The translations under genes were made by a program, and so were the position numbers. Source: Chloroflexota bacterium (GTDB taxonomy: Bacteria; Chloroflexota; UBA6077; FW602-bin22; JACPRP01). From it: 64,000 nucleotides of DNA. Positions 1 to 64,000 of the stretch are shown piece after piece. The DNA lies in assembly GCA_016189905.1 (NCBI GenBank), contig JACPRP010000118.1, positions 1-64,000 on the forward strand, written 5' to 3'. The stretch's first letter is position 1; each line of letters starts with the position of its first letter. The notes below the pieces were generated by a model. The model had not been told where the DNA came from, ran no database searches, and saw only the letters and a program-made list of their open reading frames with translations.

Positions 1-2288
1 ATGCGCAGTGGATGGGGCCGGTATACGAACTGCTTGGCCTCACTGTTGGCGTGATCCAACACGAGGCTGCTTTCGTCTTCGATTCTTCCTTCATAAGCCC
101 CGATCCCAGGCTGTGGCGATTGCGCCCAGTCGAGCGAAGGAACGCCTACATGGCAGACATAACCTATGGAACGAACAACGAGTTCGGCTTCGATTACCTG
201 CGAGACAATATGGTCCTCGATCGCAGCCAGTGCGCGCAGCGCGAGCTGAATTACGCCATCGTCGACGAGGTCGATAACATTCTCATCGACGAGGCGCGTA
301 CTCCGTTGATCATCTCGGGTCAGGCGGAGGACTCGACCAAGTATTACAACCTCTTCGCTCGCCTTGTGCCACGGTTGCAGCGTGAAATGGATTACAAAAT
401 AGACGAGAAGCTGCGCGTCGTCACGTTGACAGACGTGGGCATCGGCAAGGTCGAACAGATGCTCGGGGTCCACAATCTGTATGATCCCGCAAATTACGAG
501 CTTACCCACTACCTCGAGCAGGCGCTTAAGGCGGAGTTCATTTTCAAACGAGAGCGCGACTATGTTCTCGTCAAAAACGGCCAGGTAATCAGTCACGCCT
601 CCGATGCTGAAGTCGTCATCGTCGACGAGTTCACTGGTCGACTGATGTTCGGTCGGCGGTACAGCGAGGGTCTTCACCAGGCGATCGAGGCGAAAGAGAA
701 TGTCAAGATACAGCGTGAGAGCCAGACGCTGGCTACCATCACCTTCCAGAACTTCTTCCGAATGTACCAGAAGCTCGCGGGCATGACCGGTACCGCGGCA
801 ACCGAGCAAGAGGAGTTCCACAAGATCTATAACCTCGACGTGGTCACGATTCCGACGCACCGGCCGATGATCCGGCAAGACCTGCCAGACCTGGTTTACA
901 AAACGGAGGATGCGAAGTTTCAGGCGGTCGTCAAAGAGATTGCGGATTCTTACGAAGTCGGCCGACCGGTGCTTGTCGGCACTGTTTCTATAGAGAAATC
1001 TGAGCATTTGAGTGAGCGCCTTCGACGCAAGGGAATCCCACACCAGGTGCTCAATGCAAAATACCACGAAAAAGAGGCGGCGATCATCGCCCAGGCCGGT
1101 AGGCCTAAGGCCGTTACCATTGCCACCAATATGGCCGGTCGTGGTGTCGATATTCTTCTTGGGGGCAATCCGTCCGGGTTGATCGACGAGATTCTGCAGT
1201 CGCGTCGCATCGATCCCAGGACCGCGACACCGGAGCAAGCCGAAGCGGCCCGACAAGAGGCCACCGAGGTCTGCGCCAGAGATCACGACAAGGTTATCTC
1301 TCTGGGAGGCCTTCACATCGTCGGCACAGAACGGCACGAAGCCAGACGCATCGATAACCAGTTGCGAGGCCGAGCCGGGCGCCAGGGCGATCCAGGCGCG
1401 TCAAGGTTTTACGTATCGCTGCAGGACGACTTGATGCGACGTTTTGGTGGCACCAGCGTCGCCAGCATTATGGATAGACTGGGGATCGACGACGACGTTC
1501 CTATCGAGCACTCCCTCGTCACCAAGTCGATTGAAAACTCCCAGACCAAGGTCGAAGGATACAACTTCGATATCAGGAAGCACGTCGTTCAATACGACGA
1601 CGTAATGAACAAACAGCGAGAAGTGATCTACGCCGAGCGGCGGAAGATCCTCACCAAAGATGATCTGAAATCGATTATCCTCGAAATGACGCAAGCCGAG
1701 GTCGCTGGCCTGGTATCATCCTTCACCGGGAGCGAGCATGACGAAGAATGGGATATCGAGAGCTTGCTCGTTTCGTTCAAGGCAATGGTCCCCAATAGGC
1801 TTCAGCCGGAGGACCTGCACGGTCTGAGCGTTCAGGAGATCGAGGATAGGCTGGTCGGCATCGCCGAGGATGCCTACGAGCAGAAAGAGCGCGATCTGGG
1901 GGGGGACCTCTCCCGTCGCCTCGAGCGAATTGTGATGCTCAGGGTCATCGATCGACTGTGGATCGATCATCTAACAGCGCTCGACGAGTTGCGAGAGGGC
2001 ATAGGCCTCAGAGCGTACGGTCAGCGTGATCCACTGGTGGAGTTCAAGACGGAAGCTTATAATGCGTTCCAGGGATTGCTCGCGAACATTCAGCGCGGCA
2101 TAACGCACGAATTCTACTACACCACGGTCCGTATCGAGCAACCTGTGGCCCCGCGAGAGATCAGGACGAATCGCGACGATAGCGAGCAACGGCCACGCGA
2201 GCCGGTTAGGGCCGGCGGTAAAGTAGGTCGCAACGATCCGTGTCCGTGTGGTAGTGGTAAGAAGTACAAGAAGTGTCACGGCAAATAA
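1..2288 (+). CDS. secA: Protein translocase ATPase SecA (5' end outside window)
   Basis: SecA is the cytosolic motor that drives Sec-dependent preproteins through SecYEG. The reading frame is open from the first bases (frame begins at base 3) and enters at '[17 protein letters not shown]', which in full-length SecA lies well inside NBD1. The first roughly 150-200 residues, including Walker A, are therefore upstream of the window; this is not a real truncation. Visible are the [16 protein letters not shown] Walker B/DEAD region, the second nucleotide domain with '[16 protein letters not shown]' and '[19 protein letters not shown]', the helical scaffold, and a C-terminal zinc-binding SEC-C motif '[19 protein letters not shown]'. 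A 10-bp hairpin follows the stop codon. Identification is secure. Confidence 0.97.
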
Positions 2289-2299
2289 CCTAATGGGCG

Positions 2300-2336
2300 A
2301 ATCCGAGCCAAGCTGTTTATCAGCCAGGCTCGGATT
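2300..2336 (+). terminator. Hairpin after secA
   Basis: A perfect 10-bp inverted repeat (AATCCGAGCC at 2300-2309, GGCTCGGATT at 2327-2336) with a 17-nt loop lies 12 nt after the secA stop. There is no clear T-run after it, so it may be a Rho-independent terminator of weak type or a 3'-end stabiliser. Confidence 0.45.
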
Positions 2337-2518
2337 GTCGTCTGTTTCCACTATTCGAATTCCCACGTTGTGGCGTCGTTTCATACGAGTTAGTCGCGTC
2401 ACAAAGAGGCGCGCGGCCGTTCAGAGTGCTGCCAGGCCAAGGGATTTGGAAGTCGTCCCCTGTGCGGTGCGCCACTGTCAGCTTTGCTTTCAAAGCAAAC
2501 TTTGGGAGATGTTGTCCA

Positions 2519-3475
2519 ATGCAAAGCGTTCAGAATTTCGCTGCCAAGGTCCTAGAAAATGTAGAGAAGGTCGTCGTCGGCAAGCACGAGGAAGTCGAGC
2601 TCGTGGTCATCGCTATGTGCTGCCAGGGCCACGTGCTCATCGAAGATGTGCCGGGGGTGGGAAAGACGGTGCTTGCCAAGGCCATCGCAAAATCGATTGG
2701 CTGCACCTTCAAGCGCATTCAGTTCACGCCTGATCTATTGCCAAGCGATGTAACGGGCTCGTCGATTTATAGCCAGAAAACGGGGGAATTCGAGTTTCGC
2801 CCCGGCCCTATCCTCGCCCAGATCGTTCTCGCCGACGAAATCAATCGCGCTACGCCCAAGACGCAATCCGCCTTGCTCGAATGTATGGAGGAAAGACAAA
2901 TGAGCGTCGACGGGGTGACCCACAGAATGCCGGTGCCATTCCTGGTTATGGCTACGCAAAATCCCATAGAATACGAGGGTACCTTTCCGCTTCCGGAGGC
3001 TCAGCTAGACAGGTTTCTCATGAGGATCAGCCTGGGCTACCCGAGGAAGATTGACGAGTTGACTGTGCTTGAGCGGCAGCAGGTAACGCATCCGATCGAT
3101 CAGATCGATCAGGTGGTCGGCGTCGACGACCTTGTGAGAATCCACGATATGGTGAAAGCCAGCGTCTATGTCGATCCATTGATCCGTGACTATATCGTTA
3201 CCTTGGTCGAGGCCACGCGGGCCCACAACGACGTGTACCTCGGCGCCAGTCCTCGCGGCTCGATCGCCCTTTTCAGGACATCGCAGTTCCGCGCCGCGAT
3301 GCGGGGGCGTGACTACGTGATTCCAGACGATGTCAAGGCGCTGGTGCAGCCCACGCTGGCCCACCGGATAATCGTCAGCCCTTCGGCGCGGATCAGAAAC
3401 GTCGGCGCCAGCGCGGTCGCAGCGGAGATTCTTGATACTGTCCCTGTGCCTGGGACAGCGGGCAAGAGAAAATAG
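2519..3475 (+). CDS. MoxR-family AAA+ ATPase
   Basis: AAA_3-type ATPase of about 318 residues. The MoxR Walker A is seen as '[14 protein letters not shown]', Walker B as '[19 protein letters not shown]', and sensor 1 as '[20 protein letters not shown]'. MoxR proteins act as chaperone-like partners of VWA or DUF58 proteins. The start is ATG 2519, with GGGAG 10 nt upstream; a longer in-frame ATG at 2426 lacks a ribosome site. It is the first gene of a three-gene set with the DUF58 and transglutaminase genes, a combination seen in many bacteria and thought to act in cell-envelope maturation. The exact substrate is unknown. Confidence 0.93.
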
Positions 3476-3483
3476 GGTGAAGC

Positions 3484-4680
3484 GTGATCAGTTTGGTCAG
3501 GGCTATCGCTGTTATTCTGGTGGTCCTTCTGACCGCCTCAATCAGCGGCCTCTCTTTCCTCTATAATTTCGCCTTCGCCATAATAGCGATTGTCGTCCTG
3601 TGCAGCGTCTGGGCTGGCCTGGGTGTGCATTGGATGCAGGTGAAGCGTTCGCCGCGCGCGCTCCGTGCGCAGGTCGGCGAAACGGTGCAGGAAGTCTTCC
3701 TTGTACGCAATACCTCGCTTTTACCCAGGCCTTGGGTAGCCATACAGGACCGCTCGACCCTGCCGAATCACCGCGTGGACCGCGCATTCACACTCGCCCC
3801 TGTAGGCTCCATAAAATGGACAGTCGAAACAGTCTGCAACCGCCGAGGTAAGTATGTTCTCGGCCCGTGCTCCGTTTTGACGGGTGATCCGTTTGGCCTT
3901 TTCAGCCGTTCTAGGCTCGTGAGAGAAGAGCACGTGCTGTTGGTCTATCCTGCTATGGTAGACCTGCCCCGCTTCGAGATACCGGTCGGGCAATCATCTG
4001 GAAGTCGTGCGTTTCCCCAAACAGTGCAGCATGTGACGCCAGCAGCATCCGGGATTCGTGATTACGTTCCCGGGGACAGCATCAACAGAATCCACTGGCT
4101 ATCTACCGCCAGACACAACCGTCTTATGACCAAAGAGTTCGAGCTTGATCCCACGTCGGATATCTGGATCGTGCTGGACGTCGAGCGGGGTGTTCAAGCG
4201 GGGATCGGCAACGAGTCCACCGAGGAATATGGCGTCACCGTGGCGGCATCCATCGCGAAACGGTTTCTGAGCAAGAACCGGGCGGTCGGGTTGGTTGCGC
4301 GCGGTATACGGCGTGAAGTTATCCACCCTGATCGCGGAATACGACAGCTTTCGCGGATACTGGAAAGCCTGGCTCTGATCCGGGCCGAGGGGAAAGTGCC
4401 GCTGGCGGAAGTTATCGCTGCCGAGCAGGTGATGTTCACGGCGAATGCTACGGTGATAGCAGTGACACCATCAACTGACGAGTTATGGGCGAGCTCATTG
4501 CGGGAAATGGCGCAGCGGAAAGTAAGGACTATCGCCGTCGTTCTCGAAGGCAAGACATTCGGTGGGCAGGGAAACTCGATGCTGATCGTCGGGGTGCTGG
4601 CAGCCGCGGGCATTCCGTCCTACCTGGTCAAGCGTGGCGAGCCCCTTGGAGACGTTTTGCAGGAGCCTGAGAGAAGATGA
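3484..4680 (+). CDS. DUF58 domain protein
   Basis: A 398-residue protein with two N-terminal membrane segments (about residues 5-45) followed by a soluble domain. The DUF58 signature 'GIRDYVPGDSINRIHW' lies near residue 195, and a VWA-like fold follows ('DIWIVLDVERG'). It starts with GTG 8 nt after the MoxR stop and overlaps the next gene by ATGA (4677-4680), so the three genes are translationally coupled. DUF58 proteins are the usual partner of MoxR ATPases; no enzymatic activity is assigned. Confidence 0.9.
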   Translation: MISLVRAIAVILVVLLTASISGLSFLYNFAFAIIAIVVLCSVWAGLGVHWMQVKRSPRALRAQVGETVQEVFLVRNTSLLPRPWVAIQDRSTLPNHRVDRAFTLAPVGSIKWTVETVCNRRGKYVLGPCSVLTGDPFGLFSRSRLVREEHVLLVYPAMVDLPRFEIPVGQSSGSRAFPQTVQHVTPAASGIRDYVPGDSINRIHWLSTARHNRLMTKEFELDPTSDIWIVLDVERGVQAGIGNESTEEYGVTVAASIAKRFLSKNRAVGLVARGIRREVIHPDRGIRQLSRILESLALIRAEGKVPLAEVIAAEQVMFTANATVIAVTPSTDELWASSLREMAQRKVRTIAVVLEGKTFGGQGNSMLIVGVLAAAGIPSYLVKRGEPLGDVLQEPERR

Positions 4681-6899
4681 AATCTCTGCTGCCAAGGCTG
4701 GAGGAGGGCTGGTTCTCACCTCTGCTCCTCATCGTTATCGTGGAGACTGCTACCCTATCGGTTGTGGCTGCTTCGTGGGTCGATGGTCTGAGCGTTTTAC
4801 CCTGGCTGGCGGTGATTTCGATTTCCTGGGGCCTGCTGTTTGCCAAGCTTCCCTTGCCGGGGGCGATCCTCCATCCGGTTGGGCTTGCCGCAGGAATTGG
4901 CGTGACAACCTATCTGGTTACCTCGACCTTGCCTGGAGAGTCGTTTGCGAAACGGCTCGATGAGTTGATAACCCGCCTCTTGAAGTGGACGGATGTCGTT
5001 CTCGCCGGCGGAATCGGAAACGACAATCTGCTGTTCCTTCTAGCCCTGGGTGCGCTGACCTGGCTAATCGGCTATTTGGGCGCCTGGACTGTGTTTCACA
5101 GCCATTCAGGCTGGTGGATCAGTCTCGCCGCTGGAACGGCTCTTGTTATTAACACGTCGTATGCGCCGCACCTGGCTGATTATTTTCTCGTGTTTATGGT
5201 CTGCTCCATACTGCTGGTCGCGCGTTTGAATGTGTACAGGCGAGAGGCCACCTGGCGCCGGTCCGGAGTACATCGTCGTGGCGATCTGGGATGGACACTC
5301 ACGCGCATGAGTCTTGTGATCACAGTTCTGGTTGCGGCCGTCGCATGGCTTACCCCGACCACGCTTCTCGCCAGCCAGCCAGTTTCCGAGGCGCTGTCTC
5401 AGGCCGGCACCCCCTGGAATGATGTTCAGGACGCCTTCAACCGACTCTTCGGGGGAGTTGGGCCCACGGACCGTTCGTCTACAAGCGGGTTTGGGAAGAC
5501 GCTAACCCTGAAGACCGGCGTGGCGTTGGGAGGGGATATCGTTCTTCAGGTGTCTGGCACGGACCCCCGTCGTTTGCGGGGTGTTGTCTACGAGAAATAT
5601 ACCGGCATGGGCTGGACGGCGGCTGAGCGCTCCGCCTATAGGATCTCAGGCGATGCCGGCCAGCCAACTTTGGCGCCTGAATACGCGATGCGCATGGCCA
5701 TAACTCGAACGATAACTGTGGTAGAACCGCGCGGCAACATCGTTTTTGCGCCTTCAGTCCCTAAGCGCATCGGCGTATCAGGGATGGCGGAAATGGAACT
5801 GCCGGATGATCTCGGCGATATGGATTACGCGGACGTCTCAGTAGTGCGAAGCTCGTCGATGTTGCGCAAAGGCTTTCGCTACACGGTTGAGTCCTCGGTT
5901 TCGGTTGCCGACGTTAAGTCCTTGCGTGAAGCAGGAAACGCTTATCCAGGTTGGCTGGAAGAACGGTACCTGTCGTTGCCGCGGACGATTCCGCGCCGGA
6001 CATTGATGCTCGGCGCGCAGATCGCGGATCGGTACAATAATGGCTACGATAAGGCTCTGGCCATCGAGACGTACCTTCGCGGCCTTACCTACAGTGAACA
6101 AGTGAACCTGCCTCCTTCGGTCCGTGATGCCGTCGATTACTTCCTCTTTGTGGGAAGAGAAGGCTATTGCGACTACTTCGCGTCAGCTTTCGTCGTATTG
6201 GCCAGGTCACGTGGCATCCCGTCCAGGGTTGTTTCAGGCTACGCCCCGGGCGAGCCTGACCTTGCCCGTGGGCTAACGGTGGTGCGGGATTCGCACGCGC
6301 ACAGTTGGCCTGAAGTCTACTTTCCAGAGTTCGGCTGGATCGAGTTTGAGCCTACGCCGTCTCGCCCAATCGTCGCGAGACCGGAGACCCCGCCGATGCA
6401 GTTGTCAATCGCCGATGGCATTGAATTCGATGAGGAAGACGACGGTGAAAACGCCGGTTTATGGGAAGAACCGCCAGATGTGGACTGGACTTTCGCTGAT
6501 CCACTGTTCAGGTCTGGTCCGGACGATGTGTTGGGTTTATTATCGAGAGTGCTGGCGGCTCTTCTTTTCCTCGCCGCGCTGGCGGGCGCCGCATTGCTAT
6601 TTCTGTGGCGCCGCGACCTGGGAAGCCTGATGCCAGGGACGGTGCAGTTCGTGAAGATGTGTAGATTAGCCTCCTGGTTCGGCATTGGGAAGCGCAGCCA
6701 TCAAACGCCTGACGAGTATGCGCTGACGCTGTCTGGAATCGTCCCTGACCAGAAACACAACATCTGGCTAATCACCGAGGCCTACGTCCGCCAGGTTTTT
6801 GGCCGTAAGCCAATAGCCAGAAGGGACGAACGGCAATTGGCGATCGCTTGGCGTCAGTTGCGGGGCGGTCTGGTACGCGCGAAGATGTTTCGTCGGTAG
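4677..6899 (+). CDS. Transglutaminase-like membrane protein (TgpA type)
   Basis: A 740-residue protein with several N-terminal membrane helices (roughly residues 15-235), an extracytoplasmic part holding a transglutaminase core, one further helix near residue 625 and a C-terminal cytoplasmic DUF4129-like tail. The catalytic Cys is in 'GREGYCDYFASAFVVLAR' (about residue 499) and the His in 'DSHAHSWPEVYFPEFGW'. The order and coupling with MoxR and DUF58 match the TgpA module, in which a membrane transglutaminase or protease-like enzyme acts outside the cytoplasm. The substrate is unknown. The start ATG overlaps the DUF58 stop. Confidence 0.9.
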   Translation: MKSLLPRLEEGWFSPLLLIVIVETATLSVVAASWVDGLSVLPWLAVISISWGLLFAKLPLPGAILHPVGLAAGIGVTTYLVTSTLPGESFAKRLDELITRLLKWTDVVLAGGIGNDNLLFLLALGALTWLIGYLGAWTVFHSHSGWWISLAAGTALVINTSYAPHLADYFLVFMVCSILLVARLNVYRREATWRRSGVHRRGDLGWTLTRMSLVITVLVAAVAWLTPTTLLASQPVSEALSQAGTPWNDVQDAFNRLFGGVGPTDRSSTSGFGKTLTLKTGVALGGDIVLQVSGTDPRRLRGVVYEKYTGMGWTAAERSAYRISGDAGQPTLAPEYAMRMAITRTITVVEPRGNIVFAPSVPKRIGVSGMAEMELPDDLGDMDYADVSVVRSSSMLRKGFRYTVESSVSVADVKSLREAGNAYPGWLEERYLSLPRTIPRRTLMLGAQIADRYNNGYDKALAIETYLRGLTYSEQVNLPPSVRDAVDYFLFVGREGYCDYFASAFVVLARSRGIPSRVVSGYAPGEPDLARGLTVVRDSHAHSWPEVYFPEFGWIEFEPTPSRPIVARPETPPMQLSIADGIEFDEEDDGENAGLWEEPPDVDWTFADPLFRSGPDDVLGLLSRVLAALLFLAALAGAALLFLWRRDLGSLMPGTVQFVKMCRLASWFGIGKRSHQTPDEYALTLSGIVPDQKHNIWLITEAYVRQVFGRKPIARRDERQLAIAWRQLRGGLVRAKMFRR

Positions 6900-6910
6900 G
6901 TGCAAGAGAT

Positions 6911-8119
6911 ATGCTGGGCTTGAAAGACATCCGACTGGCCAGAGAGGTGCTGGCCGGAATTGCGCAGCACACCCCCCTGCTGCACTCGCATACCTTCGGC
7001 CAATTAACTGGTGCCGAGGTTTTTCTTAAGGCTGAGAACACGCAGCGGACGGGGTCGTTTAAGATACGTGGCGCCTTCGTCAAGATCAACAGTCTCTCGC
7101 CAGAGGAGCGGGCTAGAGGTGTGATCGCCGCCTCTGCCGGCAACCACGCCCAGGGGGTAGCTGTCGCCGCGGCGCTTGCGGGAATCAAATCCATCGTGGT
7201 GATGCCCGAGACCGCGCCACTGGCCAAGATAACGGCGACCAGGGGCTATGGCGCTGAAGTGGTCCTGAAGGGGAGCAGCTACGATGAGGCGTTCGCTTAT
7301 GCCCGTGATCTGCAGCGCCAAGAAGAGCTTGTCTTCATCCATCCATTTGACGACTGGAAGGTGATGGCTGGCCAGGGAACCGTTGGCCTCGAGATCATAG
7401 ATGATTTACCCGACCTGGATGCAGTGGTGGTTCCTGTTGGCGGTGGAGGTCTGATTGCGGGAATCGCTACGGCGATCAAAGGACTGAGACCCAACGTGCA
7501 GATCATCGGCGTGCAAGCGGCGGGCGCGGCGTCCTGTTCCCTTTCGTTCGAGCGGGGCACCCTGGTGCCCACGCCAGAGGTCAGCACGATAGCGGATGGG
7601 ATCGCCATCAAGAGCTGCGGCAAATTGACCTTCCGGGTCATCCGCAAGCTAGTCGATAGCATAATAACGGTCGAGGATGACGCCACCGTGCACAGCATCG
7701 TGATGCTCATGGAGCGCTGCAAGCTGCTGGTCGAAGGCGCCGGGGCAGTCGGGCTTGCGGCAATGCTGACCGGCAAGCTTGATCTGGCTGGCAGGAAAGT
7801 GGCGCTCGTTCTCAGTGGCGGGAACATCGACGTGAACCTGCTCTCTCGCATCATCGAGCACGGCCTGACCTCCGCCGGAAGATACCTCGTGATTCGCGTG
7901 ACGCTTCCTGACCAGCCGGGGCAGCTATCCGATTTGCTCCGCGTCCTCGCGAAGGAGCGGGTGAACATCCTCGAAATCGAGCACCATCGGGCCGGCCTGC
8001 CACTACCCATAAACCAGGCTGAGATCGAGTTGACGCTGGAAACGCGAGATCCACAGCAATGCGCCGAGATTATGAACGCCTTGCGACAGGCCGGCTACGA
8101 GGTCTGGCGAACCTGGTGA
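6911..8119 (+). CDS. ilvA: Threonine ammonia-lyase (dehydratase) with ACT domain
   Basis: PLP-dependent enzyme that deaminates threonine to 2-oxobutanoate, the first step of isoleucine synthesis. The PLP lysine sits in 'TGSFKIRGAFVKI', the glycine loop in 'PVGGGGLIAGIA', and a C-terminal ACT domain begins at about residue 320 ('VIRVTLPDQPGQLSDLL'). The length of 402 residues fits the short form with one ACT domain, which may be biosynthetic or catabolic. The start ATG 6911 lies 12 nt after the preceding stop; an upstream start at 6848 would overlap the transglutaminase gene. No other isoleucine gene is nearby. Confidence 0.92.
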   Translation: MLGLKDIRLAREVLAGIAQHTPLLHSHTFGQLTGAEVFLKAENTQRTGSFKIRGAFVKINSLSPEERARGVIAASAGNHAQGVAVAAALAGIKSIVVMPETAPLAKITATRGYGAEVVLKGSSYDEAFAYARDLQRQEELVFIHPFDDWKVMAGQGTVGLEIIDDLPDLDAVVVPVGGGGLIAGIATAIKGLRPNVQIIGVQAAGAASCSLSFERGTLVPTPEVSTIADGIAIKSCGKLTFRVIRKLVDSIITVEDDATVHSIVMLMERCKLLVEGAGAVGLAAMLTGKLDLAGRKVALVLSGGNIDVNLLSRIIEHGLTSAGRYLVIRVTLPDQPGQLSDLLRVLAKERVNILEIEHHRAGLPLPINQAEIELTLETRDPQQCAEIMNALRQAGYEVWRTW

Positions 8120-8131
8120 GTGAAAAATTTC

Positions 8132-9004
8132 CTATTTGCGCAATAAGTCGAGCTGCAACAGATACTCTTTGAAATCGGCGGAAAGGTCTCCCCGCTTGAG
8201 CGCCAGCTCGACCGTTGCTTTGAGAAAGCCCAGCTTGGCGCCCGCGTCAAACCGCTTTCCTTCGAATTCGTAAGCGTAAACAGCTTGCCTGATGATGAGA
8301 CGTTGAATGGCATCGGTGAGCTGTATCTCGCCACCTTTCCCAGCAGGGGTTTCTTCGAGAAGCGTGAATATCTCCGGCGTCAGGATATAGCGACCGACTA
8401 TCCCCAGATCCGATGGCGCATCTTCAGGTTTGGGCTTCTCGACGACGCCAAGCGCCTGGTATAGCCTGCCGTCTAGAAGACGCGGCTCTATGATGCCATA
8501 ACTGGTTGTCAGTTCAGGCGGAACATGCTCCACCGCGAGGACCGAGCACTTGTAGCGCTCGTAGGCGTCGATCAATTGCCGCAAGCACGGAACGTCGCCA
8601 TCGATGATGTCATCGCTGAGGATAACGGCAAACGGCTCGTCGCCGATCAACGGTTTGGCCGTCAGCACCGCGTGCCCCAGCCCGAGAGGCTCTTTTTGCC
8701 GGATATAATAGACGGTCGCAAGCTCTGATACGTTGCGCACCTCGCGCAGAAGCTCGCCATCACCCTTCTTCTGCAGGAAATGCTCCAGCTCGAAGTTGAT
8801 ATCGAAGTGATCCTCGATAGCTCGCTTCCCTCTGCCGGTTATGATGATTACCTCCTGGATGCCAGAGGCAACTGCCTCTTCGACGGCATACTGGATGATC
8901 GGCTTGTCCACGAGTGGCAGCATCTCTTTTGGTTGAGCCTTCGTCGCTGGGAGAAAACGAGTTCCCAGGCCGGCCGCAGGGAAAACTGCTTTTCTAATAG
9001 TCAT
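8132..9004 (-). CDS. galU: UTP-glucose-1-phosphate uridylyltransferase
   Basis: Makes UDP-glucose from UTP and glucose-1-phosphate for envelope polysaccharides. The protein has 290 residues with the nucleotidyltransferase start 'FPAAGLGTRFLPATKAQPKE', 'EKPKPEDAPS' and 'YEFEGKRFDAGAKLGFLKA', all typical of bacterial GalU. The ATG has a strong GGAGG ribosome site 7 nt upstream (TGGAGGTAATCG). It converges on ilvA with only 12 nt between stops. Confidence 0.95.
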   Translation of the reverse strand: MTIRKAVFPAAGLGTRFLPATKAQPKEMLPLVDKPIIQYAVEEAVASGIQEVIIITGRGKRAIEDHFDINFELEHFLQKKGDGELLREVRNVSELATVYYIRQKEPLGLGHAVLTAKPLIGDEPFAVILSDDIIDGDVPCLRQLIDAYERYKCSVLAVEHVPPELTTSYGIIEPRLLDGRLYQALGVVEKPKPEDAPSDLGIVGRYILTPEIFTLLEETPAGKGGEIQLTDAIQRLIIRQAVYAYEFEGKRFDAGAKLGFLKATVELALKRGDLSADFKEYLLQLDLLRK

Positions 9005-9046
9005 CGATTACCTCCACAAGAACAGTGGTCCACCATAAGATGTTCG

Positions 9047-10258
9047 CTAGCCGCTTCTCGGCATTAACCTGGTTATTGCGGCGCGGAGTTCGCTGGCCCG
9101 CTCTAGCCATCTCGTCCACTGCGTATCACGCCGTGCGGGCGAATAAGAGCCTCTCCCCTCAACGCCCGTACTGTACGCGGTGGACCTCCGAATAAAATAC
9201 AATACCATCGCGTTGATTACAGCCACGATCGGCACCCCAAATATCGCGCCCGCCAGACCCGCGGTTTTTGCTCCCACTAGAATCGCGAGGAAGACGAGAA
9301 GCGGATGCATTCCCAGCGCATCGCTCATGATTTTCGGGGCGAGCACGTTGAGTACGATTTGCTGGAGAACCAGCAACGCGATCAGCACGACGATAAGCTG
9401 GCTGATGGATGATGCCTGAAAGATGGCGATGCTGAGTGGGGGGACTAGCCCCAGGAAGGGCCCGAAAAATGGAACTATCATTATGATACCTGAAAAAGTC
9501 GACGCAAGCAGAACGTAATTGAGCCCCGCCATCCACATGATGAGACCAGTGCCCACCGCGTAGACGACGGCCTGTATCAGTTGGCCGCGCAAGAAGCCGC
9601 CGAAGGACCTATCGATGCTTGCGAACAGGTAGCGAACCTCGACCTGGTATTGCGGCGGCGCCAATCGTATCAGCCTCTCAGTCAACGCTTCTCCGTCGAG
9701 CATTATATAGAAAGACAGGATTAGCACCAGCAAAGTTGAGAACAGCGCCGACGCGACACCGGTGACCACCGTCAGGGTGTTCTGAATGGCCAGTGTTCCC
9801 AGTTTCTGAATCTGAGCAGGAATATCCTGATTCTGGTACCATTGGTAAAGTTGAATGTCGAGCCCCCGTTCCTGCAGGTCCTGCTGCACCGCGCCGGTGA
9901 GGCCAGGCAGTTCTTCGACGATGAGTGGCAGGCTGCTTCCCAACTGAGCCAACTGAAAAGTGATTATCGGCACGATCACGATGCCTGCGACGATGAGTAA
10001 GAGCAACAGACCTGAATACACGGCTCCCGCAGCCAACGGTCTGGGAAACGAGTACCGTGTGACAAGCCAGTTGGTCAGCGGCTTGAGAGCGAAGGCGACC
10101 AGCCATGCGAGGAAAAACAGCATAATGATATCAGAAAAGGCCATCAGAAGCGACCACAGCATTCCGAGAGCGTATACGGTCGCAATGATAACCAGGAGGA
10201 CAATTAAAGCACGGAGCCAGGGGTTGCGTTCCACAGTAAACCTCAGAACACTACGCAT
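9047..10258 (-). CDS. AI-2E family / PerM-type membrane permease
   Basis: About 400 residues with seven or eight predicted membrane helices and the family core 'FGGFLRGQLIQAVVYAVG' and 'IMIVPFFGPFLGLVPP'. The family includes TqsA, PerM and sodium/proton antiporters, so the substrate cannot be given. ATG 10258 lacks a ribosome site. An in-frame GTG at 10234 has GAGG 6 nt upstream and sits just before the first helix, and may be the real start. A long upstream extension to 10357 is unlikely. Confidence 0.85.
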   Translation of the reverse strand: MRSVLRFTVERNPWLRALIVLLVIIATVYALGMLWSLLMAFSDIIMLFFLAWLVAFALKPLTNWLVTRYSFPRPLAAGAVYSGLLLLLIVAGIVIVPIITFQLAQLGSSLPLIVEELPGLTGAVQQDLQERGLDIQLYQWYQNQDIPAQIQKLGTLAIQNTLTVVTGVASALFSTLLVLILSFYIMLDGEALTERLIRLAPPQYQVEVRYLFASIDRSFGGFLRGQLIQAVVYAVGTGLIMWMAGLNYVLLASTFSGIIMIVPFFGPFLGLVPPLSIAIFQASSISQLIVVLIALLVLQQIVLNVLAPKIMSDALGMHPLLVFLAILVGAKTAGLAGAIFGVPIVAVINAMVLYFIRRSTAYSTGVEGRGSYSPARRDTQWTRWLERASELRAAITRLMPRSG

Positions 10259-10304
10259 TGGTATGAATTGGTGTACAGACCGACGGGAGGGATTCCGTCC
10301 GTCG

Positions 10305-10342
10305 CAAAGACCGCGGCGAAAGGACAAAGACCGCGGCGCAAG
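10305..10342. repeat. Short direct repeat
   Basis: The 13-mer AAAGACCGCGGCG occurs twice in close succession in the divergent intergenic region between the permease and the amidohydrolase genes. It could be an operator half-site pair or a chance slip duplication. Confidence 0.4.
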
Positions 10343-10421
10343 GCCTGCTAATGTCAATTCTACAACAAAGCACGCCCCAAGGCAACTGGCATTCGAGCAA
10401 GCTGTCAGATCATTTGTTCTA

Positions 10422-10450
10422 TTGACATGGTCTTGGCAATGGAATACATT
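10422..10450 (+). promoter_or_regulatory. Sigma-70-type promoter for amidohydrolase-recJ
   Basis: TTGACA (10422-10427), a 17-bp spacer and TACATT (10445-10450) lie 53 bp upstream of the amidohydrolase ATG. Box quality and spacing are near consensus. Confidence 0.7.
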
Positions 10451-10503
10451 CGATAGGTGTTTTCACGGGAGAGAAGTGAGTCGTCAAGGGAGATAGTAGA
10501 ACT

Positions 10504-11352
10504 ATGGATGTGGTCATCGATTTTCACATGCACATGATAGCTTTCGAGGAAATCAGGCCGTGGGTCACGGAGTATCGGCTGAGAAACCTTGGAAGCAACG
10601 CGGAGGCATTTCTCAAGAAATACTCGTCGGCGAAGGAAATGGACGCGCTTTTGAAGGAGAACGGCATCGATTATGCTATCATGCTTCCTGCAACGAATCC
10701 CATCACTGCCGGCATTTGCAGAACCGAAACTGTGGTCGAATTCTGCCACAATTCGGAGAGGCTCATCCCTTTTGCAACCGTGAATCCTTTCATGGTTGCC
10801 AATCCGGCCAAACACATCGAACATTACGTGCGAGACCTGGGCTGCAAGGGCGTTAAGCTTTATCCTCCGTACCAGCAATACTATCCGAATGATCAGCTCG
10901 CGTACCCGATATACGCTAAGGCGGCGGAGTTGGGTGTCCCTGTGATGTTTCACACGGGCTCCTCGGTGTTTAAGGGCTCGCGCCTGAAGTTTGGCGATCC
11001 CCTGTTGCTGGATGATGTTGCCGTGGATTTTCCGGATCTAAAGCTCGTCATGGCGCATTCCGGGCGTGGCTTCTGGTATGATCGGGCATTCTTCCTCGCG
11101 CGTTTGCACAAGAACCTGTATATGGAGATCTCAGGGCTGCCGCCTCAGAATCTCCTTACCTACTTCCCGGAATTGGAGAGAAACGCCGACAAGATAATCT
11201 ACGGCTCAGACTGGCCAGGTATGCCTCATCTCAAGAGGAACATCGAGATGGTCAGGAGCCTGCCTCTTAAGGATGAGACGAAGGACAAGATCCTTGGCTT
11301 GAACGCGGCGAAAGTGCTCGGCATTGGTGATGACCTTGAATCCACTCCTTAA
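10504..11352 (+). CDS. Amidohydrolase-2 family metal-dependent hydrolase
   Basis: A 282-residue TIM-barrel hydrolase. Metal-site motifs are in the family order: 'DFHMHM' on strand 1, 'VMFHTGSS' near residue 150, 'LVMAHSGRGF' near residue 182 and the closing 'IIYGSDWPGMP' near residue 237. The family covers decarboxylases and hydrolases of carboxylated rings or lactones, so the substrate is open. recJ begins inside its 3' end (ATG 11330 versus stop at 11352), so the two genes are probably co-transcribed. Confidence 0.88.
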   Translation: MDVVIDFHMHMIAFEEIRPWVTEYRLRNLGSNAEAFLKKYSSAKEMDALLKENGIDYAIMLPATNPITAGICRTETVVEFCHNSERLIPFATVNPFMVANPAKHIEHYVRDLGCKGVKLYPPYQQYYPNDQLAYPIYAKAAELGVPVMFHTGSSVFKGSRLKFGDPLLLDDVAVDFPDLKLVMAHSGRGFWYDRAFFLARLHKNLYMEISGLPPQNLLTYFPELERNADKIIYGSDWPGMPHLKRNIEMVRSLPLKDETKDKILGLNAAKVLGIGDDLESTP

Positions 11353-13135
11353 GCGATGGGATGTCGCTCCCCGAGTCCCCGCTGGCGTTTTACGGGGCTG
11401 GCCAACGATCATCGTGCAGATACTACACAATAGGGGAATAAGCGATCCCGCCGAGGTCGAGGCCTTTCTTCGCGATGATGATAGCCTCATCCTGGACCCT
11501 TTTTCGCTGAGGGGTATGGATCGCGCGGTCGAGCGGGTCAGTGAGGCTGTTGCTCGGCAGGAAACTGTCGCCATCTTCGGCGATTTCGACGTCGACGGGG
11601 TCACCAGCGCCGCTTTGCTCTGGGAGGTGCTCCGTGCTCTGGGTGTTCGTACCCTGACTCACATTCCCAACCGAGCCGAGGAGGGTTATGGGGTCAACAT
11701 ACCCGCGCTAGTACGTCTGCGCGGCCAGGGTGCGACCCTGCTCATTACTGTGGATTGTGGCATAAGCGCTGTGGATGAGATCGCGGCGGCGCGGAATATG
11801 GGCCTCGACGTCATTATCACCGATCATCATCAGGTCCCGCGGCCCGTCCCCGATGCCTCCGTCATCATCAACCCCCGCCAGGCCTGTTGCAGCTATGCGT
11901 TCAAAGAGCTGGCCGGAGTGGGGGTCGCCTTCAAGCTGGCACAGGCTTTGCTCTCTCGCCTGCCGCTTCAACATGGAAGATCGCGTGCTGAGATCGAAAA
12001 GAGCCTTCTCGATCTCGTTGCCCTGGGCACCGTGGCCGATGTAGCCCCGTTGCTTGGCGAGAACAGGGCTCTCGTCCGTCGCGGCCTCCGTGAGCTGTCT
12101 ACGACCGCCCGCCCAGGGCTAAGACAACTGATCGCCAGAGCCGGGCTCCGCCCCGGTTGTATCAGCAGCCATAATATCAGCTACGCGCTCGGTCCTCGTC
12201 TTAACGCCGCTGGCCGTCTTCATGACGCGTTTGTGAGCTACCGCCTCTTGACGACCGATTCGGAAGAGGAGGCGCGAATGCTGGCAGAAGATCTGGAGGC
12301 TACCAACCAGGAACGCCAGCGCTTGACGGAAGATGCGCTGAGCCGCGCTCGAGATGAGATTGCTGCCGGCGGTCACGTTCCCAAGCTGCTGGTCGTATCG
12401 GGCGCAGAGTATCCTTCAGGGGTGGTCGGCCTGGTGGCCGGCAAGCTGATGGAAGAGTTCTATCGTCCCGTCGTGGTGGTCGAGCTTAGAGACGAGGAAA
12501 GCCGGGGTTCGGCGCGTAGCATCGCCGAGCTTGACATAACAGAGGCGCTATCTTCCTGTAATGATCTGCTATCTCGCTACGGGGGGCACGCCAGGGCTGC
12601 GGGCTTCGCCATTCCCAATCACAACCTCGATGTGTTCAAGGACAGGCTGCTTACCCTGGTGGAGACCAGGTTTGAAGGTATGGAGTTGCGGCCCAGCCTA
12701 TATGTCGACCGTGAGGTATCTTTCCGGGAGATCGGCTGGGACCTTCACCGCCTCCTCGGCGACCTTGAGCCCTTTGGTTTCGGCAATCCGGTCCCCACGT
12801 TCTTGACGCGCCGGGTTCGGGCAGTCGAGGCGAGGGTTGTTGGGCATGGGGTTCCATCAAGAGCGGAGAAAGGGGAGCATCTTCCTGAAAAATCGGGTGC
12901 CATGCCTCAAACGCAAAAAGGGGCGTCGATCTCGGAGAGAAAGGCCCGCACCCATCTGCGATTGCGCCTGAGCGATGGCCACTATTTATGGAACGCCATC
13001 GCGTTTGGCCTGGGCGAGCTTGCCGGCATCATAATGCGAAAGGAGATCGACGTCGTCTACAGCCTGGCGGCCAACGAATGGAATGGCCAGGTATCCCTCC
13101 AGCTTCACGTTAAAGACCTGCGCATCTCTGACTAG
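11330..13135 (+). CDS. recJ: Single-stranded-DNA-specific exonuclease RecJ
   Basis: 5'-3' single-strand exonuclease of recombination and mismatch repair. DHH motifs are visible: 'AIFGDFDVDGVTSAALLW', 'LITVDCGISAVDEI' and 'VIITDHHQVP'. The DHHA1 part has 'GGHARAAGFAI', and a C-terminal OB domain ends in 'LHVKDLRI'. ATG 11330 is preferred over TTG 11324 and GTG 11327; the coding region overlaps the amidohydrolase stop by 23 nt. A hydrophilic segment of about 35 residues (near 505-540, bases about 12840-12950) interrupts the OB domain and looks like an insertion relative to the usual family. Confidence 0.94.
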   Translation: MTLNPLLKRWDVAPRVPAGVLRGWPTIIVQILHNRGISDPAEVEAFLRDDDSLILDPFSLRGMDRAVERVSEAVARQETVAIFGDFDVDGVTSAALLWEVLRALGVRTLTHIPNRAEEGYGVNIPALVRLRGQGATLLITVDCGISAVDEIAAARNMGLDVIITDHHQVPRPVPDASVIINPRQACCSYAFKELAGVGVAFKLAQALLSRLPLQHGRSRAEIEKSLLDLVALGTVADVAPLLGENRALVRRGLRELSTTARPGLRQLIARAGLRPGCISSHNISYALGPRLNAAGRLHDAFVSYRLLTTDSEEEARMLAEDLEATNQERQRLTEDALSRARDEIAAGGHVPKLLVVSGAEYPSGVVGLVAGKLMEEFYRPVVVVELRDEESRGSARSIAELDITEALSSCNDLLSRYGGHARAAGFAIPNHNLDVFKDRLLTLVETRFEGMELRPSLYVDREVSFREIGWDLHRLLGDLEPFGFGNPVPTFLTRRVRAVEARVVGHGVPSRAEKGEHLPEKSGAMPQTQKGASISERKARTHLRLRLSDGHYLWNAIAFGLGELAGIIMRKEIDVVYSLAANEWNGQVSLQLHVKDLRISD

Positions 13136-13167
13136 CGGTCGATCTAGCTACCGGATTGTGCACCAGG

Positions 13168-13195
13168 TTGAATTCTTCTTGACATATGCTATAAT
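13168..13195 (+). promoter_or_regulatory. Promoter for small protein gene
   Basis: TTGAAT (13168-13173), a 16-bp spacer and a perfect TATAAT (13190-13195). It lies 83 bp upstream of the small gene and is isolated from recJ by its own position after the recJ stop. Confidence 0.7.
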
Positions 13196-13278
13196 GCTTG
13201 CGCGCGGTTACCAGCACGGTCTCAACCTGCGTGTCCTATCGTGGCTTCGTTTCTTAAGAGTTAGCAGGGAGGTGGACG

Positions 13279-13479
13279 ATGAGGAAGGGAACATTCGAAG
13301 AGGAAGGTGATAGTGCTGGAGGCCAGAAGGTCTACCGCCTGAAGTGGAATAAGAGGCAATACACTCTTACCTCAAAGGAGATCCTGTCTGGCCTTTTCGT
13401 CCGCTATCTAATCAGCCGTGGCAAGCTGAGCGAGTTCTATAGCTCTGGCGACCAGAGTGCCGCGCAGGCCAACGAGTAG
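13279..13479 (+). CDS. Small uncharacterised protein (66 aa)
   Basis: A short charged protein starting at ATG 13279 with a GGGAGGTGG ribosome site 5-12 nt upstream and its own promoter with perfect TATAAT. The sequence includes 'VYRLKWNKRQYTLTSKEIL' and 'FVRYLISRGKLSEFY', which suggests a small beta-alpha fold with no membrane segment. I do not recognise the family. Promoter, ribosome site and codon use all support a real gene. Confidence 0.75.
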   Translation: MRKGTFEEEGDSAGGQKVYRLKWNKRQYTLTSKEILSGLFVRYLISRGKLSEFYSSGDQSAAQANE

Positions 13480-13500
13480 GTCCGCTATGTTTAAGACGCT

Positions 13501-14346
13501 CTACGCCTTGCGAATGTAGATCTCGATCTGATTGGGACCTTTCTCGATGGTCTTATGCTTGTATCCAAGCTCGGCTAGCTTCGGGTACAGATACGCCGGG
13601 CGCCGCTGATGATGGACCAGCAAAGTCTCCCCATGCTTCAGGCTGGCCAGCGCGTCCATAATCTTGATCATCGGTTGTGGTGGCGTGAGTTCGCCAACAT
13701 CGATCGTGATTGTGGCGGTTGCGGCGGTCGTGTCTATCCCCCCATCCTCTGCAGGCCTCGCTTGATCGATGCTGCCGGAATCCGTTTTTGCCCCCTGCGT
13801 TCTGGCTGTCTTCAAGAAGAATATCTCCCAGTCCTCTGTCCCAAGCTTCCGTGCCCACGCGACGAAACCCTGCTTCCCAAGTACGTCATAAAGTGGAAGC
13901 GGCTCGAAAGTGTTCCTGAGTTGGAAAACCTGCCCCTCTTGAATCTGAGAAGTCGCGGCCATTATACGCTTGAAGGGATCGGAGTGATTCCGCTGGTCGT
14001 CGCGCACGTCGAGGCTGACGGCGATTTGAGCGCCCTTGACCCAGGCAGGCTCTGGGGTCACCGCCATCGATGGCAGCGTGAATCGGAATTCCTCGGTCGA
14101 GTTCTGGCCGATAGCTGTGTTCAGCGTTCGTACCAGCACGATTGGATCGATCCCGGCCACGGCGGCTGCTTGCGCCACGGTTACCAGCCTGCCGTGAATG
14201 CGACGCAGAATCGGATTCTTGAGCCGCGAGAAATGCGGGCTCTGGGCAACTAGCACGTCCAAAAGCTCGGGATGCTCCTTCAAAACTTCGGCGATTTTCA
14301 TGTTCGGCGTGATCGTTTTTGTCGTGGCTGCTCCGGTGGTGCTCAT
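13501..14346 (-). CDS. DUF1858 / double DUF2249 domain protein
   Basis: 281 residues. The N-terminal DUF1858-like helical region has 'MKIAEVLKEHPELLDVLVAQ'. Two DUF2249 domains follow, the first around residues 95-165 ('QIQEGQVFQLRNTFEPLPLY') and the second at the C-terminus ('KIMDALASLKHGETLLVHHQ'). DUF2249 is often found with hemerythrin, nitric-oxide and respiratory genes and is thought to bind or regulate redox cofactors. Start ATG 14346 has GGAGGG 5 nt upstream and overlaps the stop of the oxidase-like gene (ATGA), so the two are coupled. Confidence 0.88.
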   Translation of the reverse strand: MSTTGAATTKTITPNMKIAEVLKEHPELLDVLVAQSPHFSRLKNPILRRIHGRLVTVAQAAAVAGIDPIVLVRTLNTAIGQNSTEEFRFTLPSMAVTPEPAWVKGAQIAVSLDVRDDQRNHSDPFKRIMAATSQIQEGQVFQLRNTFEPLPLYDVLGKQGFVAWARKLGTEDWEIFFLKTARTQGAKTDSGSIDQARPAEDGGIDTTAATATITIDVGELTPPQPMIKIMDALASLKHGETLLVHHQRRPAYLYPKLAELGYKHKTIEKGPNQIEIYIRKA

Positions 14347-15611
14347 GCTATCCCTCCACAGATCGTTTCGTTGGTTTTGTGTGCTGACGAGGTGCGCAGG
14401 TTCTTTCGGTGGTTGATCACCTTGATCATCGCCCACACAAAGGTTATGGCGGTTACGAAAAGAATCGTGCCACCAAACGCTAACACAATGTTTGCGCGCA
14501 GCACAAAGCCCACAATCATTGTGAGAAGCCCTGCGTTGAGGCCGTAGAGCTGGAAATGGGCCAGGCGCTCACTGAAGAGTTGCTTCAAGAGCGGCACTTC
14601 TTCGTAGCCGAGCTTGGGCGCATACACCTCCCACCAGACGACAAAAGGAACAACGTGGTACATCGCTCCGACAATCGTCATAGTCACGAACCCGATCAGG
14701 CCCAGGTGTACGTGGATTGGTACCAGATTCCCCAGGCGAAATGCGCCGACGATGGTGCCGAGTATGGCCGTTACGACCAGATACGCTATGCCGACGAGGA
14801 AGTACTTGACTGATACGTCCAGGTGCGGGAGGCGCGATGGGCCGTAGCGCAAACTGGCGATGATGTTGTACACGAATAGCGAGATGCCGACCAGAGTTAT
14901 CAAGCCAGATACGGCGGTCAGCGTTGCGCTGCGTGTGGCCAGCGAAAGGGCGATGCCCCAGAAGCCAACGTTGATCACGTAAAACTGAGCATCGGCCAGC
15001 CTTGGGTGGCGGAGCTCTTTCAACTGAAGCATCGGGATCATGCTGTACTCAGCCCCGATGATTGCCATTACCGTCCAGCCGAAGGCCAGGACGTGGAGCG
15101 CGAGCGTCTGCGTCGCCCACGACGGCCCGACCTGCAGAACGTTGGCGAACAAAAGGAAAATCGCTGCCACGAAGTAGGTTAACGATGCTAAATAGAACCG
15201 TAGGGTCAATACTACCTTGGTTAGATCGAGGTTCGCCAGCGCGATGATCGCCGCGAAGAGGAGAGCCCCCCCAGCGTAGATTATCGCGCTGAGGGTGAGA
15301 GCCAAGCCGTTCCCGGTCCAGCCCGCCGCCATCAGGCCAAGCAGGCCCACGTTGACGAGAATGAATTGTGGAATCGTCAGGTTCTCCCATCGTAGATCCC
15401 TTCCCTGAAGTGTGGGGAAGAACTGGTAGTAAGCTCCCATTATTGGGAAGCTCACCCACCCCAACACCGCCGGCGCCCAGTGGACCAGCGAGCTCGGAAT
15501 CGGCACGATCGTCCGCAAAACGCCAATGGCCAGAGTGATGAGCAAATATGCGATTGCGGCAATCATATAGTAGCGAGTGATCCTAACCAGGCTGGTCGGT
15601 ACGATTTGCAT
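14343..15611 (-). CDS. Heme-copper oxidase subunit I-like membrane protein
   Basis: 422 residues, about 12 membrane helices, hydrophobic throughout. It resembles single-subunit relatives of cbb3 oxidase / nitric oxide reductase subunit I. A motif H-x(4-6)-G-[WF]-x(6)-G-A-x-Y-x(3)-P recurs three times, at His44, His173 and His302, the last as 'IHVHLGLIGF'; the motif histidines are candidate heme or metal ligands. The gene lies between the DUF59 gene and the DUF2249 gene in one operon. A role in nitric oxide or oxygen chemistry is inferred from context; genuine oxidase activity is unproven. Confidence 0.75.
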   Translation of the reverse strand: MQIVPTSLVRITRYYMIAAIAYLLITLAIGVLRTIVPIPSSLVHWAPAVLGWVSFPIMGAYYQFFPTLQGRDLRWENLTIPQFILVNVGLLGLMAAGWTGNGLALTLSAIIYAGGALLFAAIIALANLDLTKVVLTLRFYLASLTYFVAAIFLLFANVLQVGPSWATQTLALHVLAFGWTVMAIIGAEYSMIPMLQLKELRHPRLADAQFYVINVGFWGIALSLATRSATLTAVSGLITLVGISLFVYNIIASLRYGPSRLPHLDVSVKYFLVGIAYLVVTAILGTIVGAFRLGNLVPIHVHLGLIGFVTMTIVGAMYHVVPFVVWWEVYAPKLGYEEVPLLKQLFSERLAHFQLYGLNAGLLTMIVGFVLRANIVLAFGGTILFVTAITFVWAMIKVINHRKNLRTSSAHKTNETICGGIA

Positions 15612-15623
15612 GTCATACCCTCC

Positions 15624-15905
15624 TCAAATGCCTGCCAGCATCTTCTCGAGCTCCTCGGCGCGCAGATAGTTGTCGATCTTGACGTCGATTTTCTCGACCG
15701 GTATCTCTCTCAGCTTACGCTTCAACGCCAGTCCCAGTTGCATTCCGATCGGGCAGAAGTTGCTTGTGAGCGAGAATCTCAGGGAAATGCGATCTGCCTC
15801 GACCACAAGATCGCTGATAAGTCCCATATCGTAGACGTTGCTTCCCGTGTGCGGATCCATAACCTGACGTAGCTTCTCGATTACCTGTTCTCTGGTGGCA
15901 GCCAT
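15624..15905 (-). CDS. DUF59 / MIP18-type Fe-S assembly factor
   Basis: 93 residues. The family pattern 'VMDPHTGSNVYDMGLISDL' and the conserved Cys in 'LTSNFCPIGMQLG' identify a metal-sulfur cluster assembly (SufT/MIP18-like) protein. ATG 15905 has AGGAGG 5 nt upstream; the GTG one codon earlier is too close to the site. It is the first gene of the operon with the oxidase-like and DUF2249 genes, separated by 12 nt from the next. Confidence 0.88.
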   Translation of the reverse strand: MAATREQVIEKLRQVMDPHTGSNVYDMGLISDLVVEADRISLRFSLTSNFCPIGMQLGLALKRKLREIPVEKIDVKIDNYLRAEELEKMLAGI

Positions 15906-16137
15906 CACGTCCTCCTGAATACCACGTAGCTGTGCTTAGGATATCTTATCCTTTTGAAGTAATTCTAACGGATAGTGCAGAATCGTGCCGCGACAAAAGT
16001 CACAATTGCCGACCCGGGCGCATATTCGTGCTCAGGGCTATGCATTCTACCTGCAATCCCTCTATGTCCACCTTTGGTGCGTGGACGCATAAACAGGTTT
16101 CGTGCTACAATTCGATTCGATCAGCCCCGCGAAAAAT

Positions 16138-16168
16138 TTGACATAAGCGTCAGGTATGATGCTACAAT
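16138..16168 (+). promoter_or_regulatory. Possible promoter for the queuosine-precursor transporter
   Basis: TTGACA (16138-16143) and TACAAT (16163-16168) with a 19-bp spacer, which is longer than ideal. Transcription from it would leave a leader of only about a dozen nucleotides, so there is no room for a preQ1 riboswitch. Confidence 0.5.
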
Positions 16169-16186
16169 CATCAGGGAGATGATGAT

Positions 16187-16867
16187 ATGAAAGACAAAGG
16201 TCTATCCCAGTGGTTTGTTGTCGTCGCAGCGGTCTTCGTGACTGCCCTGGTAACGGCCAACATCATCGCGGTCAAGATCGTCGACATTTTTGGCTGGGCT
16301 GCGCCGGCGGGTGTCGTGATCTTCCCTCTGAGCTATGTTTTCGGCGACGTTCTGACTGAGGTCTACGGCTATCGACGGGCGAGGCAGGTGATCTGGCTGG
16401 GATTCCTGTGCAATTTGATCGCGGTCGCCGCTATCTGGCTGGCGCAAGTGATGCCGGGGGCATCGATCTGGGATGGCCAGGCATCTTTCGAGCGAATACT
16501 TGGGTTTGCTCCCCGGCTACTCCTCGCTTCTTTCGCGGCTTACCTGGTCGGCGAATTTGCTAACTCCTTTGTATTGTCGCGGATGAAGATCCTCACTCGT
16601 GGACGCTGGCTGTGGAGCAGAACCATTAGCTCGACGGTAGTTGGTCAGGGACTTGATTCACTGGTATTCATTTCGCTGGCTTTCAGTGGCGTGATGCCGC
16701 TGGCCGTTATACTGACGATGATCGTTACCCAGTGGATTCTGAAGACAGCCTATGAGGTTCTGGTGACACCGTTGACGTATGCCGTGGTTGGCTTCTTAAA
16801 ACGCACCGAGGGCCTTGACGCTTATGACTATGAGACCAACTTCAACCCGTTACTCGTCGGACGCTAG
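16187..16867 (+). CDS. Queuosine precursor transporter (YhhQ / VUT family)
   Basis: 226 residues with six or so membrane helices. The family signature is seen in 'TANIIAVKIVDIFGW' and 'FPLSYVFGDVLTEVYGYRRA'. These carriers import preQ0, preQ1 or queuine for tRNA modification. ATG 16187 has GGGAG 8 nt upstream. No queuosine biosynthesis gene is nearby. Confidence 0.9.
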   Translation: MKDKGLSQWFVVVAAVFVTALVTANIIAVKIVDIFGWAAPAGVVIFPLSYVFGDVLTEVYGYRRARQVIWLGFLCNLIAVAAIWLAQVMPGASIWDGQASFERILGFAPRLLLASFAAYLVGEFANSFVLSRMKILTRGRWLWSRTISSTVVGQGLDSLVFISLAFSGVMPLAVILTMIVTQWILKTAYEVLVTPLTYAVVGFLKRTEGLDAYDYETNFNPLLVGR

Positions 16868-16913
16868 TTGCCCCTCGCGCGTTGGCGACCGTAACGCTGC
16901 GCGCTCGGAGGGT

Positions 16914-17990
16914 ATGAATTACCTGCGTATTTCGAGACTATTCACGGATTGTGTAATGGACCTTCTGCATCGCTTTCTGCGTGTCCCAACTTTCCATAAG
17001 ATACTGCTTGCCAATTCGATTATCGTCAGTGCTAGCGTCGTTTTTGGCTTTCAGATGGGTGTTCACAGTGTCAGCTCCAATGGCACTTATTGGGGCATCA
17101 TGTTCTCCATTACATTAGTTGGCATCGCGATCGGTTTTGCCGCTAACTTCCTCGTGTTGAAGGCGGCGCTGTTGCCGATATCGCGGCTGCAACAAGCGGC
17201 GCGCAACGTGCGTGCGGGGGATTTGAGCGCGCGGGTCGACAAGCTAAGACTCAGCGACACTTATCTCGACAACGTGATCGAGGCGTTCAACGCGATGCTT
17301 GACAGCGTCGAGCGCAACCAGCGGCAGTTACAGACGCTTTCACGTCAGGTGCTCCACGTGCAGGAGGAAGAGCGCAAACGCGTGGCCAGGGAACTGCACG
17401 ACGAGACCGCTCAGGCGCTCACGGCGTTGCTCGTGCAGCTTCGCCTGCTCTCGAATGCCGCCACGCTGGAGGAGGCGCAATGCCGGGTGGCAGAGTTGAG
17501 GGCATTGACGGCCCGTTCGTTAGAGGAGGTCCGTCACCTGGCGTTAGAGCTGCGCTCCGCCGTCCTCGACGACCTGGGACTTGTCGCGGGCCTGGAATGG
17601 TATGTTGACGAGTACAACGGTCGCTACAGCATCAGGGCGCAGTTAGAATGCGCCGACATCAGCCGGCGGCTTCCGCCGCAGGTGGAGCTATCTCTTTATC
17701 GCGTCGTTCAAGAGGCGCTGACTAATGCGGCGCGACATTCCAGGGCTGCGCTGGTTTGGGTCCGCTTGAAACTACTCGATAACGGCTGGATCGATCTCTC
17801 GATCGAAGATGACGGACAGGGATTCGATGTAGAGAAGGTCTTGAGCCGCCGTAACGGAGGGCTTGGCCTTTTTGGGATGCAAGAGCGTATCGCACTGGTG
17901 GGAGGGGAGTTCCAGATCGTTTCCGCGCCAGGCCAGCATACAATCGTTCACGCTCGTGTTCCTATAGCGTGGGAGAGCTTACGTCCGTAG
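16914..17990 (+). CDS. Sensor histidine kinase (NarL-partner type)
   Basis: Two membrane segments near the N-terminus frame a very short external loop. A HAMP domain follows ('AARNVRAGDLSARVDKL'), then a HisKA_3 dimerisation region with the phospho-His in 'RVARELHDETAQALTALL' and an HATPase domain ('LSIEDDGQGFDVEKVL'). The short sensing loop suggests intramembrane or stress sensing. The start is uncertain: ATG 16914 has GGAGGG almost touching it, while ATG 16956 lacks any site. The response regulator follows 25 nt downstream. Confidence 0.9.
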   Translation: MNYLRISRLFTDCVMDLLHRFLRVPTFHKILLANSIIVSASVVFGFQMGVHSVSSNGTYWGIMFSITLVGIAIGFAANFLVLKAALLPISRLQQAARNVRAGDLSARVDKLRLSDTYLDNVIEAFNAMLDSVERNQRQLQTLSRQVLHVQEEERKRVARELHDETAQALTALLVQLRLLSNAATLEEAQCRVAELRALTARSLEEVRHLALELRSAVLDDLGLVAGLEWYVDEYNGRYSIRAQLECADISRRLPPQVELSLYRVVQEALTNAARHSRAALVWVRLKLLDNGWIDLSIEDDGQGFDVEKVLSRRNGGLGLFGMQERIALVGGEFQIVSAPGQHTIVHARVPIAWESLRP

Positions 17991-18015
17991 CCCCCATCAC
18001 TCTGGAGGTCTTGAT

Positions 18016-18681
18016 TTGTCTAAGATACGCATATTGCTGGCGGACGACCATCCAGTTTTGCGGATAGGGCTGCGTACGCTGATCGAAAACGAGCCGGACA
18101 TGGAGATAATCGGCGAGGCAGCGGATGGGGAGGAAGCCGTCCAGTTCGCCGAGCGTCTCGGGCCAGACGTCGTCATTATGGACATCTCGATGCCTGGGAT
18201 CAACGGGCTCGAAGCGACCCGTCGCATTAAGAAACTTGACAGGAACCCGCCAATTCAGGTCCTCGTCCTGACCGTGCACGCTCAGGAGCGCTACCTGTTT
18301 CCGGTTCTCCAGGCCGGAGGCGCGGGGTATGTGCGCAAGTCGAGCGCAGACGCCGAGTTGATCGGCGCCATTCGCGTGGTAGCCCGGGGAGGAGCATTTC
18401 TCTATCCATCCGCGACACGGGCGTTACTGGAGGATTACCTGCGGCGTGCCCGACTGGGCGAAGAGCAGGACAGTTATGAACTGCTGAGCGACCGCGAGAT
18501 CGACGTGCTCCGCCTCACGGCTGAAGGCCACACGGCCGCGGAGATCGCCGAGCAGTTGTCCCTCAGCGTCAAAACCGTCGAGACCTACCGCGGCCGCATA
18601 ATGGAGAAGCTCAAGCTCCAATCTCGTTCAGACCTCGTACGTTACGCGCTCCGCAAAGGCCTGCTTTCCGAAAGCGAGTAG
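18016..18681 (+). CDS. NarL/FixJ-family response regulator
   Basis: 221 residues: a receiver domain with the phospho-Asp in 'VVIMDISMPGINGLEA', then a LuxR-type HTH 'LSDREIDVLRLTAEGH' with recognition helix 'LSVKTVETYRGRI'. The start codon is TTG 18016 with GGAGG 7 nt upstream; no ATG alternative precedes the receiver domain. It pairs with the histidine kinase just upstream. The targets are unknown; the nearest candidate is the doxX-like gene. Confidence 0.92.
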   Translation: MSKIRILLADDHPVLRIGLRTLIENEPDMEIIGEAADGEEAVQFAERLGPDVVIMDISMPGINGLEATRRIKKLDRNPPIQVLVLTVHAQERYLFPVLQAGGAGYVRKSSADAELIGAIRVVARGGAFLYPSATRALLEDYLRRARLGEEQDSYELLSDREIDVLRLTAEGHTAAEIAEQLSLSVKTVETYRGRIMEKLKLQSRSDLVRYALRKGLLSESE

Positions 18682-18827
18682 CACGGCTCCTCTACGGCGT
18701 TTTACAATACGATTTGCGATCCGTCGTTACAGTAGGGACGACGGGCTCATTGCCCTGTCAGGGGGCCGACCAATAAACGCTAACGAAAACTGCTGAAAGC
18801 AAAAACATCGGGAATTTCCCCCGCAAT

Positions 18828-18848
18828 CTGTCAGATTTTTCCTGACAG
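18828..18848. promoter_or_regulatory. Inverted repeat upstream of doxX-like gene
   Basis: CTGTCAG (18828-18834) and CTGACAG (18842-18848) form a perfect 7-bp inverted repeat with 7-nt spacing, just upstream of a TATACT box (18869-18874). It is an operator-like site, possibly for the neighbouring response regulator. Confidence 0.4.
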
Positions 18849-18980
18849 TGTGGCATCCGCAATTCGCGTATACTGAGCATAGATGAAACGCAGGCATTCG
18901 GCCCTATGGCAATGCAGTCGGGGCCGCTTCTCGGCAAGTCTTCGACGACGCCTGCGAATACCGTATGGAGGGAAGCATCG

Positions 18981-19571
18981 ATGCGTTCACGGAACGAAGC
19001 TGTTCGACGGTCTCTGCCGTCTGATCCACCTCTGCTCAGCGCCCTTTTCACCAATCCGGTTTTCTCTGTGATCTGGCTGGTCGTTCGCGTCTACGTGGGT
19101 TGGCAGTGGCTGGGATCTGGTCTAGGCAAGATTCAGAACACGGCCTGGACGGTCACCGGGACGGCCCTGGAGAAATACTGGCAAACGGCGGTCGCGATCC
19201 CCGCTACGGGCAAGCCGCCGATTACCTACGATTGGTACCGCGCATTTCTCGGCGGCCTTCTCGAAGGTGGCCATTACACCTGGTTTGCTAAGTTGATCGC
19301 CTTCGGTGAGCTAGCGATCGGAATCGCGCTCATCATCGGCGCGTTTGTCGGCGTCGCCGCGTTCTTCGGCGCTTTTATGAATCTGAACTTTATGCTGGCC
19401 GGCTCGGCGAGCACTAACCCAGTCCTGTTCACCCTGGCGATACTCTTGATCCTGGCCTGGAAGATCGCTGGCCACCTGGGCTTCGACCACTGGCTACTGC
19501 CGACGGTGCGAACTCCCTGGGAGTGGGGCATCAAATGGCTTTTCCCAAGGACCTCGCCACAGACCACGTAA
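18981..19571 (+). CDS. DoxX-family membrane protein
   Basis: 196 residues with about four membrane helices: 'VVRVYVGWQWLGSGLGKI' in the first, 'LIAFGELAIGIALIIGA' in the third. DoxX and DoxD proteins include the membrane part of thiosulfate:quinone oxidoreductase, but most family members are uncharacterised. ATG 18981 has GGAGGGA 8 nt upstream; the longer frame from 18906 has no site. A strong terminator follows. Confidence 0.88.
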   Translation: MRSRNEAVRRSLPSDPPLLSALFTNPVFSVIWLVVRVYVGWQWLGSGLGKIQNTAWTVTGTALEKYWQTAVAIPATGKPPITYDWYRAFLGGLLEGGHYTWFAKLIAFGELAIGIALIIGAFVGVAAFFGAFMNLNFMLAGSASTNPVLFTLAILLILAWKIAGHLGFDHWLLPTVRTPWEWGIKWLFPRTSPQTT

Positions 19572-19602
19572 TCCTCCTCGATGCAATGTTTCACAGCCAG
19601 GG

Positions 19603-19628
19603 GGGGCGGTTCACGAACCGCCCCTTTT
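19603..19628 (+). terminator. Intrinsic terminator after doxX-like gene
   Basis: GGGGCGGTTC (19603-19612), a 2-nt centre, GAACCGCCCC (19615-19624) and then TTTT. The stem is perfect and GC-rich and lies 32 nt after the stop codon. Confidence 0.85.
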
Positions 19629-19711
19629 ACCATCGTTCCTGCTATGCGGTCCGAAGTGGTCCCTTCAGGGTCAAGATGTATGATTCAGCACGTTATGGTG
19701 CACACTCGGTA

Positions 19712-20374
19712 TCACTCCATTGCGCGCTTGGCTCGTGGACCGGGCAGATAACCCTCAAACGCCGCGGCATCGCGCAGCTTGCTCGCATCGTACTTCTCGT
19801 GATGCACCATCCTGGCCTGATCGCGACGCTGACCTTCGTGAACCTTCACCGGATAGCCCAGCGGTATGCCCGCGGCAACTTCGAGCACCGGCGGAATGTC
19901 GAGCAGCTTGCGAATCTCGCGCTCGACGTGCGGGTGAATTGAGAGCCACGTGGTGCCCAGGCCCAGGGCCGCGGCTGCCAGTTGCATATTCTGAATCACC
20001 GCCCCCATTGTGTGATGGAAGATCACGGTCGGGGTCTCGGTGTCGAGCCGAGGGAACACCCTGCGACACCGGGTGTCGGCCAGGACTAGGATGAGCACCG
20101 GAATATTCTTGAGGTACTCCCTGGGGGTCGGCAAGAAGGTCGGATCTTTCTCGAGCGTCTGCTCGTACATCTCCATCCACAGCTTCGCCAGCTCCAGGAT
20201 GGTGTCACGATTCCGCACGACGACGAACTCCCATGGCTGGGTGTTCGCCCCCGAAGGCGCCCACCTGGCTACCTCGATAACCTTGTCGACCTGCTCGTCC
20301 GAAACCGGGTCCGGCAGATACTTTCGAATGGCTCGGCGCCGGTGCGCCACATCCAACAAAACTTCGATGTCCAC
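19712..20374 (-). CDS. Nitroreductase family protein
   Basis: FMN-dependent oxidoreductase of about 220 residues. 'RRRAIRKYLPDPVSDEQ' and 'ARWAPSGANTQPWEFVVV' form the FMN-binding N-terminus, and 'GLGTTWLSIHPHVEREI' is also typical. The preferred start is GTG 20374, with AGGAG 8 nt upstream; ATG 20395 sits before that site. The substrate may be a nitro-compound, a flavin or a quinone. It ends about 85 bp from the doxX terminator, convergent with that gene. Confidence 0.88.
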   Translation of the reverse strand: MDIEVLLDVAHRRRAIRKYLPDPVSDEQVDKVIEVARWAPSGANTQPWEFVVVRNRDTILELAKLWMEMYEQTLEKDPTFLPTPREYLKNIPVLILVLADTRCRRVFPRLDTETPTVIFHHTMGAVIQNMQLAAAALGLGTTWLSIHPHVEREIRKLLDIPPVLEVAAGIPLGYPVKVHEGQRRDQARMVHHEKYDASKLRDAAAFEGYLPGPRAKRAME

Positions 20375-20409
20375 TTGATTCACTCCTTTCACCATCCTTA
20401 GACCAATGT

Positions 20410-21642
20410 TCACGGTGTCGCCGGTCTTACCTCAGAAACGCTCGTCTTCGGCGGGCGAATTGAGAAAATAATGATTGCGCCGAATGTCGAGATGGCCGCG
20501 AGAAATGGAAACACCATCGCCACGCCAAAGTTGTCGGAGACGGCGCCGGCGATCACCGATGCTATCGACGAGGTGAGCACGGTAAACGTATTCACGTAGC
20601 CGATGGAAGCGCTGCGGTAAATCAAGGGCATGACGTCGACCACATAGGTGATGATGATGGGGAAGGCCCCGCCAAGGAACAGCCCAGACAATGCGATGGC
20701 GATGATTAGCTGCTGAGTCGACGTGAAACGGTTCAAAAAGAATAGCGCGACGGCGGAGGTGAAGACTACGCCGATGATCACCGGCCTGCGTCCGATCCGG
20801 TCCGAAAGATAGCCAAACACCGGCACCATCGGTATTCCCATCCCGTTCAGCAGCGCCACGGCGTAGCCCCCGAAGGTCACATCCATCCCTAGATTGTTTA
20901 CCAGATAAAGCGGCAGGAACGCCGCTGTTACGACGCCGCAGGTCGTGATCGTTCCGGCGCACGTCCCGAGCACGATCAGGAAGCGATTCCGAATCACTTT
21001 CCTGAACAGCTCTTTCGCCGGTAGAAGGGTTCCCTTTTGCTCCGACGCTGGGTCCTTGGCCTTTCTCCAGAACAGAACGGACGTTACCAGCGCGATCGCC
21101 GCAAAGGCGTAAAAGAGGAAAGCCCAGCCTAAGGCCACCAGCGTTAGCCCGGCCAGTGCGGGCGCCAGAAATCTGCCGGAGCCGGCGCCGAGGCCGGTGT
21201 GCAAGCTCACCGCGGTGCCGCGCTCTTCTTTGCTGAAATAAGCGGTGATCAATGCTATGCCAGGGGCAAAGTAGGTCCCGAAGGCGATGCCCGTCATAAA
21301 CCTGGCTATTGTGATCTCCACGAAGTTCCTGGCGAACGTCGTCAGAGCGAGAGTGATCGCTAGCCAGAGGAGGCCTCCCAGAATCAGCGGTTTTCTCTTG
21401 AAGAGATCGCTGATGTAGCCCGCGAGGAGCAGCGTGGTGGCATACCCAACGTTATATGCGCCTACCACGACACCCGCCTCTGTATATGTCAGTTGTAACT
21501 CGTCCTTGATGATCGGGAGGGCCGGCAGTAGAATCTGTCGCGCGGCGTGGTAAAGGGAAAAGCACATACAGCACAGGGCTAGAACGAGATAGCGATCCTC
21601 GATGTGGAACGATCGCCGTCTCCTCAGTGCTGTCTCACCCAT
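20410..21642 (-). CDS. Major facilitator superfamily transporter
   Basis: 410 residues and 12 predicted membrane helices. The MFS loop 2-3 motif is seen as 'GYISDLFKRKPLILGG' and the second-half counterpart as 'GYLSDRIGRRPVIIG'. It resembles drug/metabolite or organic-acid carriers; substrate unknown. It lies 36 nt upstream of the nitroreductase start and is probably co-transcribed with it. Confidence 0.9.
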   Translation of the reverse strand: MGETALRRRRSFHIEDRYLVLALCCMCFSLYHAARQILLPALPIIKDELQLTYTEAGVVVGAYNVGYATTLLLAGYISDLFKRKPLILGGLLWLAITLALTTFARNFVEITIARFMTGIAFGTYFAPGIALITAYFSKEERGTAVSLHTGLGAGSGRFLAPALAGLTLVALGWAFLFYAFAAIALVTSVLFWRKAKDPASEQKGTLLPAKELFRKVIRNRFLIVLGTCAGTITTCGVVTAAFLPLYLVNNLGMDVTFGGYAVALLNGMGIPMVPVFGYLSDRIGRRPVIIGVVFTSAVALFFLNRFTSTQQLIIAIALSGLFLGGAFPIIITYVVDVMPLIYRSASIGYVNTFTVLTSSIASVIAGAVSDNFGVAMVFPFLAAISTFGAIIIFSIRPPKTSVSEVRPATP

Positions 21643-21724
21643 CCTTGATGCGATGACCTCCTCGCGGAACTACCAATGCTGCGCCACGAGCGCAAAGAAA
21701 CTATGATCCTCTTCGGAGGGGTAG

Positions 21725-22423
21725 CTATTTGCGACGGAACAGACCGAGAAAGCGATCTTCGTATTCGCCAAAAACACCCCATCTGTCCAGCTCGGCCTTC
21801 AATTCCTGCGCTGGCATGCCGCCGCGCTCGACGGCGGTGAACATCTCGTCGATTCGTATCCGCGCGGCTCGCGGCAACCCGCGATCGGCGCTGAGCAGAC
21901 CTCTCTGGCCAAGCTCCCCAACGTTTTGGCCCAGCGACTGGAGCGTCAGCTCATAGATGAACTTCATCAGTGAGATATCCCAGAGGTGGTCCACCCCCTG
22001 AATGATCGCCGAGAGGGCTTCCCCATCTTTCTCCAACTGATCGTTCAACCGGCCAGCGACGACCTTGGGAGGCTCGGAAACTATGCTGGTTTCCTGCAGC
22101 TCGTTGTGATACGAATACAGTAGGGCTGGCGAATGAGCACCGTGCATGTTGAGCAGGTACTGGGCATACTCCTGCCCGTGCTCGAAGCCACGGAAGAGGC
22201 TCAGAAGATAATAAGGCGTGACTATCTGCGGTCGTTCCGCGGTCACCTTTCCTTTTCTCACGACCGTCTCGGATGTCTGTTCTTCAAGTTCAGCGTAAAC
22301 CGGCTCGGTTAAGAGATAGTAGGTTATTGCCGTTACGCCGAATGTGGCCAGAACCTGTTTGGGCAGCCTCAGCACCTCGGTGTTCCTGGCAACCTCTAGA
22401 ATTATTTCGGGATCGATGGACAT
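21725..22423 (-). CDS. Uncharacterised 232-residue protein
   Basis: The start ATG has AGGAAG upstream. The N-terminus 'EIILEVARNTEVLRLPKQ' precedes a compact domain with 'TFGVTAITYYLLTEPVYAEL', then a helical part ending in 'WGVFGEYEDRFLGLFRRK'. There is no clear membrane segment or catalytic motif and I do not recognise the family. It stands alone, divergent from the cytidylate-kinase-like gene. Confidence 0.75.
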   Translation of the reverse strand: MSIDPEIILEVARNTEVLRLPKQVLATFGVTAITYYLLTEPVYAELEEQTSETVVRKGKVTAERPQIVTPYYLLSLFRGFEHGQEYAQYLLNMHGAHSPALLYSYHNELQETSIVSEPPKVVAGRLNDQLEKDGEALSAIIQGVDHLWDISLMKFIYELTLQSLGQNVGELGQRGLLSADRGLPRAARIRIDEMFTAVERGGMPAQELKAELDRWGVFGEYEDRFLGLFRRK

Positions 22424-22544
22424 TGGCCTGCTTCCTGGTTCCAGTTTGCTGATGGCTTACCTCCAGCCACCGGCCCTATTCTAACCTTTACTAACCTGAG
22501 TTGCAAGTGGGCTGGCCCGCTTGCGTACTAGGTTTCATTCTTGC

Positions 22545-22572
22545 TTGACATTGCGTCAAAACCGATTATTAT
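22545..22572 (+). promoter_or_regulatory. Promoter for cytidylate kinase-like gene and dprA
   Basis: TTGACA (22545-22550), a 16-bp spacer and TATTAT (22567-22572). It leaves a leader of about 80 nt before the ATG at 22660. Confidence 0.7.
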
Positions 22573-22659
22573 ATAGGGAAGTATCTTGCAAGAGCCGGCA
22601 GAGTCGAGAGCCTTCCTGGAAGCTCGTGAGATTGTATATCGAAATTAGAGAGGTGGAGG

Positions 22660-23295
22660 ATGGTAGTAATCACGATATCTCGGCAACTCGGGAGTGGCGG
22701 TGGTGACGTTGGCAGAAGACTGGCCGAAAAGCTGGGCATCCCTTTCGTTGACGACGAGATCGTCAGCCGGGCGGCTAATCTTGCCGGTGTGTCTCAGGAT
22801 GCGTTAAGCGATGCGGATGAGCGCAGGCCTACGCTGCTCTCGCACATCGCTGACCTGCTGGCTCGATATCCGACTGCTGCGGAGCTAGGCGTCCCTGCTG
22901 TCGACATTGAGCCGTCGCTGACCCAGGATACCTATCGACATTTGATCGAGGATGTTATCAAGGATATCGCGAGCAAGGGCAGCGCTGTCATAGTGGGACG
23001 TGGCAGTCAGATGATTCTGCGAGGCAAACCCGACGCGCTTCACGTGCACGTGTATGCCCCGTTCGAGACCCGCGTGAAACGGCTTATGGAGCGAGATGCG
23101 ATTGGCCGTGCAGAGGCAGAGAAGAAGGCGCGCGAGAGCGATCGCGATCGAAGTGGATACATCAAGGGATTTTACAGGTCCGATTGGCAGAACCCTGATC
23201 TCTACGCGCTGATGATCAACACTGGCAGGCTGGATGTCGAAACCTCGGTGGACCTGATCATCGCCGCGACCAGGGCGACTGTCGGGAACATTTAG
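22660..23295 (+). CDS. Cytidylate kinase-like family protein
   Basis: 211 residues. The P-loop variant 'ISRQLGSGGGDVGRRLAEKL' and 'GIPFVDDEIVSRAA' mark the cytidylate-kinase-like family, which is distinct from true Cmk. 'GSAVIVGRGSQMILRG' and 'DRDRSGYIKGFYRSDW' are also typical. These proteins are presumed nucleotide kinases of unknown substrate. The stop codon overlaps the GTG of dprA by one base (TAGTG). Confidence 0.88.
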   Translation: MVVITISRQLGSGGGDVGRRLAEKLGIPFVDDEIVSRAANLAGVSQDALSDADERRPTLLSHIADLLARYPTAAELGVPAVDIEPSLTQDTYRHLIEDVIKDIASKGSAVIVGRGSQMILRGKPDALHVHVYAPFETRVKRLMERDAIGRAEAEKKARESDRDRSGYIKGFYRSDWQNPDLYALMINTGRLDVETSVDLIIAATRATVGNI

Positions 23296-24398
23296 TGCTG
23301 GATACCGCTAGGTACTGGGTCGGTTTTACTCTCGTTCCCGGTATAGGACCTGTCAGGCTCCGCCGCCTGCTGGATCACTTTGGCGATATCGAGCGTGCCT
23401 GGCGAGCCGACCCACATCACTATGCCCGGGCCGGGCTGGATGCTAAATTGGCCGAAGCGCTTGTCGCGGCAAGAGGGCGCGTCGACCTCGACGAGCAGAT
23501 GCGGCGAATCGCACGGCACGGGGTGGATATCCTCACATGGGATGATTCTCGTTACCCCGAGCGCCTGAAACACATCTATGCCTCTCCTTCCGTGCTGTAC
23601 CTGAAGGGAGAGATTCTTCCCCAGGATGACTGGTCAATCGCTGTCATCGGTACCAGACGAGCGTCGATCTATGGAAAGCAGGTCACAGAGCAATTAGTCG
23701 CTGGTCTGGTGGCCAACCATATCACGATACTGAGTGGACTGGCCCGAGGCATCGATTCTTACGCCCATCAGGCCTGTTTAGATGCTGGCGGAAGAACTAT
23801 CGCCGTGCTTGGCAGCGGCCTCGACGTGATATATCCGCCGGAGAACGCCAGGCTTGCTCGCCGAATCATAGACAACGGCGCCTTATTGTCGGAGTATCCT
23901 TTGGGGACCAAGCCCGACGCGAACAACTTTCCGCAGCGCAACCGGATCGTCAGCGGAATGAGCCTGGGCACGCTCGTGGTCGAAGGTGATACGGGAAGCG
24001 GCGCGATGCTCACCGCGGGGTTCGCCCTGGACCAGGGGCGTGAAGTTTTCGCCGTGCCGGGCAGCATCTTCCATCATACGAGCAAGGGTACGAATAAGCT
24101 GATCCAGCGCGGAGCGGCGAAGCTGGTGGTTACTGCCCAGGATATCCTGGAAGAGCTGAACCTGACGATGGCTCCGCAGCAGATGGAGATGCGAGAGTTG
24201 CTGCCGGAAAACCCTGCTGAGGCGGCTGTTTTGCGTGCGCTATCTGTCGAGCCAGTTCACATCGACGAGATATGCCGGGCATCGGGCCTGGCGATCTCGG
24301 AGGTCAGCGCTTCCCTTGCAATGATGGAGCTCAAGGGTATGGTGAAACACCTCGGCGGCATGAACTACGTACTGGGTCAGGCCCGTAGGGCCAAATAG
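23295..24398 (+). CDS. dprA: DNA-processing protein DprA
   Basis: 367 residues. DprA loads RecA on incoming single-stranded DNA in natural transformation. It has an N-terminal helix-hairpin region ('LVPGIGPVRLRRLLDHFG'), a Rossmann core with 'LSGLARGIDSYAHQACLDAG' and 'FPQRNRIVSGMSLGTLVVEG', and a C-terminal winged helix from about residue 305. It starts with GTG coupled to the preceding stop. No other competence gene is in the window. Confidence 0.94.
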   Translation: MLDTARYWVGFTLVPGIGPVRLRRLLDHFGDIERAWRADPHHYARAGLDAKLAEALVAARGRVDLDEQMRRIARHGVDILTWDDSRYPERLKHIYASPSVLYLKGEILPQDDWSIAVIGTRRASIYGKQVTEQLVAGLVANHITILSGLARGIDSYAHQACLDAGGRTIAVLGSGLDVIYPPENARLARRIIDNGALLSEYPLGTKPDANNFPQRNRIVSGMSLGTLVVEGDTGSGAMLTAGFALDQGREVFAVPGSIFHHTSKGTNKLIQRGAAKLVVTAQDILEELNLTMAPQQMEMRELLPENPAEAAVLRALSVEPVHIDEICRASGLAISEVSASLAMMELKGMVKHLGGMNYVLGQARRAK

Positions 24399-24728
24399 TT
24401 CTTGGTGCGATAATGAACCGTGGTGGTCCTTCGGAGAAGGATCTCTGACCGCCTGGGCTATCCATTTACCCATAACTCCATCTGCCCCACGGACGCACGG
24501 AGGGGAATGTAGCCGCAGGTCTTCCTCTCCGAGATGGCCCGCTCCTTTTGCATTGGATTGGAGCGGGCCGAGCCGCGTTCCGTTTGCTATGGGATGGAAC
24601 GCGACGATGGCGGCTCCATTTGCAGTATGATTGGGCCGCCCGGGGGGCGATATCTATTTCCGCACTAGAAACAAGATAGCGGTGCAAGTCCCAACCGAAG
24701 ACGGGGGATCGGGGAAGGGTAGCAGTGG
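24399..24728. other. Non-coding stretch after dprA
   Basis: No protein gene was recognised here. The stretch carries the row of stem-loops described separately at 24493-24645. Confidence 0.6.
24493..24645. repeat. Row of four stem-loops with similar loops
   Basis: Four consecutive hairpins with different stems and similar loops. H0: stem CGGAGGGGAA / TTCCTCTCCG (one G-T pair), 14-nt loop. H1: GGCCCGCTCC (24536-24545) / GGAGCGGGCC (24560-24569), loop TTTTGCATTGGATT. H2: CGCGTTCC (24574-24581) / GGAACGCG (24596-24603), loop GTTTGCTATGGGAT. H3: GGCGGCTC / GGGCCGCC, loop containing ATTTGCAGTATGATT. H1 to H3 share TTTGC early in the loop and a GAT-like end, while their stem sequences differ and still pair. 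The spacers are 4-5 nt. Confidence 0.65.
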
Positions 24729-24836
24729 CTACCCTGTCACCTTCGACCACACCCAGAAGAAAACGTACAGTACAACAGGTATGCCAACGGCAAATATGGC
24801 TGCGTTTTGGAGCGTTAACCTGACGGCCTCGTCCAT
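24729..24836 (-). CDS. Small single-pass membrane protein (35 aa)
   Basis: An ORF too short for normal gene calling. It begins 'MDEAVRLTLQNAAIFAVG', continues as a strongly hydrophobic helix ('IPVVLYVFFWVW') and ends 'SKVTG'. The ATG at 24836 is preceded by a full-length Shine-Dalgarno GGAGGTGAT (24855-24847) 10 nt upstream. The pattern of an N-terminal acidic end, one helix and a basic end fits a small accessory subunit of a membrane complex. Family unknown; resemblance to OadG-like small subunits is only a guess. Confidence 0.65.
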   Translation of the reverse strand: MDEAVRLTLQNAAIFAVGIPVVLYVFFWVWSKVTG

Positions 24837-24935
24837 AGCGATCTACATCACCTCCTCGAGTTCACGCCCGTGGCCCATATGCTTTTCGATGAGCGCGAGA
24901 CTTAGTATATCACCACAGTCCTTTGCCGGCAACAG

Positions 24936-26708
24936 CTAAGCCGCCCGTTTTGGCCCACCAGGTTTCCTTTGTGGGGCCTCACCCGCTACTAATTGCTGCG
25001 CCTCGTACATCTCGATGATCTCTTGTTCGGTCGTGGCGTCCTCGGGTCCTTTGTCCCAGCGAAAACTGATAACCCTGGGGAATCGCAGCGCGTAGCCAGG
25101 CTCTTTGCCCACTTTGCCACACGTGTGGCGTGGGCTTCTGGTTATTTCGTCGGCTCGAACCTCGACCACGTATCTAGGCTCTGTCCAGACGTCTGGTACG
25201 ATCGACGAATCGACGCGACCCGGCACGCCCGATGACCGGTTCTCGTCGAGCAGGCGCCTCATCTCTGCCCACTCGACCTCGGTCAGGCCGGAGCCAATCT
25301 TAGTCACGGTGCGGAACCTATCGTGCTCCGGATCGTAGATAGCCCCGACCAGCGAGCCTATGCCAAACCTGGCCCTCTTCCCTTTGCCGGTGAGATACCC
25401 GACGATCACGACATCCACGGTGTCGCGCAGTTCGGCGTGGTAGCCTCGCTTCAGTTTGACCCAATTGAAGTTGCGCTGCCCCGCCTGGTAGACCCCCCCC
25501 AGCCTCTTGACGACGATACCCTCGAGCCCGCGCGTGACGTTTTCCTCAAAGAAGCGTTCGAGCTCTTCCGTCTTGTCGGTAACCACCTGTTCCGTGATCT
25601 GTATCGGGTCGCCGGCGGTCCACCTCAGGATTTCTTCGAGCCGCTGGCGACGGAGGGAGAGTGGTTTCTGCGTGAGGTCTTCGTCGTCGAAGTAAAGCAG
25701 ATCGAAGGCGAAATACCGCAGCGGATAGCGGGCTCCCATCACCTCGATGCCGTACTTGCGTTTTCTGCGTACGGTCACTTGAAATGGCAGGAACTCGCCG
25801 GTTTCGGGGTTGTATACCACGGCCTCGCCGTCGATAATGGCCCGTTCCGTCGTGATCTGATGTTCGGTCGCTTTGGCCAGCTCAGGGAACATACCCGTTA
25901 CGTCCTCGAGTCGTCGCGTGAAGAAACGAATCTGGGCGTCGTCCTTATGAAGCTGCAGCCGCAGGCCATCGTACTTCGGCTCGGCGGCGACCATGCCCAT
26001 TTTTCTTACGATTGCGTCGGGTGATGGCAGACGCTCGGCGAGAGCGGCGAGAATAGGCTTGCCAACTTGCGGCCTGATCGTGTCCAGGGCTTTTTCTTCT
26101 TGAGTGAGCAGCAATCTGCCGACAAGTCCCAGATCGGAGCAGATGCTGTAGACGCGCTCGATTCTCTCTCTGATTCCGCGCCCACCGACGGCCGCCTCAG
26201 AGAGCGCGTCCATAATCGTGGCGTCGCCGACGCCCAGGCGCAGTTTCCCCTGCAATATGCGTAGAATATAGCGCGCCTCGATCCCGCTCGCCCGTTTGAT
26301 CAAGTCGGTCAAGACCGCGACCTTGCGCTCGTGTGCGCCAGCACCGGTCGCATTAGCTATGCGGTTGAGCGCATCGAAGACGGCGCCGAAATCGAGGCGC
26401 TCGCCTGAGCCGTGCGCCAGCTCCTCAGCCGTCAACCCCAGGTCGCCCTTCTCCTTGTATAGCCTCTCAACCCTGTCGTGGGGAACTCCCGAGGCATTCG
26501 TCAGCGCGAGTAGGATGAGCCTCTCGTCTACGCCGAAATCAGGGGCCGCGTATGGAGGTCCAAGGCGCCCGTGCAGCAGGTAGATTAGCTTGTCGATCTG
26601 TTCCTTCGGCGTTTCGCGGAAAAGCTTGCCGAGGATGCCGCTCATTCCGTGCCGTCTGGACGTGGCCTCTAATGCCTGGAAAGCCTCGGCAACTCGCTTC
26701 ATCTTCAT
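24936..26708 (-). CDS. lig: ATP-dependent DNA ligase (archaeal/LigB type)
   Basis: 590 residues. The nucleotidyl-transfer lysine is in 'AAEPKYDGLRLQLHKD'. Also visible are motif III 'RYFAFDLLYFDDEDL', motif IV 'TRGLEGIVVKRLGGVY' and the C-terminal OB-fold. The N-terminal DNA-binding domain (residues about 1-220) makes it the long archaeal-type form and not a small NHEJ LigD-like ligase. ATG 26708 has GGGAGGTG 5 nt upstream. polX lies just upstream on the same strand (30 bp gap), which suggests a coupled gap-fill and seal repair pair. Confidence 0.93.
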   Translation of the reverse strand: MKMKRVAEAFQALEATSRRHGMSGILGKLFRETPKEQIDKLIYLLHGRLGPPYAAPDFGVDERLILLALTNASGVPHDRVERLYKEKGDLGLTAEELAHGSGERLDFGAVFDALNRIANATGAGAHERKVAVLTDLIKRASGIEARYILRILQGKLRLGVGDATIMDALSEAAVGGRGIRERIERVYSICSDLGLVGRLLLTQEEKALDTIRPQVGKPILAALAERLPSPDAIVRKMGMVAAEPKYDGLRLQLHKDDAQIRFFTRRLEDVTGMFPELAKATEHQITTERAIIDGEAVVYNPETGEFLPFQVTVRRKRKYGIEVMGARYPLRYFAFDLLYFDDEDLTQKPLSLRRQRLEEILRWTAGDPIQITEQVVTDKTEELERFFEENVTRGLEGIVVKRLGGVYQAGQRNFNWVKLKRGYHAELRDTVDVVIVGYLTGKGKRARFGIGSLVGAIYDPEHDRFRTVTKIGSGLTEVEWAEMRRLLDENRSSGVPGRVDSSIVPDVWTEPRYVVEVRADEITRSPRHTCGKVGKEPGYALRFPRVISFRWDKGPEDATTEQEIIEMYEAQQLVAGEAPQRKPGGPKRAA

Positions 26709-26738
26709 AAGCGCACCTCCCATCGCCCCGCCTCTTCG

Positions 26739-28469
26739 TCAAGCGGCGGCCCGTCCGGGATGTAGTCGCCGCAACAGGCGGTCTAGCGATAGGGTGTTGA
26801 GGACATCTTTCTTCTCTAGCCACCCACGTCGTGCGGTGCCGACACCGTACTTGACGAAGCGGAGCTGATCCTTGTTATGGGCATCGCTATCGATGACCAG
26901 AATCGCCCCCATCTCTTTTGCGCGCCGCGCCCAGACATCGTCGATGTCGAGGCGGTCGGGCTGACTGTTGATCTCCAGAGCGGTGCCTGTTTCCACTGCC
27001 ACCTTGATTACGGCTTCCAGATCCACGCCATAACCGGGCCGCTTATCCAGCAGCCGCCCGCGCGGGTGGTTCAGCACGTCCACGTTGGGATTGCGAATGG
27101 CCCTGATTATCCTGTCGGTTATCTTTTCGCGGAATTGGCCGAAGCCGGTGTGAATCGAAGCCGTGACGACGTCGAAACTGCGCAAGACGGCATCAGCGTA
27201 GTCGAGAGTTCCGTCACCACGAATGTTCACCTCTGTCCCGCGCAATATGCGAAACGGGGCGTACTTCTGGTTGAGCCGATCGATGAGCCGTCCCTGCTCC
27301 ACGATGGCCTCCAACGATAGTCCTCGTGCTACGCTAAGGCTAATGGAATGATCGGTGATGGCCATGTATTCGTAGCCCAGTTCACGCGCGGCTTCGACCA
27401 TCGTTTTCAGCGAATCGGTGCCATCGCTCCAGTTCGTGTGGACGTGCAGATCGCCACGGAGATCCCCGATCTCGATGAGTTTGGGAAGACGCCCTTCGGC
27501 GGCAGCCTCTATCTCGCCGCGATTCTCTCTCAGCTCCGGTGGTATCCACTGAAGCCCCATAATGCGATAGATTTCTTCTTCGCTTTCGCCGCCGAGCCGC
27601 TTGCCCGTCCTGGTGTCGAAGATGCCGTATTCGCTCAGCTTGAGGCCTTTGCGAATTGCGATCTCGCGCAGCGCGATGTTATGCTCTTTTGAGCCGGTGA
27701 AATACTGCAAGGCCGAGCCGTATTCGGCAGGCTTGATCACGCGCAAGTCGATCTGGAGATTCGAGCGAGTAAGTATGCTTGACTTGGTTGGGCCCCTGGC
27801 CAGCACTTCTTTGACCATGGGCAGCGAGACGAAGGCGTCCATAACCTCCGTCGGCCTGGTCGAGGCGACGAGGATATCGATATCGCCAATCGTCTCTTTC
27901 ATACGGCGGATGCTGCCCGCCGGGTCGATGCGTTCGACCGCCAGATAACGCTCCAACAGCCCGGCCACTTCCTCCGCCGCCGGCAACGCCACGCCAAGGA
28001 GCAGCCGATGCGTGCGCTCCTGGAGACGCTCGATTTCACGCAGAATCCTGTCCTCTGTCTTTTCCCTGATGCCGGGTATTTTGCTTAGCTTGTGCTGCCG
28101 TGCGGCTTCGGCCAGTTGCGCCACGCTGGTTATGCCCAGGTTTTCATAGATCGCTTGCGCCCGGCGGGGACCTAGTCCGGGAACGGTGAGCAGCTCGGCG
28201 AGGCCCGGGATGACCTGCGACTTCAGCTCCTCGTAGTAGGCGAGCTGGCCCGTCTTCAGGTATTCCGCTATCTTGGCCGCGATCGACTCTCCGACCCCTG
28301 GAATGTTCTGAAGCCGGCCCCGCTCGGCGATAGCCGTGATGTCTTCTGCCATAGCCTCGATGTGCCGCGCCGCTTCGCGATACGCGCGAATGCGATAAGG
28401 GCTCTCACCCTTTATCTCGAGCAGATCGGCGATCTTATTTAGCAAATCGGCGATTTCTTTGTTGCGAAT
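26739..28469 (-). CDS. polX: DNA polymerase X family with PHP domain
   Basis: About 576 residues. It has an N-terminal helix-hairpin-helix region ('AIYENLGITSVAQLAEAA'), a PolX palm with catalytic acidic residues in 'TIGDIDILVAST' and a C-terminal PHP phosphoesterase starting 'GDLHVHTNWSDGTDS'. It acts in gap-filling repair. Family members start M-R-N-x-E-I-A; here that position is ATT (28469-28467) preceded by GGAGG exactly 7 nt upstream. The only longer option, GTG 28505, has no ribosome site. An ATT start is therefore proposed. The ligase gene follows. Confidence 0.9.
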   Translation of the reverse strand: MRNKEIADLLNKIADLLEIKGESPYRIRAYREAARHIEAMAEDITAIAERGRLQNIPGVGESIAAKIAEYLKTGQLAYYEELKSQVIPGLAELLTVPGLGPRRAQAIYENLGITSVAQLAEAARQHKLSKIPGIREKTEDRILREIERLQERTHRLLLGVALPAAEEVAGLLERYLAVERIDPAGSIRRMKETIGDIDILVASTRPTEVMDAFVSLPMVKEVLARGPTKSSILTRSNLQIDLRVIKPAEYGSALQYFTGSKEHNIALREIAIRKGLKLSEYGIFDTRTGKRLGGESEEEIYRIMGLQWIPPELRENRGEIEAAAEGRLPKLIEIGDLRGDLHVHTNWSDGTDSLKTMVEAARELGYEYMAITDHSISLSVARGLSLEAIVEQGRLIDRLNQKYAPFRILRGTEVNIRGDGTLDYADAVLRSFDVVTASIHTGFGQFREKITDRIIRAIRNPNVDVLNHPRGRLLDKRPGYGVDLEAVIKVAVETGTALEINSQPDRLDIDDVWARRAKEMGAILVIDSDAHNKDQLRFVKYGVGTARRGWLEKKDVLNTLSLDRLLRRLHPGRAAA

Positions 28470-28547
28470 GGCCCGTCCTCCAAAGATGTGCGGTGTCCGG
28501 ATCACACCATTTTGCGAAAGAATTGGACGGCCGACGTTCTGTAGGGG

Positions 28548-28581
28548 CGCGCTTCATCGCGTCCCGCGCTTCATCGCGTCG
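28548..28581. repeat. 17-bp tandem duplication
   Basis: CGCGCTTCATCGCGTCC is followed directly by a copy with 16 of 17 bases identical, in the divergent region between polX and gap. Confidence 0.6.
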
Positions 28582-28710
28582 CGCGATGGCTCGAACGCCC
28601 AACCTTCACACAAACCACCTTATTGCCTACCGTCGTGCAAGAAGGGTGCCAGTTCCCGCTGGTACATTTCTTGCGCCTTGCTGCTGAATCAAATAATTTG
28701 GAGGTGATAG

Positions 28711-29730
28711 ATGAGTGTGAAAGTAGGAATCAACGGACTGGGAAGGATCGGCTCTCTGGTCTTGCGTTCGATTCTGGGGGTTCGCGATCTTGAGGTCGTC
28801 GCCGTCAACGATTTGACCAAGCCGGATACCCTCGCCTATCTGTTTCAGTTCAACTCTGTTCACGGCACCTATCGAGGGCACGTCGATTCGACCCAGAGCT
28901 CGTTGATAATCAACGGCAAGCAGATACGCGTCTTCGCCGAGCGCGACCCTGCGAAGATCCCCTGGCGCGATTCCGGGGTAGAGATCGTCGTCGAGTCCAC
29001 TGGACGTTTCGAGAATCAGCAGGACGCGTCGAAACACCTGGCCGGCGGGGTGCGGAAGGTGATCATCACAGCGCCGGCCAAAGGAGTCGAGCGCACCCTG
29101 GTGCTGGGCGTGAACGAGGACACTTACGATCCGGGCAAGCACGACGTGGTTGCGATGGGCTCTTGTACCACCTATGCGCTGGCGCCCGTGGCGAAGGTGC
29201 TGAACGAGCGCTTTGGCATAGTGTATGGTTTCATCAACACGGCGCATGCGTACACCAATACGCAGGCTCTCCTGGACAAGCCAGTCGACGGCAAGCGCCG
29301 GAGCCGTGCGGCCGCCGTGAATATCGTGCCAACTACGACGGGGGCAGCGAAGGCCATCGGACTGGTCATTCCGGAGCTCGAAGGCAGAATGGACGGCTGC
29401 GCCATTCGCGTTCCTGTGCCGGATGGCTCCATCGTCGATCTCACCTGCGTGCTGAACAGAGATGTGACCGTCGAGGAGGTCAATCAGGCTTTCCGCGAAG
29501 CCGCGCAAAGCGAGCGGCTTCGCAAGTACCTAACCGCCTCTGACAAAGAGCTTGTGTCGAGCGATATCATCGGGACCAGCCATTCGTCGATAGTGGATAC
29601 TACCTTGACGATGGCCAAGGGGAACCTGGTGAAGGTGTTTGCCTGGTATGACAACGAATGGTCGTTTTCGATGCGGGTGGCCGATCTAACCGCTTACATC
29701 GCTAAACGCCTGCCTATACCAGCGAAGTAG
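28711..29730 (+). CDS. gap: Glyceraldehyde-3-phosphate dehydrogenase, divergent type
   Basis: 339 residues. NAD-binding 'VGINGLGRIGSLVLRS', catalytic Cys in 'MGSCTTYALAPVAKVL', catalytic His in 'FINTAHAYTNTQ', and 'PTTTGAAKAIGLVIPEL' identify GAPDH. The usual Asn after SCTT is Tyr and the Asp in AYTNDQ is Thr. These changes are seen in non-standard GAPDH subfamilies and could alter cofactor or substrate preference, erythrose-4-phosphate being one option. GGAGGTGATAG precedes the ATG. No pgk or tpi is adjacent. Confidence 0.9.
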   Translation: MSVKVGINGLGRIGSLVLRSILGVRDLEVVAVNDLTKPDTLAYLFQFNSVHGTYRGHVDSTQSSLIINGKQIRVFAERDPAKIPWRDSGVEIVVESTGRFENQQDASKHLAGGVRKVIITAPAKGVERTLVLGVNEDTYDPGKHDVVAMGSCTTYALAPVAKVLNERFGIVYGFINTAHAYTNTQALLDKPVDGKRRSRAAAVNIVPTTTGAAKAIGLVIPELEGRMDGCAIRVPVPDGSIVDLTCVLNRDVTVEEVNQAFREAAQSERLRKYLTASDKELVSSDIIGTSHSSIVDTTLTMAKGNLVKVFAWYDNEWSFSMRVADLTAYIAKRLPIPAK

Positions 29731-29849
29731 CCGTCACTAGCACGAGCGCGTCGATCGTAGCGCGACACCTGCCCATAAGTGTTCTGAGAGCAAAGCCCCC
29801 AGTCGGTAGAGGGCCCACGCCTCAGGAGCACCAGGGAGGCATGGGGGCA

Positions 29850-29879
29850 GGGAATGTAGCCGCTCCGCCCGGCGGAGCG
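29850..29879. repeat. Shared 14-mer plus hairpin after gap
   Basis: GGGAATGTAGCCGC (29850-29863) also occurs in the first stem-loop near 24500. It runs into a perfect 8-bp stem CGCTCCGC (29861-29868) / GCGGAGCG (29872-29879) with a 3-nt loop. The hairpin could end gap transcription, though no T-run follows. The rest of 29731-30107 holds no gene that I can support. Confidence 0.5.
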
Positions 29880-30025
29880 CGGGACTGTTAGAGTTCCGAG
29901 ATGTGGGTAACGCCCGGTCGCTAGAACGGTTTGCGATGACCTTTGTCAGGCAAGGTAGGGGCCGGTTTGAAACCCGCCCTTGCGGACCATCTCGGTCGCT
30001 GGACGAACGATAGCGCAAAACGCCG

Positions 30026-30091
30026 TAGAGGCAAAGCACTCGCGCCTTCACCGTACGTAAATCCCTCTGAATACGGCGCGAATGCCTTGCC
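30026..30091. repeat. 66-bp inverted-repeat element, copy 1
   Basis: Arms GGCAAAGCACTCGCGCC (30030-30046) and GGCGCGAATGCCTTGCC (30075-30091) pair with two mismatches around a 28-nt loop containing TACGTA. A second copy with perfect 19-bp arms and the same loop length is at 60326-60391. It has no coding capacity and resembles a REP/MITE-like element. Confidence 0.75.
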
Positions 30092-30107
30092 CTTCCAAGG
30101 AGGCCCA

Positions 30108-31280
30108 TCAAGACTTCACCACGAGCTTCTTTATCCCCTGCTCCAGTCCCTGGATGCTGAGCGTGTACATTGGGAAAATACGGCGGATCAATTCGACCGT
30201 GGGGTGAGCCCAGTTGCCTTCGGCTTCTGGATTCAGCCAGATGCAGTGGGTGAAATGGTCGGCGATCCTCTTGAGCCAGATGGCGCCGGGCGTATCGTTG
30301 GTCTCCCAGTAGTCGATGGCGCCGTTAATCATAGTGAGCTCGGTGGGCGACATCGTCGCGTCTCCTACCAGGATGGTCTTGTAATCGGCGTCGAACGTCC
30401 TCAGAACGTGCTCTGTGCTGACCATTTCGCACCGCTCGATATCAGTGTAGAGGTTGCCGTAAATGCTGTTGTGAAAGTAGAAGTACTTGAAATCCTTGAA
30501 ATGTGTTGCCGCGTTCGCCGCCGTGAACAAGATGCTGCACAGGTGCGCGTATGGGTCCATGGATCCACCGGCATCCATCAATAAGAGGAGCTTGACGTTG
30601 TTCCGACGCTCGGCCGCCCAGATGAACTCCAGCTCCCCCGCGTTCTTGCAGGTCGCGTCGATCGTGGCCGGCAGATCTAGCTCGTCCTCTGGGCCGACCC
30701 GGCTAAGCTGGCGCAGTTGCTTCAGCGCCAGTCCTATTTGCCGCGTGTCGAGGACCAGGTCTGAGCGGTAGTTCTTGAAGTGCCGTTCAGCGGCGACCTG
30801 TACGGCCGAGCGCCCCCACGATGTTCCTCCGATCCGGATGCCGGCCGGATTCTGCCCGGAATGGCCAAATGGAGATGTCCCTCCCGTGCCGACCCACTTG
30901 CTCCCGCCGTCGTGCTTCTCCTTCTGCTCCCGCAGCCGCTCCTCCAGGGTCTTCAACAGATCCTCGAAGTTCATTTTCTCCAGTTGGGCAAGCTCTTCCG
31001 GTGAAAGACGGAGACTATGAATAGGGTCTCGCAGCCAGTTCAGAATCTGCTCGGTTATTTCCTCGGACGTCCCGATCCCGCTAAAGCATTCCTTGAACGC
31101 CACATCGTACTGATCGAAATGCGTCTCGCTCTTCACTAGGATCGCCCGCGCAAGGTAATAGAACGTCGTCAGATCGGAAAAAGTGAGACCTTTGGAAAGC
31201 GCTTCCATCAGCGTCATCCATTCGGTCAAGGATACCGGCACTTTGTGCCGCTTCAACGTAAAGAAGAAACTTGTGAACAT
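30108..31280 (-). CDS. VWA-domain CoxE-like protein
   Basis: 390 residues. The N-terminal part is helical and a von Willebrand A-type domain lies in the C-terminal half; its metal site is 'LLLMDAGGSMDPYAHLCS', with Gly at the usual first Ser. 'FTAANAATHFKDFKYFYFH' is typical of the CoxE-like group. Such proteins work with MoxR ATPases in the maturation of metalloenzymes such as CO dehydrogenase. The MoxR gene sits 18 nt upstream; no target enzyme is adjacent. Confidence 0.88.
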   Translation of the reverse strand: MFTSFFFTLKRHKVPVSLTEWMTLMEALSKGLTFSDLTTFYYLARAILVKSETHFDQYDVAFKECFSGIGTSEEITEQILNWLRDPIHSLRLSPEELAQLEKMNFEDLLKTLEERLREQKEKHDGGSKWVGTGGTSPFGHSGQNPAGIRIGGTSWGRSAVQVAAERHFKNYRSDLVLDTRQIGLALKQLRQLSRVGPEDELDLPATIDATCKNAGELEFIWAAERRNNVKLLLLMDAGGSMDPYAHLCSILFTAANAATHFKDFKYFYFHNSIYGNLYTDIERCEMVSTEHVLRTFDADYKTILVGDATMSPTELTMINGAIDYWETNDTPGAIWLKRIADHFTHCIWLNPEAEGNWAHPTVELIRRIFPMYTLSIQGLEQGIKKLVVKS

Positions 31281-31298
31281 CTGCCCGTCCGATTTCGA

Positions 31299-32150
31299 CT
31301 AATAATAACGGCGATAGATGTTTGGCGTCGACTTGTTGCGTTTCCCCTGCAACACATCCAGGTCCTGTTCTTTCTTGATCAGCGCGCCGAGGAACGGCAC
31401 CTCTTTCTCGATCGCGTTGTGGTCGATCCCCCCAACGATCAAAGCCTGAAGCCAGTCGAGAAGCTCGCTTGTCGAGGGCTTCTTGCGGAAGTCGTCGATC
31501 TTGCGGAGCGCGTAGAACTTGGTGAGGGCTGCTTGTAACAGCTCGCTGCCGATGTTTGGAAAATGGACCTTGACGATCCTTTCCATCATCTCCTGGTCGG
31601 GAAACTCGATATAATGGAAAACGCACCGCCGCAGGAAGGCGTCAGGCAGTTCCTTTTCAGAGTTGCTCGTGATAATCACGATGGGGCGATGCTTGGCGAC
31701 GACTTTGTCGCCGGTTTCGATGACCGTGAAGGCCATCTCGTCAAGCTCGTTGAGCAGGTCATTGGGAAACTCCAGATCGGCTTTGTCGATCTCGTCGATC
31801 AGAAGCACGACCTGCTCCGCCGAGGCGAAAGCGCGGCCGAGTGGCCCCAGCTTGATGTACTGGCGGATATTCGACACATCTCTATCGCCGAACCGGCTAT
31901 CGTTCAGCCGCTGGACGGTGTCGTATACGTACAGCCCGTCCTGCGCCTTGCTCGTGGATTTGACGTTCCAGATTATGAGCTCTTTGGTCAGACCCAGCGC
32001 TATGTTGTGGGCCAGAAGCGTCTTGCCTGTGCCAGGCTCGCCCTTGATGAGGAGTGGACGACCAAGCGCGATGGCCGCGTTGACCGTGCTGCGTAGAGAA
32101 TCCGAGACAATATACTTATGTGTTCCTTGAAACTTATCGAAATCATTCAC
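31299..32150 (-). CDS. MoxR-type AAA ATPase (AAA_5), partner of CoxE-like protein
   Basis: 283 residues. Walker A 'IKGEPGTGKTLLAHNIA', Walker B 'VVLLIDEIDKADLEFPND', sensor 1 'PIVIITSNSEKELPDAF'. It begins with GTG 3 nt after the flavin reductase stop codon and is followed by the VWA gene. The pair resembles CoxD/CoxE and is distinct from the MoxR near 2.5 kb. Confidence 0.9.
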   Translation of the reverse strand: MNDFDKFQGTHKYIVSDSLRSTVNAAIALGRPLLIKGEPGTGKTLLAHNIALGLTKELIIWNVKSTSKAQDGLYVYDTVQRLNDSRFGDRDVSNIRQYIKLGPLGRAFASAEQVVLLIDEIDKADLEFPNDLLNELDEMAFTVIETGDKVVAKHRPIVIITSNSEKELPDAFLRRCVFHYIEFPDQEMMERIVKVHFPNIGSELLQAALTKFYALRKIDDFRKKPSTSELLDWLQALIVGGIDHNAIEKEVPFLGALIKKEQDLDVLQGKRNKSTPNIYRRYY

Positions 32151-32153
32151 GTT

Positions 32154-32654
32154 CTATATCTGATCTCCCAGAAGCCTGTATTTGTTGCGAAGTCTAGCCA
32201 CAGGCGTCTTGCCCTCGTCTACGTGCAGAGCCAGCACCTCGCCGACGAAAAGCGTACGATCGCCCATTTCGAGGGCGTTAATGAGCTTGCACTCCATATT
32301 GATCGCGCATCCGTCGATCAGCGGGGATTCTACTTTGGTTCCCTGTCTGATCGGGATATCGTTCTCGACGAACTTATCGCCGTTCCGACCCGACGTTTTC
32401 CCTACCTTGGCTGCCAGCTCTGTCTGGTCAGTGGCGGTCACGTTCAGTACGAACTCTCCTGCCTGCTTGATTAGATCGTGGCTGAACCTGGAAGACGCGA
32501 CGGCGACGGCGACGATGGACGGCTTCGCCGAGATGCTCATGAATCTTGTGGCGCTCATCACGTTCCGTTGCCCATTCGTCGCAACGCTGACCATTACCAC
32601 GGATGTTGGAAAATAGTCCAGTACTTTGTTGACTTCGATTTCGGTGGTAGCCAT
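32154..32654 (-). CDS. Flavin reductase-like FMN-binding protein
   Basis: 166 residues with the split-barrel flavin reductase fold: 'FPTSVVMVSVATNGQRNVMS' near the start and 'FVLNVTATDQTELAAKVG' in the middle. ATG 32654 follows AAGGAA and GGAG; longer frames to 32798 have no site. It lies immediately before the MoxR gene. It could supply reduced flavin to an oxygenase or act as a flavin store; substrate unknown. Confidence 0.87.
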   Translation of the reverse strand: MATTEIEVNKVLDYFPTSVVMVSVATNGQRNVMSATRFMSISAKPSIVAVAVASSRFSHDLIKQAGEFVLNVTATDQTELAAKVGKTSGRNGDKFVENDIPIRQGTKVESPLIDGCAINMECKLINALEMGDRTLFVGEVLALHVDEGKTPVARLRNKYRLLGDQI

Positions 32655-32830
32655 TTCCTTTTCTCCTCGCCTATTTTTTTGGAATGTGTTCCGCCTTGCA
32701 AGGCAACGTTTCACCGCTCGTTGGCTGCGGGGTTGTTCTGCGCGCTCTGGCCCGCTATCGTCACCTGCTATTCTAGGCCTGGCGGTTCCCGCTGTCAATA
32801 TTTCTTGAGACCGGCTGGGTGCTTTCTCGA

Positions 32831-34087
32831 TCAGTATGGTTGTTCGGAGCTGATGAGGATGTCTCCTGACGCGCTCGTCAGCACAAGGAGCATCGTGCCC
32901 TGGTTGATCACGCCGCGCCAGCGGCCGTCGCTCTTGTTCGCGTCCTCGAACTCGAACGGCGGGTCGATGGTTATCTTGCCCTTCGTCGAGGCGTCCAGAC
33001 GCAGAGCGCTTTCTTTGACGATGAACACCGAGATGTTGCCTGAAGATGTCTTGATGGTGTGCTGGCCCTCTGTTGGCAGGGCGCCGTAGAAGACCACGTT
33101 GCCTGTTCCGCCGGCGATGCTCACGCCAACGGCCGCAACCTCGGTGAGATTCACGGCCCCTTTCTGCGTCTTGATGTTGAAGCTTCCTTGCACCTGATCC
33201 AGCGCCACTGTTCCGCTTGAGGTTGTCGCCTCCAGCGTGTCCGCGGCGACGCGGAACAGGTTTATCAAGCCCTGTTGTGTCTCCAGGATAGCCTGCTTTG
33301 CGCTGCTTTCATTGATTCTTATCTGCCCATCGGGGGCTAGCACCGTTAGCGTTTGGGCGCGGAAGCGGGTCAGCGTGAGGTCGCCGTTTTGAATGCGGAA
33401 CGTCGCGTCCATCTCAGCGCCGGAATCCTTCACCACCGTGTTGGCGCCGGTGACCACGGACATCGACGCGCCGGTAACCCTGTCCAGTTGGACTGCCGCC
33501 TTGCCCGACTGGATTGTTGTTTTGCCGATGGCGTCGACGATCTGTACGCTGCCGGCTTCGCTGCGAATGGTGATCGCTCCGCGGATGTCCCTAAATGCGA
33601 GTGTGAGATTCTGGCCGTTGATATCGATGTCGCCTCTAATCCCTCCGATGGTTATGTTGCCACTACCTTTAGCGACCTTGACCGACGTATCGGGCGGGGC
33701 AGTGATCTTGTAATCCGCCTGTCGCCCCGACTTTGCACCGCCGGGAAGCTCAAACGAGATTGCCCGGTCTTTCATCTGAGGCTCGGCGCTGAACGATTCC
33801 AGGTCGCGCTGGGCGGATTCCTTGTCGACGCCAAAGGCTCGTTTCGTGACGACCACACTGACCTGTTTCGTCGGAGCCGTGAAGATGGTGATGTTGCCGT
33901 TCAGTTCGGCGAACTCCAGAATCGCGGAATCGCCCACATCAAGCGTGTATTGTTTTGCCTGGCTTGCGGGCACATCCCCGATCGGCGCGATACTCTCCTG
34001 CTGCGGGCTGGGCGAAGCGAGCAATTGCCACAGCGTAAGCCCCGCGATCACCGCCAGACCGATTAGCAGAGAACGTCTCCTTACCAC
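32831..34087 (-). CDS. Membrane-anchored DUF4097 beta-repeat protein
   Basis: About 418 residues. An N-terminal signal anchor 'SLLIGLAVIAGLTLW' is followed by a long series of short beta strands typical of DUF4097 ('GSGNITIGGIRGDIDING', 'TSSGTVALDQVQGSFNI'). The protein is probably outside the membrane, and the repeats suggest a beta-helix. The start is taken as GTG 34087, which has GGAGG 5 nt upstream; ATG 34099 and GTG 34102 lack a site. Function unknown. Confidence 0.8.
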   Translation of the reverse strand: MVRRRSLLIGLAVIAGLTLWQLLASPSPQQESIAPIGDVPASQAKQYTLDVGDSAILEFAELNGNITIFTAPTKQVSVVVTKRAFGVDKESAQRDLESFSAEPQMKDRAISFELPGGAKSGRQADYKITAPPDTSVKVAKGSGNITIGGIRGDIDINGQNLTLAFRDIRGAITIRSEAGSVQIVDAIGKTTIQSGKAAVQLDRVTGASMSVVTGANTVVKDSGAEMDATFRIQNGDLTLTRFRAQTLTVLAPDGQIRINESSAKQAILETQQGLINLFRVAADTLEATTSSGTVALDQVQGSFNIKTQKGAVNLTEVAAVGVSIAGGTGNVVFYGALPTEGQHTIKTSSGNISVFIVKESALRLDASTKGKITIDPPFEFEDANKSDGRWRGVINQGTMLLVLTSASGDILISSEQPY

Positions 34088-34239
34088 GAATCCCTCCATC
34101 ACAATTTATGCAGCATAAAGGATGCCAAAAGCCCCCGCCTCCCTCCTCCAGCCTCGCGTCCTTCCACAGAAGGAGAAGCGTGGACGATCTATCTAGCACC
34201 CTTTCCCTCACAGGATTTCGCACGGCTTAAATGCCAGTC

Positions 34240-34282
34240 GGGTGAGACCGACGCGGTTTTCGAAACCGCGTCGGTCTCACCC
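34240..34282. repeat. Long palindrome, GACCGACGCGG family
   Basis: Perfect 20-bp arms (34240-34259 and 34263-34282) around a 3-nt centre, with core GACCGACGCGGTTT. It lies between divergent genes, so it is not a terminator. Relatives are at 41144-41183, 53911-53943 and 60494-60618. Confidence 0.85.
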
Positions 34283-34420
34283 ACACCGTTTGCGAATAGA
34301 TCCACGGGAGAGACTATAAGACCGCCCGAGCGAAACCGCTTTCCTGATCCATGACGGGAAGGGGCACGAGATTTGCTATATAGATTCCGAGTCGAGCACA
34401 TTCTGGAGGAAGGATCAACG

Positions 34421-35818
34421 ATGGCAGGACGTTTGATTAGAGGATTGCTGTTGGCGCTCGGCATTGCCTGGCTATACTTCTTGACAAGCCGAACACAGCG
34501 GTTCAACAGGGCGAAGGTGGCCCGTTGGTATCGTACGCGACCCGAGGTGCCAAAGCGTCGCATCGTCGTTCTTGGGGCAGGATTCGGAGGCCTCTATACG
34601 ACGATGCATCTGGCTGACGCGCTGCGCGCCGATCCACGGGTGGAGATAACGCTAGTGGATCGGAACAATTTCCACCTCTTCACGCCGCTCCTGACTACAG
34701 TGGCCGGCGGACTGGTGGATTCACAGCACGTTGCCTACCCCGTGCGGCGATTGGAACGGACTAACACGTTTCTTTTCCGCGAGAGCAACGTGATCGGAAT
34801 CGACCTGGACAAGAAAATGGTGCGACTGGAAGATGGCCATCTGACTTACGATTATCTCGTGTTCGCTCTTGGTAGCGTCACCAACTTCTTCGGCATGAAG
34901 AACGTGGAGCGGCTGGCGTTTCCGTTCAAGAACTTGCGGGACGCGGTGCGAGTGCGGAATGAGGTTATCTCCAGATTCGAAGAAGCGATATGGGAAAGCG
35001 ATCCTGCTCGCAGGCGACAGCTTCTGACCTTCGTTTTTTGCGGCGGCGGTGCGACAGGTGTGGAGTTGGCAGCTGCCGTCCACGATTTTATCTTTGAGAG
35101 CTTGATCGAGGAGCATCCCGGAGTTGAAAGGAATGAGGTGCGCCTGGTCCTGGTGGAAGCTCACCGACGCCTTCTTCCTACTCACGATCCCTACCTTTCG
35201 ATTGTGACTCACAACAAGCTGTTATCGAAAGGCGTTGACGTTCGTCTGGGGACCAGGATAGCGAGCCCCATAGAGGACGATTCTGGAAGGCTGACGGCGG
35301 TTGAAACCCATACGGGAGAGATCATTCCGACCCGCACCCTCATCTGGACGGCGGGCATCGAAGTTAGTGACGTAATTTCGACCCTGCCGGTGCAAAAAGG
35401 TAGAGGGGGCGCGATCATGGTCGATGAATATCTGGGCGTGCCGGGATATCAAGGCGTGTACGCCCTGGGGGATAATGCCGCGGCTCGCGATCCCAGAACA
35501 GGGGTCGCACTATCGCCAGACGCAAAAGTGGCCGTGCAGTTGGCGCGATGGGTAGCTAAGAACATCGTGAACGAAATGAACGGCAGGCCCAGGGTCCAGT
35601 TCAAGTACGAGCATATGGGCGACCTGGTTCTGTTGGGGACGAACGCGGCGGTCGCGGACATCAAAGGGGTTAAGCTGTCGGGGCTCCCGGCGTTTCTGCT
35701 CTGGCGGTCCTTCTACTTCTGGCGCCTTCTTGGCTTCGAGAGCAAGGCCAGGATTGCCTGGGATTATCTCTACGGCCTCCTGGCCGAGCGCGACACCGCC
35801 AAAACGGAAGTCGCCTGA
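34421..35818 (+). CDS. Type II NADH:quinone oxidoreductase (NDH-2)
   Basis: 465 residues. FAD-binding 'IVVLGAGFGGLYTTMHLA', NADH-binding 'FVFCGGGATGVELAAAV' and 'GVYALGDNAAARDP' identify the non-pumping NADH dehydrogenase. An N-terminal hydrophobic segment ('LIRGLLLALGIAWLYFLT') precedes the first dinucleotide fold, which is unusual and may anchor the protein. ATG 34421 has GGAGGAAGG upstream; the longer frame from 34373 has no site. Confidence 0.92.
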   Translation: MAGRLIRGLLLALGIAWLYFLTSRTQRFNRAKVARWYRTRPEVPKRRIVVLGAGFGGLYTTMHLADALRADPRVEITLVDRNNFHLFTPLLTTVAGGLVDSQHVAYPVRRLERTNTFLFRESNVIGIDLDKKMVRLEDGHLTYDYLVFALGSVTNFFGMKNVERLAFPFKNLRDAVRVRNEVISRFEEAIWESDPARRRQLLTFVFCGGGATGVELAAAVHDFIFESLIEEHPGVERNEVRLVLVEAHRRLLPTHDPYLSIVTHNKLLSKGVDVRLGTRIASPIEDDSGRLTAVETHTGEIIPTRTLIWTAGIEVSDVISTLPVQKGRGGAIMVDEYLGVPGYQGVYALGDNAAARDPRTGVALSPDAKVAVQLARWVAKNIVNEMNGRPRVQFKYEHMGDLVLLGTNAAVADIKGVKLSGLPAFLLWRSFYFWRLLGFESKARIAWDYLYGLLAERDTAKTEVA

Positions 35819-35949
35819 GTACTTCGCAACAGGCTCACCCGCCTTCCGCGGAAGGACAGACAACCCCAATAGATTCTTTGCGCCCTTTGCGGTGAAATCA
35901 TCTGCCGCAATTATTACAACGTACTTTGCTCGCTCGACTGGCGCGTGGC

Positions 35950-36696
35950 TTATTGACCCCCGGGCTGCTCTGCGGATTTGAGAACCTTTATCTCGGCCTC
36001 GACCCTGGCTAGTTCCGAATACTCTTCGTTGCTGAGCCGATAACAGCGGTCGATGTACAGGGCGGCGAGCCTCGTGCCTTTTTCCCCCGGGATTTGAGCC
36101 GCCTCGATCAGCTCGTCGATCTTGTACTTCTCGGGAAGCAATTGCCCGAGCGCCCGCATTTCGCGAACGGTTTCCCGAATCAGGCCAGTATCGTTGCCCC
36201 CCATTGCGTATCGTAGCTTGCCGGTTAGTTTGGCGATCTCACCCAGTCTGTCAGGTTCGCTCATCAAGCTAAAAAGCACATCCTGAACGGAAAGCTCATC
36301 CTGCGCTTTGGTAGGTTGAGAACGCTGGGTATATAACTGGCCGTACTCACGAGCGGCTTGGTTGACCGCCAGCATAACGGTGTCGGGGCGTGAAGTATCC
36401 GCGGTGCCAGCGAAGACAAGATCGTCATCTCTCATCTCGGTCAGATCTCTCAGCCACTCGTAGCTGTCAACGGGCTCGGGGATGGGCGGGATGGCGACAA
36501 ATGGCAGGTTGGCCGTATCGGGGTCCGTCGCCTTCGCGGCGAACATCGGCGGGATGTACTTGGACAAATCCAGCCGAATAGGTGGCACCACGACATACGT
36601 CGCCAGTATGGTCGTGTAGGCGCTGGCGCTCCTGAAGTATACCAGCGCATGTCCCTTGGGCAACGTCTGGCTGCCGATCTCAAACACCAATCCCAT
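35950..36696 (-). CDS. Uncharacterised protein, probably leaderless mRNA
   Basis: About 248 residues. It starts 'MGLVFEIGSQTLPKGHAL' and contains a proline-rich stretch, 'AIPPIPEPVDSYEWLRDL', followed by a mostly helical, charged C-terminal half. There is no membrane helix or catalytic motif and the family was not recognised. A TATAAT box is 7 nt upstream of the ATG and no ribosome site is present, consistent with translation of a leaderless transcript. It lies tail-to-tail with NDH-2. Confidence 0.78.
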   Translation of the reverse strand: MGLVFEIGSQTLPKGHALVYFRSASAYTTILATYVVVPPIRLDLSKYIPPMFAAKATDPDTANLPFVAIPPIPEPVDSYEWLRDLTEMRDDDLVFAGTADTSRPDTVMLAVNQAAREYGQLYTQRSQPTKAQDELSVQDVLFSLMSEPDRLGEIAKLTGKLRYAMGGNDTGLIRETVREMRALGQLLPEKYKIDELIEAAQIPGEKGTRLAALYIDRCYRLSNEEYSELARVEAEIKVLKSAEQPGGQ

Positions 36697-36703
36697 AGCG
36701 TCA

Positions 36704-36731
36704 ATTATACAAGACACACAGCCGAATTCAA
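36704..36731 (-). promoter_or_regulatory. Leaderless promoter for the uncharacterised gene at 36696
   Basis: On the minus strand, TTGAAT, a 16-bp spacer and a perfect TATAAT (36709-36704), then 7 nt to the ATG at 36696. The expected start of transcription falls on or next to the start codon. Confidence 0.65.
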
Positions 36732-36750
36732 AACGATAATATTCAAACGT

Positions 36751-37899
36751 TTACCAGCTTGGCTCTATGCAGATAGTACCGAACTTCTTGCACCCGTCGA
36801 TAGCGCCGCGGATGAAGGCCCAGTTCGTTAGGTACCGAATCTTGCACCACGTCGGGAAGCGACTCGCCGGCCTCAGCTTGAGACAGGGAGCAAAATACAG
36901 GCCCGCCGAAGCAGCCGCCGTGACTGCGCTGGCGAGGGATAACGGCAGCAGCGCGGGAAAGATAGGTGCCAGGGTACCACTGGTAATAGCGATTGCCAAC
37001 GATAAGTGCATCAGATGGAACGCTCCAATGTGTACGATTCCTTTAACTGGAGACGGAAGCTTCAGGGAAACGGGCTTCTCGAATTGCAGCAGAATCTCGA
37101 GTTGGTCGGCGGCATGTTTGTCGATCAGCAGGGGATGCCCGAATCCGTAGCCGTACCACTGCTTGAGATAGTTCTCCAGCGAAACCCGATGCATGTGCCT
37201 GACCACAGCCGACTTGGCGAAGTAGAGCCGGTAGCCTCTCTGGAGGATGCGGAGCGAGAAATCGACGTCTTCGCCGGTCGGCTCGGCCCAGAACTCGCCG
37301 CCGATCTCGTCGATGATCGACTTGCGGAAGGCGACGTTGGCCGTGGCGAAGAAAGGCGAGTAGTTTCCGCCATTAACTTCGTGGGGGGCCCTGTCGGTCA
37401 GGCCAGGGAAGTAGCCGTTTTCGGCAATGCCGCATCGCCCGCTGACGCTTAAGAATCCGGTTTGTTCGCAGTAAGCCTCGGTGATGTTGGTGGCCTCCGT
37501 GCGAAGTGTCAACACCTCGCCGCCGACGCCGCCGATCAAGGGATCAGCCTCGAACGGCCTGATGATCTCGTCGATCCAGGCTGGGTTTGGTGCGCAATCG
37601 CCGTCGGTGAACAGGACAAATTCGCCGGTGGCAACCTTCAGCGCCGCGTTGCGAGCGTGGCCCGGTGAGCTACAGTTAGGCACCTCGACGAGCTTGATGA
37701 AGTCAAGCTTTCCAATCCATTGCTCGACGATCTGCAGTGTCCTGTCGGTGCTGCCGCCGTCGGCGATGATGATCTCCTGGCATTCTTTTGGATAGTCGAT
37801 GCCTTTGAGATACTCGATGGTCGTATCGATCGTCCGCTCGGCGTTGCGCACCGGGATGATGATTGAGACCCTCGGCTTGTTGTTTCTTAAGCTTTCCAT
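36751..37899 (-). CDS. Glycosyltransferase family 2 protein
   Basis: About 382 residues. The GT-A fold is shown by 'VSIIIPVRNAERTIDTTI', 'IIADGGSTDRTL', the DxD-like 'VLFTDGDCAPNPAW' and the acceptor-site acidic pair in 'WAEPTGEDVDFSLRIL'. Two hydrophobic segments near the C-terminus suggest membrane attachment. The start ATG 37899 is chosen over 37944 because a purine-rich GGGGGGA lies 11 nt upstream. It may act in polysaccharide or glycolipid synthesis; acceptor unknown. Confidence 0.88.
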   Translation of the reverse strand: MESLRNNKPRVSIIIPVRNAERTIDTTIEYLKGIDYPKECQEIIIADGGSTDRTLQIVEQWIGKLDFIKLVEVPNCSSPGHARNAALKVATGEFVLFTDGDCAPNPAWIDEIIRPFEADPLIGGVGGEVLTLRTEATNITEAYCEQTGFLSVSGRCGIAENGYFPGLTDRAPHEVNGGNYSPFFATANVAFRKSIIDEIGGEFWAEPTGEDVDFSLRILQRGYRLYFAKSAVVRHMHRVSLENYLKQWYGYGFGHPLLIDKHAADQLEILLQFEKPVSLKLPSPVKGIVHIGAFHLMHLSLAIAITSGTLAPIFPALLPLSLASAVTAAASAGLYFAPCLKLRPASRFPTWCKIRYLTNWAFIRGAIDGCKKFGTICIEPSW

Positions 37900-37984
37900 C
37901 GTGCGTCCATTCCCCCCAAGTTGTCTCCATAAAGTACTTAACATAAATAGTAAGAAGTGGGAAAGTTTTTGTCAAATCAAGCTA

Positions 37985-38013
37985 TTGATTTGGCCATTCT
38001 CTCGTGTTATGCT
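37985..38013 (+). promoter_or_regulatory. Promoter of first SBP-cupin module
   Basis: TTGATT (37985-37990), a 17-bp spacer and TATGCT (38008-38013), 30 bp before the TctC-like gene. Confidence 0.6.
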
Positions 38014-38043
38014 TGCAGATGCAAATTATCAAGGAGGTCGGCA

Positions 38044-39081
38044 ATGGGTAACTGGATAACGCGGCTCGCATTGCTAGCTGGTGTCACGATCCTTGGTCTG
38101 GGCACAGCCGTAGGTTGCACCCAGGCCCCCGCAGCGGCGAATACTCCGGAGCAGTTCTACAAAGGAAAAACCCTCACTTTCGTCGTGTCTAGTGGCACCG
38201 GTGGCGAAAATGATCCGATGGCCCGAATCGTTGCTTCCTACCTTAGCAAGGAGATTGGTGCTACCGTGAGGGTGGAAAACATGGGCACGGACGAGGGCAT
38301 CAACTACACGTATAACGAGGCCCCGCAAGACGGTCTCACGATGGTTACCAAGAGCACGGACGCGGTGATATCGAACGACATCCTGAAGGCGCCGGGCACG
38401 AACTATGAGACCGAGAAGTTCAATTTCGTGGCTGTCCTGGCGCTCTCCGGTAGGGTATTCGAGACAGCGCCCAAGCTTCCTTACAAAACACTCGATGAGC
38501 TGCGAAAGGCTAAGGGATTGAAGGCTGGCGGCACCACCGCTAAGGGGAGCCTGGCCACCAGCGCTGCCTTGATGTTTGAGATTATGGGCTTGGATGGCAA
38601 GGTGATCGCCGGTTACAAAGCGAAGAAAGACCTGACACTCGCCATCGGCCGAAACGAAGTTGATTTTATGGTTACCTCGGATAATGGCGCGAACAAGGAC
38701 GAGGCAGACGGCTACGTTGTGAACGTGGCTGTGGTCGGTACCGAGCGAAGTCGGGTGATACCCAACGTGCCGACTCTGGAGGAGTTCGGGGTAAAGGTTC
38801 CCAAGGAGTTGGAGGCTGCCCGCGAATACATGAGCAGTGGCGGGTATTTGGTGGCTCTCACCCCGAACGTGCCCCAGGATAGGGTCGACTATTTGAGGAA
38901 AGCGTTCCAGAAGCTCAACGACGACAAAGACCTCCAGAACGAGGTGGAAAAGCTGACGGGAACGTGGATTCCCTTTGTACACGGCGCGCAGTTGCAGCAA
39001 AAGATGAGCACGATCAAGGCTAACAAAGGCCTGGCCGAGCAGATCGATGCGATATTCAAGAAGTACGCGGCGGCTCAGTAA
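38044..39081 (+). CDS. TctC-like solute-binding lipoprotein, copy 1
   Basis: 345 residues. Signal peptide with lipobox 'LGTAVGC', then 'TPEQFYKGKTLTFVVSSGTG', the start of the Bug/TctC periplasmic-binding fold. These proteins bind carboxylates for tripartite tricarboxylate transporters or act as sensors. ATG 38044 has AAGGAGG upstream. A 345-residue paralog is at 50420. A cupin gene follows after 24 nt. No TctA or TctB membrane subunit lies in the window. Confidence 0.9.
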   Translation: MGNWITRLALLAGVTILGLGTAVGCTQAPAAANTPEQFYKGKTLTFVVSSGTGGENDPMARIVASYLSKEIGATVRVENMGTDEGINYTYNEAPQDGLTMVTKSTDAVISNDILKAPGTNYETEKFNFVAVLALSGRVFETAPKLPYKTLDELRKAKGLKAGGTTAKGSLATSAALMFEIMGLDGKVIAGYKAKKDLTLAIGRNEVDFMVTSDNGANKDEADGYVVNVAVVGTERSRVIPNVPTLEEFGVKVPKELEAAREYMSSGGYLVALTPNVPQDRVDYLRKAFQKLNDDKDLQNEVEKLTGTWIPFVHGAQLQQKMSTIKANKGLAEQIDAIFKKYAAAQ

Positions 39082-39105
39082 TTACCCTGCGAGCGGAGGA
39101 ACTGT

Positions 39106-39627
39106 ATGGTAGAGAAAACGAAGACGATGTCACCCGAGCCGGGGCCAAGCGCTACTATTTACGAGCGACACGCCAGGATTCGTAAGGAGTTCATCGAGCG
39201 GCAGAACACGGGCAAACTGCTGGTCAAATCCAGTGAGCGAGAGTTCCAAACCACGCGCCAGGGGAGAAGCAAATACTACCTGTGCCCGACGATCTGGCCT
39301 GAGAACGCCCTGCAGGACTGGGCGGTTCTGATGCAGGACCTGGTACTGCACACCGGGAAACACCGCCATCAGGGAGGCCTCATTATCTTCATCCTTGAAG
39401 GTCGCGGCTACACCGTGGTCGAAGGGCAGCGCATGGACTGGAAGAAGGGAGACCTTGTGGCCTTGCCGTTGTTGCCAGGCGGCGTCGAGCACCAGCATTA
39501 CAACCTTGAGCCCGGTAAGCCGTGTCGCTGGATAGCCTTCATCTACACGACGATCTACGATCAGACCGGCAGTTTCACTGAACAGATAGAGCTATCTCCG
39601 CTCTATTCCGGCCCAAAAACGTCTTGA
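39106..39627 (+). CDS. Cupin-domain protein, module copy 1
   Basis: 173 residues. A single cupin barrel has metal-ligand candidates in 'GKHRHQGGLIIFILEGRG' (motif 1) and 'PGGVEHQHYNLEPG' (motif 2). The N-terminal helix 'EFIERQNTGKLLVK' is shared by all three copies (see 51605 and 53384). The family includes ring-cleaving dioxygenases and sensors; activity here is unknown. It follows the TctC-like gene and precedes the FAD oxidase, probably in one operon. Confidence 0.85.
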   Translation: MVEKTKTMSPEPGPSATIYERHARIRKEFIERQNTGKLLVKSSEREFQTTRQGRSKYYLCPTIWPENALQDWAVLMQDLVLHTGKHRHQGGLIIFILEGRGYTVVEGQRMDWKKGDLVALPLLPGGVEHQHYNLEPGKPCRWIAFIYTTIYDQTGSFTEQIELSPLYSGPKTS

Positions 39628-39650
39628 TCGAGTCCCCGAAGGAGGATAAG

Positions 39651-41141
39651 ATGAAACTGATGGAAACGGAATTGGATGCCGACAAGAAGGCCGCCTTTTA
39701 TCGGGACCTTGTGGCGGCGGCCGGGGCAGAAAACGTGACCGACAACGAGGTGGTGCGGGCGACGTACGCCTTTGATATAAGTCCTAACCTGCCCTGTCTC
39801 CCTGAGTTCGTTGTGAAGCCGAAAAGCGTCGCCCAGGTGCAGGAGATACTGAAGACCTGCGACAGATACGTGGTGCCCGTGACCCCTATCGCCGCCGGGC
39901 TGAACGCCGCGGGCACCTGTATCCCCTCGCCGGGCGGCATCGCCCTCGATCTCAGGTGGATGGACAATATCCTGGAGATCAACACCGAGGCGGCATACGC
40001 TCTGGTGGAGCCGGGCGTTACCTTCGATAAGTTGTCGAGCGCACTGAACAAGGTCGGTTTCCGCACGCACGTCCCCACGGCGCCAGGAGGGGCAAGCGTC
40101 ATGGGTAACTCTTTGAACGGGGCGGGGGAGTTGCCCGGCAGGCACGCCGACCCGATTCTGGCGCTCGAAGCCGTGCTGCCATCGGGGGAGATCGTTCGGA
40201 CGGGCTCGGCCGCCGTGCCAGGCGGTAGCTGGCAATCGCCCTCCGGCCCTTACGCCGGTCTTACTCATCTCTTCTGCTGTTTTGGCACTATGGGTGTGGT
40301 CACCAAGATGGCGATTCGTATCTATCCGATCCTCGAGGATCGCAGGGTCCTTATGGTCGGGTTCGACGCGTTTAGTGCGGCGATGCCTTTTGCAAATGAG
40401 GTGCTGCGCTCCGGAATCGCCGAGGCGAGCATCGTCTGGAACCATCATTTCTATAAGAGCTATGATATTGCCGTGAAAAGGGAAGGGCCACCGGATATGC
40501 CTACCGAGCTGTCAGGTGACGCGCGAAAACCGCCCGATTACCTGCCGTACAACATCGTCACCGTCCATATGTCCGGCTATCGTGACGACATGGACGGTCA
40601 TCAAAAGACGTGCGACGTTCTGGCAGCCAGGTTTGGGGGCAAGCTTCTGGATCGCCAGGAATGGGAGGACAGAATCCCCGGCCTCTTTCGCGCGACGGCC
40701 CAGTTCTTCACCGAGTACCACGCGCCGAAGATGGAGCACAACAAGAAGTACGGCATGGGCAAATACATCCCGTGGATCATACCATCGCCGGCGGCCCGGC
40801 TCGTGGGGATCGAGGCGATGGCCTTGGACAAGATGTGTGATGACCTGGGCGCTCAGCCTGTCTTCTACTACGTAAAAGCCAACGATCGTGGTCGGTCCTG
40901 GGTGTTCCGCATCTTCTCCTATTTCGATCCAGACGATCGACAGCTTCACCAGCGGGTGCGCGAAACCTACAACGACATGTTCAAGTGGGCGTTGGAGAAG
41001 TATAACATCGCCCCCACTCGCCACCGACGAGCCCGAGGCTCAGTGTTAGACCAGTTGGGGGGCTACGGCCATCTACTGAAGAGCATCAAACAGGTCGTCG
41101 ATCCCAACAACATCATGAATCCCGGCGTTGGCATCTTTTGA
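39651..41141 (+). CDS. FAD-linked oxidase (GlcD/vanillyl-alcohol oxidase type)
   Basis: 496 residues. An FAD-binding PCMH domain ('FVVKPKSVAQVQEIL', 'EPGVTFDKLSSALNKVG', 'TAPGGASVMGNSLNGAGE') is followed by the C-terminal oxidase domain, ending 'VVDPNNIMNPGVGIF', which is classic for GlcD/VAO proteins. It oxidises a hydroxy-acid or a phenolic substrate. ATG 39651 has AAGGAGG upstream. The likely electron partner, a GlcF-like protein, is at 48980, in the same region but a different operon. Confidence 0.9.
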   Translation: MKLMETELDADKKAAFYRDLVAAAGAENVTDNEVVRATYAFDISPNLPCLPEFVVKPKSVAQVQEILKTCDRYVVPVTPIAAGLNAAGTCIPSPGGIALDLRWMDNILEINTEAAYALVEPGVTFDKLSSALNKVGFRTHVPTAPGGASVMGNSLNGAGELPGRHADPILALEAVLPSGEIVRTGSAAVPGGSWQSPSGPYAGLTHLFCCFGTMGVVTKMAIRIYPILEDRRVLMVGFDAFSAAMPFANEVLRSGIAEASIVWNHHFYKSYDIAVKREGPPDMPTELSGDARKPPDYLPYNIVTVHMSGYRDDMDGHQKTCDVLAARFGGKLLDRQEWEDRIPGLFRATAQFFTEYHAPKMEHNKKYGMGKYIPWIIPSPAARLVGIEAMALDKMCDDLGAQPVFYYVKANDRGRSWVFRIFSYFDPDDRQLHQRVRETYNDMFKWALEKYNIAPTRHRRARGSVLDQLGGYGHLLKSIKQVVDPNNIMNPGVGIF

Positions 41142-41143
41142 GT

Positions 41144-41183
41144 CAGACCGGCGCGTCCTTCCGCCGAAGGCCGCGTCGGTCTG
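41144..41183. repeat. Composite palindrome, GACCG family
   Basis: Outer arms CAGACCGGCGCG (41144-41155) and CGCGTCGGTCTG (41172-41183) pair with one G-T. An inner hairpin CCTTC/GAAGG sits within. It lies just after the FAD oxidase stop, converging on the dehydrogenase gene, and may end transcription from both sides. It combines two repeat types found elsewhere in the window. Confidence 0.7.
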
Positions 41184-41210
41184 GTCGTTAGGACTGGTCA
41201 TTAGGACTGC

Positions 41211-42656
41211 TTAAACCCACCTCACCGTGACGACCTTCTTCTCGGTGAAAAACTCTATCGCGTCGCGCCCGTGGGCGTGCAGGTCTCCAAAGAAAGATCC
41301 CTTCCAGCCCGTAAATGTGAAGAACGACATCGGGGCTGGCACGCCGACGTTGATGCCCACCATGCCGCAGCGCACGCGGTACTTGAACTCCCGCGCCCAC
41401 TTGCCGCTTCCGGTAAAGATCGCCGTGGCGTTACCATAAGGATTCGCGTCGATTATCCTCAGCGCCTCGTCCAGGTCTCTCACCTTGATGATGCCGAGCA
41501 CCGGGCCGAAGATATCTTCGTTAGCGATGACCATTTCTGGCCTCACCTCGTCGAAAATGGTTGGCCCGACGAACCATCCATTGCGCAGGCCGTCGCCGTC
41601 TAGCTTCCGCCCGTCCAGGAGCAGCCTGGCCCCTTCCTCCACTCCATTTTCGATGTAGCCCAGAACGCGGTCCCGGTGGCGTCGTGAGATAACGGGCCCC
41701 ATGTCGACCCGTTCGTCGAGGCCATTGCCCACCTTGATTTGAGAACTGGCCTGCACCAGCTTCGCCTTGAGGGCCTCGTACACATCGCCGACGGGCAGGA
41801 CGATGCTGCCTGCCAGACATCGCTCTCCAGCGCAGCCGAAAGCCGAGCCAATGATACCATCCACAGCCGTGTCCAGGTCGGCGTCCGGCATCACCACGAG
41901 GAAGTTCTTCGCCCCGCCCAGACACTGCGCCCGCTTGCCATGCACGGCAGCCTTCTGGTAGACATAACGCGCTACCGCGCTCGAGCCGACGAAGGATGCT
42001 CCGTTTACTTCGTCGCTCTCCAATAGCGCGTCCACCGCTTCTTTGGCTCCGTTAACCAGATTGACGACACCCCGGGGGAAGCCAGCTTCGTGCATTGTCT
42101 GAAACAGGATGTTCTGACTCAGCGGTACCTGCTCCGACGGCTTGACGATGCAGGTGTTGCCACACGCGATGGCGTACGGCACGAACCAGAGGGGGACCAT
42201 AAACGGGAAGTTGAATGGCGGGATCACGCAGAAAACGCCTATCGGCTGACGAATGGACTCGCAATCGATGCCTTTGGCGATGTCCTCCATATTCGATCCC
42301 ATCATTAACGATGGAATGCCAGAGGCCACCTCGACGTTCTCGATGCCGCGTCGCACCTCGCCCCTCGCCTCAGCCAGGGTTTTGCCGTGCTCTTGCACCA
42401 GGAGCCTGGATATCTCCTCGAGTCTTTCCTCCAGCAGGTCCTTCAGCCGGAAAAGATACCTTGCCCTGGTCAACGGGGGAGTTTGTCGCCACTGCTCGAA
42501 GCCGTCTCGCGCCGCCTTTATCGCCTCGCCAACCTCGTCTATGGTCGAAAGCGGTACCTCGGCCAGGACCTCATCCGTCGCTGGATTCCGGACATCTAGA
42601 ACCTGGCTGGATCGGGATTCCACCCATTGCCCATTGATATAGTTCTTCAGCCTCAT
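41211..42656 (-). CDS. mmsA: Methylmalonate-semialdehyde dehydrogenase-type aldehyde dehydrogenase
   Basis: 481 residues. 'RQPIGVFCVIPPFNFPFMVP', 'SFVGSSAVARYVYQKAA' and the catalytic Cys in 'GCAGERCLAGSIVLP' match the CoA-acylating MMSDH family, which converts malonate or methylmalonate semialdehyde to acetyl- or propionyl-CoA. ATG 42656 has AAAGGA upstream. It is divergent from nothing nearby and is read with the Fe-S and flavoprotein genes as one minus-strand set. The precise aldehyde substrate is unknown. Confidence 0.88.
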   Translation of the reverse strand: MRLKNYINGQWVESRSSQVLDVRNPATDEVLAEVPLSTIDEVGEAIKAARDGFEQWRQTPPLTRARYLFRLKDLLEERLEEISRLLVQEHGKTLAEARGEVRRGIENVEVASGIPSLMMGSNMEDIAKGIDCESIRQPIGVFCVIPPFNFPFMVPLWFVPYAIACGNTCIVKPSEQVPLSQNILFQTMHEAGFPRGVVNLVNGAKEAVDALLESDEVNGASFVGSSAVARYVYQKAAVHGKRAQCLGGAKNFLVVMPDADLDTAVDGIIGSAFGCAGERCLAGSIVLPVGDVYEALKAKLVQASSQIKVGNGLDERVDMGPVISRRHRDRVLGYIENGVEEGARLLLDGRKLDGDGLRNGWFVGPTIFDEVRPEMVIANEDIFGPVLGIIKVRDLDEALRIIDANPYGNATAIFTGSGKWAREFKYRVRCGMVGINVGVPAPMSFFTFTGWKGSFFGDLHAHGRDAIEFFTEKKVVTVRWV

Positions 42657-42667
42657 CGCCGTTCCTT

Positions 42668-43222
42668 TCAAGCCAATGCCACGGTTATGGCCTTTTGCGG
42701 ACAATACTGCGAGCACTGTCCACAATCGGGACCGCAACAGCTATCGATATCGTCAGGCACCGCCTTACGCTTGTACAGTTTCCAGACCTTCGTCGGACAG
42801 ACGGCCACACAATCACCGCAGCCATCGCACGCATCTTCGTCCACCGTGATCGCCACTTTTTGGCGAGCCACGAGCGCCGGATCCCGATGCCGCACGATAT
42901 TGCGGAAATCCACCGTAAGGTCCTTGATCACGGTATATTTCCAGTGCGGCTCGATGACCATCGAAGCCTCGGCCCTTCTCTGGCAGCTCAGCGCGGGCTG
43001 GCCGTTGACGACTACCGCGCAGGCCCCGCACTTGCAATGCTGTGGCCCTTCGCAGCCGTAGCGGAACGAAAGGCCGCCATCGAAATGCTCCTGGATATAT
43101 TGCAGCGTCGTGAGAACGCTCAAGTCGTCCGTAAGAGGAACCTGATAGGTGTTGTAGCTCGGCCCTTGATCCGCCTTAGGATCGTAGCGGTACACCTTAA
43201 CCGTCGCCGTTTGTTTCCTCAT
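42668..43222 (-). CDS. Fe-S protein: SdhB-like [2Fe-2S] domain plus two [4Fe-4S] clusters
   Basis: 184 residues. The N-terminal half resembles the [2Fe-2S] domain of fumarate reductase/succinate dehydrogenase iron-sulfur subunits ('YGCEGPQHCKCGACAVVV', then Cys in 'PALSCQRR'). The C-terminal half carries two clusters, 'DACDGCGDCVAVCP' and 'CCGPDCGQCSQYCPQKAI'. The C-terminal clusters are of the bacterial ferredoxin type and differ from SdhB. It probably passes electrons to or from the flavoprotein encoded 28 nt upstream. Confidence 0.87.
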   Translation of the reverse strand: MRKQTATVKVYRYDPKADQGPSYNTYQVPLTDDLSVLTTLQYIQEHFDGGLSFRYGCEGPQHCKCGACAVVVNGQPALSCQRRAEASMVIEPHWKYTVIKDLTVDFRNIVRHRDPALVARQKVAITVDEDACDGCGDCVAVCPTKVWKLYKRKAVPDDIDSCCGPDCGQCSQYCPQKAITVALA

Positions 43223-43250
43223 AGCCTATCTCTCCACACGGTATGACATC

Positions 43251-44996
43251 TTAACCAAGTACAGCATCCATCTCCGACGGTTGGAGGTAAGGGAACTCCT
43301 CTAGTGGCTCGGCGCGAATCTTCAAGTCCCCGTCCGTCTGGCTCATAATAATATGCTTTAGCCACGCGGGGTCTGTCTGAGGGTAGTCGTCTCGCTCGTG
43401 AAGTCCCCGGCTCTCTCTTCTGAGGAGAGCGGACTCGAGTACCATCCGCGCGACGTCCGCCATATTCCTGGCTTCCAACGCCCCCACCCATTCGCCATTC
43501 AGAATTCTCCCTTTGGCGGAGCTATACACCTCCGGTAGGGCATCTTTTCGCACGACGTCCAGGCGGCTCAGGCCCGCCTTCAGACCATCCTCGGTACGGC
43601 CGTAGAACGCGCTAGTAGACAAGATGTTCCTGATCTCCGCCTTGATTTCATATGGCTTTACGCCCCCATTCATTACAAGCGGCTCCGAGGCGATTTCTGC
43701 CAGCCTTTTAACCTGCTTCGGGTCCACCTCGGGGAGAGCTTCATTCGCCACACTGGCCGCCGCGTCCCGGCCGGCCACGATTCCCATAGTCATAGCGTAT
43801 ATCAAGCCGTGGCCGGACATCCTGTCGGCGCCATCCTTGCCACCGCTTGCCGACTCGCCAACGGCGTACAGGCCCTCAAGCTGGGTCCGGCATTTCTCAT
43901 CGATCCACAGCCCCCCGCACGTGTAATGGCAGGCAGGATAGACCTCCATCCCGTCATAGTGCACGTCTATCCCGTACTCTTCCCTCAGCTTGTCCCAGAT
44001 TCGGCCTCGCTCAGTCCGCTTGATGAAAAGGTCGATCAGGTTTCGCGGCATAACATTGATGGTGAGCCATACGCCGCCGTGCGGCGACCCTCTACCCTCT
44101 TTCACCTCGCGGAAGATGGCTCGTGACTGCGCTTCTCGCAGTACGAACTCCTTCTGGTCGGGGTAATAGCGCTCCATAAACCGTTCGCCCTTGCTGTTAT
44201 ACATATGGCCTCGAATGTTGTCGGCCATGCTGTACAGAACGAAGCCCTTGAACACCGGCGGCCAGACCATTGCCAGAGGCATAAACTGAACGAATTCCAT
44301 GTCCATCACTTCGGCACCGGCCCGTAGCCCGAGGGCGTGTCCATCACCCACGAGCGAGCTATTCCCCGTACGATGCTCGTAGCAACCCAGATATCCTCCA
44401 GTCGAGATCATCGTGGCCTTGGCATTTATGACCGTGAACTCGCCACTCCTGAGGTCGATCCCTAGCGCCCCGACGACCCTCGTGCCGTTAGTCAACAGAT
44501 CGGTTACGTAGAAGTCTTCCAGGATTTTGGCCCCGCGCTTCCGAACCTGGGCGGGCAGCACACGACGCAGTTCCGTGCCCAGGAAGCCGCCACGGACGTG
44601 GCTTGCTCCCCTGTTGAATGAGTTGCCAAGGCGCACGCCGACGGATGGCTTTCCATCGTTCAAGCGAAGTCGAGATCCCCATTCCAGTAGCTCGTGTACA
44701 ACCTCAGCGCCATGGCTGAGTATCGAATGGAGTAGCTTCTGATTGTTCAGGTACTTGCCAGCGACCACGACATCCCGTACGTGCGCCTCCGGGCTATCAG
44801 GGGAATTGATCGCGGCGTTGAAGAACGAGCCGGCCATCCAGGATGCCGCACCATCTTTGCCAAAGGCTCCCTTCGTCGTGATGACGACGTCCGCCCCGAG
44901 GTCACGGGCGTGGATGGCCGCCATCGCGCCGCCGACGCCAGCCCCAATTATCAGCACGTCAGTCTTGATCTGCTGGGGTTGCTGTATTTCAGTCAC
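43251..44996 (-). CDS. FrdA/SdhA-like flavoprotein
   Basis: 581 residues. FAD-binding 'DVLIIGAGVGGAMAAIHA', the fumarate-reductase-like active-site region 'YPACHYTCGGLWIDEKC', and 'ADRMSGHGLIYAMTMGIVAG'. The covalent-FAD His of true SDH is absent ('FGKDGAASWMAGSFF'), so FAD is probably non-covalent, as in aspartate oxidase and APS reductase. It starts with GTG 44996 with GGGAGG 7 nt upstream. It forms an electron-transfer pair with the Fe-S gene downstream. It may be a dehydrogenase or a reductase of a dicarboxylate-like substrate. Confidence 0.87.
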   Translation of the reverse strand: MTEIQQPQQIKTDVLIIGAGVGGAMAAIHARDLGADVVITTKGAFGKDGAASWMAGSFFNAAINSPDSPEAHVRDVVVAGKYLNNQKLLHSILSHGAEVVHELLEWGSRLRLNDGKPSVGVRLGNSFNRGASHVRGGFLGTELRRVLPAQVRKRGAKILEDFYVTDLLTNGTRVVGALGIDLRSGEFTVINAKATMISTGGYLGCYEHRTGNSSLVGDGHALGLRAGAEVMDMEFVQFMPLAMVWPPVFKGFVLYSMADNIRGHMYNSKGERFMERYYPDQKEFVLREAQSRAIFREVKEGRGSPHGGVWLTINVMPRNLIDLFIKRTERGRIWDKLREEYGIDVHYDGMEVYPACHYTCGGLWIDEKCRTQLEGLYAVGESASGGKDGADRMSGHGLIYAMTMGIVAGRDAAASVANEALPEVDPKQVKRLAEIASEPLVMNGGVKPYEIKAEIRNILSTSAFYGRTEDGLKAGLSRLDVVRKDALPEVYSSAKGRILNGEWVGALEARNMADVARMVLESALLRRESRGLHERDDYPQTDPAWLKHIIMSQTDGDLKIRAEPLEEFPYLQPSEMDAVLG

Positions 44997-45034
44997 CTGT
45001 TGGCCTCCCTTGAGGTTACCACGATTATGATTGC

Positions 45035-45931
45035 TTACGGAACTGGCGCTACCGGTGGCTTGGCATCCCTTCTTGCCACGGGGCAGACCATAATGCACTG
45101 CCCACAGCGGTCGCCTCGGCCGATCGGAGCGGCCTCGGCAGCATCCCAGGGGTTCTGATACTTCTGGTATTCTCTCCATACCTGGGGGGTTATCTCTTTG
45201 GGCAGTGGAGGAGGGTCGCCGACCGGTGGCCGCCACGGACCCTTGACTCCCAGGCGCGACCGGCAGCGCCATTTGTCGATCAATCCGTGCCGATGCACGC
45301 GGCCGCCGATGGTCAGCTCGACGGGCTTGGTGGTGCTGATGGCCCCGACCGGACAGGCCTTGGCGCAGAGATAACCGCACTTCTCTGCGTCGCAGATCCT
45401 TTCCCCTTCGTAAAGTGGATCTGGCTCCAGTTCGGCGTCTGTGATCACTGACACCAGCCTCAATCTCCCTGCCGTCTGAGGAGTGATCAGCAGCGAGTTC
45501 CAGCCGATGTCCCCCAAACCGGCGGCAACGGCGGCGTGGCGATTGGACATCATGCCCACGTTGTTCTCCGAATCGTTCGGCGGGCTGGTGGGAATCGGCA
45601 TCGCGATAAAGCCGTTTTTCTCGAGAAGACGGCTGATAGAGAAAGCTGCCTGGGCCAACATCCAGTTCATATTGGCATATCCATAGAGCATATACGAGAA
45701 AATGGCGTGGCGGTTGCCTGCCCAGGCGAGATCGTTAGCCCGGATCACCCCGTTCAGTTGCCTGGTACCTATGGAGATGACGCGACGCCCCTCGCTCAGC
45801 AGATCGTTAGGATGCTTCGTCGGCGGTGCCCCTAAGAATCGCTCCACCGGCGCGATGCCGACAAAATCGATGTCCTTGTTCTCGATGAGGAACTCTTTGA
45901 TATCCTGGCTGGTGATCGACCTTGGTTTCAT
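45035..45931 (-). CDS. RdhA/QueG-like double [4Fe-4S] protein
   Basis: 298 residues. 'DFVGIAPVERF' and 'SNRHAAVAAGLGDIGW' match the family that includes reductive dehalogenase catalytic subunits and epoxyqueuosine reductase. Two clusters: 'CDAEKCGYLCAKACPVGAI' and 'RCGQCIMVCP'. No Tat signal and no HEAT domain are present, so it is neither a standard RdhA nor a full QueG. Start ATG 45931 has GAGGAGGAGG upstream. It lies 38 nt upstream of the flavoprotein gene in the same operon. Confidence 0.8.
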   Translation of the reverse strand: MKPRSITSQDIKEFLIENKDIDFVGIAPVERFLGAPPTKHPNDLLSEGRRVISIGTRQLNGVIRANDLAWAGNRHAIFSYMLYGYANMNWMLAQAAFSISRLLEKNGFIAMPIPTSPPNDSENNVGMMSNRHAAVAAGLGDIGWNSLLITPQTAGRLRLVSVITDAELEPDPLYEGERICDAEKCGYLCAKACPVGAISTTKPVELTIGGRVHRHGLIDKWRCRSRLGVKGPWRPPVGDPPPLPKEITPQVWREYQKYQNPWDAAEAAPIGRGDRCGQCIMVCPVARRDAKPPVAPVP

Positions 45932-46186
45932 TCTTCCTCCTCCTCGGCGATTTTGTGCACGGGGTACGGCAACGGTAAGAACTACGGTATCAGCGATACC
46001 ACAGAAACCACTACTACGCCCTCCAGAGCCTGGCTCGGATATCTGGCGCCTGAAGATTTCCTCTTTGGCGAATGGCGGCCTTAGAACCAGGAGCAGAATA
46101 CATCGCGGCTGATAGACATTCTTGCGGTGGCTACGATATCATAGGAACTGCCCCTTGTCAACACATTGTGCTGGAACACCATACCT

Positions 46187-46214
46187 CCGTGGCAAGCGGA
46201 CATGTGGCAAGCGG
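46187..46214. repeat. Direct repeat upstream of promoter
   Basis: GTGGCAAGCGGAC occurs twice in a row with a one- or two-base offset, just 5' of the promoter at 46219. It could be an activator site. The rest of 45932-46473 has no supported gene. Confidence 0.5.
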
Positions 46215-46218
46215 ACGA

Positions 46219-46247
46219 TTGACACGTGAGCGTCGGAATGCTATATT
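46219..46247 (+). promoter_or_regulatory. Strong promoter for decarboxylase-like gene
   Basis: TTGACA (46219-46224), a 17-bp spacer and TATATT (46242-46247). It leaves an untranslated leader of about 220 nt before the decarboxylase-like gene. Confidence 0.75.
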
Positions 46248-46473
46248 GCGAGCGAACTTTATTCGTAACGTCACCTCTGTCCGAGTCAGTGGCTCTTACC
46301 TCGCTGTTGAGGAAGGACGACACCAGGTTTGTGTAATCGGTGCCCTTTAGTACGGCCATCCACATCGTCGTGTTAGATTCACCCAACGTTGCACACGCAC
46401 CGTTGGTATCCCTTGCTTTCATCGTAACCGGTATCAATCCGTCGTCAAGAAAAGATTCTTGGGGGTAATGAAA

Positions 46474-47199
46474 ATGTACGGTTGGCGCGGCATACTCGGT
46501 CAAATCGGTCCGTCAAGAGGGGACGAGCTTGTTTTCGAGTTCTACCAGATGGCCCCAGAGGGAGTGCTTATTCGGTACAGCCACGGCGCGATTCGCCAGC
46601 TAGACCGTGAGAACATCGAACGACAGATAGCCAGAATCGAAGAGGTCGCCATCGATCTGGACGAGAGCGGAGTCGACCTGATTATGATCGGAGGATCCCC
46701 TCTATTCACCACGCAAGGAGTGGGCAGCGATATCACGACTTGCGCGAGGATCCAGCAAAAGGTGAAAGTGCCGGTCACGGCCACAGTTACGGCTGAGATT
46801 GAGGCGCTTCGGACTATGGGGGCCAAGAAGGTAGTGTTGGCCACGCCTTTCGAAGAATGGCTCAATCAAACCATGAAGGGCTTTCTGGAAGGATCCGGTT
46901 TCGAGGTGGTGAATATGGGGGGCCTGGGAATCAAACGAAACGTCGACCTTGCTCGTGTTCCAGATTACTCCGCCTACCGGCTGGCCAAGAAGCTCTACCT
47001 GGAAGCCGACACTAAGGCGGATGCGGTCTTTATTCACTGCCCCCGGTGGCCTACTATCAACCATATCGAGCTTCTGGAGATGGAGCTTGGATGTCCTGTC
47101 GTCACCACTAGCCAGTGTGTCACCTGGCACGCTCTCAAGCTGATGGGCATCAGGGATGATATCCAGGGCTACGGCGCTCTGATGCGCACGCTGGCTTAG
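46474..47199 (+). CDS. Arylmalonate decarboxylase / maleate isomerase family enzyme
   Basis: 241 residues of the Asp/Glu racemase superfamily. Family members normally have two catalytic Cys. Here only the second is present (Cys189 in 'VFIHCPRWPTI'), while the first position is Gly74 ('MIGGSPLF'). This matches arylmalonate decarboxylase (Gly74/Cys188) rather than a racemase or isomerase. ATG 46474 has GGGGG 8 nt upstream; ATG 46468 and TTG 46459 are less likely. It sits upstream of an NMT1-type binding protein gene and may decarboxylate a substituted malonate. Confidence 0.85.
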   Translation: MYGWRGILGQIGPSRGDELVFEFYQMAPEGVLIRYSHGAIRQLDRENIERQIARIEEVAIDLDESGVDLIMIGGSPLFTTQGVGSDITTCARIQQKVKVPVTATVTAEIEALRTMGAKKVVLATPFEEWLNQTMKGFLEGSGFEVVNMGGLGIKRNVDLARVPDYSAYRLAKKLYLEADTKADAVFIHCPRWPTINHIELLEMELGCPVVTTSQCVTWHALKLMGIRDDIQGYGALMRTLA

Positions 47200-47444
47200 C
47201 CAGTGCCCTGTCAGGGCGGGGACTTGGGAGTGTCCCCCATCCTTCCTAAGAAGGCCCCTTGTCCGGGGCGGCTGGGTGGCATCGAAATCCAGAACGGTGT
47301 CCTGATTGGGCACAAGGAACGGGAGAGATACCCGGACCACGCCAGGCTGGAAGCGCTCTGGTCCAGCGAACGCCGCGTGGCAGAGCATTTGAACCGCTAT
47401 GCAGCAGTCGGAGATGGGAGCGAATCAGAAAAGGGGGTTAGTTT
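47200..47444. other. Intergenic leader with possible short remnant
   Basis: 245 nt between the decarboxylase-like gene and the binding-protein gene. An open frame from 47203 to 47448 includes 'LIGHKERERYPDHARLEALW', which looks protein-like but has no ribosome site and overlaps the next ATG. It could be the tail of a decayed gene. Not called as CDS. Confidence 0.35.
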
Positions 47445-48608
47445 ATGACGAACTGTTTCATCCCGTGGCGGAGCAAGGCATTAGTGTCTTTTATCTTGGT
47501 CCTTTCGATCGTGTCGGTTATCGGGTGCGCCCAGGCGACGCCTACCGCCACGCCCACTCAGGCGGCAAAGGCCACGCCGGCCAAAGAGGCGAAGCCGGAG
47601 GCGGTGGCGACGAAGCCCGCAGCTCAGGCGCCTACCCCACAGGCCAAGGAGGCCAAGCCTCAGAAAGAGGCCGCGAAAGACGCGAAGAAGGCCGCCAAGA
47701 TCAGGGTGGCTTACGCTGCTGTCGCGGGAACCCAGACGCCAATCTGGCTGGCCAAGGAAAAAGGTCTCTACGAGAAGTACGGCTTGGACGCTGAAGTCGT
47801 CTACATCGCGTCGGGGGCTCCAACGGCCCAGGCTATGATCGCGGGAGAGATTCAGGTGGGTAGCACGGGTGGCGAGAGCGTTGTCACCTCGAACCTGGCG
47901 GGCAGCGATATCGTGATGATCGCGGCGACGAGCAACTACCTGGCCTTCTCCCTTTTCGGGCAACCTAACATCCAACGCGTCGAGGAGCTGAAAGGTAAGA
48001 CGTTGGGTATATCGCGGTTTGGGTCCGGCCCCGACACTGCCGCCCGTATGACGCTGAAGCGGCTTGGACTGGAGCCAGGCAAGGACGTGGCCATCATAGA
48101 GTCTGGTGGCTCGCCTGAGACGTTCGGGGCTATGAAGGCCGGGGGAATTCATGCAACTGTGACCGGCCCCCCCAATTCGGTCGCCCTGAAGAAACTCGGA
48201 ATGCGCGAGTTGGTGAACATCTCCGAACTCGAGATTCCCTACGTGCAGACCGGCATCGCCGTGAGCAAACAGTTTATGGCGAACAATCGAGAGACGGTGA
48301 TGAGCTTCCTTAAGGCGTATGTCGAAGCCATCTCTGTGGCTAAGAAGGACAAAGACTATACGATGAAGATCATCGGCCAGTACTCCAAGACAGATGACAA
48401 GGAAGTCTTAGACGATACGTACGAGTTCTATATGGCCAAGCTGGCGCCGAAAGTCCCGTACGTCGGTGTTGCCTCGGTGCAAACCCTCCTTGATGAGGCA
48501 GCAAAAAGTGTTCCGAAAGCAAAGGATGCCAAACCTGAGTCTTTCTTCGACAATCAGCTAATGAAGGAGCTGGACGACAGCGGCTTCATCAAGAAGCTGT
48601 ACGAGTAA
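47445..48608 (+). CDS. NMT1/SsuA-type ABC solute-binding lipoprotein
   Basis: 387 residues. Signal peptide with lipobox 'VSVIGC', then a low-complexity Ala/Lys/Pro/Thr linker (residues about 30-85) that may span the cell wall, then a domain starting 'KIRVAYAAVAGTQTPIWLAK' of the NMT1/SsuA family. These proteins bind small organosulfonate-, pyrimidine- or carboxylate-like ligands for ABC importers. No permease or ATPase is adjacent. ATG 47445 has GGGGG upstream. Probably co-transcribed with the decarboxylase-like gene. Confidence 0.88.
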   Translation: MTNCFIPWRSKALVSFILVLSIVSVIGCAQATPTATPTQAAKATPAKEAKPEAVATKPAAQAPTPQAKEAKPQKEAAKDAKKAAKIRVAYAAVAGTQTPIWLAKEKGLYEKYGLDAEVVYIASGAPTAQAMIAGEIQVGSTGGESVVTSNLAGSDIVMIAATSNYLAFSLFGQPNIQRVEELKGKTLGISRFGSGPDTAARMTLKRLGLEPGKDVAIIESGGSPETFGAMKAGGIHATVTGPPNSVALKKLGMRELVNISELEIPYVQTGIAVSKQFMANNRETVMSFLKAYVEAISVAKKDKDYTMKIIGQYSKTDDKEVLDDTYEFYMAKLAPKVPYVGVASVQTLLDEAAKSVPKAKDAKPESFFDNQLMKELDDSGFIKKLYE

Positions 48609-48656
48609 GACGTATCCAGACAATTACCTGCTGCTGACATCACACGCACACCGCCG

Positions 48657-48685
48657 TTGACAAGCGAGGGACCTTGTGTTATCGT
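48657..48685 (+). promoter_or_regulatory. Promoter for GlcF-like gene
   Basis: TTGACA (48657-48662), a 17-bp spacer and TATCGT (48680-48685). The leader would be about 290 nt. Confidence 0.55.
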
Positions 48686-48823
48686 TGCGAAAGTCGTTGC
48701 TGCCGATCAGATAGAACGGTGTGCGATGCCTTGTGCCCCCCCAGGGCGGGGCTTGGAGCGTTACGGTTTAGTTAGCTTTGGCGCCTGGTCTTTAGTGTCA
48801 GACCCCCACACCAAGACTGTGGC

Positions 48824-48845
48824 GCGGTCCGAGGCATCGGACCGC
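48824..48845 (+). promoter_or_regulatory. Stem-loop in leader of GlcF-like gene
   Basis: GCGGTCCGA (48824-48832) and TCGGACCGC (48837-48845) form a perfect 9-bp stem with loop GGCA. No T-run follows, so it is more likely a structured element or binding site than a terminator. Confidence 0.45.
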
Positions 48846-48979
48846 TGGGGAGGGGGCGGGAGCTAGCTGGCCTTAACTGAACTGTATTGGAGCTTGGGTC
48901 CTTTCCCCAGACAGGCCGGTGGGGCATTGAATCAAAACAGGTGTCTAGATCACGCATTAGGAAGGCGCAGGAGGAGTAA

Positions 48980-50137
48980 ATGTTAGACACGAAACTGGAG
49001 GACCTGAGTCGAGAGTTGGCCTTATGCTTGAAGTGCAAGATGTGCACATATGGCGACTGGCCCGAGAATTATCCCCTGTGTCCACCGTATTTCAAGAACG
49101 AGTTCTTCACCTACAGCGGCGGTGGTATGGTTTACATTGCCAGGTCTCTGCTGATGGGGCTGATCGATTATTCGCCGGCTATGGCCGAGATTCTCTATCA
49201 ATGTACTACCTGTGGCAACTGCGATCGGATTTGTGAGGTTCTACCGGTCAGTCCACCGCACAAGTCGGTCACGGACATCATCCGCCTGGTGCGGTCCCAG
49301 CTCGTGGCGAAGGGACAAACTGGACTGCCTGCGCTCGCGGAGCTGGGCGCCCGTCTCGTCGAGGAACACAGCCTTGTCGGGAAGAGAAGCTCGGAGCACC
49401 TGGCCGACCTCACGGCGAGAGGGACCAGAGGTCCCGTCCTGTTTGCCGGATGTCTGACGGCCCAGAAGCGTCCCACGGTCTTGAGAGACGTGGATCGCAT
49501 CCTGGCCTCGGCGGACGTTGAGTATCAGCTAATGAGTGATGAGTGGTGCTGCGGGGCGCAGGCCTATGACCTGGGACTCTGGGAATCCCTGCCGTCTTTG
49601 GCTGCTCATAACGTCGACGCTCTGCGAGCGCTTGGGGCCGAGCAGGTGATTTTTCTGTGTCCTCATTGCTATCGGTTCTTCGATAAGGTTTACCCGAGTA
49701 TTCTGAACAAAGATTTGAATGAGCTGCGTTTGATGCACGTCGGCGAGTTTCTGGGCGAGCTTGCCCGCGAGGGGCGGCTTAACCTGCGCCGGGAGGTTCC
49801 GCTGAAGGTTACCTATCACGACCCCTGTAGTTTGGGAAGGATAGCCGGCCAGTTCGAGCCATCGCGTGATCTGCTGCGCCAGATTCGCGGACTCGAGCTG
49901 GTGGAGATGGCTCGAAACAAGATGAACTCCTACTGTTGTGGCGCTGGCGGTGGGGTGAAATGGGCTTTCCCAGACTTCTCGCGAGAGACCGCCGCCCAGC
50001 GCCTGGACGATGCCGTTGCCACAGGAGCTGATACTGTGGCCAGCGCATGCCCTCTTTGCGAGTGGTCGCTTGCCGATGCCGGCGGCGCCCTGAAAGTTGC
50101 CAATGTCACCGAGCTGATCGCCTATGCTATCGACTGA
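48980..50137 (+). CDS. GlcF/HdrD-like Fe-S protein with two CCG domains
   Basis: 385 residues. N-terminal cluster motifs 'CLKCKMCTYGDWPENYPLCP' and 'CTTCGNCDRICEVLP' are followed by two cysteine-rich CCG domains, with 'SDEWCCGAQAYDLGLW' in the first and 'KMNSYCCGAGGGVKW' in the second. Relatives (GlcF, LutA, HdrD) accept electrons from a flavoprotein oxidase, which would be the FAD oxidase at 39651. ATG 48980 has GGAGGAGTAA upstream. It is monocistronic, with a long leader. Confidence 0.9.
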   Translation: MLDTKLEDLSRELALCLKCKMCTYGDWPENYPLCPPYFKNEFFTYSGGGMVYIARSLLMGLIDYSPAMAEILYQCTTCGNCDRICEVLPVSPPHKSVTDIIRLVRSQLVAKGQTGLPALAELGARLVEEHSLVGKRSSEHLADLTARGTRGPVLFAGCLTAQKRPTVLRDVDRILASADVEYQLMSDEWCCGAQAYDLGLWESLPSLAAHNVDALRALGAEQVIFLCPHCYRFFDKVYPSILNKDLNELRLMHVGEFLGELAREGRLNLRREVPLKVTYHDPCSLGRIAGQFEPSRDLLRQIRGLELVEMARNKMNSYCCGAGGGVKWAFPDFSRETAAQRLDDAVATGADTVASACPLCEWSLADAGGALKVANVTELIAYAID

Positions 50138-50238
50138 GGCTGCTAATACTAATAGCCTTTCGATACGCTCTTTATTCCCTGGGGTGTGGCCTGTAGCCGC
50201 ACGGCTTATGGGGGTTAACACCATCGTTCGGTGTAGCA

Positions 50239-50275
50239 TTTTTTTGTGGAGCCTTGACTAATCAAGGCTCCACAA
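50239..50275. repeat. 14-bp perfect inverted repeat
   Basis: TTGTGGAGCCTTGA (50244-50257) and TCAAGGCTCCACAA (50262-50275) with a 4-nt centre, preceded by seven T. The weak stem ACACC/GGTGT just before the T-run could terminate the GlcF-like transcript; the larger repeat may be a separate operator or attenuator for the TctC-like gene downstream. Confidence 0.55.
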
Positions 50276-50419
50276 GGACTACGCCTACCGTAAGGACCGA
50301 AACAAATAGTTAAAGCTCATTAGCTTGCGTAGGGCGGGGACATATAGGACTCGTCTATGACCAATTGGCATAAGATGCTTGATGGTGAAGAATACTCAGT
50401 AAAAAAACGGAGGGTGGCA

Positions 50420-51457
50420 GTGCGAAGCAGAGTCGTGCAAACCATGGCGACCATGGTGCTCCTGGTCATAACGCTGGTATCGGTTCTCGCGTGTACCCGC
50501 ACGGAACAGGCCGCGACGCCGGAACAGTTCTATCGTGGGAGCACGCTCACGTGGGTGGTCTCGAGCGATGCTGGCAGCGGCTCAGATTTGAACAGCCGTG
50601 TTCTTGCCCAATTCTTAGCTAAAGAGCTTGGTGCTACGGTGAAGGTCGAGAACCAGGGACCTGACGAAGGGCTCAACTACGTGTACACCGAGGCCAAGAA
50701 GGATGGGCTCACTGTGGTTATGAAGAACACCGACGCCATAATCGGGAACGATATCCTGAAGGCGCCCGGGGTGCTCTACGAGACCGATAAGTTCAACTTC
50801 GTCGCGGGAACCAGCCCTAGCACCAAGGTCTTCCAGGCGTCGCCTAAGCTCGGCATCCGGACGCTGGATGAGTTGCGAAAGGTCAAAAAGGAATTCAAGG
50901 GGGGCGCCAGCACCGCTAAGGGGGCGTTCACGGTGAACGGGGCAGTTACGCTTGAAATACTGGGCCTGAATGGCAAGATGATCACCGGCTACGAGGGTAG
51001 AAAAGGCGTCGTGATGGCGGTCAGTCGCGGCGAAGTGGATTTCCTGGTGGCTTCGGACGAAGGGGCGATGAGGGACGAGAGAGACGGATTCGTAGTGAGT
51101 ACCTTTATCATAAACAAAGATAGAAGCCGGATATTGCCTGATCTACCGACCATATTCGAGCTGGGAGTGACGGTTCCCAAAGAGATGGAGGCAGCGCACG
51201 AATACATACTCGCGAGCGGATATGGCATTGCCCTGCCGCCAGAGGCTCCGCAGGATAGGGTTGATTATCTCCGGCAAGCGTTTGTGAAGTTCAGCGATGA
51301 CAAGGACTTCCAAGCCGAGATGGAAAAGCTGAACGGGTACTGGAGCCCAATTGTGACAGGTAAGCAATTGCAGGACAAAATGGCTGCTATGAAGGCCAAC
51401 AAAGAGCTGCGCAGTCAGTTGGACACCATATCTGCCAAGTATAGCGCTGTGCGATGA
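50420..51457 (+). CDS. TctC-like solute-binding lipoprotein, copy 2
   Basis: 345 residues, the same length as copy 1 at 38044 and closely similar along its length ('TPEQFYRGSTLTWVVSSDAG', 'NDILKAPGVLYETDKFNFVA'). The lipobox is 'LVSVLAC'. It starts with GTG 50420, with GGAGGG 5 nt upstream; the longer frame to 50357 has no site. A cupin gene follows after a 3' remnant of a third copy. It has no transporter membrane subunits. Confidence 0.9.
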   Translation: MRSRVVQTMATMVLLVITLVSVLACTRTEQAATPEQFYRGSTLTWVVSSDAGSGSDLNSRVLAQFLAKELGATVKVENQGPDEGLNYVYTEAKKDGLTVVMKNTDAIIGNDILKAPGVLYETDKFNFVAGTSPSTKVFQASPKLGIRTLDELRKVKKEFKGGASTAKGAFTVNGAVTLEILGLNGKMITGYEGRKGVVMAVSRGEVDFLVASDEGAMRDERDGFVVSTFIINKDRSRILPDLPTIFELGVTVPKEMEAAHEYILASGYGIALPPEAPQDRVDYLRQAFVKFSDDKDFQAEMEKLNGYWSPIVTGKQLQDKMAAMKANKELRSQLDTISAKYSAVR

Positions 51458-51485
51458 CCTGTTGAAGGCAAGGACATAATCCGGA

Positions 51486-51542
51486 ATGGGACTGGCGGAT
51501 CGAATCGATGCGATGATTGCCAGGTACAAGGCTGCTCAATAA
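51486..51542 (+). pseudogene. Remnant of a third TctC-like gene (C-terminus)
   Basis: The 57 bases translate as 'MGLADRIDAMIARYKAAQ' followed by a stop. Copy 1 at 38044 ends 'KGLAEQIDAIFKKYAAAQ', so at least 11 of the last 17 residues match. The frame is blocked by a stop codon (51477-51479) just upstream, so only the tail survives, 28 nt after the stop of copy 2. It is read as a scar left by recombination among tandem copies. Confidence 0.75.
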
Positions 51543-51604
51543 GGATTCATTTTCGGTAGAAAGGGTGATTCGGCAGGATCCCCTTGCTCACGTGGAGGAA
51601 GTAG

Positions 51605-52123
51605 ATGGTAGACAAAACGAAGACGATGGAGCGCGAGCCAGGCGCCGCCCCAAGTATGTATGAGATCCACGTTAAGGCTCGCCGTGATTTCATCGAGCGC
51701 CAGAACACCGGCAAGCTATTGATCAAATCGAACGAGCGCGAGTTTCGCATCGGCCGCCAGGGCAAAACAAAGAAATTCCTGTACCCGAATATGTGGCCGG
51801 AGAATGCTCTGCAAGACTGGTCGGTGTTTATGCAGGACGTGGTGTCTCACTCGGGAAAGCATCGCCACCAGGGAAGCCTGGTCATCTTCGTCCTTGAGGG
51901 GCGAGGGTACACGGTGGTCGAAGGGGTGCGGATGGGCTGGAAGAAAGGCGACCTCATCCTCTTGCCCTTGAAGCCAGGGGGTATCGAGCACCAGCACTTT
52001 AACCTTGAGCCCGGCCAGTCGTGCAAATGGATTGCGTTCATCTATTTTCCGATGTACAATCAAGTAGCTAGCTTCACAGAGCAGATCGAGATCTGCCCTC
52101 TATGCACCAGTCAATCTGCGTGA
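51605..52123 (+). CDS. Cupin-domain protein, module copy 2
   Basis: 172 residues, the same layout as copies 1 and 3, with 'GKHRHQGSLVIFVLEGRG' and 'PGGIEHQHFNLEPGQSC' as the metal-ligand motifs. 'DFIERQNTGKLLIKSNEREF' is the shared N-terminal helix. GGAGGAAGTAG precedes the ATG. It follows the TctC-like gene and the remnant, and is followed by the iron-type binding protein gene. Confidence 0.85.
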   Translation: MVDKTKTMEREPGAAPSMYEIHVKARRDFIERQNTGKLLIKSNEREFRIGRQGKTKKFLYPNMWPENALQDWSVFMQDVVSHSGKHRHQGSLVIFVLEGRGYTVVEGVRMGWKKGDLILLPLKPGGIEHQHFNLEPGQSCKWIAFIYFPMYNQVASFTEQIEICPLCTSQSA

Positions 52124-52177
52124 CGCTGGTCACATGGCGGGCGCCACGGTGACCGGTGAAGGCTCGGAGGAACACGC

Positions 52178-53368
52178 TTGGTGACGAGATGGCACATCAT
52201 TCCCACGTTTCTTCTAGTGGCCGTAGCGCTCGCAACCGGCTGCGTGAGTGAGCCGTCGCCCTCAGTTCCGGAGCCGACCATACTATCTATCACTCCTCAA
52301 CCCTCGGTGACCGAGGTGGGGCAGAGTGTGGAAACAAAAGCCAGGCCTGTGGCTGTGGTGGAGAGGCAGCCGAAGCATGTGGAACGCCGACTTGCGGCGC
52401 TCGACGGCCTTGCGCCTGATGCTCGGCAGGAGAACTTGCTCGTCGAGGCCAGGAAGGAAGCCAGGGTCGTCTTTTACGTGACCTCCGAAATCGATAAGAT
52501 ACGGGCGGAGGAAAAGGCCTTTAGAAAAAAGTACCCGTTCGTGGCCTCCGAGTTCGTTCGCGCCAATGCCACGGAGGCGATTCAGAAAATCCTTGCCGAA
52601 TCGAGAACAGGCAGACAGATTGCCGATGTGATCCAGTTGCCGTCGGTCCAGTTCCAGGAGTTGATGAAAGAAGGAGTGTTTGGCAGATATCTGTCGCCGG
52701 AACGCGGGTCTTTCGACGAAGCGTTCCTTGACGAGCGGGGGTTTTGGACGGCGATCGATGCCAACGCGACAGTGCTGGCCTATAACAAGAATCTCGTGCA
52801 GGCGACGGCTTTGCCGAAGACGCTGCACGATCTATTGGATTCGCAATGGAAGAATAAGCTCGGACGGACACGATACGGCGGCCGCTGGCTGGCGGCGACG
52901 CTGAAATTGATGGGAAATGACCGTGGACTGGAGTTCGCGCAGAAGCTGGCGCAGCAGAACGTCACTATCGCCGAAAATAGCACCGAGTTGACCCATCTCG
53001 TCGAGTCTGGTGAGGTTCTGGTTGGCTTCGGTGTTCTTACGCCGGGCTTGATGGCCCGGATCAAAAAGGGAGCGCCCCTGGGCATCCAATTCATCGATCC
53101 CACGTATTTCTCCGTGAGCGTAGCAGGTATCGCCCGGTCCGCTCCGCATCCCTATTCCGCCGCGTTGCTGCTCGACTTCCTCATGTCCAGAGAAGTTCAG
53201 GAATCGCTCGCGAGCAAGAACTCGATGGGCGGACGGACGGATGTGAGCTATCCGTGGAGCGACGAGATGAAAGCGGTGAAGACCATCATCTCCTACAGCC
53301 CTGACATTGTCGGCGATGAATACCGCGAATATCAGTCGAAGTTCGAATCACTATTCGTGAACAGGTAG
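52178..53368 (+). CDS. Extracellular solute-binding lipoprotein, iron/ABC type
   Basis: 396 residues. Signal peptide with lipobox 'ALATGC', a Ser/Pro-rich linker, then a family-1/Fe3+-type binding domain ('EARVVFYVTSEIDKIRAEEK', 'KKYPFVASEFVRANATEA', 'FWTAIDANATVLAYNKNLV'). The fold differs from the TctC-like proteins although the gene occupies the same place beside a cupin. Start TTG 52178 has GGAGG 7 nt upstream; GTG 52181 is an alternative. The ligand may be a metal complex or an organic anion. Confidence 0.85.
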   Translation: MVTRWHIIPTFLLVAVALATGCVSEPSPSVPEPTILSITPQPSVTEVGQSVETKARPVAVVERQPKHVERRLAALDGLAPDARQENLLVEARKEARVVFYVTSEIDKIRAEEKAFRKKYPFVASEFVRANATEAIQKILAESRTGRQIADVIQLPSVQFQELMKEGVFGRYLSPERGSFDEAFLDERGFWTAIDANATVLAYNKNLVQATALPKTLHDLLDSQWKNKLGRTRYGGRWLAATLKLMGNDRGLEFAQKLAQQNVTIAENSTELTHLVESGEVLVGFGVLTPGLMARIKKGAPLGIQFIDPTYFSVSVAGIARSAPHPYSAALLLDFLMSREVQESLASKNSMGGRTDVSYPWSDEMKAVKTIISYSPDIVGDEYREYQSKFESLFVNR

Positions 53369-53383
53369 CAAGGAGTGATAACG

Positions 53384-53899
53384 GTGGAGAAGACGAGGAC
53401 GATGGCGCAAGAGCCAGATGCGAGCACGAGCGACTATGAAGCGCACCTTAAGGCCCGACGAGAGTTTATCGAGCAACAGAACACGGGCAAGCTGCTCATC
53501 AAGGGCAACGAGCGCGAGTTCCGCATTACTCGTCAGGGCCGAAGCAAGTACTTTATGTATCCGAACGTCTGGCCTGAGCATGCACTCCAGGAGTGGATGG
53601 TATTCCAGCAGGATGTCGTACATCATACTGGCAAACACCGCCACCAGGGAAGCCTGGTCATCTTCGTGCTGGACGGACGCGGCTACACAGTGGTTGAAGG
53701 CGTGCGGATGGATTGGAAGAAAGGTGACCTCATCCTCCTGCCGCTGAAGGCAGGGGGCGTCGAACATCAGCACTTCAATATCGAGCCCGGGCAGTCGTGC
53801 AAGTGGATGGCCTTCGTCTACATTCCGATGTACGACCAGATAGCCAGCTTCACAGAGCAGATAGAGCTGAACCCACTATACAGGGCTGAAACCAGCTAG
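53384..53899 (+). CDS. Cupin-domain protein, module copy 3
   Basis: 171 residues, close to copies 1 and 2, with 'GKHRHQGSLVIFVLDGRG' and 'GGVEHQHFNIEPGQSCKW'. The start is GTG 53384, matching 'MVEKTKTM' of copy 1 and with AGGAG 8 nt upstream; GTG 53375 overlaps that site. It lies 15 nt after the iron-type binding protein gene, so the two are surely co-transcribed. Confidence 0.85.
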   Translation: MEKTRTMAQEPDASTSDYEAHLKARREFIEQQNTGKLLIKGNEREFRITRQGRSKYFMYPNVWPEHALQEWMVFQQDVVHHTGKHRHQGSLVIFVLDGRGYTVVEGVRMDWKKGDLILLPLKAGGVEHQHFNIEPGQSCKWMAFVYIPMYDQIASFTEQIELNPLYRAETS

Positions 53900-53910
53900 C
53901 TGGCATTGCT

Positions 53911-53943
53911 AGACCGACGCGGTTTCGAAAACCACGTCGATCT
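53911..53943. repeat. Imperfect palindrome, GACCGACGCGG family
   Basis: AGACCGACGCGGTTT (53911-53925) and its partner (53929-53943) pair with two mismatches. It sits between the convergent cupin and AAA ATPase genes and may double as a terminator. Confidence 0.7.
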
Positions 53944-53950
53944 ACTCATC

Positions 53951-56101
53951 TCACAGGCTGGTTTCCGCCGCGTAGAGCAGGCGTGAGGCGGTGATGCCGT
54001 GCAGCGCCTGTTCGAAATGGCTCATGCTCAAGGGCGCGGTTCTGGCGAAATCGGCCTCGCGAAGCGCACACATCTTCGCTTCCTGGCAGAGCGCGTCGAT
54101 TTCGGCCCCCGAGAAACCTTCGGTGCACCGAGCCATATCCTCGGCGATCTCGTCGGCGATCGCGGCTCGATCCAACGGCATGTTCCTCAATTGAATCCTG
54201 AATATCGCCTCTCTCTCTTCGCATGTCGGCAGCGGAACGAGCACGTGCATCCCAAAGCGGCCCGGTCGCAGCATCGCTGTGTCCAGAGCCTCCAGACGGT
54301 TGGTGGCGCCGATCACCACGACTTTGCTCAGCGCTTCGACGCCGTCCATTTCGGCCAGAAGCTGGCTCACGACGCGCTCGGTCGTCTTGGTCCCTTCATC
54401 CGTGCCTCGCACCGGCGCGATGGCGTCAAGCTGGTCGAAGAAGAGAACTGACGGCGCGACCTGGCGCGCTACACTGAAGACGTGGCGTATGCCCTGCTCG
54501 GATTCGCCCAGCCACTTGCTGAATATTTCGGGCCCTTTGACGGCGATGAAGTTGGCCTGGCACTCGCTGGCGATGGCCTTTGCCAGTAGGGTCTTTCCCG
54601 TGCCGGGAGGTCCGTAGAGCAAGATCCCGCTTGCTGGCCTGAGGTTTATTGCCGCGAAGACCTCCGGATGAAGCAACGGCATCTCGACGAGTTCCTTGAG
54701 CTGCCTCTTGACCGGTTCCAGGCCGCCGACATCGTCCCAGGAGACGTCAGGGATGGAGACCACTGCCTCGCGCATCGCCGATGGCTTGGCCTTCGGAAGG
54801 GCCAGGTCGAAGTCCTCTTTCTCGACGACGAGCTGTTGCGGCGCCAGTTCGACGCTGCGGAGTTCGTGTGTCCGGCCCTTCAAGCTGCGACGCAGCGTGT
54901 TCAGTCCAGCCTCTCGGCACAACTCCATCAGATCGGCGCCGACGCATCCGTGCGTCGCGGCGGCAACAGCATCCAGATGATCCATTGCCGCGTGCGATAG
55001 CGGCATCTCGCGTGTGTGAACCTGTAGAATCTGGAGACGGCCTGCCTTGTCTGGCGGGCCAATGAACAGCTCGCGGTCGAAGCGACCGGGCCGACGGAAC
55101 GCCACGTCGATCGTGTCGATGCGGTTGGTCGTGCCGATGATGAGCACCCCGTCGACTCGCTTCAAGCCGTCCATCAGCGCCAGGAACTGGGTCGTCAGCC
55201 GAGTATCCGATTGAGAGCCGCTTTCCCCTCGCTTCGGGGCGATCGCGTCCAGCTCATCGACGAAGATGATCGACGGCGCGTGGTGAATGGCTTCGCCGAA
55301 GATGCGACGAAGGTTTGATTCCGACTCGCCGTAGATGGTTCCGATAATGTCGGGGCCATTAATATAGTAGAAGCGAGCGTCGATCTCGTTGGCCACGGCC
55401 CGCGCCAGGTGGGTCTTGCCCGAGCCAGGAGGGCCGTAGAAGAGCAGGCCACGCGGCGGCCTGATGCCCAGTTGGCGATAGGCGTGTGGGAACTGCAGCG
55501 GCACCTCGATCAATTCCCGCAGCAGGTGGATCTCCCGGTCCAGCCCGCCGACGTCCTCGAACGTAACCTCCTGTGGCGGCTCGGCATGCGGGGTGGCCGA
55601 CAGGTCCACCTCTATTTCGGTTTCCTCGGTGACCATGCCAGGGCCATCCTCCAGCTCTACCACCGTGTAGACCGTTCCAGCAGATGAGTGGGGGAAATTG
55701 GCGTAGAGCACCGAGCCCACGCTGATGAGGGCGCGGTTATCGATGAACTGGTCCTTTATGTGGTGCTCGAGGTCGTGGGCTAGGGTTACGTCCACCGCCG
55801 GCAGGAGCTTCGCGTTGCGCACTGCTTCCACCTGTGGCACCTTCTCGATCCATAGCTCTTGGCCCACGCGGACCTTGAGACCTTGCCTCAAGTACTGGTC
55901 GATCCGGACCAGACCTTTACCTCGATCATCCGCGAGCGGCTGCCCGACCCGCGCGAGAACGCGCCGTCCGAAGATGTTTCTGAGCTCGATGACATCCTCC
56001 GTCTGGATACCAGTCGTCTCCATAACGGATGGATCTAGAAACGCCAGGAAATGCCCGGCATAATCGATCGCCGATCTCTCTGCACGTAAAGATAGACTCA
56101 T
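53951..56101 (-). CDS. CDC48/VAT-like double AAA ATPase
   Basis: 716 residues. An N-terminal CDC48_N-like double-psi barrel precedes two AAA domains, each with Walker A ('YGPPGSGKTHLARA' in D1, 'YGPPGTGKTLLAKA' in D2). D1 has the normal Walker B 'IIFVDELDAIAP'; D2 reads 'VLFFDQLDAIAP', so the catalytic Glu is Gln (codon at 54431-54433). D1 keeps both arginine fingers ('RRPGRFDREL'), while D2 has 'LRPGRFGMHV'. CDC48 unfolds proteins as a hexamer. ATG 56101 has GGAAGG upstream. Confidence 0.92.
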   Translation of the reverse strand: MSLSLRAERSAIDYAGHFLAFLDPSVMETTGIQTEDVIELRNIFGRRVLARVGQPLADDRGKGLVRIDQYLRQGLKVRVGQELWIEKVPQVEAVRNAKLLPAVDVTLAHDLEHHIKDQFIDNRALISVGSVLYANFPHSSAGTVYTVVELEDGPGMVTEETEIEVDLSATPHAEPPQEVTFEDVGGLDREIHLLRELIEVPLQFPHAYRQLGIRPPRGLLFYGPPGSGKTHLARAVANEIDARFYYINGPDIIGTIYGESESNLRRIFGEAIHHAPSIIFVDELDAIAPKRGESGSQSDTRLTTQFLALMDGLKRVDGVLIIGTTNRIDTIDVAFRRPGRFDRELFIGPPDKAGRLQILQVHTREMPLSHAAMDHLDAVAAATHGCVGADLMELCREAGLNTLRRSLKGRTHELRSVELAPQQLVVEKEDFDLALPKAKPSAMREAVVSIPDVSWDDVGGLEPVKRQLKELVEMPLLHPEVFAAINLRPASGILLYGPPGTGKTLLAKAIASECQANFIAVKGPEIFSKWLGESEQGIRHVFSVARQVAPSVLFFDQLDAIAPVRGTDEGTKTTERVVSQLLAEMDGVEALSKVVVIGATNRLEALDTAMLRPGRFGMHVLVPLPTCEEREAIFRIQLRNMPLDRAAIADEIAEDMARCTEGFSGAEIDALCQEAKMCALREADFARTAPLSMSHFEQALHGITASRLLYAAETSL

Positions 56102-56229
56102 TTCTGCCTTCCCTTCCCACGAATTCGCACCCAGGCAGCGCATCGATAGCGAAGCTGCTGTTCGCAAAGATACACTCTGGGTACCTGGCTGTATATCTGA
56201 CTTCGGTACGGTTTTGATTACCTCACGCC

Positions 56230-59160
56230 TCAAGACGCCTGGAATTCGGTAAACTGGCCGATGATGCCTTCTCCGAGCGCCCATTGGTAGACCGAAATGC
56301 CCCCTTTGCGCCCGAAGAGCTTCAGCTTGCGGCGGATACTGCTCACGTGATACCGTAGCGTGTTATCGGTGATGCACATGCTCCGCGCAAGATTCGCCCG
56401 GTGTGATTCGCTCCAGCTCCCAGACTTTTCTTCCGTGTTGCGCAGGGGGAGATAATATCGGGCAAAGATGTCGATCTCCCTCCAGGTAAGTCCGTAAGCG
56501 TGGCGGAGCCGCAGGATGCCCGCCACAGTGAGCCGCTGGTCGGCAAGCGCACTGACGATCCGGGCACGCAAATCGTCGTCCTTGCAGGTTGATAACAGCG
56601 GATCGGCGGCGCCAGGATGCTGCGCGTTGGACCCCGCGAGGTCCAGTATGAGCCGCGTCGCCAACTCTCGCAACCCCGCGTCGCTTTCGGACAGGAGCGG
56701 CAGGAAAAAACGAAGCTGAGCGAGGGTGAGGCGCCTCACACAAAGCTTCAGCACGTAGTTACGCGCCAGGTTCTCTCTCAATGCTTCTGCCGCAAGCAAG
56801 GCCACAGCGTCAGGCTGCCAGAGAAAGAAATTGAAGCACTGCTCACGCTCGGCGAAGTGCAGGGCTTCGAGCAGGTGCCGCCGTCCACGGACGAACTCGC
56901 TTTGATCGTAGCATAGCCTGGCCAGGTGCAAACGCACTCCCGCCAGCCGGTACTCTAACCGCAGCCGGTCGAACAGTCCCACCGCGTTCGAGAGATACTG
57001 CTCGGCCTCGTCCACATTCCCTGATTCCAGCGCCACCACGCCGAGGACAGCTCGGGCGCACGCCAGATCGATCGGTGCCCCTCGCTGTTCGGCATCCTCC
57101 ATCTCTCTGAAGCAAAGCTGCCGCGCTTCGCTGAGTCGCCCCTGACGCAGCCACACGTATCCCAGACCACCGGTATCGGCTGAATCGTCGTCGGCAAAAG
57201 CAGAAACAGCCCTCGCCGCCGCGAAGTCGTTGCTGGCGAACGTGATGCTCGACTTCGCCCAGGTCAGCTTGTTGAGCAGCTTGATTAGCCCGCGGCGCGC
57301 GGCTATCTCCATCGCGCGGTCCAACAGCGGCAGCGCCTCTTCGAAGTCGCCCTTCGTCGCGTGAATAAGCGCCATCAGGTCGAGACAGTGTACTGTGGTG
57401 CGCTCGCCCAGGCTCTCGGTCTGGCACAGTTGGTAGGCCTGTTCAGCCATCTGTAGAGCGGAGCGAATCCTTCCCTGCTGCAGTTGGACCCATGCCAGGC
57501 GACGCGTCGCGCGGGCGCGCAGGACCAGTGAGGCGCGATGATTGTCCGCCCGCTCTAGCAGCGACATTGCCTTATCGAAAGAATCGGCTGCCTCGACAAA
57601 ACGTCCGCAGGTAGCGTAGCCCAGGATCAGGTGCGTGTGAATCTCGGCGCGTAGATTGTGGCCCCCCTTGGGCACGACGCTGAGCGCTTCCTCCAGCAGG
57701 CGCAGCGCCTCGGCAGGCTTGCGCGATTCGAAGGCAATCGTCGTTCTTTCCAGCATAGTGCGCGCAATGCCGTCTGACTCCTTCTGCTGTCGGAACAACC
57801 GCTCCGCGCGCTCGAGGATCACCGACGCCGGCTGCAGCTTATCCTCGAGACGCAGGACCCCGCTCCTGTGGACGAGTAACCAGGGATCTTTTTCCAGGAC
57901 GGTCTCGGGAATCCGGCTCAGCCAGTCACGAATCGTGGCTACCTCTCCCGCGCCGATCAGCCGGGTGGCCTGAAGTCGGATGATCCTTGAGGCCGATCGC
58001 CAGTGCTGCCCCTGGCAATAATGATGGAAGGCGGCCTCCCAGTTCTCTTCGTTTTCGAATATCTGCCCGCAGTCCTTGTGTAACGCCCGAATGGCGTTCT
58101 TGCCTTCCCGACGCCGCAGCCTCGCCTGCAGGAAATCCTGAAAAAGCGGGTGATAGCGATAAACAGGCTCATCGCCCTGCAGACCCTGATAGAAAAGCTG
58201 GCTGTGACCACGGCTTAGCCTATCGAGCATCGTTCCAGCGTCGGCACTTTCGAGAAGATTGTCGGCCGCGCCCGGTGTTAGCTGAAAGAGATGCGCGGTC
58301 ATCTCCATGAAACGCTGAGTGGCTGGCGGCTGTGTCTCCAGGAAGTGAAAAGCCAGGTAATCTGAGATTGGTGGCTCGACACCGCGCATCTCGAGTAGCT
58401 CGCCGTCGAAATCGTCGCCGCGTCCGACCAATCGCTGGCAAAGCATCTGCAATGCCGCCGCCCATCCCTGAGCTCGTTCCGCGATCTGAGCCAGGCTGTC
58501 ACCGGATAGACCGTGAAGGCCGCGCTCCCGCAGTAGATCTCTCGTTTCTTCGTCCGTGAACGCCATGTCCGCTTCAGTGAGGTCGAGCACCTGGCCGTAC
58601 TGGCGCAGGCGGGCGAGCTGGGCCGTAGCGATGTCGCGTCGCGACGACACGAACAGATGGCACTCGGCCGGAAGATATGCCAAAAGATAGTCCAGAATCT
58701 CCGCGATCTCTGGCGAATGGCTGACCGCCTCGAAGCCATCCAGCACCAGTGCGGACTGACAATATCCCGGACCCGCCAGCGCGGCGATCAACGCGGCGAG
58801 CGAGGCCTGGTGAGTCCCAGCGGATTGATCTATCAGCTCCACGCCGTGCTCGATGCGGGTCAGGTGAGGGAGACTCTGTCTGAAGCCCTCGGCAAGGTAG
58901 AACAGAAACCGCGCAGGGTCCACATCGTCCTGATCCAACCGATACCAGATCGTTGGCCAGCCGATTGAAGAGACGTATGAGGACAGAAGACCGGTCTTGC
59001 CGTAGCCCGCCGCCGCTGTGAGAATCGTGGCCCGTCGCCGCGTGCCGATCTCAAGCCTCTCATACAGCCTGACCCGAGGGATCAAACTGCCTGGTTGAGG
59101 CTCTGGCGATAGTTTGGCTAGAAGCGTGGCGTGCGCGATGGGGTCAGAAACGGTTATCAT
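56230..59160 (-). CDS. MalT-like large transcriptional regulator with TPRs
   Basis: 976 residues. NTPase domain with Walker A 'TAAAGYGKTGLLSSYV' near residue 50, a long TPR-like helical region (about residues 400-800), and a C-terminal LuxR-type HTH that begins 'GLTWREIDIFARYYLPL'. About 18 extra residues lie between the first helix and the recognition part 'MCITDNTLRYHVSSIRRKLK', so the HTH is split compared with NarL-type domains. AAGGAAAG precedes the ATG. It lies 128 nt upstream of the CDC48 gene on the same strand. Confidence 0.88.
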   Translation of the reverse strand: MITVSDPIAHATLLAKLSPEPQPGSLIPRVRLYERLEIGTRRRATILTAAAGYGKTGLLSSYVSSIGWPTIWYRLDQDDVDPARFLFYLAEGFRQSLPHLTRIEHGVELIDQSAGTHQASLAALIAALAGPGYCQSALVLDGFEAVSHSPEIAEILDYLLAYLPAECHLFVSSRRDIATAQLARLRQYGQVLDLTEADMAFTDEETRDLLRERGLHGLSGDSLAQIAERAQGWAAALQMLCQRLVGRGDDFDGELLEMRGVEPPISDYLAFHFLETQPPATQRFMEMTAHLFQLTPGAADNLLESADAGTMLDRLSRGHSQLFYQGLQGDEPVYRYHPLFQDFLQARLRRREGKNAIRALHKDCGQIFENEENWEAAFHHYCQGQHWRSASRIIRLQATRLIGAGEVATIRDWLSRIPETVLEKDPWLLVHRSGVLRLEDKLQPASVILERAERLFRQQKESDGIARTMLERTTIAFESRKPAEALRLLEEALSVVPKGGHNLRAEIHTHLILGYATCGRFVEAADSFDKAMSLLERADNHRASLVLRARATRRLAWVQLQQGRIRSALQMAEQAYQLCQTESLGERTTVHCLDLMALIHATKGDFEEALPLLDRAMEIAARRGLIKLLNKLTWAKSSITFASNDFAAARAVSAFADDDSADTGGLGYVWLRQGRLSEARQLCFREMEDAEQRGAPIDLACARAVLGVVALESGNVDEAEQYLSNAVGLFDRLRLEYRLAGVRLHLARLCYDQSEFVRGRRHLLEALHFAEREQCFNFFLWQPDAVALLAAEALRENLARNYVLKLCVRRLTLAQLRFFLPLLSESDAGLRELATRLILDLAGSNAQHPGAADPLLSTCKDDDLRARIVSALADQRLTVAGILRLRHAYGLTWREIDIFARYYLPLRNTEEKSGSWSESHRANLARSMCITDNTLRYHVSSIRRKLKLFGRKGGISVYQWALGEGIIGQFTEFQAS

Positions 59161-59629
59161 CTTTCCTTAGCTTGAAGGCCCGTCCCGACTGGGCCGCAAT
59201 CCTATCCGAATCTCATCACAGTGGCTTAATGAAGAGGACTACCTTACGGACGTTCATCTGGGCAAATACTCTGGAGAAGCGATTCCACCTATCCACTCCC
59301 AGCAAACGCGATTATATCACAGTGGACTGGCCAGTCAAGGTTTAGCCGCGCCATAATCCACAGCCATAATCCATAATATTGACGCCGCTGCCACCGTGTG
59401 GTATTGTGGCCACGACGGACGGGAAACCGACCTCTTCTACACTGTTTACTGTGCAAAATGCATCTTGCAGTTGCGGCCCTCTGTGGCTGCATGGGATGGG
59501 GCGATGGCAGCGCCTGTTTTCTGGTGCAAGCGCATCTCGTAGTGGTGGCCCTGTGTGGCCGCATGGAGTGGGGTTGGAGGCAACGCCCATTTCCGCACCA
59601 AAACTATACTAGACAATGGGGTTTGAAAG
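59161..59629. other. Repeat-rich intergenic stretch
   Basis: 469 nt between divergent genes. It contains the 72-bp imperfect tandem duplication described at 59461-59604 and nothing that I can support as a gene. Confidence 0.5.
59461..59604. repeat. Imperfect 72-bp tandem duplication
   Basis: Copy 1 begins CATCTTGCAG at 59461 and copy 2 begins CATCTCGTAG at 59533. Each carries GGCC-CTSTGT-GGC in a small hairpin whose flanks change but still pair. The 3' part (ATTTCCGCACCAAAAC) resembles bases near 24654 (ATTTCCGCACTAGAAAC), so it may be part of a dispersed element. Confidence 0.6.
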
Positions 59630-60262
59630 TTGGGTAAGAAGCCGATTATCAAGGTCCTCCACGTGGGGATGTTTGAGACGAACTGTATTCTTGTGGTGTG
59701 TCCAGAAACACGCGAAGCGATCGTGGTCGATCCCGGCTTCGACGGGGACGCCATCATGCGGGCGGTCGACGAGCTGCAAGCAAAGGTGAAGTACATTGTC
59801 ATCACGCACGCGCATCCCGATCACATCCTCGCCTGCGACCAGGTAAAGGCGGCGACCGGGGCGCCGGTCCTCGTCCATCCGCTCGACGCGCCCGCGATGA
59901 CCAGGATGCCGAGCGAGCTGACCTTCTGGCTGAAAGAGAAGCCGATCATGGCGCCGGCGGACGAGTTCATCAACGAGGGGGACGAGCTGACCATCGGGCA
60001 GGTGGTTCTGAAGGTGCTGCACACGCCAGGACATTCCAGGGGCCATATCTCGCTGGTCACGGATGGGATCGCGATTGTGGGTGACGTGCTCTTTTTCCAG
60101 GGAATCGGCAGAACGGATTTCCCCGGCGGCAGCTTCCCTGAGCTGATCGACTCCATCAAGACCAAGCTCTTCCCGCTCGGCGACGACACGGTCGTCTATC
60201 CCGGCCACGGCCCCGCGACGACCATCGGTGACGAGCGCACAACCAACCCATTCTTAGTGTAG
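59630..60262 (+). CDS. MBL-fold metallo-hydrolase (glyoxalase II-like)
   Basis: 210 residues. The zinc motif is 'IVITHAHPDHILACDQV', with further ligands in 'LHTPGHSRGHISLV', 'AIVGDVLFFQGIGRTDF' and 'VVYPGHGPATTIGDE'. This matches the hydroxyacylglutathione hydrolase-like group, with thioester, persulfide or other substrates. The start is TTG 59630, with GGGG 8 nt upstream. It stands alone between repeat-rich regions. Confidence 0.88.
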   Translation: MGKKPIIKVLHVGMFETNCILVVCPETREAIVVDPGFDGDAIMRAVDELQAKVKYIVITHAHPDHILACDQVKAATGAPVLVHPLDAPAMTRMPSELTFWLKEKPIMAPADEFINEGDELTIGQVVLKVLHTPGHSRGHISLVTDGIAIVGDVLFFQGIGRTDFPGGSFPELIDSIKTKLFPLGDDTVVYPGHGPATTIGDERTTNPFLV

Positions 60263-60325
60263 TTTCCAGTGCGCTGATTCGCAGGCTGGATAGGGCAAAA
60301 CCGCTATAAGACCGCAAGGCTGGTA

Positions 60326-60391
60326 GGGGCAAAGCATTCGCGCCTTCTCCTTACGTATTGCCCCGATGGTATGGCGCGAATGCTTTGCCCC
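60326..60391. repeat. 66-bp inverted-repeat element, copy 2
   Basis: Perfect 19-bp arms (60326-60344 and 60373-60391) around a 28-nt loop containing TACGTA. Copy 1 is at 30026-30091. The arms have GGGGCAAAGCATTCGCGCC-type sequence. Confidence 0.8.
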
Positions 60392-60493
60392 ACGGTCTTG
60401 CCCAACCACCTGCCTTCACCTTTCCGCAGAAGGGCCGACGATTCTTACTTTTTCGTTGCCAGATTTGCGCGTGGGTCACATAACGATCGGGGT

Positions 60494-60618
60494 CAGACCG
60501 ACGCGGTTTCCCGATTCAGACCGACGCAGTTCTCCAATTCAGACCGACGCAGTTCTCCAATTCAGACCGACGCGGTTTCCCAATTCAGACCGACGCGGTT
60601 TTCAAAACCGCGTCGGTC
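60494..60618. repeat. 23-bp tandem array ending in a palindrome
   Basis: Four units of 23 bp (starting at 60494, 60517, 60540 and 60563), each beginning CAGACCGACGC, followed by a fifth start at 60586. The fifth closes as a palindrome with 15-bp arms (60588-60602 and 60604-60618) and a 1-nt centre. This is the densest site of the GACCGACGCGG family. No other feature was seen in 60263-60747. Confidence 0.85.
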
Positions 60619-60747
60619 TCGGCCGTCGGAATCAAAAGCCGCCCACTACTGAACGACAATCTCCGGCTCGAAATCCTGCCGTTCGGCCATCTCGACCGTC
60701 ACGGGCAACCTTGCCCAGGCTTTTACTCCGACATACCAGATCTAACC

Positions 60748-62439
60748 TTAGCACTCTGTCCCTGTGTAAACAGTGTAATTCTTGTACACCCGAGGGAAGT
60801 ACAGCCTGGTAGATCCACCGCTTGGCGAGATGCCGAAAAGCTGGAAGCCTGTGCTCGTAGCCGTCGGCTCCACCTCTGCGCTGCCATACTGCGCGCTCGC
60901 GGTATACTGCTCGACCAGAATGTACGGGCTGCCGCCGATGATGTAGTCGTTTGATGTTAATCCGTTATTATCGGTGGCGCCTGGCAGCCATTTTGTGTAA
61001 GATCTCGCGAGATTGAGGTTCGTCGCATATCCAGCTTTGTCGACCCAATAAGCCCGCACGGCTCTCGGCGACGCCGTTATGGAATAGCTACGTCCGCTTG
61101 GAGAATTGTTCCACGCGACGGTTACTTTCCTGGACGAAGGCTCGCAAAATGTAACTATGTCCACACCGCGGTCGGTCGTCTTCTGAACGGAGGAGTAATT
61201 CGAGAAATACTGCGACGCGACCTGATACGCGGTGAAGGATGGACGCTGCGTGTTATCGTTGCGCAGGAGGCCGAAAGCCTCGGCGTTGCCATCGTCGTAT
61301 TGCTGGAAAGCGAAAATCTGCTGCACATTGGCAGCCAGTCCGTAAGCGATCGCCTGGATGACGTATGAGGCAGCTTCATCCATCGTCGCGCTGCCAAAGT
61401 ACGCCTTGTTCTCGCCGCCGAATGGCGGCCTGGTCGGATCGTTCCATATCGGCACGCCGGTCTCGTTGACCCAGACCGGCTTGGCTCCCAACCCGTAGCT
61501 CTGCAGGGTGCTCCGTGCCTGGTTGACCATATCGTACATCTGCGAGGATCGGTTGTACCAGTGCTGCGCCATCGCGTCAAAATAATGGTTGTTCGCCGCC
61601 GCTGCATTATCAGCCTTGATAGCGGCTAGGATCTGGCTCAAGAAGTTCTGGTTCGGCCACGTCCAGTGGGCTAATCCCCCCATCAATACCGTCGCTTCCG
61701 GGTCTGCGAACTTGGCCGCAATATAGCCAACCTTTAGCAACCTGAAGTACTGCTCCACGGACCCGCTCCAGAAGGACGGATTATCCGGCTCGTTCCACAT
61801 CTCCCAGACCCTAATTCCAGGCTTATAACGATATACCGTATTATAGACGAAGCGTGCCCAGTAGTTTCTTGGGTTAATGGTCTTATAAGGCCCAGGCGTA
61901 TCTGAGCCATCGGTGAATATCTTTTCATTAAGGCCTGCTGGTGGTGCGGCAGCGGGGCTAAACGAATTAGGCAGGGAACCCGGCGGAACCGGCGCGAAAT
62001 ATCGTGGGCCTTCGCCAACGCGGGGTGGCGGAGCATCTTCTAGCAACCCGGGCATTGGGCTCGCTGCCCACGACGGCGTGCCGACCAGAATGGCATTCAC
62101 TTGGAGAGCATTGGCAATGTCTGATCTGACGACCGCGTCTTGAGCAGTGTAATCGGGGCTCCCATTTGAACCTTCGATCATATCCCAGTACATCGGCCAG
62201 CGGTCCCAGCCAGCGCCGAGACTCGTCGCCCGGCTGAAGCGATACGCCGGGAGCGACGGAATCTCTGCGCTGCCGATGAACACTATCCCCAGGCGGCTAT
62301 TGGCTGCGAGTGGCTGCGCTGCTGGTTCGGGCGCGACCTCGGCAACTGCCGGCCTCTGAAGTTGCGACGACATCGTGACGATCAGCGCCAGAAAGATCAA
62401 GCTCGTCAACGGGCGCACAGATTTAGTCCACCTACTCAC
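60748..62439 (-). CDS. Secreted clan-A glycoside hydrolase-like protein
   Basis: About 563 residues. The signal peptide region is 'SLIFLALIVTMSSQLQ'. A TIM-barrel has the acid/base Glu in 'VWEMWNEPDNPSFW' and the candidate nucleophile in 'KPVWVNETGVPIW', as in GH39/GH5-type enzymes. The C-terminus ends 'STRLYFPRVYKNYTVYTG', a tail common in secreted Chloroflexota proteins. The start is GTG 62439, with AGAGG upstream; the longer ATG 62463 has no site. It probably cleaves a polysaccharide outside the cell. Confidence 0.82.
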   Translation of the reverse strand: MSRWTKSVRPLTSLIFLALIVTMSSQLQRPAVAEVAPEPAAQPLAANSRLGIVFIGSAEIPSLPAYRFSRATSLGAGWDRWPMYWDMIEGSNGSPDYTAQDAVVRSDIANALQVNAILVGTPSWAASPMPGLLEDAPPPRVGEGPRYFAPVPPGSLPNSFSPAAAPPAGLNEKIFTDGSDTPGPYKTINPRNYWARFVYNTVYRYKPGIRVWEMWNEPDNPSFWSGSVEQYFRLLKVGYIAAKFADPEATVLMGGLAHWTWPNQNFLSQILAAIKADNAAAANNHYFDAMAQHWYNRSSQMYDMVNQARSTLQSYGLGAKPVWVNETGVPIWNDPTRPPFGGENKAYFGSATMDEAASYVIQAIAYGLAANVQQIFAFQQYDDGNAEAFGLLRNDNTQRPSFTAYQVASQYFSNYSSVQKTTDRGVDIVTFCEPSSRKVTVAWNNSPSGRSYSITASPRAVRAYWVDKAGYATNLNLARSYTKWLPGATDNNGLTSNDYIIGGSPYILVEQYTASAQYGSAEVEPTATSTGFQLFGISPSGGSTRLYFPRVYKNYTVYTGTEC

Positions 62440-62463
62440 ACCACCGCCTCTACCAACATCCAC

Positions 62464-62944
62464 GACACGACGGGCCCATTGTCGCGCCCTGTGAATCCCT
62501 GAATTCCACTTTCCATTAAGTATCTTGACAAGGTCACCTTACCAAATCAAGCGGCGCCTCACCGAACGCACCCGTAGCGCGGGCGGCTTGTCCCCCGCGG
62601 GGCGAGGTGAGCGGGGCGTCCGGCAGGTAAATGTGGCATTGTCAACGTATCTAACAATAGTTTTACCACAACGACGCCCTGAGTTCTCTTTGCGCCCTCT
62701 TTCCTTTCGCAGATGGACGCTTTGTCCTTCCGCAGAAGGACGGTGAAACTTTATGCCCTACATATTGCGAGGTACTTCATACTGCGTCGCCTATCTTACA
62801 TTAGCGACGAGCCGAGCGTCAAGGCCAATAAGTACCAATAGAGGGCCGGCCAACAACTAATACCTCTCCATCTTGCTTTTTGGGCACCAATCTTGCATCT
62901 ATCCACAAGACTTATCCTTGATCGCTGTGGAGAGGAGGGGAGCG
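62464..62944. other. Divergent intergenic stretch
   Basis: 481 nt between the two glycoside hydrolase genes. It includes a TCCTTCCGCAGAAGGA palindrome near 62726-62741 of the type also seen near 35845 and inside the composite repeat at 41144. No gene or clear promoter was seen. Confidence 0.45.
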
Positions 62945-64000
62945 ATGTTGCGAGTTGCGATCATCAGGCTGGGCCAGAACCTGGCCCGAGAACTTAGTAT
63001 ATCGGGGAAGCACCGCCGGCGCCGTGTTTTCACCAAATGTCTGTCCAGTGTAGTGCTGGTTATGGCAACGCTGCTTTACCTGACGCTCGGAGTCTTCGCC
63101 TTCCCAACTGGCGGCAGCGCCGCCGATTTCGGCGATGGCGATGGCGTCTCTGGGAGCGTCGTCACCATCGCAGGCGAGGATTTCGACTATGTCTACACTG
63201 TCAACGGAGTGCCAGAGACGATTCGTGGCGTGGGCTACAACGTGATCTATCGCGGCTACAGCGACGAGGAACGTGCCCGTCTGTACGACCGCGATTTCTG
63301 GTTGATGTGGCAATCGGGTTTCAACACGATCGCCGGCTGGGACCAGGACAAAGGATACGAGCAGGATAAGTTCGACGAGCTGCTGCTCACTAAGGCAGAT
63401 CAGTATGGCCTTGGGGTGATCATGCCCTACTACCTTCCGCCGGAGGGTGATTACACGAGCGAGGACTACCGGCAGCAGGTCTCGGAAGACGTCGCTGCCT
63501 TTGTGTTGCGATTCAAAGACTATCCCGCCATACGAATGTGGGGATTGGGCAATGAGGTGCTGCTAGCCATCACAGATCCGCAACAAGCGGTGGCGTTTGC
63601 GTCGTTCCTCGTCGAGTTGGCGGATATGGTTCACGAGATCGACCCCAATCACCCCGTGATCTATCGCGAAAGCGAGGACGTTTTCGTTCCCATTCTGCGC
63701 GATGCGATACTCAGAGACGGGATTCGCCGTCCCTGGCTGGTCTACGGGCTGAACGTGTACACGTTTCGGATCAACCAGATCCTCGCCAACTGGCCGCAGC
63801 TTGGCCTCGACATCCCTATCGTCGTTTCCGAGTTCGCGCCCATCGGCTTGCACGGTGAAGAGCGGGCCAGAGGCTACACACAGATGTGGCAAGCCCTTCG
63901 CAGCTATCCATCTATGGTGTTCGGTGGCCTGGCGTACGTCTGGACGACCGAAGGACCCGAGCCGGTCGATCGATTATTCGGCCTTCTGGATAGCAGAGCC
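62945..64000 (+). CDS. Secreted glycoside hydrolase, GH2-like (3' end outside window)
   Basis: At least 352 residues, open at the window end. After a signal anchor ('LSSVVLVMATLLYLTLGV') the domain starts 'GVPETIRGVGYNVIYRGY' and has a TIM-barrel with acid/base Glu in 'RMWGLGNEVLLAI' and nucleophile Glu in 'IPIVVSEFAPIGLHG'. These fit GH2-type clan-A enzymes, although the jelly-roll domains of GH2 are missing from the N-terminus. ATG 62945 has GGAGGGG upstream. It is divergent from the other hydrolase. Confidence 0.82.
   Translation, partial: MLRVAIIRLGQNLARELSISGKHRRRRVFTKCLSSVVLVMATLLYLTLGVFAFPTGGSAADFGDGDGVSGSVVTIAGEDFDYVYTVNGVPETIRGVGYNVIYRGYSDEERARLYDRDFWLMWQSGFNTIAGWDQDKGYEQDKFDELLLTKADQYGLGVIMPYYLPPEGDYTSEDYRQQVSEDVAAFVLRFKDYPAIRMWGLGNEVLLAITDPQQAVAFASFLVELADMVHEIDPNHPVIYRESEDVFVPILRDAILRDGIRRPWLVYGLNVYTFRINQILANWPQLGLDIPIVVSEFAPIGLHGEERARGYTQMWQALRSYPSMVFGGLAYVWTTEGPEPVDRLFGLLDSRA

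Follow-up and report, generated by a model that had tools for sequence, protein, structure and literature searches.

The hairpin array downstream of dprA is one copy of a lineage-specific set of dispersed, nested palindromic repeats, probably non-coding mobile DNA which would be copied by way of single-stranded hairpins and would preferably enter loops. The repeats are dispersed over the genome, conserved in structure, placed one within another and restricted to one lineage; that they spread as mobile single-strand hairpin DNA is the most likely explanation for these features.

The array after dprA

The window, i.e., the whole stretch of 64,000 nt that was analysed, is part of contig C106 of genome G000, a 3.53-Mb draft in 125 contigs that is 86% complete. 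In it, dprA (23295..24398, + strand; Pfam DNA_processg_A, E=2.2e-76, and DprA_WH, E=4e-16) stops just short of the repeat region. The first-pass annotation had described four adjacent hairpins with similar loops and different stems, filling the gap after this gene. The region concerned (24493-24645) does hold four non-overlapping hairpins of at least 8 bp with loops of 12–17 nt, as against a mean of 0.4 and a maximum of 3 in 2000 dinucleotide shuffles; three of them are copies of one unit, and in these three the similar loops and the different, still paired stems are indeed seen. Hairpin unit 1 (H2; 24536-24569, + strand, the unit extending to 24571 with a trailing GA) consists of the arms and loop GGCCCGCTCC / TTTTGCATTGGATT / GGAGCGGGCC with a 10-bp stem, and scores 46.5 bits with a covariance model of the hairpin alone (R1) and 67.9 bits with a 49-nt model of micro-hairpin plus hairpin (R2), whose match, 24524-24571, includes the micro-hairpin described below. 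Hairpin unit 2 (H3; 24574-24603 within the unit 24572..24605, + strand) reads CGCGTTCC / GTTTGCTATGGGAT / GGAACGCG and has an 8-bp core stem; hairpin unit 3 (H4; 24609-24640 within the unit 24608..24641, + strand) reads GGCGGCTCC / ATTTGCAGTATGATT / GGGCCGCC and has a stem of about 8 bp with one bulge or G-T pair. Their R1 scores are 43.7 and 40.5 bits, respectively, both units being among the seven sequences from which R1 was built.

The remaining hairpin, H1 (GGAGGGGAA/TTCCTCTCC; 24499..24530, + strand), has arms that pair in the window and are not conserved; its left arm is absent from the homologous arrays at loci L004, L006 and L008, so that H1 was ruled out as a conserved hairpin and its pairing is probably incidental. 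The conserved piece at this position is instead a micro-hairpin of 12 nt, CCTCTCCGAGAT (CTC-TCC-GAG-AT; 24524..24535, + strand), made of 3 bp, a TCC triloop and then AT. It adjoins the left half, GTAGCCGCAGG..., of a GTAG-type host palindrome (24509..24522, + strand), of which the window copy lacks the right half. The array does follow dprA and precede the next gene, as annotated, but it shares this gap with a small ORF of 35 codons (MDEAVRLTLQNAAIFAVGIPVVLYVFFWVWSKVTG; 24729..24836, − strand), the right-hand neighbour of the array and convergent with dprA. Its hydrophobic, previously unlisted product of 35 aa is conserved; in G001, the sole relative from the same family that was compared, the DNA beside dprA is 78% identical over 111 nt and encodes a similar small protein.

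Distinct from the hairpin array is a second short dispersed repeat at 24402..24458, CCGTGGTGGTCCTTCGGAGAAGGATCTCTGACCGCCTGGGC, with a CCTTC-GGA-GAAGG core and five more copies in the same genome (at C49, C113, C77, C66 and C24; E 2e-9 to 9e-7). On the reverse strand it reads as a CCTTC-TCC-GAAGG hairpin, the TCC triloop of which it has in common with the micro-hairpin.

Fixed loops, paired stems and modular units

Compared across loci, the unit is about 49 nt long and is composed of the micro-hairpin (3 bp, T-N-C triloop, AT), a 10-nt arm, the loop TTTTGCANNTGAGAT, the complementary arm and GA, so that (G)AT stands before the unit hairpins and GA after them. The micro-hairpin can be read from the loci as C-NNN-TNC-N'N'N'-AT. 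Among 60 candidate NNN-TNC-NNN-AT sites in arrays, 45 are fully complementary and fall into nine sequence forms, including CTC-TCC-GAG, CTT-TCC-AAG, CCC-TCC-GGG, CGC-TCC-GCG, CCT-TCC-AGG and ACT-TTC-AGT. Units occur singly (L028), in tandem (the window, L004, L008, L023) or nested (L034, L036, L046); at L034, one unit lies within the loop of another, A, in the order A-TTT[ CCCCTCCGGGAT-B-loop-B'-GA ]TGCANNTGAGAT-A'. Copies flanked by AACGGAT and copies flanked by CACGGAG form further groups. The former include a subfamily in the window's own genome (L029, L033, L041, L107, L109 and L119) with AACGGAT repeats on either side and a near-uniform GGCCGCGCCC stem. Also in this genome, four tandem 48-nt copies of one unit lie beside a parB-like gene (L023, 1500-1700). 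In the tsf-pyrH gap of G001 (L063, 1340-1790), a CCCTCT host, a CACGGAG repeat and a hairpin array are nested together, and the arms are mosaic and mismatched.

Twenty-two distinct left 10-nt arms surround the conserved TTTTGCANNTGAGAT loop. In 38 distinct matches, 96.7% of the cells pair and covariation is 0.602, as compared to 0.199 after shuffling and at most 0.105 with slid partners; a MAFFT alignment, which is not fitted to the model, gave 91.5% paired cells and a covariation of 0.635 versus 0.210. Heavy covariation is seen both in the stem of 10 bp and in the micro-hairpin stem of 3 bp. Because pairing was built into the model by which the loci had been detected, a search with the loop sequence only, blind to the stem, was also run. 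In G001, complementary arms of 6–11 bp were present around all eight exact loops (8/8), and loop matches elsewhere with one mismatch separated into real copies with at least 9 bp and mostly chance ones with 5 bp or fewer, the low-pairing group also taking in L068, a degenerate copy, and L066, which belongs to the tandem set of four at L023. Conservation is of sequence in loops and linkers, and mainly of pairing in the stems. The structure-based conservation claimed in the first-pass annotation is thereby strongly supported, with fixed loops on stems that differ and still pair.

Distribution and host palindromes

By BLAST against relatives, the array was located at several unrelated places in G001. 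A covariance-model search of relatives, which the first-pass annotation had proposed, gave 21 matches in G000 and 20 in G001 with R2 at E≤0.01 (the best at about 1e-14), and 14 and 21 units, respectively, with R1 at E≤0.1. No R1 match was found in 39 other relatives or, at E≤0.001 and with stricter filters, in about 300 genomes of the phylum, and the rest of the class gave no convincing R2 match (29 genomes searched in all); two R2 matches from the same order, in G007 and G002 (E about 0.003–0.005), were rejected since they have odd loops and resemble coding sequence. A GTDB scan with the loop pattern returned only contigs of FK_Sedi_B_Bin.47, a metagenome-assembled genome carrying the same loci as G001. 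With a loose pattern in the window's own genome, the real arrays found were the window and one more, L013, and three matches in coding sequence were set aside as chance. The array had no match in Rfam, either at the gathering threshold or at E≤5, the family had none in plasmid, phage and viral collections, and no account of it was found in the open-access literature. Judged by these searches, the family is lineage-specific, being confined to two related uncultured Chloroflexota genomes, both drafts (86–88% complete), within a poorly sampled family.

In each of the two genomes there are about 15 loci, and 22 of 23 examined arrays are situated within intergenic gaps or at their edges. Every arrangement of the flanking genes is represented, with several copies in divergent gaps. 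Relative to upstream or neighbouring genes, 11 arrays have the same and 10 the opposite orientation, i.e., there is no bias (21 scored by hand, on gene calls from a simple dicodon score rather than a trained gene finder). At orthologous sites, the array is present after dprA in G000 and missing there in G001; conversely, the sites downstream of rplL and in the tsf-pyrH gap are occupied in G001 and empty in G000, this gap measuring about 436 nt versus about 67 nt, a pattern that rests on two draft genomes of one poorly sampled family and could reflect gain or loss either way.

Several arrays are themselves placed inside other palindromes. Both halves of the GTAG-type palindrome flank the array at L004, L006 and L008, and the bare palindrome, GTAGCCGCAGGCTTCAGCCTGCG, is present at seven places across the two genomes. 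At L006, the array interrupts GTAGCCGCAGGCTTCAGCCTGCG in the loop, giving GTAGCCGCAGGCTT[TCC...GA]AGCCTGCG, and the same insert is found again at L008 within GTATAGCCGCAGGCTT, a host differing from GTAGCCGCAGGCTTCAGCCTGCG by a one-base change. A second host, CCCTCTCCCTCTGGGAGAGGGTCAGGGTGAGGG (CCCTCTCCCTCTGGGAGAGGG...GGGTGAGGG), occurs in the bare form and, at L026, in the split form; CCCTCTCCC hosts are seen both split and bare. Several inserts, though not all, are bordered by a GA dinucleotide, and no longer target-site duplication is consistent across loci. Copies in the loops of other palindromes suggest mobile DNA that targets hairpins. At L032 (about 1460-1660, − strand), a CCCTCTCCC host palindrome seems to be broken by another palindrome, with the ends TTCAGGGGCGGACAG/CTGTCCGCCCCTGAA and CTTTGGG on either side, which resembles the target duplication of a MITE.

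Possible modes of spread

Functional RNA is normally inferred strongly from covarying stems with fixed loops, and the first-pass annotation accordingly saw tandem protein-binding sites in RNA, or a repeat-type RNA. Such a cis- or trans-acting RNA, with tandem transcript hairpins binding a protein via their TTTTGC...GAT loops, would have the conserved loops and covarying stems typical of structured RNA, and the RNA fold of 24400-24700 (z = -3.9) agrees with it; on the TTTTGC strand, raw G-T pairs moreover exceed A-C mismatches 12 to 3, which fits RNA, though many copies, tandem ones included, have a common origin, and G-T pairs are also tolerated in hairpins of single-strand DNA. Against it stand the lack of orientation bias (11 versus 10) and the use of every gene arrangement at about 15 loci per genome, the presence or absence of arrays at the orthologous dprA, rplL and tsf-pyrH sites, the copies within other repeats, and the restriction to one family, with no Rfam counterpart. 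The RNA-binding-site reading is disfavoured and appears improbable; mobile palindromic DNA fits better than a dedicated RNA because the repeats are dispersed, free in orientation, present or absent between genomes, and often located inside other palindromes. Ordinary transcription terminators or stabilisers of mRNA 3′-ends, situated after dprA by chance, have next to no likelihood: the window array does sit between convergent genes and contains one weak terminator-like match (24637-24649), but a single match is not above the shuffles (mean 0.6), the loops of 14–16 nt are large and without U-tracts, and divergent gaps hold several copies, so the terminator reading was rejected.

A serious rival to enzyme-driven mobility, even if not a likely one, is spread and upkeep without any enzyme, in which template switching during replication, together with recombination, would copy, nest and repair the hairpins, and neither a transposase nor a function would be involved. 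Correction of quasi-palindromes perfects stems without selection, so template switching could keep palindromes perfect by itself; the tandem 48-nt copies at L023 and the mosaic arms at L063 resemble products of replication or recombination. Besides, no match to the Y1 transposase (Pfam PF01797) was found in G000 and G001, where a gene may be missed at 86–88% completeness, while 5 of 14 control genomes were positive. Alone, however, template switching leaves unexplained why the loop, the micro-hairpin and the GA end are conserved, and how a defined 49-nt unit was dispersed over some 15 unlinked loci in either genome.

In the preferred explanation, mobile hairpin DNA, the unit would be copied as a single-stranded hairpin, and a candidate enzyme would recognise the loop sequence together with the shape of the stem, as is the case for some TnpA-REP enzymes. 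These need loop bases and good pairing of the stem (PMC8266576), a requirement that would yield fixed loops and freer stems. Copies would preferentially enter the loops of existing hairpins, nesting would build up the modular arrays, and transcripts would be affected, if at all, only secondarily. A narrower proposal, put forward only tentatively, is that the family targets single-stranded hairpin loops, is read by its loop and micro-hairpin with any paired stem, and is moved by a putative non-Y1 single-strand recombinase.

The family is REP-like in habit, with variable stems and fixed loops. Like bacterial GTAG REPs, the units are short, GC-rich, intergenic palindromes that are dispersed and at times clustered, and in Thermomicrobium roseum, also of the Chloroflexota, some GTAG-23 REPs lie inside other small palindromes (PMC3733652). 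By two tested features, the GTAG tag and the Y1 transposase, it is not a GTAG REP: the foot of the unit carries no GTAG (or CGTC), GTAG belonging to the separate host palindrome, and the Y1 transposase of REP/RAYT systems was not found in either draft. Further, the unit has a fixed loop and micro-hairpin on stems that are free to vary. Yeast mitochondrial GC clusters and the hairpin-forming elements of sponges are mobile or dispersed and often GC-rich, they merge, shuffle and form multi-hairpin arrays, and GC clusters have short AG or ACT repeats at their borders (PMC4478555, PMC2800124); there, however, conservation lies in the stems and variation in the loops, which is the opposite of the unit described here.

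In its manner of working, the family is most like the nested, loop-conserved palindromes of Volvox carteri organelles (PMC2670323): these are selfish-looking, about 50 nt long, have a conserved loop on stems of varied length, and are inserted within one another. They differ from the unit in their loops of 3–5 nt (TAAA/TTTA) and in belonging to algal organelle DNA; a separate micro-hairpin module does not appear to be described for them, and no sequence relation is claimed. The nested modular layout is a bacterial counterpart of the Volvox organelle palindromes. Targeting of hairpin loops, if real, would imply an enzyme acting on single-strand DNA outside the Y1 transposase model. As the signature of fixed loops and covarying stems is found here in apparent mobile DNA, it calls for caution when RNAs are sought in metagenomes.
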